IMG/VR virus record: IMGVR_UViG_3300034375_004593
Coordinates: 1-30,208 of that record
Length of the DNA stretch: 30,208 bases
From: a virus
Strand: one strand, 5' to 3'
Position numbers and translations under genes: made by a program. Under the pieces are notes generated by a model. That model was given only the letters and a program-made list of their open reading frames with translations. It had not been told where the DNA came from and ran no database searches. Positions 1 to 30,208 of this stretch are shown in pieces. The number at the start of each line of letters is the position of its first letter. Position 1 is the first letter of the stretch.

Positions 1-1865
1 GGATAATTATTTAATGAATCCAAAAAGCTAGATTCACATCCATCTGTTTTTGGTAAAGGATCAACTTGCCAACCAAATGCATTACCTAAAAGTGAATTTG
101 TAGTACTACCATCATGATGATAAACATCAGGTCTTAAGTCATTATATGGGAAATTTGGGTACAGACCAATCTTTGGTCCAAATACACCTTCATTATCAGG
201 AATATCATATTCCCTCATATTTCTAAATATCCCTTTTGCAAGTATTGATTTATTACCTTGTCTAGATCCTCTCAGTATTTCATAACCTATAATATTTGGA
301 ATATACGTTCCATCATTAAATTTTGGTCTTTCAATATTGCTAAATTCAACACCTAATATTCTTATAGTAGAACCATTGTTGTTTGAAAGTGCTAAAGCAG
401 CACCTGTCTCTTCTGTTGGAAATTTATGATGTCTAATTTCTTTACCGCATAGATTTCCCCATCTTGTCGGATCTGTTGCAGGATATCTTTCTGTAGATTG
501 CCAATAGGCCATTTCACCTTTAGCAATAATAGTTCCTCCATCTTCTGTTGGATCACTTAATCCAATACTTGTTACAGATGCGGTATTGTAAGTTTGGAAA
601 TTAAATTCTTGACCGGTTTGGCTAATTACATTTATTCCTGAAGATAAACCTTCATCAGATAAAGGGTTTCCAAACTGATCTGTTGAATTAAATAGAGGAG
701 CTCTTCCTGGTATATGATATGACAAAGATTTCTCTCCCGTGTTATATACCCATCTTATAAAGAAAGAATAAACCTCATCTCTCATGAACTGGGTTCTATT
801 ACCACCCTTGTAGTAATATTCAGCATTATATTCTGCAACAACCCAATTTGCTTTAATGTTATTTGCTATAGGTTGATAGTTAAAGTCAAATTGTTCAGTT
901 GGACCTTGTCTAATTAAATAGTCATTAACAACATACATTGAATCAGACTTTTCATATGCAGGCCTTCTTAAGAATAAATCTTTTAATGTTACATCTGTTG
1001 CTTCTGAGTTGCTAATAAAATCAATTGATATTCTAGACTGTTCAGTGCTATATACACCAATTCTTGTTGCAACCTTTTGACCTTGATTGTCAGCCAAGAT
1101 TACTAATTCATAGTCTTCAAACTCTTTATCTAGATTAGTTACTTCAATATCAAGTGATCCTGCATTAGTGTTATGTTCAAATAATGCTTGTATATTAGAT
1201 ATTCCAATATAATCTGTAACTCTTTGTGTATTTAAAACATATGCAACATATGCTTGGTAACTACCATTTCTAAGCTGTCCTCCATCTACATTTTTGCTTA
1301 ACTTAACGCAAGGCGTATCTATTAAAGGAGCTAGTCTTATCTTTTCACAATCTAAGGCTGTGGTATCTTCATATAAAACACAATCCGCTCCTGGAGGAGA
1401 AACAACCTGTTGTATATAAGGAACATCATCTATATTTAAAGTTCTAGATGGATTATTTCCATCATCCCAGTATACTTGCCAAGTACAGTCATAATTCTCT
1501 TTAGCTGCACCTGTAATCAAATACTTTCTGTTGAAGCTTAAACAATCATCATTTACTAATGTAGTATACTTACATTCATTGTCATCAAATATACCAATCT
1601 CTGAAGATGTATCATCTGTAGAAAATATAACCCACTGATCACCGTATGTGTGTATAGCACCAATAATAGTATATGGTACAACAGCACAAGATAAGTTTGC
1701 AGGTTCATTTCCAATAACACCTACATCTCCATCAACAGAATTATTTGCTGCATTTCTAGCATGCCCCCATTGTTCTTTTGGAGAATAGCTTGGGAACAGA
1801 TCTTTCTGCATCCCTTTGCTAAAAGCATTTACTTCAGTAGAAGACGTTGATTGTTGCTTTGCCAT
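1..1865 (-). CDS. Muzzle/tail-stabilisation-type structural protein (C-terminus beyond window)
   Basis: The reading frame is open from an ATG at 1865 to the window edge, giving at least 621 residues; the stop is outside. The N-terminus carries FSKGMQKDL (residues 15-23), followed by ARNAANN and a GVIGNEPAN stretch. I recognise this pattern from the large beta-rich tail muzzle or 'stabilisation' proteins of crAss-like and other Bacteroidota podophages. The rest is beta-rich with scattered cysteines and many aromatic, Asn and Gly residues, as expected of a tail-tip or nozzle component. The start lies one base after the stop of the preceding ring-type gene, so the two are probably translated together. 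The family call is by recognition of the opening motif and genomic position; no homology search was possible. It could instead be another tail-nozzle or tubular protein. Confidence 0.6.
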   Translation of the reverse strand, partial: MAKQQSTSSTEVNAFSKGMQKDLFPSYSPKEQWGHARNAANNSVDGDVGVIGNEPANLSCAVVPYTIIGAIHTYGDQWVIFSTDDTSSEIGIFDDNECKYTTLVNDDCLSFNRKYLITGAAKENYDCTWQVYWDDGNNPSRTLNIDDVPYIQQVVSPPGADCVLYEDTTALDCEKIRLAPLIDTPCVKLSKNVDGGQLRNGSYQAYVAYVLNTQRVTDYIGISNIQALFEHNTNAGSLDIEVTNLDKEFEDYELVILADNQGQKVATRIGVYSTEQSRISIDFISNSEATDVTLKDLFLRRPAYEKSDSMYVVNDYLIRQGPTEQFDFNYQPIANNIKANWVVAEYNAEYYYKGGNRTQFMRDEVYSFFIRWVYNTGEKSLSYHIPGRAPLFNSTDQFGNPLSDEGLSSGINVISQTGQEFNFQTYNTASVTSIGLSDPTEDGGTIIAKGEMAYWQSTERYPATDPTRWGNLCGKEIRHHKFPTEETGAALALSNNNGSTIRILGVEFSNIERPKFNDGTYIPNIIGYEILRGSRQGNKSILAKGIFRNMREYDIPDNEGVFGPKIGLYPNFPYNDLRPDVYHHDGSTTNSLLGNAFGWQVDPLPKTDGCESSFLDSLNNY

Positions 1866-1866
1866 C

Positions 1867-2772
1867 TTATGTTAAATTATAAAGAGCGTTTCCATCTGGT
1901 GGATAACTCTTAAACATATTATAGTAATTATGATATTGTGCTTTTCTATTCATTAACCAAACTTTCTTAAGTTCTGCAAAGTCCGGAGTATTGATAAATC
2001 CTAAAGCATTATTTCTAGCTGCTCTTAATCTTTGCTCAATAAGACCAAGTTGCTGAGATACATTTTCTCCAGCAAAAATCATGTTCTCAAGTATACGTTG
2101 TTTAAGAGCATACTCATAGTATTCATTGCAATAAGGATGATCAAGAACTAAAAGATTCCCATTATGATCTTCCATTGCACCTTGATAACTCATATATACT
2201 TTACCTGTTGTAAAACTTGTAACTATAAATCCATCTTTTATTTCAGCTATATCATGGGCTTGTAAACCAACATTAGGACAATCACATGTAGCATCATTTA
2301 CAGTATCTATTCTCAAAGGCATAAAGGTTGTAAAAGTTCTCCACTGTGATGCAGCTACCTTTTGAATTAATTGATATTCATTTTTATTATCACATGACTT
2401 TATAACACAAACCTCTCTACACTCAGGATCATCACATGGTCCAGACTCACCTGGAGCTGGAACATATGGTACATCATTAAATGTTTCTATGTGAGTTCCT
2501 GACGGTGGTCTATCTGCTATAGTATACTCACCACATCTAAATGCATAGTTTAAATATGCAAAATCTGTAGGTAGTTTAGCTTTACCATGCTCTATATCAA
2601 CAACAACTTCTTTAGTTCTGTGAATTCTTAAACCTAAATCATAATTGACTCTAGTTGCAACCTTAATTAGTTGTGCTGGATCAATCATATTCTCAAGAGC
2701 ATAGTTAGCAAAGTCTACTGATACATCTTCATATAACTGATCAAATGTTCTATATTTATGTGATACGCCCAT
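1867..2772 (-). CDS. Ring/connector-type tail protein (301 aa)
   Basis: A 301-residue protein, helical at both ends with a central beta region containing a cysteine cluster (residues about 113-127 and 162-164). The opening YRTFDQLYEDVSVDF and the middle DLGLRIHRTKEVVVDIEHGKAKLPTDF resemble the neck or ring proteins that sit under the portal in crAss-like and P22-like short-tailed phages: a helical N-terminus, then a 'GKA.LP.DF' turn. The C-terminus, rich in Arg, Ala and Asn, is predicted helical. Its ATG overlaps the upstream stop as TAATG at 2770-2774, and its own stop is one base from the start of the muzzle-type gene, so ring, ring and muzzle form one coupled unit. The exact role (ring versus tail hub) is inferred from order. 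Confidence 0.55.
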   Translation of the reverse strand: MGVSHKYRTFDQLYEDVSVDFANYALENMIDPAQLIKVATRVNYDLGLRIHRTKEVVVDIEHGKAKLPTDFAYLNYAFRCGEYTIADRPPSGTHIETFNDVPYVPAPGESGPCDDPECREVCVIKSCDNKNEYQLIQKVAASQWRTFTTFMPLRIDTVNDATCDCPNVGLQAHDIAEIKDGFIVTSFTTGKVYMSYQGAMEDHNGNLLVLDHPYCNEYYEYALKQRILENMIFAGENVSQQLGLIEQRLRAARNNALGFINTPDFAELKKVWLMNRKAQYHNYYNMFKSYPPDGNALYNLT

Positions 2773-3446
2773 TATCTATTTACGTTTACTTTGTTATCTC
2801 CATCTTCAGGAGGTACTTGAACTGTAAGCATCATTGCCTTAACAACTTCTTGTTCTATTTCAGCAAATAATGCTTCTGGTATATTTATTTCTTGGTTATA
2901 TCTAGGAACACATTTCTCTGTATCTTCACAAAGCCATTGACCAATATTGTCATCAAATACTCCTTCTACTTTGATTGCATCCCAATCTACATTTGGTAAA
3001 TACAAATAACCATTTAAAAACCACCAATACTTTCTTTTATTATATCTAAAGCTTGTAGTTTTTGTAATTGAAGTATAAGTTCCTGGTTGTGTTGCTTGAG
3101 CTTCTATTGATCCATCAATTGAACTTATAGTTCTAATTAACGGTCCCCAGTAACCTTCAATCATATCAGGCATTTTTTCTTTAGTTCTTTTTATTGTACA
3201 TCCACTTTGAATACCTGTACACTGAGCTTCAACCTTATCTACTTCAATAAGCTCTACATATGGTAGAGTTTTCCATACGGCATTAAACTTCATAAGTTTG
3301 TTAGCAAAGTCTTGTCTTCTCATAAATAACTGAGCATACTTTGTAACCAAACTATATACATAACGGTCAGTAACAAAAGCATCTTGAACTTCAGCTTTTA
3401 CCTGACCTCTTACTCTAGATATAACTTCGCCAATTGTTGTTGCCAT
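2772..3446 (-). CDS. Ring/connector-type structural protein (224 aa)
   Basis: A 224-residue protein with an N-terminal helical part (ISRVRGQVKAEVQDAFVTDR), a central beta section (residues about 60-175, including a Trp/Tyr-rich KRKYWWFLNGYLYLPN turn) and a C-terminal helix with the NIPEALFAEIEQEVVKAM pattern. This layout matches small neck or ring proteins that plug into the portal in short-tailed phages. A similar layout appears in the 235-residue protein at 12606-13313, suggesting two related ring components at opposite ends of the tail module. The stop is fused to the next start as TAATG, and the upstream 188-residue gene ends two bases before the ATG at 3446. The function is inferred from fold pattern and context only. 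Confidence 0.5.
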   Translation of the reverse strand: MATTIGEVISRVRGQVKAEVQDAFVTDRYVYSLVTKYAQLFMRRQDFANKLMKFNAVWKTLPYVELIEVDKVEAQCTGIQSGCTIKRTKEKMPDMIEGYWGPLIRTISSIDGSIEAQATQPGTYTSITKTTSFRYNKRKYWWFLNGYLYLPNVDWDAIKVEGVFDDNIGQWLCEDTEKCVPRYNQEINIPEALFAEIEQEVVKAMMLTVQVPPEDGDNKVNVNR

Positions 3447-3448
3447 AA

Positions 3449-4015
3449 TTACATATCAAATTCATTATAATCTTCAAGCAGTTCTGGATCAAGGTTATCT
3501 TGATACAGGTGTGCTATCTGATACTTATTTTGTATAACTGCATACTTAGTCCAATCTTTTGGATATTCTGAGCTAACAGATCTTTTAAATTCTCTGCAAG
3601 CTTCAAATTTCCAAAGCTCTCTATTTTTAAACTTATACTTTGCTGAGGCATTTGTATAAAATATTTTAGCAATATGACCATCAGTATCCCAGTTATTATT
3701 TTGCAGAACCTTACTATACTCATTTGACTTTGCATAATTTATGTTAGTCTTATTATATTTAGCAGGAGAACAACTTCCTATAAATAAATAACCCAATGAG
3801 TCGGGTAATTCTACACCATCTCTATATTCAATAACACCATGCCATAAATTCTTATTATAAAGCTTTATAATCTTTTTAAGCTTGTCATTATCTATACTTC
3901 CATATTTAGGATATTTATCCTTAAATTCTTTCAGTAAAGTTCTATTTAAAAGACTTAATCTCTTCTCTCTAAATCTAGGAGCTTTAAGATCAGGTTTTCT
4001 AAAAATTTTAGTCAT
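3449..4015 (-). CDS. Conserved-looking protein of unknown function (188 aa)
   Basis: A basic, Lys/Asn/Tyr-rich protein of 188 residues. The N-terminal part is highly charged and probably helical (residues 1-55). It is followed by a hydrophobic segment NLWHGVIEYRDGVELPDSLG and a C-terminal part with many aromatic residues (NRELWKFEACREFKRSV). I have a sense of this pattern recurring in tail regions of Bacteroidota phages but can attach no function to it. No signal peptide, membrane segment or known catalytic motif is visible. The basic character would fit nucleic-acid or capsid-interior contact, but that is speculation. The gene has a 58 bp AT-rich leader (4016-4073) after the metallophosphoesterase stop, longer than most gaps here. 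It lies two bases ahead of the ring protein gene. Confidence 0.7.
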   Translation of the reverse strand: MTKIFRKPDLKAPRFREKRLSLLNRTLLKEFKDKYPKYGSIDNDKLKKIIKLYNKNLWHGVIEYRDGVELPDSLGYLFIGSCSPAKYNKTNINYAKSNEYSKVLQNNNWDTDGHIAKIFYTNASAKYKFKNRELWKFEACREFKRSVSSEYPKDWTKYAVIQNKYQIAHLYQDNLDPELLEDYNEFDM

Positions 4016-4073
4016 AGTGTTTATATTATAATTTACAAAAAAAACCGCACTTATAAAAGTTAAACATTAAAGT

Positions 4074-5297
4074 TTAATCAGCTAAATAAGTTAGTTCACA
4101 TATATTTCCTTTATCTGGCAATTGTAATTCTAGTTTGCCAGATCTTCTATTACCTGTATACTTTTTATGATAATGATAATAATCTGTTTTAGATAAACTT
4201 GGTAATGTCTTATGTATAAAGCCTGCAGTTTCACTTGTAGTTATATATTCTACAGTTTTATTTTGATGAAAGTGTCCTGTAAATAAAGTTCTATTTTTAG
4301 CAGTACCCCATTCTATTGGAAACTCCGTAGCATATATTATTGGTGTATTTTTGCTAGTTGCATCACCATGCTCAAAAGCATTAAAGTTATTATTCCATAC
4401 ATGAACTTTTCTTTCCTCATACTTTGTATCCCATGTAATATTTTCATCACCTATTGATTTTTCTAATGCATGAACTAAATGGAAAGATGAAAGTCTATCA
4501 TGATTTCCAGGAACATATACTACAACAATTTCTTCACAATACTTTTTTAATAAGTTAATTGCCCAATGCATTGCATCAAAAGCTTGCACATAAGCTTCTG
4601 TTGCACTCATGCAATTATCTAAAGGTGTTCCACTTGTAGTAGTCCCACCAAAAGTATCCATGTTTATTAAATCACCTCCAACTACAAAGTATAGAACTTT
4701 AATGTTGTATGTTACAATAGATTTTTTAATAAGATAGCAAATTGCATCTTCAAAGTCTTTATCTACAGTTTCATTTCCTTCTTTACCAAAATGTATATCT
4801 TGAAGTGACATTATACCGCAAACATCTTCTCTTTGTGGTGCAATCTCAAAACCGCTTGGTCTATATAAATCAGGTAGTTTATATTTCTTTGGTTTCCAAT
4901 TTTTAATTAATTCTTGAATATTAATTAAATCATCTCCTTGTATTTGTGTAACTAAAGCTGATATTCTCCAATGATCAGACATTTGTTTATTCCAATATTG
5001 AGATAACTTCCACTTAGTAGTATCAATATTTAAAATCTTTATTATTTCATTTGCATCTTTAGGCTCTACAAAACTTTTAGCTGATAGTTTAGCTTGACCT
5101 GAATCTAAATTTACAGTAGATGCCGCTTCTGGATTTGCTTTAATCTGTGCTTTTTTAGATTCCATCTTTAATTGATACTTTATCTTTTTTTTTATTTGGA
5201 TATATTTCTTAATTGGAATATCTAGATATCTTGCGCAATATTCTTGAGACTTCTTAAACTTAAATGTATCAAAGACTCTTTTCTCTAAATCAGTCAT
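4074..5297 (-). CDS. Calcineurin-like metallophosphoesterase with N-terminal helical (possible HTH) extension
   Basis: A 407-residue protein with the complete metal-ligand set of the calcineurin-like phosphoesterase superfamily: D167-x-H169 (QDIHFG), G207-G-D209, G264-N-H-D267, H310-G-D312 and G341-H-F-H344. It should therefore be a di-metal phosphodiesterase or phosphatase; the substrate (nucleic acid or nucleotide) cannot be read from the sequence. Residues 1-45 look like a helix-turn-helix (KSQEYCARYLDIPIKKYIQI), followed by a long linker to about residue 150, so the enzyme may be DNA-tethered. It is the first gene after the intrinsic terminator at 5335-5363, so it probably starts a new transcription unit from a weak promoter in 5298-5334. 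Finding an enzyme between fibre and ring genes is odd. It could act in nucleotide or DNA processing late in infection. Confidence 0.9.
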   Translation of the reverse strand: MTDLEKRVFDTFKFKKSQEYCARYLDIPIKKYIQIKKKIKYQLKMESKKAQIKANPEAASTVNLDSGQAKLSAKSFVEPKDANEIIKILNIDTTKWKLSQYWNKQMSDHWRISALVTQIQGDDLINIQELIKNWKPKKYKLPDLYRPSGFEIAPQREDVCGIMSLQDIHFGKEGNETVDKDFEDAICYLIKKSIVTYNIKVLYFVVGGDLINMDTFGGTTTSGTPLDNCMSATEAYVQAFDAMHWAINLLKKYCEEIVVVYVPGNHDRLSSFHLVHALEKSIGDENITWDTKYEERKVHVWNNNFNAFEHGDATSKNTPIIYATEFPIEWGTAKNRTLFTGHFHQNKTVEYITTSETAGFIHKTLPSLSKTDYYHYHKKYTGNRRSGKLELQLPDKGNICELTYLAD

Positions 5298-5334
5298 TGG
5301 ATTTCATTTTAATGTATAAATATACGTAATTATC

Positions 5335-5363
5335 AAAAAAAAGCCCAGAGTTATCCGGGCTTT
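5335..5363 (-). terminator. Intrinsic terminator after the 182-residue fibre-companion gene
   Basis: Read on the minus strand, the sequence forms AAAGCCC (5363-5357), a 10-nt loop, then GGGCTTT (5346-5340), followed directly by a run of T down to about 5335. A stable GC-core stem with a U-tract is the classic Rho-independent form. It lies 40 bases past the stop of the 182-residue gene and before the metallophosphoesterase, closing the fibre transcription unit. Confidence 0.88.
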
Positions 5364-5403
5364 GCAACTTTGGTAATAAAAAACCAACAAATTATCACCT
5401 CTG

Positions 5404-5952
5404 TTATAATGTTGTAAATAGTATCTCTACGCTATCACAAGTAGCTGCTCCCGCATCTGTTGATGTTAGTTTAACTTTATGGTCAGTTGCTGAAACTAAT
5501 CCTGTGATTGCTAACTGTAAAACTGTAGGGCTAACTGTACCCGCAGATACATAACCAGATCCTGAATCAACAAATACTTCTATTTGAGTAGTTAATGTAG
5601 ATTCACCATTCCATAATATTACTGCAGAGTTAGACGTTATATTTGCAGCATAAACATTATATGGTGCATGATGTACATCATCTGCTGTACAAGCACCTAC
5701 ACCAGAACTTAACATCAAAACTAACTTTTGAATTATTGAATCTAATCTTTCTCCAGTTTCTATTTTAATTACTTGTCCTGTAGTACCAACTTGAAATGAT
5801 GTACCGCAATAGCTAACACATTCTGTGCATTGTACGTCTACACATCTTTCACTTCCCACACTACAATCTGTATATGTGCATGGATTAGTGATTGCTGGAT
5901 CTGAACAACCGCAAGGTTTAGCTGGATTACATTTATTACAATTACATGCCAT
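5404..5952 (-). CDS. Cysteine-rich tail/virion protein with C-terminal FN3-like domain (182 aa)
   Basis: The first 55 residues are unusually cysteine-rich (CNCNKCNPAKPCGC, then CVDVQCTECVSYC), suggesting metal binding or disulphide cross-links. Residues 56-85 hold the motif GQVIKIETGERLDSIIQKL, related to a motif near the N-terminus of the adjacent 1197-residue fibre (CNGDTVSDVVAKL). Residues about 95-182 resemble a fibronectin type III or Ig-like beta-sandwich (NVYAANITSNSAVILWNG, ending SVEILFTTL). The gene follows the big fibre after 18 bases and is closed by an intrinsic terminator. The likely role is a virion-surface or tail-fibre accessory protein attached through the same kind of peg as the fibre. 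The function is inferred from domain pattern and context. Confidence 0.7.
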   Translation of the reverse strand: MACNCNKCNPAKPCGCSDPAITNPCTYTDCSVGSERCVDVQCTECVSYCGTSFQVGTTGQVIKIETGERLDSIIQKLVLMLSSGVGACTADDVHHAPYNVYAANITSNSAVILWNGESTLTTQIEVFVDSGSGYVSAGTVSPTVLQLAITGLVSATDHKVKLTSTDAGAATCDSVEILFTTL

Positions 5953-5970
5953 TTTTAATTCTTTTATTTA

Positions 5971-8900
5971 TTAAGGTGTACAAGATGCACATACATCATA
6001 TCTGCTATCTAAGTCTGTTGCTAATTCTACAGCTACAGCAGAACAGTTATCAAGTACTGTAACACATCTGTTTGTCAATGTTACCCAGTCTGCTCTACCT
6101 CCACCTGGTGTAAAAGTAGCTCCGGGATTAAACAATTTAATTACACTTCCATTTGCTATTGTACCACAAGAATGATCTGTTATGCTTACATAATATACAT
6201 CACTTGTTGAACAGTCCTCTACTTCATATACTGATAATGCTGGTATAGTTGTAGCAGGATAAGCATCTGCACATCCTTTTAGGGATCTTGTCAATCTTGT
6301 TCTAAAATCTCCATCACCATTTTTAATCTCGTTATTAAATACACTTGTACTATATTCTTGATCTAAGAAGGCTAATGTTCCAAAGTTAGTTTTACCAAAT
6401 AGTTGAGTTACTGTATTTGATGGAGTAGTAGCTCCTTTATAAGGCATGGAAGCCGCAACACCCTGAAGTATATAATTAGTTACATCTGGTGCAGTTTTAA
6501 TACCATATTTACTTGGCGGTATTAACTCAGCTGTATAAGCAGAAATCATTTGCAATATGTTAGCCGCATCTGCAGATCCAGAACCATTAACAGTCATTGG
6601 ATACAATATTGCAGATAATCCATCAGGGAACTGAGTTTGAGTAAGACCTAAAGCCTGAGCCCATAAACTTGTTTGTGTTCCATCTAACATATCAATTAAT
6701 GCATCATAGTCTTCTTTGTAGCTTGCTGTTGGTTGAGCTGTAACACCACTACCATATCCTGCAGCTAATGTAGAATCATGATAACTTCCACTTGAATCAT
6801 TAGAGAATACCATTACAGTTGCTGCGTTTTTATATACACCAACTCCAGATCCTCCTGGCCAAGATGTTGGTAATAATTCTAAAGCTTGCCATGCTAAATC
6901 AGCAGACTGAGTCCAACTTGCACCATCATCTACAACAGCTTTAAAGTATCCAAGCCATCTTTTAGAATCTGTAGGTATAAAATAAATATTACCAGAGAAT
7001 CCAAACTCAAGAGCCCAGTAAGCTCTAAGTTGTGTAAATCCATTGCTAAGCAAAGCTCCTTCAGCTGAAGTAATTCCATTTGTATTAACAAAGACATATA
7101 AGTCTTGATCTGTATGTTCTAGTTTTACATCACAAGCCACAGTTTGAATTTGCACTGTAAATGTATCTAAAGAACAGTTTCCAGTTCCTGGAACTGTAGG
7201 TTGCAACTGAACTTGGAATGTATCAGCATAATCCGTACTTCTAGAAGGATTTACTGTAGTATATGTAAACTGATTTGCAATAGCTCCTTGAACTACTGTA
7301 CCTAATACAGGATTGGTTATAACAGACATATCTGGTTCACCTGCTCCTAATACATATGGTAATGTAATATCTACACTATCTCCATCAAGTCCACATAGTA
7401 TTTGAATTGGATCAGATAATATAAATGTTGGACAAGCACAACATTCTACAACAGATCTTACACTATTTGTAGCATTATCCCATCCTGCATAAATATATCT
7501 TGTTAATGAGCCATCTACTCTTTTTCCAATGTAGAACCAATAACTTTCAGCAGAACCTCCAAATACTGTATATGTAGAAGTACCACACTCTAGATATTGT
7601 CTAGAAACTTCAATACCTGCAGGACATGCAGCACTTAAAGATGTAGTAGCACATTCCTGAGCACTTTGTATTGTTGTCCAAGCTTCTGTTTCAAAGTCAT
7701 ATCTTATGATTGTTGGAATACTTTCTAATGGCCCTGTACATGTTGTTTGAACCTTTATATAAACAGATCCGCTAGTTTGTCCGGTAGATATAGTTCTTAA
7801 ACCATCAGCTCCAGTAGTTAATCCATTATATGTTATATCATCAACACTCCATGATATTTCAGCACTAACTGGTGAAGGCTCTGTACCATAACTTACAGTA
7901 ACCGCAACATCTCCTGGCGTACCAAGATAATCCATAGTTGGACTTGTAAGTATTGGAGAGTCACACGGAACTGTTGCACCAACATTTTCTTCTTTAATTA
8001 AACCATCTGCAAAATCATACCAATATCTATTAACTGTAATACCACTATCATATAAACCTAAAAATACATCCGCTGTTTCTACAGCTGCAGTTGATGGAGC
8101 TATAACTTCTACATCATTGCATATTACACCTGGAATTGTAATTACTTCTACTGGACATGTATTTCTAGAACTTGGTCCAGCTATAACTGTAATTTGAACA
8201 TTATATGTATCTCCAGGAGTAGCTCCTGTAAATGTATAGTTAATTGATGCAGGAGGATTTGTAATAGTAGTAGTTCCTAAAACTGCACCTGATGACTGAC
8301 TAACAGCTTCTATTTGATATTGAACAGATGATCCTAAATTGTTTACAAATGCTACTTGTATAGAACTTGGTCCTGCAGCTACAGTAACACCTGATGGGCA
8401 AGGAACAGTCAATGGTATAATTACTTGTTGTCTATCTGCACATTGCGAATTACCATCTGTAACACAAAATGGAATACTTAAAATTAATGAGGATAATCTA
8501 TTTAAACTTGAAATATCAATATTTACACCAGTAGATGAAGTAAGCAATCCACTTACATTAATATTTTGAGAAGTTGTAGTTCCATCAGAATCTGTAACAG
8601 TAACTGTCGTTACACCATTACAATCTGTAAATCCTGTTGGAATTCTAGCTGCTTGAAAGTTCAAGTTAATTGCATCAGGAACTCCTGTACCTGATGAATC
8701 TATTGTGTTATATGTAAATGCAAAATCTGCACCATCACATTGTTTTGGTAATGCTTCTTGTATATCAGAAACAGCCGTATATAAATCACCTAATAATTTC
8801 CATTGATTTATATTTGATTCAGCTAGATTCTTTGGTGAATCCACCCAACCTGTAATATCACCCAATGTTCCTGCTACAGATAATCTCTTGTTACCTGCAC

Positions 8901-9564
8901 TAATAGTTTGAGATGATATAGCTTCATTTATAACACCTGTACCACCAACAACATTTATTTGTTTACATAATTCTGATTCAATTGCAAGAACCAATGTTGA
9001 AATAGACACCTCTTGTCCTTCAAACAAACATCCTGATATAACGCTAAAGTCTGCTTCTGAATTTGGTGAACATGGTAAAACGCATGCCTCTAATGTAGCT
9101 ACTCTAGCACTTAAGTTTTTAAAGTTTTGGCTAATTGTTGTTAGTGAGCTTATTACACTACATAATTGATTCCCTATATATACCGCCCAGTCATTTGGAG
9201 TTAACTCTGTAACTAAGTTCCCTAAGCTATCTCTATATTGCAAACATTCAGGTAATGCAAAATTATCCAAAGCCTTCACAGGACTTTCTGCACATACTGC
9301 ATCTATAATAGCTTGCAATGTTGCAACAAGACCTTCTGGTGGAGTTTCCACAATACATGATATATCTAAACCTGTAAGATCTGGATTACATTCACAAGTT
9401 GCACCTATAATGTTGCATAGTTCTTCTGCTAATTTTGCAACAACATCACTGACTGTATCACCATTACATAAGTTAATGCATGATATATCCGGACCCTGCC
9501 ATATGACGCAGTTTGATGAAACTGGCGTACAAGGAGAAGTATTATTTGTATTTGACGGTAACAT
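5971..9564 (-). CDS. Large cysteine-rich tail fibre/adhesin with FN3 and possible vWA-like domains (1197 aa)
   Basis: The largest gene in the window, encoding 1197 residues with about 40 cysteines. The N-terminal 200 residues contain three motifs of one kind, each ending in a short amphipathic helix and Cys (near residues 25-50, 66-91 and 175-200), plus a short coiled-coil segment at about 140-165, consistent with a trimerising attachment region. Residues about 389-478 read as a fibronectin type III domain; further Ig-like beta-sandwiches lie at about 535-610 and 713-811. Residues about 812-1100 open with a hydrophobic strand DLYVFVNTNG and contain VMVFSNDSSGSYHDS, reminiscent of a von Willebrand A-like fold, though the canonical DxSxS ligand set is not in its usual place. 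The C-terminus ends in a cysteine-rich tail. It has a candidate promoter motif directly before its ATG. The role is most likely host-surface recognition or a tail appendage. Confidence 0.75.
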   Translation of the reverse strand: MLPSNTNNTSPCTPVSSNCVIWQGPDISCINLCNGDTVSDVVAKLAEELCNIIGATCECNPDLTGLDISCIVETPPEGLVATLQAIIDAVCAESPVKALDNFALPECLQYRDSLGNLVTELTPNDWAVYIGNQLCSVISSLTTISQNFKNLSARVATLEACVLPCSPNSEADFSVISGCLFEGQEVSISTLVLAIESELCKQINVVGGTGVINEAISSQTISAGNKRLSVAGTLGDITGWVDSPKNLAESNINQWKLLGDLYTAVSDIQEALPKQCDGADFAFTYNTIDSSGTGVPDAINLNFQAARIPTGFTDCNGVTTVTVTDSDGTTTSQNINVSGLLTSSTGVNIDISSLNRLSSLILSIPFCVTDGNSQCADRQQVIIPLTVPCPSGVTVAAGPSSIQVAFVNNLGSSVQYQIEAVSQSSGAVLGTTTITNPPASINYTFTGATPGDTYNVQITVIAGPSSRNTCPVEVITIPGVICNDVEVIAPSTAAVETADVFLGLYDSGITVNRYWYDFADGLIKEENVGATVPCDSPILTSPTMDYLGTPGDVAVTVSYGTEPSPVSAEISWSVDDITYNGLTTGADGLRTISTGQTSGSVYIKVQTTCTGPLESIPTIIRYDFETEAWTTIQSAQECATTSLSAACPAGIEVSRQYLECGTSTYTVFGGSAESYWFYIGKRVDGSLTRYIYAGWDNATNSVRSVVECCACPTFILSDPIQILCGLDGDSVDITLPYVLGAGEPDMSVITNPVLGTVVQGAIANQFTYTTVNPSRSTDYADTFQVQLQPTVPGTGNCSLDTFTVQIQTVACDVKLEHTDQDLYVFVNTNGITSAEGALLSNGFTQLRAYWALEFGFSGNIYFIPTDSKRWLGYFKAVVDDGASWTQSADLAWQALELLPTSWPGGSGVGVYKNAATVMVFSNDSSGSYHDSTLAAGYGSGVTAQPTASYKEDYDALIDMLDGTQTSLWAQALGLTQTQFPDGLSAILYPMTVNGSGSADAANILQMISAYTAELIPPSKYGIKTAPDVTNYILQGVAASMPYKGATTPSNTVTQLFGKTNFGTLAFLDQEYSTSVFNNEIKNGDGDFRTRLTRSLKGCADAYPATTIPALSVYEVEDCSTSDVYYVSITDHSCGTIANGSVIKLFNPGATFTPGGGRADWVTLTNRCVTVLDNCSAVAVELATDLDSRYDVCASCTP

Positions 9565-9569
9565 AGTAT

Positions 9570-9581
9570 ATATATAATATA
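9570..9581 (-). promoter_or_regulatory. Candidate late promoter motif before the 1197-residue fibre gene
   Basis: The minus strand carries TATATTATATAT here, inside the longer TTATTATATTATATAT that is shared exactly with the site before the 491-residue gene. It ends only six bases before the ATG at 9564, so if it is a promoter the mRNA would be nearly leaderless. Alternatively it is an AU-rich translation enhancer. It is assigned because the same 12-mer precedes two other late units. Confidence 0.4.
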
Positions 9582-9596
9582 ATAATTTTTAAAATT

Positions 9597-9815
9597 TTAT
9601 CCTACTTCATCACAATTAATTGCTTGACTAACTAGACCTTCTGTTCTAGTAAGGGTTTCATTTTTTAACTCCTCCCAGTTACATGCTTCACGTTTAATTG
9701 TAATAGATTGAAGATCATAATAGCAACATGGAGTAAGACCAAATCTTACAGATATAAAATCCTTATATGCTGCATTTGCAAACTCAGTTTCTATTTTTAT
9801 TTTTTCTTCAGCCAT
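9597..9815 (-). CDS. Small structural-region protein of unknown function (72 aa)
   Basis: A 72-residue acidic protein with a CCYYD motif in the middle and two further cysteines. The N-terminus (MAEEKIKIETEFANAAYKDF) is hydrophilic; no membrane segment is visible. Its ATG overlaps the upstream 57-residue gene's stop as TAATG at 9813-9817, so it is translationally coupled. It lies directly before the large fibre gene and after the adaptor-like 184-residue gene, so it may be a small adaptor or fibre-assembly factor, but nothing in the sequence proves this. Confidence 0.7.
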   Translation of the reverse strand: MAEEKIKIETEFANAAYKDFISVRFGLTPCCYYDLQSITIKREACNWEELKNETLTRTEGLVSQAINCDEVG

Positions 9816-9988
9816 TATTTTAATAAATTAGACTTAGCTGTATTTAATGTATTTGTCAATTTATTTGAAGATACACTAAGAGTACTATTGTATTTGCTAA
9901 GACATGATTTATGTACGGTATTTCCATCCTTTGCTTTAGTCTTTTGACATCCGCAGGAAAAACCTTTATTACAACTTGCACAATTCAT
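9815..9988 (-). CDS. Cysteine-rich microprotein (57 aa)
   Basis: A 57-residue protein beginning MNCASCNKGFSCGCQKTK, with cysteines at residues 3, 6, 12, 14 and 29. The CxxC...CxC...C spacing fits a small zinc-binding or disulphide-rich knuckle. The C-terminal half is Ser/Thr/Asn/Leu-rich and probably helical. It fills the otherwise empty gap between the 184- and 72-residue genes, starts 11 bases after the upstream stop, and its TAA overlaps the next ATG as TAATG. This gap-filling and coupling make it very likely a real gene despite its size. I recall similar short 'CxxCxxxxSCGCQK' proteins beside tail genes in other Bacteroidota phages, but could not check this. Its role is unknown, perhaps virion-associated like its cysteine-rich neighbours. 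Confidence 0.8.
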   Translation of the reverse strand: MNCASCNKGFSCGCQKTKAKDGNTVHKSCLSKYNSTLSVSSNKLTNTLNTAKSNLLK

Positions 9989-9999
9989 ATATATTGGTT

Positions 10000-10554
10000 T
10001 TAACAGTTAGCTGTTGTGGTACAAAGTATTTTTCTCAAACGCTTCAATGCATAGTTATACATTTCCATCCCTTTCTTTGGGTTAATGCAATATTCAACTT
10101 GAGCTTTAGCTGAGTCAATTAAAATACGTAAGTAATTAACTTCTTTAATTAGATCTTGCTTATCTGATGATGGTTCACAATCAGCTAAGTTTAATCCGCA
10201 TAATACTTCGTAGTATAGATTTAAAATTGCTGTTGTACGTAAATGGTTATATTCAACAAAAGCCTTATCATTTGGTGATAGGCTATATCTAATAACATAA
10301 ACTCCATCTGGTAATGCTATGTTTTCTTCTCCGCAGCCTGTAGTCTGTATTTGCAAATCACATCCTGCTAGATTTAAATCAAAACCTGGAGTAACCTCAA
10401 TCAGTGCAGGTTTATTAAATCCAGGCGTTGTAATAAGAAGTTCTGGGCAATCTTTTGCCAAAATATCAGAGTACTGACTTGTATCTCTTATAGATAGAAT
10501 TTCACAGTTTGCAACAGTGGGAACTTCCAAACTTAGGATATGCTTTTCAGCCAT
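10000..10554 (-). CDS. Probable virion adaptor protein (184 aa)
   Basis: The reading frame is open up to 10626, but the first 24 codons there would lie on the terminator hairpin of the previous gene. The ATG at 10554 (MAEKHILSLEV) is the credible start and gives 184 residues. The N-terminal 110 residues look beta-rich with a VYVIRYSLSPNDKAFVEYNH stretch; residues about 115-184 look helical and include LIKEVNYLRILIDSAKAQVEYC, a likely tail-tube or fibre contact helix. Eight or so cysteines match the cysteine-rich style of nearby tail genes. It lies between the 491-residue gene and the cysteine-rich microprotein, downstream of an intrinsic terminator, so it should have its own promoter near 10578-10589. 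The role as neck or tail adaptor is inference from position. Confidence 0.68.
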   Translation of the reverse strand: MAEKHILSLEVPTVANCEILSIRDTSQYSDILAKDCPELLITTPGFNKPALIEVTPGFDLNLAGCDLQIQTTGCGEENIALPDGVYVIRYSLSPNDKAFVEYNHLRTTAILNLYYEVLCGLNLADCEPSSDKQDLIKEVNYLRILIDSAKAQVEYCINPKKGMEMYNYALKRLRKILCTTTANC

Positions 10555-10577
10555 GGAACTAATTTTATTATACGTAC

Positions 10578-10589
10578 AATAATAATATA
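10578..10589 (-). promoter_or_regulatory. Possible degenerate late promoter before the 184-residue gene
   Basis: The minus strand reads TATATTATTATT here, sharing TATATTAT with the TATATTATATAT motif found before three other late units. It lies just after the terminator of the previous gene and 23 bases before the ATG at 10554, where a new promoter is needed. The match is partial and the region is AT-rich, so it could be chance. Confidence 0.25.
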
Positions 10590-10602
10590 CAAAAAAACTT
10601 AC

Positions 10603-10641
10603 AATAAAAAAAGAAAGGTGAGACATAAAATCTCACCTTTC
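10603..10641 (-). terminator. Strong intrinsic terminator after the 491-residue virion gene
   Basis: On the minus strand a perfect 11-bp stem GAAAGGTGAGA (10641-10631) pairs with TCTCACCTTTC (10623-10613) around a 7-nt loop, followed by CTTTTTTT. It starts 20 bases after the stop at 10662. This is one of the clearest terminators in the window and, with the promoter motif at 12185-12196, makes the 491-residue gene a single-gene unit. Confidence 0.95.
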
Positions 10642-10661
10642 AATTTAGTTCTGGTTAGATA

Positions 10662-12137
10662 TTACAATCCACCAGCAGGATCAAAGTCAACATTGTAGTT
10701 ACCTACACTTAAGCATGCCGCTTCAATTTCATTAAACATAGTGTCTAATGCTGAAATAGCAGCTGCGTCATCTGACTTAACATATATTTGATATAGATAT
10801 TGATCATTGTCAAATACACCACTAGGGTTATTCAAACGTGGAACACTGTGCTGTAAGTAATATACAACATAAAGAGCATTTCTATCAACTGCAGCTAAGA
10901 TAGGATCAAACCCTTCAATTTCACGGATTCTAGAAGAATCTCTGTTTCCTTGATTGTATGGATTCTGAGCATATCTTTCAGTCATCAATAGATGTCTTAA
11001 TACAGTTTCACCTGAAGTTTGAGCCATTTGTCCTGGAGTAGCTGTAGCAACACCACAGTCATTACAAGGATTTCCTGTTTCATCCATTGCAGAAAGAATG
11101 ATTGATACAGGCTCTTTTTCATAATGATCTCTAGTATCAAATGAACAGTTACCAAATTTAGTGTCAACATAAGCACCAACTACACAAACTTTAGCAGTTA
11201 CTGCATCACCTACTGGATCAGTAGATGGAGTATAAGTACCATCAAGAACTTCAGCAATTGTGTAAACTGTAGGTGCACCACCAACTGTAACAACCATACC
11301 AGCAGCACTTACTGTAAGAGTTGCAGTTTCATCATCAGATGCACCACCACCTTGAGTAATAGTAATTACATCACCGTTAGTATAACCAGATCCTGGGTTA
11401 GCCACAGTAACAGCAGTAATATCACCAGCAGCAGCAGTAATATCTACAGTTAAACCTGTACCTGTACCACCAGTTGTAGCAACACCAGATGCAGTAGTAT
11501 ATCCAGTACCAGTAACAGCACCAAGTGCAATTGCAGTAACATTATTTCCTTCTGCCATAAATGGAGCAACAATAGGATCAGCCAAGATCATTTGCATAGA
11601 AGCAGCAAGTGCCAATGCTGGATCAAGATATTCTTGTCCATCTACACAACAAAGACCTGGAAGTGGTCCTCCGTTAGCAGCAGCGTCACCTGAACTATCA
11701 CCAATAGCATAAGCATTGTGATTCAAGAAACGTAATGCTGGAGATCCTTTAACATCAGCACGAACAAAAAGATTTTGTCCACAAGGAGCGCATGTAGATC
11801 CTACCTCAAGACAAGCAGTTGCTTGAGCAGCATCAACAACAGCAGCTTTACCAAGTCTACTAATGTAGTTAAAGTTAATACCTTTTGATTTGATTGATTC
11901 TTGGTATCCTCCGTGTCCTGGATTGTTACCAATGTTGTCTGTAGCGTGGAAGTTACCACCTACTAAGTAAGCTAAAGCTTTTGCTGTTACAATGTCAGCA
12001 GCCGCATCTACTTCCCAGTTGTCACTACGAACAAGTCCAAGTTGACCCGGAGTCAATGCACTTGTAGCAGTACCATCCGCAGGAGCAGCTCCTACAGCTA
12101 GCCAGCTTTTTGTAAAAGCATGATTAAAATAAGCCAT
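10662..12137 (-). CDS. Probable abundant virion protein (tail or head component) with inserted beta domain (491 aa)
   Basis: A 491-residue Ala/Gly-rich, low-Lys protein beginning MAYFNHAFTKSW. It has its own promoter-like motif, a possible 5' stem-loop and a strong terminator, as expected of a highly expressed structural protein. Residues about 1-195 and 283-491 look like one alpha/beta domain split by an insertion at about 200-282. The insertion is almost only Gly, Thr, Ala, Val and Ser and contains VANPGSGYTNGDVITITQGG, a repeat type I recognise from decoration domains in other marine phage virion proteins. Cysteines cluster at residues 109-119, 163-164 and 358-361. Candidates are tail tube, sheath-like, inner-core or capsid accessory protein; no diagnostic motif decides. 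With a podovirus-like ring/muzzle module nearby, a long contractile tail seems less likely. Confidence 0.65.
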   Translation of the reverse strand: MAYFNHAFTKSWLAVGAAPADGTATSALTPGQLGLVRSDNWEVDAAADIVTAKALAYLVGGNFHATDNIGNNPGHGGYQESIKSKGINFNYISRLGKAAVVDAAQATACLEVGSTCAPCGQNLFVRADVKGSPALRFLNHNAYAIGDSSGDAAANGGPLPGLCCVDGQEYLDPALALAASMQMILADPIVAPFMAEGNNVTAIALGAVTGTGYTTASGVATTGGTGTGLTVDITAAAGDITAVTVANPGSGYTNGDVITITQGGGASDDETATLTVSAAGMVVTVGGAPTVYTIAEVLDGTYTPSTDPVGDAVTAKVCVVGAYVDTKFGNCSFDTRDHYEKEPVSIILSAMDETGNPCNDCGVATATPGQMAQTSGETVLRHLLMTERYAQNPYNQGNRDSSRIREIEGFDPILAAVDRNALYVVYYLQHSVPRLNNPSGVFDNDQYLYQIYVKSDDAAAISALDTMFNEIEAACLSVGNYNVDFDPAGGL

Positions 12138-12171
12138 AATTAAAAATTTAAAAAATTAGAAACATAAAATT

Positions 12172-12184
12172 GTCCTCTTTGGAC
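12172..12184 (-). promoter_or_regulatory. Possible 5' mRNA stem-loop upstream of the 491-residue gene
   Basis: The minus strand reads GTCCAAAGAGGAC, a 4-bp GTCC/GGAC stem with a 5-nt loop, directly downstream of the promoter motif at 12185-12196. If transcription starts a few bases after that motif, the stem would sit at the very 5' end of the mRNA, a known way to protect abundant phage transcripts. It is short and could also be an operator half-site pair. Confidence 0.35.
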
Positions 12185-12196
12185 ATATATAATATA
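12185..12196 (-). promoter_or_regulatory. Candidate late promoter motif before the 491-residue gene
   Basis: The minus strand carries TATATTATATAT, within TTATTATATTATATAT shared with the fibre-gene site, 47 bases before the ATG at 12137. The preceding gene cluster begins a new unit here, in an 82 bp gap. It resembles T4-style single-box late promoters in form, not a host Bacteroidota -33/-7 pair. Confidence 0.5.
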
Positions 12197-12219
12197 ATAA
12201 AACTTTTTTACTTAGACAA

Positions 12220-12606
12220 TTACTTAAGAAAAATTAATTTATACTTTGTGCTATCAATTAAAGATTTGATTACATCCAACTCATTAATTATCTCTGAATA
12301 CTCACAAGTATCTTGCACTCTGGTAATTGCACCATGTAACTTTCTTAAATACTCAATAGCATTTTCAGGAGTACTTATAGGAACTACTTCTACTGTAGGA
12401 TAATCTAAAAGTTCTTCTGTTGCTCCTTGATATTGTTCAGCTACCGCATCAACTAAATCTGGTAAAGCATCATAAAAATCATTAAGTGCCATATGAGCAG
12501 AAAAACTTGTAGTTTTTAAATGGGTCATATGAGTTTTAGTAGCACCATGTAATAACTCTGCTATAAGAGCTCCCATTTTTGGAGTTTGTCTTTTTATTGT
12601 TTTCAT
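12220..12606 (-). CDS. Dps/ferritin-like four-helix protein (DUF5856-like)
   Basis: A 128-residue helical protein. Residues 20-61 hold H20, H26, H29, H38, then ALNDFYDALPDLVDAVAEQYQG. The alternating H/D/E residues (H38, D43, D46, D50, D53, E57) are the pattern of ferritin-like Dps and DUF5856-type phage proteins, which bind metal in a four-helix bundle. The C-terminus ends in a further Glu/Asp-bearing helix (INELDVIKSLIDSTKYKL). The length is close to the small end of this family. Its ATG overlaps the upstream ring-type gene's stop as TAATG, so it is made together with structural proteins. Possible roles are metal storage, oxidative protection of DNA or a virion component; the choice cannot be made from sequence. 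The family call is by motif recognition. Confidence 0.68.
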   Translation of the reverse strand: MKTIKRQTPKMGALIAELLHGATKTHMTHLKTTSFSAHMALNDFYDALPDLVDAVAEQYQGATEELLDYPTVEVVPISTPENAIEYLRKLHGAITRVQDTCEYSEIINELDVIKSLIDSTKYKLIFLK

Positions 12607-13313
12607 TAGTTAGATCTTTCAGCAGCTGCTTGTTCACGCTGCATTTGATTAAAGTTATCAATATCACCTGCAATAATAGCAGCAGTTTCATCTAATATAA
12701 GCTCTACAATATCATCTTTAAATTCAGACTCTACATCTGCGGTAGAAACCACACCTGTATATGGATTTAAAACACCAGCAAATTCAACATACACAGGTCT
12801 TCTATAATATGTTAAAACTGGATTGACAATATCAAAGTCCTCATTTCTGTATATTCTGATTTTATTTCCTAATAGAGTACAGAATGTTTCAGCCCAGTCA
12901 TAATCTGGTCTTTTCAAAGGATCTCTTAGATTTAGATTAACGTTTGCTTCTTCAGATAAATAAACTGACATTGGAAGATTATCAGGACAACACTCACTCT
13001 TTGCTTCTGCACTTACTCTTTTAAATTCTAAATAATCATCTATTGGAAAATTATCTGTTTCAAAATAAGTATCTGTTTGTGTGCCTGTTAATGGTAACTC
13101 TGTCAATAAAACTTGAAGGTCATCAATTCTCCTTTTAGAAAACTCATCCCCTTCTTTATAAGGATTACCTCCATGTAGCTGCCTTCTGGGCCATTCTACC
13201 TGGGCCTTATTAAAGGCTTCAATCATTTGCCATTTCTCTATGTTGTCATAGTCATTGCTGGCTAATTTATTTAACCTTTGTTTAAGCTTTATTTCAAGAG
13301 TATAATTATCCAT
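12606..13313 (-). CDS. Ring/connector-type neck protein (235 aa)
   Basis: A longer in-frame ATG exists at 13325, but the ATG at 13313 (MDNYTLEIKLKQRL) overlaps the upstream stop as TAATG, matching other junctions here, so I start it there. The N-terminal helices (LKQRLNKLASNDYDNIEKWQMIEAFNKA) precede a beta-rich middle and a C-terminal helix FKDDIVELILDETAAIIAGD. This is the layout of crAss-like ring proteins that dock under the portal. 'VEWPRRQ' and 'NPVLTYYRRPVYVEF' are features I associate with that group. Together with the proteins at 1867-3446 it would make the head-to-tail interface. The role is inferred from pattern and context. Confidence 0.6.
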   Translation of the reverse strand: MDNYTLEIKLKQRLNKLASNDYDNIEKWQMIEAFNKAQVEWPRRQLHGGNPYKEGDEFSKRRIDDLQVLLTELPLTGTQTDTYFETDNFPIDDYLEFKRVSAEAKSECCPDNLPMSVYLSEEANVNLNLRDPLKRPDYDWAETFCTLLGNKIRIYRNEDFDIVNPVLTYYRRPVYVEFAGVLNPYTGVVSTADVESEFKDDIVELILDETAAIIAGDIDNFNQMQREQAAAERSN

Positions 13314-14329
13314 TATGCATTCCAATAAGGTTCAATCTTATCCATCAAAGATTTTAATATTTCATCATTTTCAGGATTTGACAAAAATGTAACCACTTCA
13401 CTAGGTACTTTACCAAGACGTATACTGTTATCTAAAGGTTCAATGAATCCGTTAGATTTTAACATTATAAATCTATAAAACATAGCATCTTTTACTAAAG
13501 CTCTTAGTTTTAAGTTTTTCATTGTATCATCAGCCGCTTCAATAAATCCTTCAGCAGCACGTTTTTTACTAGACTCTGTACCTTGACCATTGATGTAAGC
13601 ATCCATGTTTTCATAAATAATATCTAGCTGTGTAGACTTACTATATTGTACACTATCAGCATCAACAACTTTTGCAACATACATAAGCTTGCTGGAATTC
13701 TTAGAATAAAGTTCTTCTAATTTACCAATAGCTCTGTTTCTAAGTTTTGTATACTCTGTTCTTGTAGATACAGTTTCTTGAGATTGATCTAAATAAAACT
13801 TTTTAGGATTTGGAGATTTTTTTGCATCTCTTAAAGATCTAGAAATCATTGAGAAACCTCCTGCATTAATTGCATGTATTTTAATTAAATCATATGGATC
13901 TTTAACCGGATCTAAAAATACAGGCTCATTTCCACATCTTAATTCTATCTTAGACCAAAACTTATCATTGTCTGGTTTTAACAATTGTACTTTATTCCAG
14001 AAGTCTTTATCTTCAGGATCAATGATGTTTGCTGCAAGTTCTGCTTCTAATTGAGCCACAGTCTTTCTGATTTCTTTAACCTTAAGTTCTTTTTCCCCAG
14101 GAGGTAATCTTTTAATCTCTGGAGCAAATTCATTTAAACCAGTTACATATCTTTTGATACCGTTTAGTTCAAGACATGCTAATGATTCTTGATGCCATAC
14201 TCCTTCATGAAGTGACATGCCATATTGCTCTAATCCCATATTCTCTCTATCAGGATTAAAATAAGGTCTAATAGCTACAGTAGTATCTTTACCTTGTTGA
14301 TACTTTTCTACAATAGTGTAATCTTCCAT
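13313..14329 (-). CDS. Head/neck-region protein of unknown function (338 aa)
   Basis: A mainly helical, charged protein of 338 residues. The N-terminal 120 residues have a mixed pattern including MGLEQYGMSLHEGVWHQES and a Lys/Glu-rich helix (EKELKVKEIRKTVAQLEAEL). The C-terminal half is helical with DAMFYRFIMLKSNGFI near residue 285, a likely hydrophobic core segment. There is no signal peptide or enzyme motif. It overlaps the ring-type gene by one base (TAATG) and follows a 107 bp gap with palindromes. In crAss-like phages this position between capsid and ring genes holds cargo or auxiliary virion proteins, which is a possible role here. I do not recognise the family with confidence. Confidence 0.7.
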   Translation of the reverse strand: MEDYTIVEKYQQGKDTTVAIRPYFNPDRENMGLEQYGMSLHEGVWHQESLACLELNGIKRYVTGLNEFAPEIKRLPPGEKELKVKEIRKTVAQLEAELAANIIDPEDKDFWNKVQLLKPDNDKFWSKIELRCGNEPVFLDPVKDPYDLIKIHAINAGGFSMISRSLRDAKKSPNPKKFYLDQSQETVSTRTEYTKLRNRAIGKLEELYSKNSSKLMYVAKVVDADSVQYSKSTQLDIIYENMDAYINGQGTESSKKRAAEGFIEAADDTMKNLKLRALVKDAMFYRFIMLKSNGFIEPLDNSIRLGKVPSEVVTFLSNPENDEILKSLMDKIEPYWNA

Positions 14330-14367
14330 TTGTTTTATTGGTTTTAAAAATTAATTATTACTCAAAA

Positions 14368-14383
14368 GTACATAATTATGTAC
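14368..14383. repeat. 16-bp perfect palindrome in the gap before the 338-residue gene
   Basis: GTACATAATTATGTAC reads identically on both strands. It is 39 bases upstream of the ATG at 14329, inside an AT-rich gap that otherwise holds only a short GC hairpin. It could be a dimeric regulator site or a transcript hairpin. In such AT-rich DNA a chance origin is possible but the length is notable. Confidence 0.5.
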
Positions 14384-14405
14384 ATTATTAATTAATATTT
14401 CTAAT

Positions 14406-14420
14406 GCCGGATAAACCGGC
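14406..14420 (-). terminator. Short GC hairpin after the 213-residue gene (weak or partial terminator)
   Basis: GCCGG-ATAAA-CCGGC forms a 5-bp GC stem 16 bases past the stop at 14437. On the minus strand it is preceded by AAAAAAC and followed by ATTAG, not a U-tract, so it would be a weak terminator or a 3'-end stabiliser. On the plus strand a T-run begins four bases after the stem, which could stop antisense transcription. Confidence 0.4.
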
Positions 14421-14436
14421 AAAGTTTTTTGAGCAA

Positions 14437-15078
14437 TTACTTACCTACATATTTAAAGTTTGTGTCTTGCTGTACAGGAGCCGCTAATTTTTTAGCAGAC
14501 GCTGCATCAGATATTGAAAGTAATCTATCAGCAAAAGTTTTAACTTTAGAATATTTATTTATACATGCATCATTTAATGTTTTAAGTGCCTTTAATCTTT
14601 TATCTAATTCTTTTTCTTTTTCTTTTGATATACTAGAATCTCTCTTTATGAGGGATACTTTAACTGCTCTAACTATATGATCAAGGTATTTGCTAGCATA
14701 ATATTTTGTATTAAGCGCTTTTTCTGATTTTTTTAGTTTAGCGGCTTCTTCAATAATTTCAGCAGCAGCTCGTTTATCTGCAGCTAATGCAGCATCTTCT
14801 TTTGCTACTGAAGCTTCAGCCTCTCTTTTTGCATATTCAATAGCAGTCATTTCTTCAAGTTCAGCAAGAGATTTTTTATACTGTTCTTCTGTAATTTTAC
14901 CTGCTATAAGAGCTTCTTTAAGGCTTACTTGCTTGTCCGCAATTTTAACTCCTGCATCCGTAGGAAAAAGTGCAGCTGATTCCGCATAAGCTTTTTGTGT
15001 GAAAGTGGGTTCAGCAATAGAAACTTCTTTCACCCTATCGTCTGATATATCTAATTTTTGTGCATATAATTCTGCCAT
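14437..15078 (-). CDS. Helical coiled-coil protein downstream of the capsid gene (213 aa)
   Basis: A 213-residue Ala/Lys/Glu-rich protein with long predicted helices from about residue 50 to 190, including a strongly heptad-like region (AELEEMTAIEYAKREAEASV and onward). The C-terminus is basic and ends FKYVGK. It has one cysteine. There is no enzyme or membrane signature. The gene lies two genes after the major capsid protein and is ended by a weak hairpin. Such long-helix proteins beside capsid genes can be internal virion (cargo) or assembly proteins; that is an inference from composition and place. Confidence 0.68.
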   Translation of the reverse strand: MAELYAQKLDISDDRVKEVSIAEPTFTQKAYAESAALFPTDAGVKIADKQVSLKEALIAGKITEEQYKKSLAELEEMTAIEYAKREAEASVAKEDAALAADKRAAAEIIEEAAKLKKSEKALNTKYYASKYLDHIVRAVKVSLIKRDSSISKEKEKELDKRLKALKTLNDACINKYSKVKTFADRLLSISDAASAKKLAAPVQQDTNFKYVGK

Positions 15079-15091
15079 GACTTATTTTTTA

Positions 15092-15742
15092 TTAAATTAA
15101 TACTGGTGTTACTCCTTCGTAGCATAAAAATTCAAATCTAACAATTGCAACAGCTGAACCTGTCTCAGTACCTCCTGGCTGATTTGCAACCATTGTTAAA
15201 TTAAATGTTACTTCACTTCCACTTGTAGTTTCAACTAAACCACAAAAATCAGATGCAAGCCCATCGCCTCCATTGCTATTTGTAAATTCAGCTCCATTTG
15301 ACAATGAGTTTATTACATTACCACCTGAAGCAGCATCTGCACAAATAACAGCACCTGATACTTGTAATGGAAAATAATAACCTTCATTTGCTTGTCCTGG
15401 AACTGACGGTATATTTACAACAGCAGGAACTGATACTGTAACAGCTGCATCTAAAAATGCTTTAATAGTGAGCATCCAACCTTCTTGAACAACTCCATCA
15501 GAGTATGTAATCTTGGTAGCTGTTTTTTGAAGTCCTAGTGTTGGAATACCATCAATACTTGCATTATTTGTTTCAACTTGGTCACTTACCAACTGTAACG
15601 CAGCTTCAGTTTGACTGCCTAATTGATTAACATGTGAAAGTTTTGCTAACTGAATTGTACTATCACCTTTCTTTCCGGCACGTACATCTTTTCTAATGTA
15701 CTTATCTGGAAATAAGGATTTTATTCTATCTATAAATGCCAT
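15092..15742 (-). CDS. Beta-rich virion protein next to the capsid gene (216 aa)
   Basis: A 216-residue protein with a basic helical start (AFIDRIKSLFPDKYIRKDVR), a middle helix (ALQLVSDQVETNNAS) and, from about residue 75, a Ser/Val/Gly/Thr-rich beta domain with three cysteines. This build (basic docking helix plus beta-sandwich) suits a head fibre or capsid decoration protein that attaches to the shell, but I do not recognise a named family. The ATG lies only about 20 bases beyond the T-tract of the capsid gene's terminator, leaving no room for a separate promoter. It is therefore probably expressed by read-through, at a lower level than the capsid protein. Confidence 0.68.
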   Translation of the reverse strand: MAFIDRIKSLFPDKYIRKDVRAGKKGDSTIQLAKLSHVNQLGSQTEAALQLVSDQVETNNASIDGIPTLGLQKTATKITYSDGVVQEGWMLTIKAFLDAAVTVSVPAVVNIPSVPGQANEGYYFPLQVSGAVICADAASGGNVINSLSNGAEFTNSNGGDGLASDFCGLVETTSGSEVTFNLTMVANQPGGTETGSAVAIVRFEFLCYEGVTPVLI

Positions 15743-15762
15743 TTTTCTAGTTTTAAAATGTT

Positions 15763-15790
15763 AAAAAAAAAGGGGAGGATTAACCTCCCC
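15763..15790 (-). terminator. Strong intrinsic terminator after the major capsid gene
   Basis: On the minus strand GGGGAGG (15790-15784), a 5-nt loop and CCTCCCC (15778-15772) form a GC-only 7-bp stem followed by nine T. It lies 14 bases past the capsid stop. It should cut most transcription before the 216-residue gene. Confidence 0.95.
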
Positions 15791-15804
15791 CGTTTTAATT
15801 ATTC

Positions 15805-17424
15805 TTAGAATGATCCTCCCGTTACTGGGTTTCTCATTACAATCTTCAACACTTTAGTTGGATCCTTAACCCAAATAGCCGGCATACACTGAGTCATGTA
15901 AACTCTGTATCCATTGAACTGTCCAGTAGAAGCAAACCCTTGAGTTCGTCCCATGTAGTCCATTGTACCATTTTGGTAGAACCACTTCAATTGATTATCC
16001 CAAGATAACTTCAATAAGTGAATGTTATCATTTCCATTATCAGTTACATCAAAAATGATAAAGCTGAATGAGCTAAGAGGACGTCCATCAATCAATGGAT
16101 TCTCAATATCATTAGTATGTAAGTTGTCAAATGCTGGGTTAAGTACAAACTTAACGTTTGCAAGGAAAGGAATTGTAAAGCTTGTGTAAGCAAATCCAAA
16201 GTCTAGATCCATTCCTTTTCCAGTTACTGCACCAATATCAGAAGCATTTTGAACTAATCCAGAACCATATACTTCATCAGCAATAGCTTTGTTGATTAGT
16301 TGCATACCTCCAATACCTGTTTGTACAATAAGCTGACGTTGTGGGTCTGGCCCTTTGAACTCAACTTTACCTTGGTAGAAGTTATACAATTCAGATTTAA
16401 ACATGTCAAGTGTAAAGCTAGACTTGTTGTATACTCTTTTAAATGAGTTATCCAACTGTGACCAAAGACCAACAGATAATCTAATATCATCTGGACCGTC
16501 TTGTCTGATTCTACCACCTTTACCCCACATTAGGTAAGTTTCAATATCATTTGCAATTTTAGATAAGTGAGCAGCTTCCATATTTGTAACGAAAGTTCTT
16601 GATAAAGAACCGCTTTCAAATGCTTCTCTTGCTCCTGCTTTACCCATACTTGCAACTAACTCTTCAATAGAAGAAACAGATGGATTGTTAGGATCTTGGT
16701 TAAAGTTTCTCCAGATCTCAGTTACTGGAACAGTACCGTCAGCATTCATTCCTCCTTTAAGCATCAAATCAGCTCTTGAAGAAATTGAATAGTGTACGTG
16801 TGCTTCAGCTCCTCCTACAAAGTTGTAGAACTCACGGAATCCAGATCCAGTCTCAAGGTCTGAGAATCTTTCACCATACTCACCTCTAGCAGAACCTTTT
16901 CTGAAGTACTTAGTTCCAGGAACCAAATACAAAGAAGCGTCTAAACTAGCTGCATTGTTGTTATTCACTAACTGAACTGTGTAAATGAATCCGTCACCAG
17001 CAGGAATAATATCCTCAGCAGTGATGTACATTTCAAGTCCATTGTACTTATCATAGGTAATGATGTCACCGTGACCAAAAGCTCTCTTAGAAAGTTTAAT
17101 TCTAAAAGTAGTACCGTCTGCACCAAGATCATTTACTGATTCAATGTTAGAAACAATAAATGGAAGATCTTGTGCAATTGGAGTTTGCCACTTATACTCA
17201 CCGCGAGCATTATCTACCATGATTGTGTTTTTACCACCAAATGATGCCATTTGATAGAGGGGCATTTCAACCTTTTGAGTCATTGCCCATAGATCAACAG
17301 GTCCCATGTCCATAGGTTCGCTAGAACCAAGCATCTGAGACAAGTGATAGGAATCAACATGAGAAGAAGCCTTATAAGCTGTATCTCTCAAGAAAATCCC
17401 ATTGTTTAAAACTGGAGTTGCCAT
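15805..17424 (-). CDS. Major capsid protein
   Basis: A 539-residue protein placed directly after an acidic scaffold gene and before a strong terminator, the standard position and transcription layout of a phage major capsid gene. The sequence is well balanced with few cysteines. Its N-terminal arm (residues 1-55) is followed by alpha/beta sequence with many aromatic and Gly turns, including FYNFVGGAEAHVHYS and PDDIRLSVGLWSQLDNSFKR. It ends in a beta-rich segment with NGYRVYMTQCMPAIWVK. The size and pattern fit the HK97-fold capsid proteins of large Bacteroidota podophages (usually about 450-550 residues), but the fold itself cannot be proven by eye. The gap to the scaffold gene is 54 bases with no obvious promoter, so both are likely read from the promoter-like motif at 18780-18791. 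Confidence 0.82.
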   Translation of the reverse strand: MATPVLNNGIFLRDTAYKASSHVDSYHLSQMLGSSEPMDMGPVDLWAMTQKVEMPLYQMASFGGKNTIMVDNARGEYKWQTPIAQDLPFIVSNIESVNDLGADGTTFRIKLSKRAFGHGDIITYDKYNGLEMYITAEDIIPAGDGFIYTVQLVNNNNAASLDASLYLVPGTKYFRKGSARGEYGERFSDLETGSGFREFYNFVGGAEAHVHYSISSRADLMLKGGMNADGTVPVTEIWRNFNQDPNNPSVSSIEELVASMGKAGAREAFESGSLSRTFVTNMEAAHLSKIANDIETYLMWGKGGRIRQDGPDDIRLSVGLWSQLDNSFKRVYNKSSFTLDMFKSELYNFYQGKVEFKGPDPQRQLIVQTGIGGMQLINKAIADEVYGSGLVQNASDIGAVTGKGMDLDFGFAYTSFTIPFLANVKFVLNPAFDNLHTNDIENPLIDGRPLSSFSFIIFDVTDNGNDNIHLLKLSWDNQLKWFYQNGTMDYMGRTQGFASTGQFNGYRVYMTQCMPAIWVKDPTKVLKIVMRNPVTGGSF

Positions 17425-17478
17425 AATTGATTGTTTTTAGTTGTTATTTATTATTTGATTATTAAATCCATTATTTAT

Positions 17479-18747
17479 TTACATTCTTTTAAAAATGTTT
17501 GTTGGTTTTGGTATTTTTCTTTGTACTGGTTTTTGTTCTTTTTCTCTTTCAGCTACACCTAGGGAAGCGGCTCCTTTATTAGCTTGCTCCATCTTAAGTT
17601 TTCTAACTGTTTTTTCAGTATTCTTTTGAGCTCCCATTTCCATGATTCTTGACTTATATCCTTTTGGATCTGCCAATAGCCATAAGGCTTCAGAAATCAA
17701 AGTATAGTTAGGCTCTTGAAACTGATACTTTTCCAACAAGTGTCCTAGCAAATTAGTGTTCTTACCACTAACAGAAGGATATGCCGGTTGAACTAGACCA
17801 TTATATAATAGTGATTGCGTCTTTTTATCAAGCTTCATATCACCCAATGATCCATCTTTCAGCGTATGGTATACATTATTCATGTATTGTTTAGATGCAT
17901 CTGCTTGTTGTTTTTGCTTAAGCTGTTGCTCCTCTAATTTTTGAGCAACAATTTTTTCTTGCATCTTATCTAATTTAGGTTTAAACTTCATAGCCTGCGC
18001 TTCAAGTTTACCTAAATCTTTCCATATTTCTATTTCTTCAGCAATCTCTTCTGGAGTACCATACTGTGTACTTGTTAGATATTCTGTAATAATTTTTTCT
18101 TGACCTCTTTCTGTAGAAGCATCAATCTCAAAAGTTTCTTCAGCTTGAGCTAAAGTTCTAAAAAGACTTTTAAGATCTGTACCACCATTTGCTACATATT
18201 GTGCTGCAACTTTTAATTCATTAGGAAGGGCATCAAAAAATTGCTTTGGTGTTTCACGTCTAACTTGATTTGCTCTTTCTTCTAGATTAGCCTCAAGAAG
18301 CTCCTCAATATCTTTTGCTGTGTATTCTTCTAATGGTTTATCATCATCAAAAGCAAATAACTTATCAGATTTAACCATCTTATTTATTACATCAGTAAAG
18401 CCATTGATTGGTTTTCTACCTCTAGTTTCAACTTGTTCCTCTTCAAAATCATCATCTTCAGAATCATCATCTAAATCAGATAGTATATCTCCGCCTTCTT
18501 TTTTAATACCTTCTACTGTTTTTTCAGTAGCAGCTTTTGGAGCATCCTCATCTTCATCAAGTAAGTCTGCCTCATCAGTTGGTTCTGTAAATGTAAAGTC
18601 TGCTTCTGGTTTAACTCTATCTAAGATGTTTGGTTTTTTATCTTCTTCAGGTAAAGTTACACTAGCTGCATCTGCTCCACCAAACAGATCATCAATATTA
18701 ATATCTACTTTTTCTACAGTAGTTTCTTCCATGTTCTTATTACTCAT
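17479..18747 (-). CDS. Capsid scaffolding/assembly protein
   Basis: A 422-residue, very acidic protein. The first 120 residues are dominated by Asp/Glu (for example DLDDDSEDDDFEEEQ at about residues 92-106). Residues about 230-295 form a Gln/Lys/Glu-rich coiled coil (KLDKMQEKIVAQKLEEQQLK), and the C-terminus is basic (KPVQRKIPKPTNIFKRM). An acidic N-terminus, coiled coil and basic capsid-binding tail, immediately before the capsid gene, is the pattern of tailed-phage scaffold proteins, which guide capsid assembly and then leave or are degraded. No protease motif is visible, so a separate maturation protease, if any, must lie outside the window. It is first in a unit with the promoter-like motif 33 bases upstream. 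Confidence 0.82.
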   Translation of the reverse strand: MSNKNMEETTVEKVDINIDDLFGGADAASVTLPEEDKKPNILDRVKPEADFTFTEPTDEADLLDEDEDAPKAATEKTVEGIKKEGGDILSDLDDDSEDDDFEEEQVETRGRKPINGFTDVINKMVKSDKLFAFDDDKPLEEYTAKDIEELLEANLEERANQVRRETPKQFFDALPNELKVAAQYVANGGTDLKSLFRTLAQAEETFEIDASTERGQEKIITEYLTSTQYGTPEEIAEEIEIWKDLGKLEAQAMKFKPKLDKMQEKIVAQKLEEQQLKQKQQADASKQYMNNVYHTLKDGSLGDMKLDKKTQSLLYNGLVQPAYPSVSGKNTNLLGHLLEKYQFQEPNYTLISEALWLLADPKGYKSRIMEMGAQKNTEKTVRKLKMEQANKGAASLGVAEREKEQKPVQRKIPKPTNIFKRM

Positions 18748-18899
18748 AATTGTTGGTTTTAAAATTCAAATGAACTATCATATATAATATAAAACAAAGT
18801 TTTCAGATAAACTTATATTATTTGAACTTTGTTTAAAGTTTTTACTAGTATTATAGCTAACGTCAATTTTTTTTTTATTTTATTTAAATTGATTTAGTT
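18748..18899 (-). promoter_or_regulatory. 152-bp intergenic control region upstream of scaffold/capsid genes
   Basis: The largest gap in the window. Minus-strand reading gives, in order: a T/A-rich tract after the 88-residue gene; an inverted repeat AAACAAAGTT...AACTTTGTTT (arms about 18820-18829 and 18792-18801) with an AT-rich interior; then the candidate promoter box TATATTATATAT at 18780-18791. The repeat directly abuts the box, so it may be a terminator for the upstream unit, an operator, or both. I see no gene in it. Confidence 0.5.
18780..18791 (-). promoter_or_regulatory. Candidate late promoter motif before scaffold/capsid unit
   Basis: TATATTATATAT on the minus strand, 33 bases ahead of the scaffold ATG. 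The same 12-mer precedes the 491- and 1197-residue genes. Position before the capsid unit is where a strong late promoter is expected. Confidence 0.5.
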
Positions 18900-19166
18900 T
18901 TATTCTACTGGATCTGGCTCACTCCACTCTGGAGTACTCATTAAAGTTAAGCATTCAGAATGAGATAATATTGATACTGGCACAATAGTTCCATCAGTAA
19001 TGAATGTTGGCTCATGATCTTGCTCCCACTTAATAACAAACTGAGTATTATCTAGTGAGTATCTTAATTGACTAGACTCTTTTGGATACACTTGAGAAAA
19101 GTCAACTTTATCAACATCTGCTGTCAGAATGATTCCGTATTTCCAGTCTTGTGGGTAATTGTGCAT
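18900..19166 (-). CDS. Small protein of unknown function in head-fibre cluster (88 aa)
   Basis: An 88-residue acidic protein with two Trp near each end and the stretch YPKESSQLRYSLDNTQFVIKWE, suggesting a small beta domain. It begins 12 bases after the LamG-like gene and is the last gene before the capsid control region. It may be a chaperone or partner of the head-fibre protein, since small genes of this kind often follow phage fibre genes. That is inference; I recognise no family. There are no membrane segments or signal peptide. Confidence 0.65.
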   Translation of the reverse strand: MHNYPQDWKYGIILTADVDKVDFSQVYPKESSQLRYSLDNTQFVIKWEQDHEPTFITDGTIVPVSILSHSECLTLMSTPEWSEPDPVE

Positions 19167-19178
19167 AATTTATATTTT

Positions 19179-20474
19179 TTAAGGTACATCAGTCACTCTT
19201 GCTCCCTCTGGCATTGAAGTTGAAACTCCATTATTACCTTCGCTTCCATTATCTAGTGTTACCCAGCTATTTAAATATCTAATAATACCAGTTGTTGGGA
19301 AATAAGACAATACATTTTGTGATGTTGAAAGTTGTAATCCCCAAATATAACATCCACTTGTTCCATCTCCTATGTAATTTAATTGATCTAGAGCATCACG
19401 CAAATAAACATAAATTGTATTTCTACTACCTGTAAAACCTGAATTAATATAAGTAGAAAATCTCCACCAACCATTGCCCTCATCAGTTACAACAACATCA
19501 TTTGGAAAATTATTATTTGAAATAACTCCAGTAGTTAAATCTAAATCACAATTTGAAATGTTAGTTCCATCTATATCTGTTCTAATAAATACCTTTGTTC
19601 TTTCTCCAGCTTTTAAATAACAACTTATATTATAATCAACACCTGATGTTATAATTGTTCCATGTGTGATAAAATGGGAACTAGTTGCTGTATCTTCAAT
19701 CATTTTATCGGCAGTAGTTAGTCCATCTGGAGCAACTTCAACATTTGAATAAGGTGGAGTTCCAGTGTCATTCAAATTTGTTCTAACCCATCCATTTATA
19801 TTATCACTATTCAATAACCCATTGACCATATTATAAAATGTATCATTATCTCCCATTCTATACCAACTAAGTGGATTGTAAGATGTTAAATCAATTGGTG
19901 CTGATGATAACTCTGCAATATTTGAAGATTGGTCAGTATTCCATATTGCTACTTCATCTATCTCTCCTATCCATCTAGCATTGTTAGTTGCATATTGTCC
20001 TATGTATGTTGGCAAGCCTATAAGATTTTTAGTAGTTGTTTGTGGTGGTGTAGAACTTGCAATTAATGAACCATCAATATAAAGTTTAGCACTATCTACA
20101 TTAGTTGTTCCATCCCAAGTTCCAAGAACATGATGCCATTGACCATCATTAATTAAATTTTGCCCTCCAGATAAATTTATATTAATTGCATTTGAATCAT
20201 TATAAGTTATAAAACCAACTAACTGAGTATTTCCTAAATATAAAACCCAACTTCTCGAACTTGAAATAGAGGTATACTCTCCTACTATTGTCCTAAATGT
20301 AGCGCTTGTATCCGTTGTTTTTACCCAAGCACTAACTGCAATTGCTCCAGTAATATCTAAACCTAGTTCATTTAATTTTATAAAATCACCTACTCCATCA
20401 AAGGTCATTGAATACTCATTGACAAAAGGAGGTAATGTTGATTGAAATCTATATGGGTTAATAATAAAACTCAT
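19179..20474 (-). CDS. LamG-like/carbohydrate-binding head fibre or decoration protein (431 aa)
   Basis: After a short N-terminal stretch (MSFIINPYRFQ), residues about 20-215 form a LamG/concanavalin A-like jelly roll: SMTFDGVGDFIKL, AVSAWVKTTD, GQWHHVLGTWDG, AKLYIDGSLI and IGEIDEVAIWN are the usual strand and turn landmarks. Residues about 218-395 hold a second beta-sandwich of the type seen in phage carbohydrate-binding modules (APDGLTTADKMIED, DYNISCYLKAGERTKVFIR, GNGWWRFS, YIWGLQL). Both domain types bind glycans. Together with its place between portal and scaffold genes, this suggests a capsid-surface fibre or decoration that binds host or environmental polysaccharide. It is in tight order with the 153-residue gene (3 bases apart). 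Domain calls are by motif; the location on the virion is inferred. Confidence 0.75.
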   Translation of the reverse strand: MSFIINPYRFQSTLPPFVNEYSMTFDGVGDFIKLNELGLDITGAIAVSAWVKTTDTSATFRTIVGEYTSISSSRSWVLYLGNTQLVGFITYNDSNAININLSGGQNLINDGQWHHVLGTWDGTTNVDSAKLYIDGSLIASSTPPQTTTKNLIGLPTYIGQYATNNARWIGEIDEVAIWNTDQSSNIAELSSAPIDLTSYNPLSWYRMGDNDTFYNMVNGLLNSDNINGWVRTNLNDTGTPPYSNVEVAPDGLTTADKMIEDTATSSHFITHGTIITSGVDYNISCYLKAGERTKVFIRTDIDGTNISNCDLDLTTGVISNNNFPNDVVVTDEGNGWWRFSTYINSGFTGSRNTIYVYLRDALDQLNYIGDGTSGCYIWGLQLSTSQNVLSYFPTTGIIRYLNSWVTLDNGSEGNNGVSTSMPEGARVTDVP

Positions 20475-20477
20475 AAT

Positions 20478-20939
20478 TTAATATTCTTGACCTATAAATG
20501 TTACCTTTAATCCTTTACCTGGAACAACACTACCTACTCCAATTAAATCTATAGTTACTTCAGCATTGTCATCTAAAATATTCACTGAAAGTTGTGGTGG
20601 TTTAGGCTGACCAACACTTGTGGTTTCAAATTGCTGTATCTCTAATAGACCACCTGAAAATATTTGAGATCTATTTACCTGTATATCTACAATTATAATA
20701 CTGCCTTCAGGAGCTGTTGTTACACTTGCTCTAACTTCAGTAAGCTTCATTTTATATGGCATTCTAAATGTAGCTAAACGGTTGCCTGTTGCTAGATCTG
20801 TAGTCTCATCTGAACAAGCTACTGTTATAGCTTGAGTTATACCTTTTTTTGCAGATCTTTTAAACTCTGTTGTTGAAAATAATGTATCTAGACTTTCTTT
20901 TACGTAACGTTGCAGTCTTTTTTGAAATGGTACAGCCAT
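20478..20939 (-). CDS. Small jelly-roll-like virion surface protein (153 aa)
   Basis: A basic helical N-terminus (residues 1-37; FQKRLQRYVKESLDTLF) leads into a beta-sandwich with the landmarks ATFRMPYKMKLTEVRASVTT, IIVDIQVNRSQIF, DDNAEVTIDLIGVGSV and GLKVTFIG. I recognise this domain from virion surface or fibre proteins of many marine and Bacteroidota phages, where it is often part of a larger fibre. Here it stands alone, with a basic anchor helix, next to a LamG-like protein, so the pair may form a two-part head fibre: anchor and adhesin. It begins six bases after the portal stop. The precise role is inferred. Confidence 0.72.
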   Translation of the reverse strand: MAVPFQKRLQRYVKESLDTLFSTTEFKRSAKKGITQAITVACSDETTDLATGNRLATFRMPYKMKLTEVRASVTTAPEGSIIIVDIQVNRSQIFSGGLLEIQQFETTSVGQPKPPQLSVNILDDNAEVTIDLIGVGSVVPGKGLKVTFIGQEY

Positions 20940-20945
20940 GATTTT

Positions 20946-23711
20946 TTATTTTTTATTCTTCTTGTTATCTTCTTTTTTAGCTTGAACATCATATTTATTC
21001 TTGTTCTCTCTAGCTATTTCTAAATTAGTATTTGCAACAGACTGTTGAGTTCTTAGACGTTCTCTTTCAATATCCATTTTAGATTTGATTTCACTCTGCT
21101 TCATAATATTTTCATCACGCTTCATATTCATCTGCTCTCTGTATCTAGCAGTTTCCTTCATATCATCCATTGCATCTTTAAAGTCAGATATTTGATTTTG
21201 ATTAACATCAGCTTGTGCCCCATAACCAGCAGCTCTAATTTCAGCAATCATTAAGTCATTTTGTCTGTTCTTGTCATTTTCTTGCTGCTCAAACTGAAGT
21301 TTCATTTGCTCTTCTTGTTGTTTAGCTTGCAATGCTTCTTGCTGCATTTTCTCTTGCTGTTGCATTTCCTGCTGTCTTTGCTGTTGAGTTCTTATCTCAG
21401 CATCTTTCAATATATCAGAAACCTCAGCAATTGACTCCGCTTTAATTACATTACCTAAATCATAAATGCTAGCACCTGTAGTATTATTTTGAATAGCCAT
21501 TTGTTTCAGCTGATCAAGAATAGCTCTATGATTTGTTTTAGTTGTAGTAAATATGTTAAAGTCACGCAGCAATAAATCTGTACCATTAATAACAAAGTTT
21601 ACTTTCTCAGCTTCAGTTGTAATATAGCTAAGTCTAACGCTAGGGTTAGTGCTATGATAGAACTGTGCCAAGTCCGTTCTCATTTGATGAACTCTTGGCA
21701 TTAACTGATCAGCATGCTGTGTAAAATATAATTCTGTTTGTGCATATGATTGATTTAATGCTTGAACTACACCTGTTGCAGTTTCTTGTCCAATTGGAGC
21801 TCCTAAACGTTGAGCATTAACACCAATAGATTCAAATGCTTGTTGTTTAAAATAATTAGCCAATTGTATTCTGGACATCAATCTTCCAGATTGCTCCATA
21901 TTCAGAGTCTGGTAATGATTGAAGTTTGTAGCATTCTCTGTATTTGTAATTGAGGTATCAAGAGGAAGCATCTGAAAATCTTTCATTGCCACATATGCTT
22001 TAGCATAGTTGTGTTTACCCCAATCTTCTCCCATAGAGTGTCTTGGCAATGCATTTTGATCAAACATAATAACCGTACCAAGCTCATCTACTAAGATATC
22101 TGCTATTTGGTTATTAACCATGTTATATCCAATCTGATATGCTTTCATTAAATCTACCAAAGAAGTAGATCTAGTATTTCTGTCTGAAAACACTCTTCCT
22201 TCAATTGGAAGTTTACATCCATATAAAGACTTGTCTCCTTTAAACTGAAATGGTATTCTACCGGGCTTGGTTCTATTTATACCAAGATATATTGGGTTAA
22301 TGTTATCACCCATATTAGAACGCCAGAATGCTGGAAGATTTGGTCCAATCTTAACGCCACCGCATACTTCATTAATCCAAATCCAATCTATATGTTCGCC
22401 CTCAAGCAAGTTCTCTTTGGTCTTTTGCTTAAAGATTGTTGTATCATATATTGGCTTTTCAGTTACCTTATAATTCTCATCAATAACTTCTTGGATTATT
22501 TCACCATCTTTCTTTACTCTAGTCAAGTGGCCAACTTTACGTTGCGTCTTCCAATAAGTTGTTGTAACTCTCATTAGTTCAGCTTCACCCCAAACTCCAA
22601 CATCTTCACCTTCATTAAGGATCATGCTGACTATATCTCCACCTTTAGCTGGATTATTAGACCAGTTGCTTACATATTGTCTGTATGCTAGTCCAGGCAT
22701 TTGTGTATTCCACTCATGTGAACGTGAAGCATCATAATAAGAACCGTCATTTTGGTATCCATTAACTTGATATAATGCAGATCTTGCAGGATATATTTCT
22801 TGAAGTGAATGAAGCTGTGCTTCTGTCATAAGATAACCAAACTTATCAACTACATCTGATACAGTCATCAAATCAATCTTGCCTGCATAGTTTGCATTAG
22901 AAATGTATCTAACATCTGGAGATTTTTGATAGAATGTTAAAACAGGGTTCCATAATTCAATATCATAATCATCCTCTAACATTTTGAAATGCCAAAACTC
23001 TCTATCACAAATAAGCATATCACGAAATGCTCTTTCTTCAAGTTCCTGCATTTTAAATCTTTCTTCATCTACAGCAAGTTGATGAGCAGCCCACTCTTCA
23101 ACCATGGATCTATAATCCTTTGTAAAGAAGTCTTCTATTTCAGGTAAGGTCTTTATGTTTTCTGGAGATAGTTGCTGTTGTACTTCCTCAGACTCCAAAT
23201 CTGCACCCATCTCTATCATTCTGGCTGTTAGCTTTGCAGATGCATCAGCAAGTAGATTCTCCTCAATCATTGCTCTTTTTTGCTCAAGCATTTCATTGTA
23301 GGATGTATCATCAACAGCTCTAAATTGAACTTTAGAATAACGGTTAGAAAACTCACCAGTAAGTACATTAACTACATTAGGAATAATAGGGTAGAACTTT
23401 AGCTCTAATGCAGATGAGTCCTCTTTTGTAAGAACGTCCATCAAATCTTTGTAGTCATTATCTTCCTCTACAATATAATCGGTCTTGTCAATAATACCTT
23501 TGGCAAGTTTATAGTTTTTTAAAAGCTTTCTTGCATTATGACGCAAGAACTCAATACCTTGTAGTTCTAACCAGTCTATATTCCATGCATACCAGTCATC
23601 ATCTTTCTTTTTGGCTGGTAAAAATTGTATAGGCTGAGTTAAGCTGGATGAGGTTGGATAACCTTCACCCTTTGCACCATTTTTAAGTTGTAATGCATTA
23701 AATACTTTCAT
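20946..23711 (-). CDS. Portal protein
   Basis: A 921-residue protein directly after the large terminase (TAATG junction at 23709-23713), the usual place of the portal. The core contains portal-like landmarks: an N-terminal helix region (WNIDWLELQGIEFLRHNARKL), a NVLTGEFSNRYSKVQFRAVDD stretch typical of podovirus portals with short tails, and a long helical stem (SMGEDWGKHNYAKAYVAMKDFQ onward). From about residue 760 the sequence turns into a very Gln/Met/Lys/Glu-rich coiled coil to the C-terminus (ending KKEDNKKNKK), giving a long barrel or internal extension. The length exceeds the typical 500-750 residues but suits large Bacteroidota podophages. It forms the dodecameric DNA gate at one capsid vertex. 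Confidence 0.85.
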   Translation of the reverse strand: MKVFNALQLKNGAKGEGYPTSSSLTQPIQFLPAKKKDDDWYAWNIDWLELQGIEFLRHNARKLLKNYKLAKGIIDKTDYIVEEDNDYKDLMDVLTKEDSSALELKFYPIIPNVVNVLTGEFSNRYSKVQFRAVDDTSYNEMLEQKRAMIEENLLADASAKLTARMIEMGADLESEEVQQQLSPENIKTLPEIEDFFTKDYRSMVEEWAAHQLAVDEERFKMQELEERAFRDMLICDREFWHFKMLEDDYDIELWNPVLTFYQKSPDVRYISNANYAGKIDLMTVSDVVDKFGYLMTEAQLHSLQEIYPARSALYQVNGYQNDGSYYDASRSHEWNTQMPGLAYRQYVSNWSNNPAKGGDIVSMILNEGEDVGVWGEAELMRVTTTYWKTQRKVGHLTRVKKDGEIIQEVIDENYKVTEKPIYDTTIFKQKTKENLLEGEHIDWIWINEVCGGVKIGPNLPAFWRSNMGDNINPIYLGINRTKPGRIPFQFKGDKSLYGCKLPIEGRVFSDRNTRSTSLVDLMKAYQIGYNMVNNQIADILVDELGTVIMFDQNALPRHSMGEDWGKHNYAKAYVAMKDFQMLPLDTSITNTENATNFNHYQTLNMEQSGRLMSRIQLANYFKQQAFESIGVNAQRLGAPIGQETATGVVQALNQSYAQTELYFTQHADQLMPRVHQMRTDLAQFYHSTNPSVRLSYITTEAEKVNFVINGTDLLLRDFNIFTTTKTNHRAILDQLKQMAIQNNTTGASIYDLGNVIKAESIAEVSDILKDAEIRTQQQRQQEMQQQEKMQQEALQAKQQEEQMKLQFEQQENDKNRQNDLMIAEIRAAGYGAQADVNQNQISDFKDAMDDMKETARYREQMNMKRDENIMKQSEIKSKMDIERERLRTQQSVANTNLEIARENKNKYDVQAKKEDNKKNKK

Positions 23712-25891
23712 TATCTAAAATTTTTAAATCCGCTTCTTTTTGCTTTTCTTGCTAAAGTTGACTTACTACGCCCTATATTTTTAAACGGACTATACTTTAA
23801 TTTATACAAATTTTGTGACTTTTGCAAGGAAGAATCAGTTTCTTTAACTTTCAAATAACCTCTATTTGACTGCTGAACTTTAGCAAAAGCAATCAAAGCT
23901 GCAAATGAAACTAATCTATCCACGTTTACTCCCGGTTGATATGCTAGCATTTCTTTTAATAGCATAGGATCTGGGATACGTTCTATACCTAAAGTAGAAC
24001 TAATTGTGTTACCTTCATCATCCAGATCTTCATCTATCTCTTCTCTCAAAAATTCTATTGCATAAGATACCAAGTGACTCTTAAATAATGTACCTGTATT
24101 CTTCCAACCATACTCTTGGTAAACAGTTTTATTTGAGCCTATATCTTTTAAGAAAAGTATTTGCTGTTTTGGAACTAGATATTTTTGTTTCTTTTTAGAT
24201 ATCATGTACTGAATAAATAAAGAAATGTTGTTCTCTACAACCGTCCATGCATTATACCATTCAATGATTAATTGGAGTTGCTCATGTGTTTTATTTATAT
24301 CATCATATCTACCACACCAGGCAGCTACAATTTTATCTTGTTCAATTATTTGTTCTACACCATCTAGAGTTTCTCTGCTAATCTCAACTGCATTCTTATA
24401 GACATAAATGCTACACAATGAATCTGACGTTGTTGTTTTACCTTCTGATACGGGGTCAATAGATGCATAGTACGCACCCCATTCTGGATTTTTAACAGGT
24501 CTTTCCCATACCACAATTGCCCCAGATTTATCCGTCATCTTTTTATCTACTGGGAAAGTAGATATTGGAAGCTTAGATGTTCTTTTTGCTTTTATACCAT
24601 CATGAGTTCTTTCTAATTCTATATGCTCATAGTGGTATTCTTTATCTTCAATTTTTTTAAGCTGCTTTTGAATAATACCTTGTGGAAATATAGATTCTTT
24701 TCTATAAGCAAATCCTTCTGCAATATTGGTAGGTTTCTGAGAAATTCTTAACTGATATTGTTCAGGATTAAGTTTTAGCTTCCACTCTTCTCTCTCTTTA
24801 ATTATTGCATCTAATGCTTCTTCTACTAATGAATTACCATAATCATCAATATATGGTGGCATTGACCATTGTTCTGGAATAAATAATCCAGATAATCCAA
24901 CAGTACCATCTTTATCTAAAAGATTTGTTTCAACAGCATATATATCATTATTGGTTGGATTTAATACCATATCCTTAAGAGGGATACATTGATCCAAGTC
25001 ACCAACTGATCCTGCCGCTATAAACATACCTGTAGTAACCATACCAGAAGACATTGCAGGACGCAAGTACTCATATGTTTCACTCATCTTAGGAGCAATG
25101 CCAGCCTCCTCATGAAAGAAGTAAGTTGTTGGTCCCCCTACCCCAGTTGTTGCATTCTTTTCAAATGATGCCCCTTGTATCTTAGACTTTAAACCTTTGC
25201 TAGTTTTTTTATTTCCAATTTTAACTTCAATCTGCTGTTGCCATAGTAAAACCTTTTCTGGATTACTTGGTCTATACCATGCAGTATGTTCATTTAAGAA
25301 GTCTCTATATTCCTCTAAAAATTTCCAAGAGCCTTTATCATTAATATAATCCTTAAGGCTTGCTCCAATCTTACAAACAGATCCTTCTTCAAACCAATAA
25401 GTATTTATAATCTTACCCATATGGAAATAAGAAGATGCTATCTGACGTTTTTTAAATATAGCCGCATGCTTATTGTTAAGTTCTGCCAATAACTCATATA
25501 ATGCCATATGGTATTGAGCATCTCTTACTTTAGCAAACCCATATGCTTTTTCTTCCTTGTCATAAATTGGAAGGAAGTTTAACCACATGTAGTAATCTCT
25601 AGTTAAATACCAAGTCTTATCTTTGTTTTTATAAATTACCCCTTTTCTACATTTATCTTTTTGATCATCCCAGTATTTAATAAAGTCTTTTGATCTAAAT
25701 GGAGAATTACAATAAAAACCTTGACTATTAAATATTTCAGCTTGTTCATTAAATAAATAAGCTGTTTCATCAAAATCATACAGACCCGGTTCTTTAAATA
25801 AAGGCAATAAAAAATCTAACCACTCTTGATCAGTTTCAAAAGTGGTTGTAGTCCATTCACCATTATCATATGTAGGAATTGTTTTACTCAT
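23711..25891 (-). CDS. Terminase large subunit
   Basis: A 726-residue packaging motor protein. The ATPase part shows a divergent Walker A region KKRQIASSY (147-155), Walker B with catalytic Glu in YFFHEEAG (257-264) and a coupling motif GSVGD (294-298). The C-terminal RNase H-like nuclease carries D479 (SIDP), E553 (VVENN) and D658 (NVDRLVSF), the metal-binding triad. The basic tail (RSKSTLARKAKRSGFKNFR) may contact DNA or portal. It overlaps the GroES-like gene by 8 bases and the portal by one (TAATG). No small terminase is evident upstream by sequence, though the 121- and 171-residue genes occupy the usual position. Walker A lacks the standard GKT, as is common in phage terminases. Confidence 0.93.
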   Translation of the reverse strand: MSKTIPTYDNGEWTTTTFETDQEWLDFLLPLFKEPGLYDFDETAYLFNEQAEIFNSQGFYCNSPFRSKDFIKYWDDQKDKCRKGVIYKNKDKTWYLTRDYYMWLNFLPIYDKEEKAYGFAKVRDAQYHMALYELLAELNNKHAAIFKKRQIASSYFHMGKIINTYWFEEGSVCKIGASLKDYINDKGSWKFLEEYRDFLNEHTAWYRPSNPEKVLLWQQQIEVKIGNKKTSKGLKSKIQGASFEKNATTGVGGPTTYFFHEEAGIAPKMSETYEYLRPAMSSGMVTTGMFIAAGSVGDLDQCIPLKDMVLNPTNNDIYAVETNLLDKDGTVGLSGLFIPEQWSMPPYIDDYGNSLVEEALDAIIKEREEWKLKLNPEQYQLRISQKPTNIAEGFAYRKESIFPQGIIQKQLKKIEDKEYHYEHIELERTHDGIKAKRTSKLPISTFPVDKKMTDKSGAIVVWERPVKNPEWGAYYASIDPVSEGKTTTSDSLCSIYVYKNAVEISRETLDGVEQIIEQDKIVAAWCGRYDDINKTHEQLQLIIEWYNAWTVVENNISLFIQYMISKKKQKYLVPKQQILFLKDIGSNKTVYQEYGWKNTGTLFKSHLVSYAIEFLREEIDEDLDDEGNTISSTLGIERIPDPMLLKEMLAYQPGVNVDRLVSFAALIAFAKVQQSNRGYLKVKETDSSLQKSQNLYKLKYSPFKNIGRSKSTLARKAKRSGFKNFR

Positions 25892-26150
25892 TTATCACTT
25901 TAGCAAATATCATGTCTACATTTACTAACATGCAGTCTTCACCGTCATGTTTCATGTCAATGCCTGTTGCATGCTCATGATATTTTACAGTATCCCCAAC
26001 ACTCAGAGTATCAACATCTTCACCTACAGCAATTACTTCTGCTATATATTCTTTTTCAACTTCCGTTCTTAAGATTGTTGTCCCTGGATAATATTGAGAT
26101 GGTTGGACATTCTTTATTAGAACTTTTTTCCCTAGTGGTATTATTTTCAT
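25884..26150 (-). CDS. groES: GroES-like co-chaperonin (Cpn10)
   Basis: An 88-residue protein with the Cpn10 outline: start MKIIPLGKKVLIKNV (compare the typical 'PLxDRVLVK' of GroES), a mobile-loop equivalent around YYPGTTILRTE with the hydrophobic triplet TIL, then EYIAEVIAVGEDVDTLSVGDTVKYHEHATG and an ending with DMIFAKV. In infection it would cap the host GroEL chamber to fold phage proteins, probably the capsid protein, as T4 gp31 does. It is shorter than the usual 95-100 residues, with a reduced roof region. It overlaps TerL by 8 bases. The place among packaging genes supports a role in head assembly. The symbol is by family, not by orthology. Confidence 0.85.
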   Translation of the reverse strand: MKIIPLGKKVLIKNVQPSQYYPGTTILRTEVEKEYIAEVIAVGEDVDTLSVGDTVKYHEHATGIDMKHDGEDCMLVNVDMIFAKVINE

Positions 26151-26235
26151 TTTTATCTTGTTTTATTGGTTTATCACTTTTCCATATAGGCTCATCCCAA
26201 TAAAGGAATATGAGCTCATCTTTTTTATTGATCAT
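26056..26235 (-). CDS. Possible small overlapping gene (59 aa)
   Basis: An ATG at 26235 overlaps the end of the 171-residue gene and opens a frame of 59 codons (MINKKDELIFLYWDEPIW...) that fills the 74-bp gap before the GroES-like gene, then runs 95 bases into it in another frame and ends at TGA. The first 30 residues look protein-like (aromatic and charged mix); the overlapping part is Asn/Lys/Ser-rich and less convincing. It may be a real microprotein or a chance frame. Confidence 0.3.
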   Translation of the reverse strand: MINKKDELIFLYWDEPIWKSDKPIKQDKNENNTTREKSSNKECPTISILSRDNNLKNGS

Positions 26236-26740
26236 AAGCTAATCCTTGCCCTCCCCTAACTGATGTTGTTTGTTCATCTTTAAGATCTTTATATGCACCT
26301 TTAAATGATTGCCTGATTGCGTCAAAATCCTTTGCCACAGCCCGGATTTGGCTTATATTTCCATCTCTACCGTCTGTAATTTGAGTATTAGCCATATATG
26401 TTGCCATATTATCTAAAGCTTTTTTAATACCCATATAGGCCCTGTATGTAGGGGTTTCATACATCTTCATACACATATCTAAGGCGTATCTTATCTTTGG
26501 GTCTTCTGTTGACTCTTCTAAGCCAACTTCATCTATAATAATATCTTCTTTTTCATGTTCAGGTAAATTAAAAAATGGATTAGATTCTGGATCTGGACAT
26601 GTCATATAGTATAAGTACTGATACACAGACATATACGTTTCAGGATATTCATCCATTATTGTTTTTAAAAAGTTTAATGTATAACAATGTTCTGTTACCA
26701 CCACCTTTTCATTTTGTATATCAAATAATTTTGTAATCAT
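26225..26740 (-). CDS. Helical protein of unknown function before GroES/TerL (171 aa)
   Basis: A 171-residue acidic protein, mainly helical, with a Met/Tyr/Cys-rich centre (TYMSVYQYLYYMTCPDPE, then RYALDMCMKMYETPTYRAYM). A later helix KALDNMATYMANTQI is followed by RAVAKDFDAIRQSFKGAYKDL, and the protein ends GGQGLAYDQ. Its position one or two genes ahead of the large terminase is where a small terminase subunit often lies. The helical C-terminal half (RDGNISQIRAVAKDFDAIRQ) could act in DNA or terminase binding, but there is no clear DNA-binding domain. It is coupled to the 121-residue gene by an ATGA overlap at 26737-26740. Small terminase is a weak hypothesis. Confidence 0.7.
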   Translation of the reverse strand: MITKLFDIQNEKVVVTEHCYTLNFLKTIMDEYPETYMSVYQYLYYMTCPDPESNPFFNLPEHEKEDIIIDEVGLEESTEDPKIRYALDMCMKMYETPTYRAYMGIKKALDNMATYMANTQITDGRDGNISQIRAVAKDFDAIRQSFKGAYKDLKDEQTTSVRGGQGLAYDQ

Positions 26741-27102
26741 GTTGTAAGATCTGTTATAACATTTGCAAGTGTTTCAACAACAGTTACCAAATTTCCATCT
26801 GACATTTTTAAATCAGTCCTTGATGGAACAATAGCACCAGTGGTTTCATTTATACTTACGGTTGCCCCCACCACATTATTTCTATTTATATATCCTGCCA
26901 CAAGTATTGGAACTTCTGTTATTTCCACTTCATCATAACTATATCCAGGAACCGTAATACTTTGTGTTGGTCCAGTAGGATTTTGAGGATTTGGTATAGA
27001 ACCTAAAGTATTAGGTGGTACTGTTACAGTACTTGAAGATTCAATTTGTCTTTTCTCTACAATTGTATATGAGAGTAAATCTGTTGGATCAATTAAGGGC
27101 AT
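26737..27102 (-). CDS. Small beta-rich protein of unknown function (121 aa)
   Basis: A 121-residue Thr/Val/Pro-rich protein with PPNTLGSIPNPQNPTGPTQS in the middle and beta-like flanks, then VVGATVSINETTGAIVPSR and a short helix at the end (VVETLANVITDL). It looks like a minor virion or assembly protein; I recognise no family. It begins directly after the nuclease stop (27103) and ends in an ATGA overlap with the next gene, so it is part of the packaging operon. Confidence 0.7.
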   Translation of the reverse strand: MPLIDPTDLLSYTIVEKRQIESSSTVTVPPNTLGSIPNPQNPTGPTQSITVPGYSYDEVEITEVPILVAGYINRNNVVGATVSINETTGAIVPSRTDLKMSDGNLVTVVETLANVITDLTT

Positions 27103-27915
27103 TTATTTTGTTTTTAACCAGTTAATAATACTTATTACTTCATTCTTCAAATAAGGTAAATCATACATTATAATTTCATCCAAGACAGGCTCTCCATTTA
27201 TGTGTTCGTTTATTGGATAGCCGTTTTTGTCTTCACCTATTTGTTTAAACTTTACATGCTGTACTTGAAGCTTGCCAATCTTTAATTTAGGATTATGCTT
27301 CTTTATAATATACGCATAAATACTCAATTGTAAATTATAATGGTTTAAATTACAATCATCCAGATGTGATACTGGATTATACATTTTAGACGTAATTCCT
27401 TCCCAATTGGTGAACCCTGTTTCTTTTATTTCTTTGTTTGTTTTATAGTCTGTTATGTTTATTGTACCATCTATAATTTCAACTAAATCTGCTTGACCAC
27501 AAATTTTTGCTGACTTTAAATAGACCATATGTTCAGGATATACACCATCTTCAATCTTTTGTTCTGGTGCAATTTTAGCTCCAGTTTCTTCATCAAATAT
27601 TGGTTTAATTATTGGAACTTCAATACCATCTCTTTCAATAGTTTTAAAGTCAAGAAGATCAGCCTCTCTTTGATTGTGATAAAAGTTTCCTAACTTGATA
27701 GCTCTATTAGATTCATTTTCCCAAGCTTGTAGTATTTCTTTTGGTGTCATACCATACCACTTTGATCTTTTATTTTTAGATGATTTTTTAGCTTGTTCTT
27801 CTGCATCAAACTTTGGTTTTAACATCCCAATTAAAGATGTAACACTCATCCATTTAATTTCATCTTTGTCTATACTCTCATATAGATGTCCTTCTTCTTT
27901 AAATTGTAATGCCAT
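27103..27915 (-). CDS. PD-(D/E)XK nuclease (RecB/Cas4-like)
   Basis: A 270-residue protein with the RecB-type nuclease core: an N-terminal His motif LGNFYHNQREADLL (H80), D143 in CGQADLVEIIDG, D156-Y-K158 in NITDYKTNKE, and the following helix with QLSIYAYI (Q196, Y200), the Q-x-x-x-Y signature. This arrangement is typical of Cas4/RecB/AddB-like exonucleases and phage exonucleases; no four-cysteine iron-sulphur cluster set is seen, unlike Cas4. Possible jobs are DNA end processing, recombination or trimming of replication intermediates before packaging, which fits its place just upstream of the terminase cluster. It starts two bases after the stop of the 61-residue gene. Confidence 0.82.
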   Translation of the reverse strand: MALQFKEEGHLYESIDKDEIKWMSVTSLIGMLKPKFDAEEQAKKSSKNKRSKWYGMTPKEILQAWENESNRAIKLGNFYHNQREADLLDFKTIERDGIEVPIIKPIFDEETGAKIAPEQKIEDGVYPEHMVYLKSAKICGQADLVEIIDGTINITDYKTNKEIKETGFTNWEGITSKMYNPVSHLDDCNLNHYNLQLSIYAYIIKKHNPKLKIGKLQVQHVKFKQIGEDKNGYPINEHINGEPVLDEIIMYDLPYLKNEVISIINWLKTK

Positions 27916-27917
27916 AT

Positions 27918-28103
27918 TTATAAATTTTGTATTCCTGGAAAATTAATTATATTCTTGTTTTTGATGTACTTTCTAACCTCCTTTCCTAAGTCTTGATCAT
28001 TTGGATATTTTTTTTCTAGCTCTAATATTTTGTCTTCAAAATCTTTAGTGCTATTTATGTATTTTACATTATGTGTGGAGGTATAGTTAGTCTTGCTCAT
28101 CAT
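27918..28103 (-). CDS. Small basic protein of unknown function (61 aa)
   Basis: A 61-residue Lys/Asn-rich protein, helical in the middle (TKDFEDKILELEKKYPNDQD), ending NIINFPGIQNL. ATG codons at 28103 and 28100 are both possible; both overlap the end of the 105-residue gene (stop at 28087). Tight packing in the operon supports that it is real. No function can be assigned. Confidence 0.6.
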   Translation of the reverse strand: MMSKTNYTSTHNVKYINSTKDFEDKILELEKKYPNDQDLGKEVRKYIKNKNIINFPGIQNL

Positions 28104-28404
28104 TTAATGTTTTAGTTAATTCATCTTCTTCTTCATCTGTCATTAATGCATGCCATTTATTTAATGGACATGAACTAGATAAAGACCTTATTTTTAAACC
28201 TAGGCTGCAGCCGCATTCTCCACAACATGGTTGCGTTCCAGGCACTGTACATTTTTTACCATCTCTGTCTAATGATTCACATCTTACGCAATGTTCCTCC
28301 CATCTTTTTTTAGCCACAGCCTCTACATGCTCTTGTTTAAATAACCTATTCTTTATTCCTTCAAGAATCTGTTTTCTGTTTTTAAATATGTCTAGCAAAC
28401 TCAT
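28087..28404 (-). CDS. Cysteine-rich, probably zinc-binding protein (105 aa)
   Basis: A 105-residue protein. The N-terminus is basic and helical (residues 1-35). Residues 38-80 hold eight cysteines: C39xxC42, C52, C60-C61, C64, C66 and C79, with PCCGECGCSLGLK as the densest part. The spacing suggests one or two zinc knuckles, or a disulphide cluster. The C-terminus is strongly acidic (TDEEEDELTKTL). I recall similar small 'CVxCxxxD..GKxC..PGT.PCCGxCGC' proteins in Bacteroidota phages but know no function. Overlaps: ATGA with the IHF-like gene (28401-28404) and 14-17 bases with the next gene. A link to transcription or DNA maintenance is plausible because of the neighbours, not shown. Confidence 0.75.
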   Translation of the reverse strand: MSLLDIFKNRKQILEGIKNRLFKQEHVEAVAKKRWEEHCVRCESLDRDGKKCTVPGTQPCCGECGCSLGLKIRSLSSSCPLNKWHALMTDEEEDELTKTLNDEQD

Positions 28405-28760
28405 ATATTATCTTTTTTAAATTCTTTTTTTCTTTCTATTGATTCTTCAATTTTTTCCAATATACCCTCAAACTTTTTAATCTTCTTTTTAGTTTGTAAG
28501 GTTTTTTCATAACCATTGTATGTATGCTTTTCTAGATTACCTAAATAACTTTTGTTTTTAGTTATTGCTTTTTCTAGCCTTGCTTTTCTTATTGAAAATG
28601 TACCCAAAGATTCAACATATATTCTAGTATCTTGTATTTCAGACAAAGATTGTCTTACTTTAGAAAAATAAAAAGATATTAAATCATCCACTACAGATTG
28701 GTTTACACCTACTTCTTCCGCTATATCTTCTTTAAATATTTTGTTGCTTTTGGGCCTCAC
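28401..28760 (-). CDS. HU/IHF-family DNA-bending protein
   Basis: A 119-residue protein with an HU/IHF core: two N-terminal helices (FKEDIAEEVGVNQSVVDDLISFYFSKVRQSL) and the family signature LGTFSIRKARLEKAI (compare HU 'GFGTFxVRxRxAR'), then a long Lys/Glu-rich helical tail from about residue 70 instead of the normal DNA-gripping arm and end. It would bind and bend DNA, in replication, packaging or late transcription. crAss-like phages also encode IHF-like proteins. The start is GTG at 28760, in a GTGA overlap with the preceding gene's stop; no ATG lies near. The altered C-terminal half may change DNA binding or make a coiled-coil contact. Confidence 0.8.
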   Translation of the reverse strand: MRPKSNKIFKEDIAEEVGVNQSVVDDLISFYFSKVRQSLSEIQDTRIYVESLGTFSIRKARLEKAITKNKSYLGNLEKHTYNGYEKTLQTKKKIKKFEGILEKIEESIERKKEFKKDNI

Positions 28761-29110
28761 TCTCCAAGCACTTTAAAATCTAGTAATACCATACCTGATG
28801 GGATTTCTATTTGTTTAGAAATCGCTACAGTTTTTTTGCTCTTGCCATTCTTTATAATCAAACCTTTTTTAGCAGCCTTATTTACAGCATTACGTGCTGA
28901 TTGTGGGCTCTTAAATATATTATTTGTTACAGCTATTTTACAAAAATCTGTAAGCTCATGCTCACCCAAGATAGCAAGCAAACCTAGACAATCTAGATCT
29001 GCATTGCTAACTTGTATATCTTTAAAAAAGCAGTGAGTTAATATTTGATATTTTAAAGTTTGATCTCGGCTAGTTCTAACTTTCTTTGATACCTTAGTTA
29101 CTTCTGCCAT
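28757..29110 (-). CDS. Small helical, possible winged-helix protein (117 aa)
   Basis: A 117-residue basic protein. Residues about 15-95 have a helix pattern with LGLLAILGEHELTDFCKIAV, then SPQSARNAVNKAAKKGLIIK and a beta-like ending KTVAISKQIEIPSG. The segment 'S.QSARNAVNKAAKKGLI' reads like a recognition helix and wing of a winged-helix domain, so a DNA-binding or transcription role is possible. It comes two bases after the amidase stop and overlaps the IHF-like gene's GTG start by four bases. With the IHF-like protein it could form a small nucleoid or regulatory pair for late genes. This is a pattern-based guess. Confidence 0.6.
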   Translation of the reverse strand: MAEVTKVSKKVRTSRDQTLKYQILTHCFFKDIQVSNADLDCLGLLAILGEHELTDFCKIAVTNNIFKSPQSARNAVNKAAKKGLIIKNGKSKKTVAISKQIEIPSGMVLLDFKVLGE

Positions 29111-29112
29111 AA

Positions 29113-30042
29113 TTATAATTTTAAAATTACTTCAACAAGTCTTTCATCTGGATAACAATCCATCTTATCCCTTCTAACATTTGTGTGTGATAGCAGACCT
29201 TTTACCTTTCCGTAATATGCATCTTCTTGAAATTCAAATGCACGTTTAGGCCCAAGCTTTTTAATCCATTGCTGTAATCCTAATCTCATATCAATTTCAT
29301 CTCTTTCTGCAATATATCTTAATAGCTTCTCAACTTCCATTATTTGTCTATCAGAATACTTATGCCAGTATTGATATTTCCTAAATGGAGAGTCTAACTT
29401 AACAACTTGATCTTCACTTACAGATGACTTAAAATAAGTGTAATAACTACCCATATCTTCAGTAAGACACCCCGCAGAACAAATCTCTATACCAATAGAG
29501 TGCGTATTCATGTGACCTGATCCAGTCTTTCCAAGATGCCACCCATATCCATTCTCAGGAAAAGCTTGTACTACAATCCCGTCATACTCTGATGGACCAC
29601 CCTTATGAGATTGACCCCCTATAACAAATTCAGTGGCAACTCTCCCCCTGGTATCTTTATTCCAGTGATCAACCACCCTATATGGATTTTCTCTACCTGC
29701 AGTATGATGCAAGAAACAATATTCATTCTTACCTTTTCTTGGCAGATATTCATCCTTATCCAGATAATATTTGTGTATTAACTGATCATAGTTTGTTTCA
29801 AAATGTTGAGACGTAATATCACTATCTTCATCAATAGCTTCACCTGATGATTTAGTTAATGTTAGCATATGCCAAGTTTGAGTACCTACAATACCATCAA
29901 CCTTTAGCTTTTTTTCTAACTGAAAGCGCATGACAGCTTTTTCAGTTTGAGGTCCAAACTTGCCATCAGGAATAACGTTAAGGATCTTCTGTAGACGTAC
30001 TACTTCAGGACCCTTATCTCCTTTTTTTAAAAGCTTATTCAT
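29113..30042 (-). CDS. Endolysin: peptidoglycan-binding domain plus N-acetylmuramoyl-L-alanine amidase
   Basis: I start it at the ATG at 30042 (MNKLLKKGDKGPEVV, 309 residues) rather than at a TTG two codons earlier; the ATG overlaps the upstream stop by eight bases. Residues about 5-63 are a PG_binding_1 domain (GDKGPEVVRLQKIL, PDGKFGPQTEKAVMRFQ, VDGIVGTQTWHML). From about residue 100 comes an Amidase_2 domain: FLHHTAGRENPY with the first zinc His, YGWHLGKTG, THSIGIEIC, and a late SHTNVRRDKMDCYPDE with the final zinc His (usual form 'H..VR..K.DP'). It should cut the bond between MurNAc and the stem peptide to lyse the host. No signal peptide is visible, so export would need a holin, not found in the window. 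Confidence 0.9.
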   Translation of the reverse strand: MNKLLKKGDKGPEVVRLQKILNVIPDGKFGPQTEKAVMRFQLEKKLKVDGIVGTQTWHMLTLTKSSGEAIDEDSDITSQHFETNYDQLIHKYYLDKDEYLPRKGKNEYCFLHHTAGRENPYRVVDHWNKDTRGRVATEFVIGGQSHKGGPSEYDGIVVQAFPENGYGWHLGKTGSGHMNTHSIGIEICSAGCLTEDMGSYYTYFKSSVSEDQVVKLDSPFRKYQYWHKYSDRQIMEVEKLLRYIAERDEIDMRLGLQQWIKKLGPKRAFEFQEDAYYGKVKGLLSHTNVRRDKMDCYPDERLVEVILKL

Positions 30043-30208
30043 CCTCAACTACTCTTTTTAGTTTTCTTTTGGGTTCTTCTTGCTGAGACATTGAACCTTC
30101 AAAATCTTGTCTTGCTTGTTCTGTTGTAGCTGCAGCAGCTTCACCCTCTTTTGCATTTTCCATTTGCATGTATGCATCAGCCATAAAGGCTTGAGCCTGC
30201 ACTCTCTT
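30035..30208 (-). CDS. C-terminal end of an Ala/Gln/Glu-rich protein (partial)
   Basis: The last 57 codons of a gene whose start lies beyond the window; it ends in TAA at 30035, overlapping the amidase ATG by eight bases. The visible part is helical and Ala/Gln/Glu-rich (MADAYMQMENAKEGEAAAAT) with a charged end (EEPKRKLKRVVEDE). No function can be assigned from this piece. Confidence 0.7.
   Translation of the reverse strand, partial: KRVQAQAFMADAYMQMENAKEGEAAAATTEQARQDFEGSMSQQEEPKRKLKRVVEDE

Follow-up and report, generated by a model that had tools for sequence, protein, structure and literature searches.

A strongly conserved start signal precedes the virion genes of marine crAss-like phages and suggests late retuning of host transcription

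We found that a short box in the late-strand intergenic DNA of marine crAss-like phages is a strongly conserved start signal for their virion genes. We are highly confident that the box is a promoter element, and a -7 element within a late promoter is the reading that fits it best. Under the mechanism that we propose, one clade of crAss-like phages would use it as the -7/-10 element of its late promoters, in which TATATTRT at -12 to -5 would follow a T-tract (-18 to -14) and G-13, with transcription predicted to start at a purine 4-5 nt further on. The scaffold/capsid, 491-residue, 184-aa, fibre and 188-aa units would each have a start of their own, set by such a box. The arrangement matches that of promoters from Flavobacteria, but with key bases altered, which suggests, at the level of sequence, that these phages may retune the host transcription machinery late in infection. 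The late promoter class is real and, as far as the literature searched shows, new for this phage group: in that literature, no late promoter motif of crAss-like phages turned up.

The stretch of DNA analysed, here called the window, is an entire virus record of exactly 30,208 bases, with the minus strand as its late coding strand. Judged by its genes, it is a fragment of a crAss-like phage: its TerL, portal and major capsid protein (MCP) match the crAss-type families phrog_6681, phrog_6547 and phrog_11589, respectively, and its gene order is similar to that of crAss001. A megablast of the window against phages returned no match. Gene content suggests that the genes preceded by the box are expressed late.

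The exact 12-mer TATATTATATAT occurs three times in the window, always on the minus strand, as the initial annotation had reported; dinucleotide shuffles give an expectation of 0.03. Box 1 (18780-18791, minus strand, spanning -12 to -1) precedes the capsid unit. The first gene of this unit encodes a 422-aa scaffold-like protein (17479-18747, minus strand) that has homologues in relatives and whose position before MCP suggests a scaffold role, and the second encodes the 539-aa MCP (15805-17424, minus strand; phrog_11589). The predicted +1 is the G at 18779, giving a leader of 32 nt to the ATG at 18747. Box 2 (12185-12196, minus strand) precedes the gene for the 491-residue virion protein (10662-12137, minus strand; weak PHROG structural matches), with a predicted +1 at the G at 12184 and a leader of 47 nt; a TTG at 12217-12219 (minus strand) occupies -35 to -33 as a host-type -33 element. 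The third exact copy, box 4 (9570-9581, minus strand), precedes the gene for a large fibre-like protein of 1197 aa (5971-9564, minus strand; weak fn3 match), and its predicted +1, the A at 9569, leaves a leader of just 5 nt (ATACT). Also as first described, the sites at 12185 and 9570 have 16 bases in common, TTATTATATTATATAT.

Two variant sites complete the set. The site at 10578-10589 (box 3, TTTTTTTG-TATATTATTATT, minus strand) had been called a partial match. The site is real, but it is far from merely partial: a matrix trained only on six other genomes gives it the highest score on the late strand of the window. Box 3 precedes a 184-aa late gene (10000-10554, minus strand), with a predicted +1 at the G at 10577 and a leader of 23 nt to the ATG at 10554. 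We corrected the start of this gene from that of a 208-aa reading frame (10000-10626), because the longer reading would begin upstream of the promoter, inside a terminator; orthologues share the corrected start position. That intrinsic terminator (10613-10641, minus strand) lies directly upstream of box 3, and its hairpin is also present in the orthologous leaders examined. The earlier statement was that two of the sites follow or adjoin terminators; among the sites listed, only box 3 clearly does so (stem 10641-10613). To the three late units already proposed, all of them confirmed, we add a previously unreported fifth member, box 5 (4028-4035, TTTTTTTTG-TAAATTAT, minus strand), which precedes a 188-aa late gene (3449-4015, minus strand, ATG at 4015) and is also found before the orthologues of that gene in other genomes. 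The five top late-strand sites by the other-genome matrix are those at 10589, 4035, 18791, 12196 and 9581, with box 5 in second place; the fifth, at 9581, is outscored by the topmost shuffle maxima, and the case for it is made mainly by the exact 12-mer and its orthologues. When one mismatch was allowed, the sole additional match was at 1191-1202, on the opposite strand and within a gene. The resulting count, 4 against 1.7 expected, is not significant and is uninformative taken alone, and the caution first voiced over the AT-rich background was therefore fair for the window by itself.

The count over related genomes, rather than the window alone, settles that the box is real. With the scaffold-like protein (17479-18747) as query, we obtained 444 relatives in IMG/VR and kept 80 for analysis. 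The exact box is present in 39 copies in the contigs of 20 relatives, always on one strand per contig, and a box with at most two mismatches precedes the scaffold gene in 79 of the 80 kept relatives. Similarly, in a second set of 69 MCP-derived contigs, the scaffold box was exact in 44 and carried one or two mismatches in 21; altogether the box is conserved in more than 100 relatives. The initial annotation had proposed a count of the motif in intergenic versus coding DNA. Across six long related genomes (93-118 kb each, 672 kb in total), all 13 copies of TATATTRTATAT are intergenic, lie on the late strand and stand 3-64 nt before an ATG. These 13 copies fall in 16.9 kb upstream of late-strand genes, where dinucleotide shuffling predicts 0.13 (maximum 1), and the same genomes contain none in 639 kb of coding DNA (sense), none in the 21.5 kb before early/middle genes and none antisense.

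The box also discriminates between genes. We scored TATATTRT within 130 nt upstream of each gene in distinct relatives, and found it before the scaffold gene in 57/58, before the 184-aa gene in 27/28 orthologues, before the fibre gene in 9/13 and before the 491-residue gene in 28/35, the last figure being an upper bound because in some cases the matching 8-mer is found some 91 nt upstream rather than at about 50. Pooled, these four genes have the motif upstream in 121/134 orthologues, versus 0/265 for eight internal genes: MCP (0/56), portal (0/56), TerL (0/42) and five others (0/35, 0/33, 0/24, 0/12 and 0/7). In the four gene sets, the box comes no closer to the ATG than 7 nt. We used this gene-by-gene contrast and the shuffles in place of a reversed-sequence control, which is weak for TATATTRT, since TATTATAT occurs within TATATTATATAT itself, on the same strand. 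One could still suppose that the box is not a promoter at all, and instead arose by chance in AT-rich DNA or serves in replication, packaging or RNA processing, as its AT-rich sequence and the unremarkable one-mismatch count in the window alone might lead one to expect. Such a box, however, would not readily be exclusive to one strand and to intergenic DNA, lie near start codons, recur in more than 100 relatives far above shuffles and be followed by a hairpin that begins at the predicted +1 (see below), and we regard a non-promoter role as very improbable. Strand, position, conservation and the difference from relatives all lend good support to the description of the box as a phage-specific late promoter.

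The form of the promoter emerged from an unseeded expectation-maximisation search of 118 late-strand upstream regions. The top motif was tTTtgTATATTAta (T-tract, G, TATATTA), which is present in about half of the 118 regions with a likelihood far above that of shuffles. On the early/middle strand, the unseeded search found no such motif, only GC-rich motifs that look like terminator stems. After refinement, the late motif consists of a T-tract, G, TATATTAT and then A/T, often TRTA; in late upstream regions, A at -6 has a frequency of 0.83 and T at -5 a frequency of 0.69. For the geometry, we aligned 51 deduplicated late boxes with TATATT set to -12 to -7; the search pattern for these boxes itself fixes TATATTRT, and the conservation of those bases is thus taken from the unseeded refined motif. 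The alignment contains the T-tract at -18 to -14, G-13 at 0.61, a preference for a purine and no C at the predicted +1, and a weak (C/T)TT(G/T) at -36 to -33; about a quarter of the deduplicated boxes have G at -6. The same weak signal appears in the same -36 to -33 register in 46 TAnnTTTG sites from phi14:2, crAss001, phi17:2, Lbo-JY46 and csAssE-Sib.

The -33 signal is uneven between genes, and we dropped the idea of a -33 partner in every promoter. A TTG starting at -35/-34 is present in 12 of 16 distinct 491-gene promoter sequences, the window's own included (12219-12217), in none of 15 promoters of the 184-aa gene and in 5 of 22 other late promoters. We also rejected as a -33 element the AAGTTTA that some relatives have in the scaffold promoter, at about -35 to -29; it is at least partly a relic of an older -7. 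The original suggestion of a T4-like single box that lacks a -33 partner gives way here: about 50 aligned sites sit in the Bacteroidota -12 to -5 register, with the weak upstream signal and the TTG of most 491-gene promoters in addition.

The leaders of the 491-residue gene bear on the predicted start. A stem-loop at 12185-12171, flagged in the terminator scan, lies downstream of box 2 and behaves as a 5'-leader hairpin: TGTCC AAAGA GGACA, running from -1/+1 of the predicted mRNA (12171-12185, minus strand). Twenty distinct leaders have the box about 50 nt from the ATG, two of them in a variant form that ends in AA or GA; every one of the 20 has a stem of 5 or more pairs starting at about -1/+1 (shuffle mean 3.8, maximum 8). 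The pairs are compensatory between relatives (TGTCC/GGACA, TGTGC/GCACA, TGTAC/GTACA and TGTATT/AATACA). In a 16-row alignment of the hairpin, 100% of cells are paired, 11 cells are changed on both sides and 10 of the 16 rows have a double change at one pair; when the structures are slid, pairing falls to 18-67%. The position of the hairpin fits a transcript that begins at the predicted +1, and a plausible function for it is stabilisation of the mRNA. For the fibre gene, the distance from the predicted +1 to the ATG is 3-8 nt in close relatives, and its mRNA would be nearly leaderless. In flavobacteria, only a minority of mRNAs are of this type (PMC9723704).

Five cultured crAss-like phages (crAss001, phi14:2, phi17:2, csAssE-Sib and Lbo-JY46) likewise have promoters before the scaffold and other virion genes. 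Their late promoters read TAnnTTTG(C) or close variants, in the same -36 to -33 register; TAnnTTTG boxes precede many of their late genes, and in none of the five does a TATATTRT box precede the scaffold gene. An MCP alignment made for phylogenetic reach gave close relatives only, and we therefore took the relatives of Lbo-JY46 as the sister group. Across the eight contigs of this group, the scaffold gene is mostly preceded by host-type boxes (TAAGTTTGCAT, for example), along with some weaker variants. In the window, TAAGTTTA (18808-18815, minus strand) stands 16 nt upstream of box 1, and alignment suggests that it is homologous to the host-type -7 of the sister phages, TAAGTTTG, with the last base changed from G to A. 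The promoter of one gene differs between sister clades, TAAGTTTG versus TAAGTTTA plus TATATTRT 16 nt downstream, which makes the timing of late genes directly testable in flavobacterial systems. Lbo-JY46 itself (PP438436) is recorded as a Leptolyngbya phage, from a cyanobacterium; several of its late genes are preceded by TAnnTTTG boxes of the Bacteroidota type, and the phage may in truth infect a Bacteroidota bacterium that accompanies the cyanobacterium in culture. A further conserved element, GTTAGCTATAATACTA, lies upstream of box 1 (18846-18861, minus strand). Written as GTTAGCTATAATACTG, this element stands about 55 nt upstream of the scaffold box, and in those long genomes that include the region, a similar copy stands before an early-strand 90-aa gene.

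Host-type sequences also persist within the window's own clade. Early/middle-strand leaders have TAnnTTTG or TAnnTTTA at conserved places, before the 293-aa and 90-aa genes, and TAnnTTTG is not enriched over the early/middle strand as a whole. Two types of promoter thus appear to coexist in a single genome, largely on separate strands. The TAnnTTTACAC leader before the 293-aa gene (84910-85791, minus strand, in the long genome G004) is kept in 6/6 genomes and is likely a middle promoter. In 5/6 genomes, a lone late-strand gene of 140 aa is embedded in the early/middle cluster, next to the gene for uracil-DNA glycosylase; in G004 (103247-103669, plus strand; L096:3247-3669) it has its own TATATTGTTTATGTTAA box.

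These comparisons bear on the question of whether the host sigma-A holoenzyme reads the box unaided, with TATATTRT as a tolerated variant of TAnnTTTG and timing set by replication or other means. Unaided reading would account for the shared register, the shared TA and TT positions and the weak -33; moreover, the sigma-A motifs of F. psychrophilum occur in variants (PMC9723704), and TATATTTG is kept in some late-strand leaders. Yet T-6/G-5, nearly invariant in F. johnsoniae (PMC6847099), is absent from the late box, sister phages retain TAnnTTTG-type boxes at the same gene, and early/middle leaders of the same genomes keep TAnnTTTG/A. We consider unaided reading unlikely. We put forward, tentatively, that the clade swapped a host-type late promoter for its own, late-specific -7 element, with the host RNA polymerase retuned by a phage protein that has no recognisable sigma-70 domains.

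Our preferred reading is that the host RNA polymerase probably reads the late box with altered -7 specificity. Late in infection, this change in specificity would come about through a phage factor or an alternative host sigma. We infer the host enzyme from the sigma-type layout together with the attribution of late crAss-like transcription to host RNA polymerase (PMC10136315, PMC8375218), and the altered bases at -6/-5 speak for a change in specificity. Alternatively, the box could be read by the giant RNA polymerase that the phage itself encodes, made anew during infection. All six long relatives encode a protein of about 5,000 aa with the ADFDIDK (DxDxD) motif of the giant virion RNA polymerase, the gene lying beyond the reach of the window, and the crAss001 study leaves open a late use of the phage RNA polymerase subunits (PMC8375218). 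In phi14:2, however, it is the early genes that the virion enzyme transcribes, with late genes assigned to the host enzyme (PMC10136315); in addition, the layout of the box is sigma-type, and cultured relatives with the same enzyme have host-type late promoters. We judge late reading by the giant polymerase to be quite improbable.

The T4 late promoter has the core TATAAATA and works through gp55, gp33 and gp45. An arrangement of this type, in which a gp55-like minimal sigma and a sliding clamp read a single TATA-like box, would fit the one AT-only, -10-like box that dominates the late promoters, as well as the 184-aa gene promoters without a TTG near -35. The likeness to T4 that had been suggested nevertheless fails on several counts, and we regard such a system as highly unlikely: the core is another one, with TATAAATA not enriched in late upstream regions (6 sense versus 5 antisense), and part of the promoters have a -33 TTG. 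Furthermore, we found no match in the six genomes to sigma region 2/4, beta-clamp or gp45 families (PF04542, PF04545, PF08281, PF02767 and PF09116, E<=1) in a search that could miss very diverged sigma or clamp proteins and that, for PF09116, ran without a strong positive control.

Two small, conserved proteins were considered and rejected as the late factor. A 117-aa protein (window 28757-29110) gave no sigma match by Foldseek; it is predicted to be a winged helix (AlphaFold pLDDT 81), nearest to Fur/Zur and MecI (Foldseek, best E 1.3e-3). Its gene adjoins an HU-like gene, and the protein has an invariant LDxKxLG near its C-terminus and no family match. For a 171-aa early protein, the predicted fold gave no structural match. 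Among the products of the replication cluster of G004 (L095:9988-10821 and L096:2020-2487) are a protein resembling spore photoproduct lyase (PF20903) and one resembling DnaA domain IV, the latter below the family cut-off.

Together, these results provide a late promoter motif for a large uncultured clade of crAss-like phages; its starts are predicted to within a base or two, so that transcription units can be drawn from sequence alone. If true, a clade-specific, retuned -7 element would be a new late-gene switch for Crassvirales.

Among known promoters, the late box is nearest, base by base, to the F. johnsoniae-type and SM5 promoters, and differs from them at -6/-5. In F. johnsoniae promoters, the -7 element occupies -12 to -5 and transcription starts 4-5 nt after it; T-6 and G-5 are nearly invariant, the -33 is inconspicuous, and tracts near -18 and -28 are AT-rich (PMC6847099). 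Relative to promoters of the Bacteroidota primary sigma (sigma-ABfr; -33 TTTG / -7 TAnnTTTG; PMC6847099, PMC9723704), the late box keeps TA at -12/-11 and TT at -8/-7, and shares the AT/T-rich tract near -18; the start predicted 4-5 nt downstream would also agree, and a weak, variable TTG near -33 is present in part of the late promoters. In contrast, its -6/-5 bases are R-T rather than T-G, so that TATATTRT falls outside TAnnTTTG; -10/-9 are mostly TA, G-13 is conserved and the T-tract is longer. A second class of Flavobacterium psychrophilum promoters, SM5, has TAnnTTGY at -12 to -5 and is ascribed to an alternative sigma (PMC9723704). SM5, compared here through its text description, has in common with the late box its place, TA and TT, and a pyrimidine at -5, and late boxes with TATATTGT match the TAnnTTGY consensus exactly; most late boxes, however, have A rather than G at -6, and the late boxes overall thus do not share the G-6 plus pyrimidine -5 of SM5. 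From these comparisons, we conclude that the late promoter is a variant of a known, Bacteroidota-type kind rather than a T4-like system.
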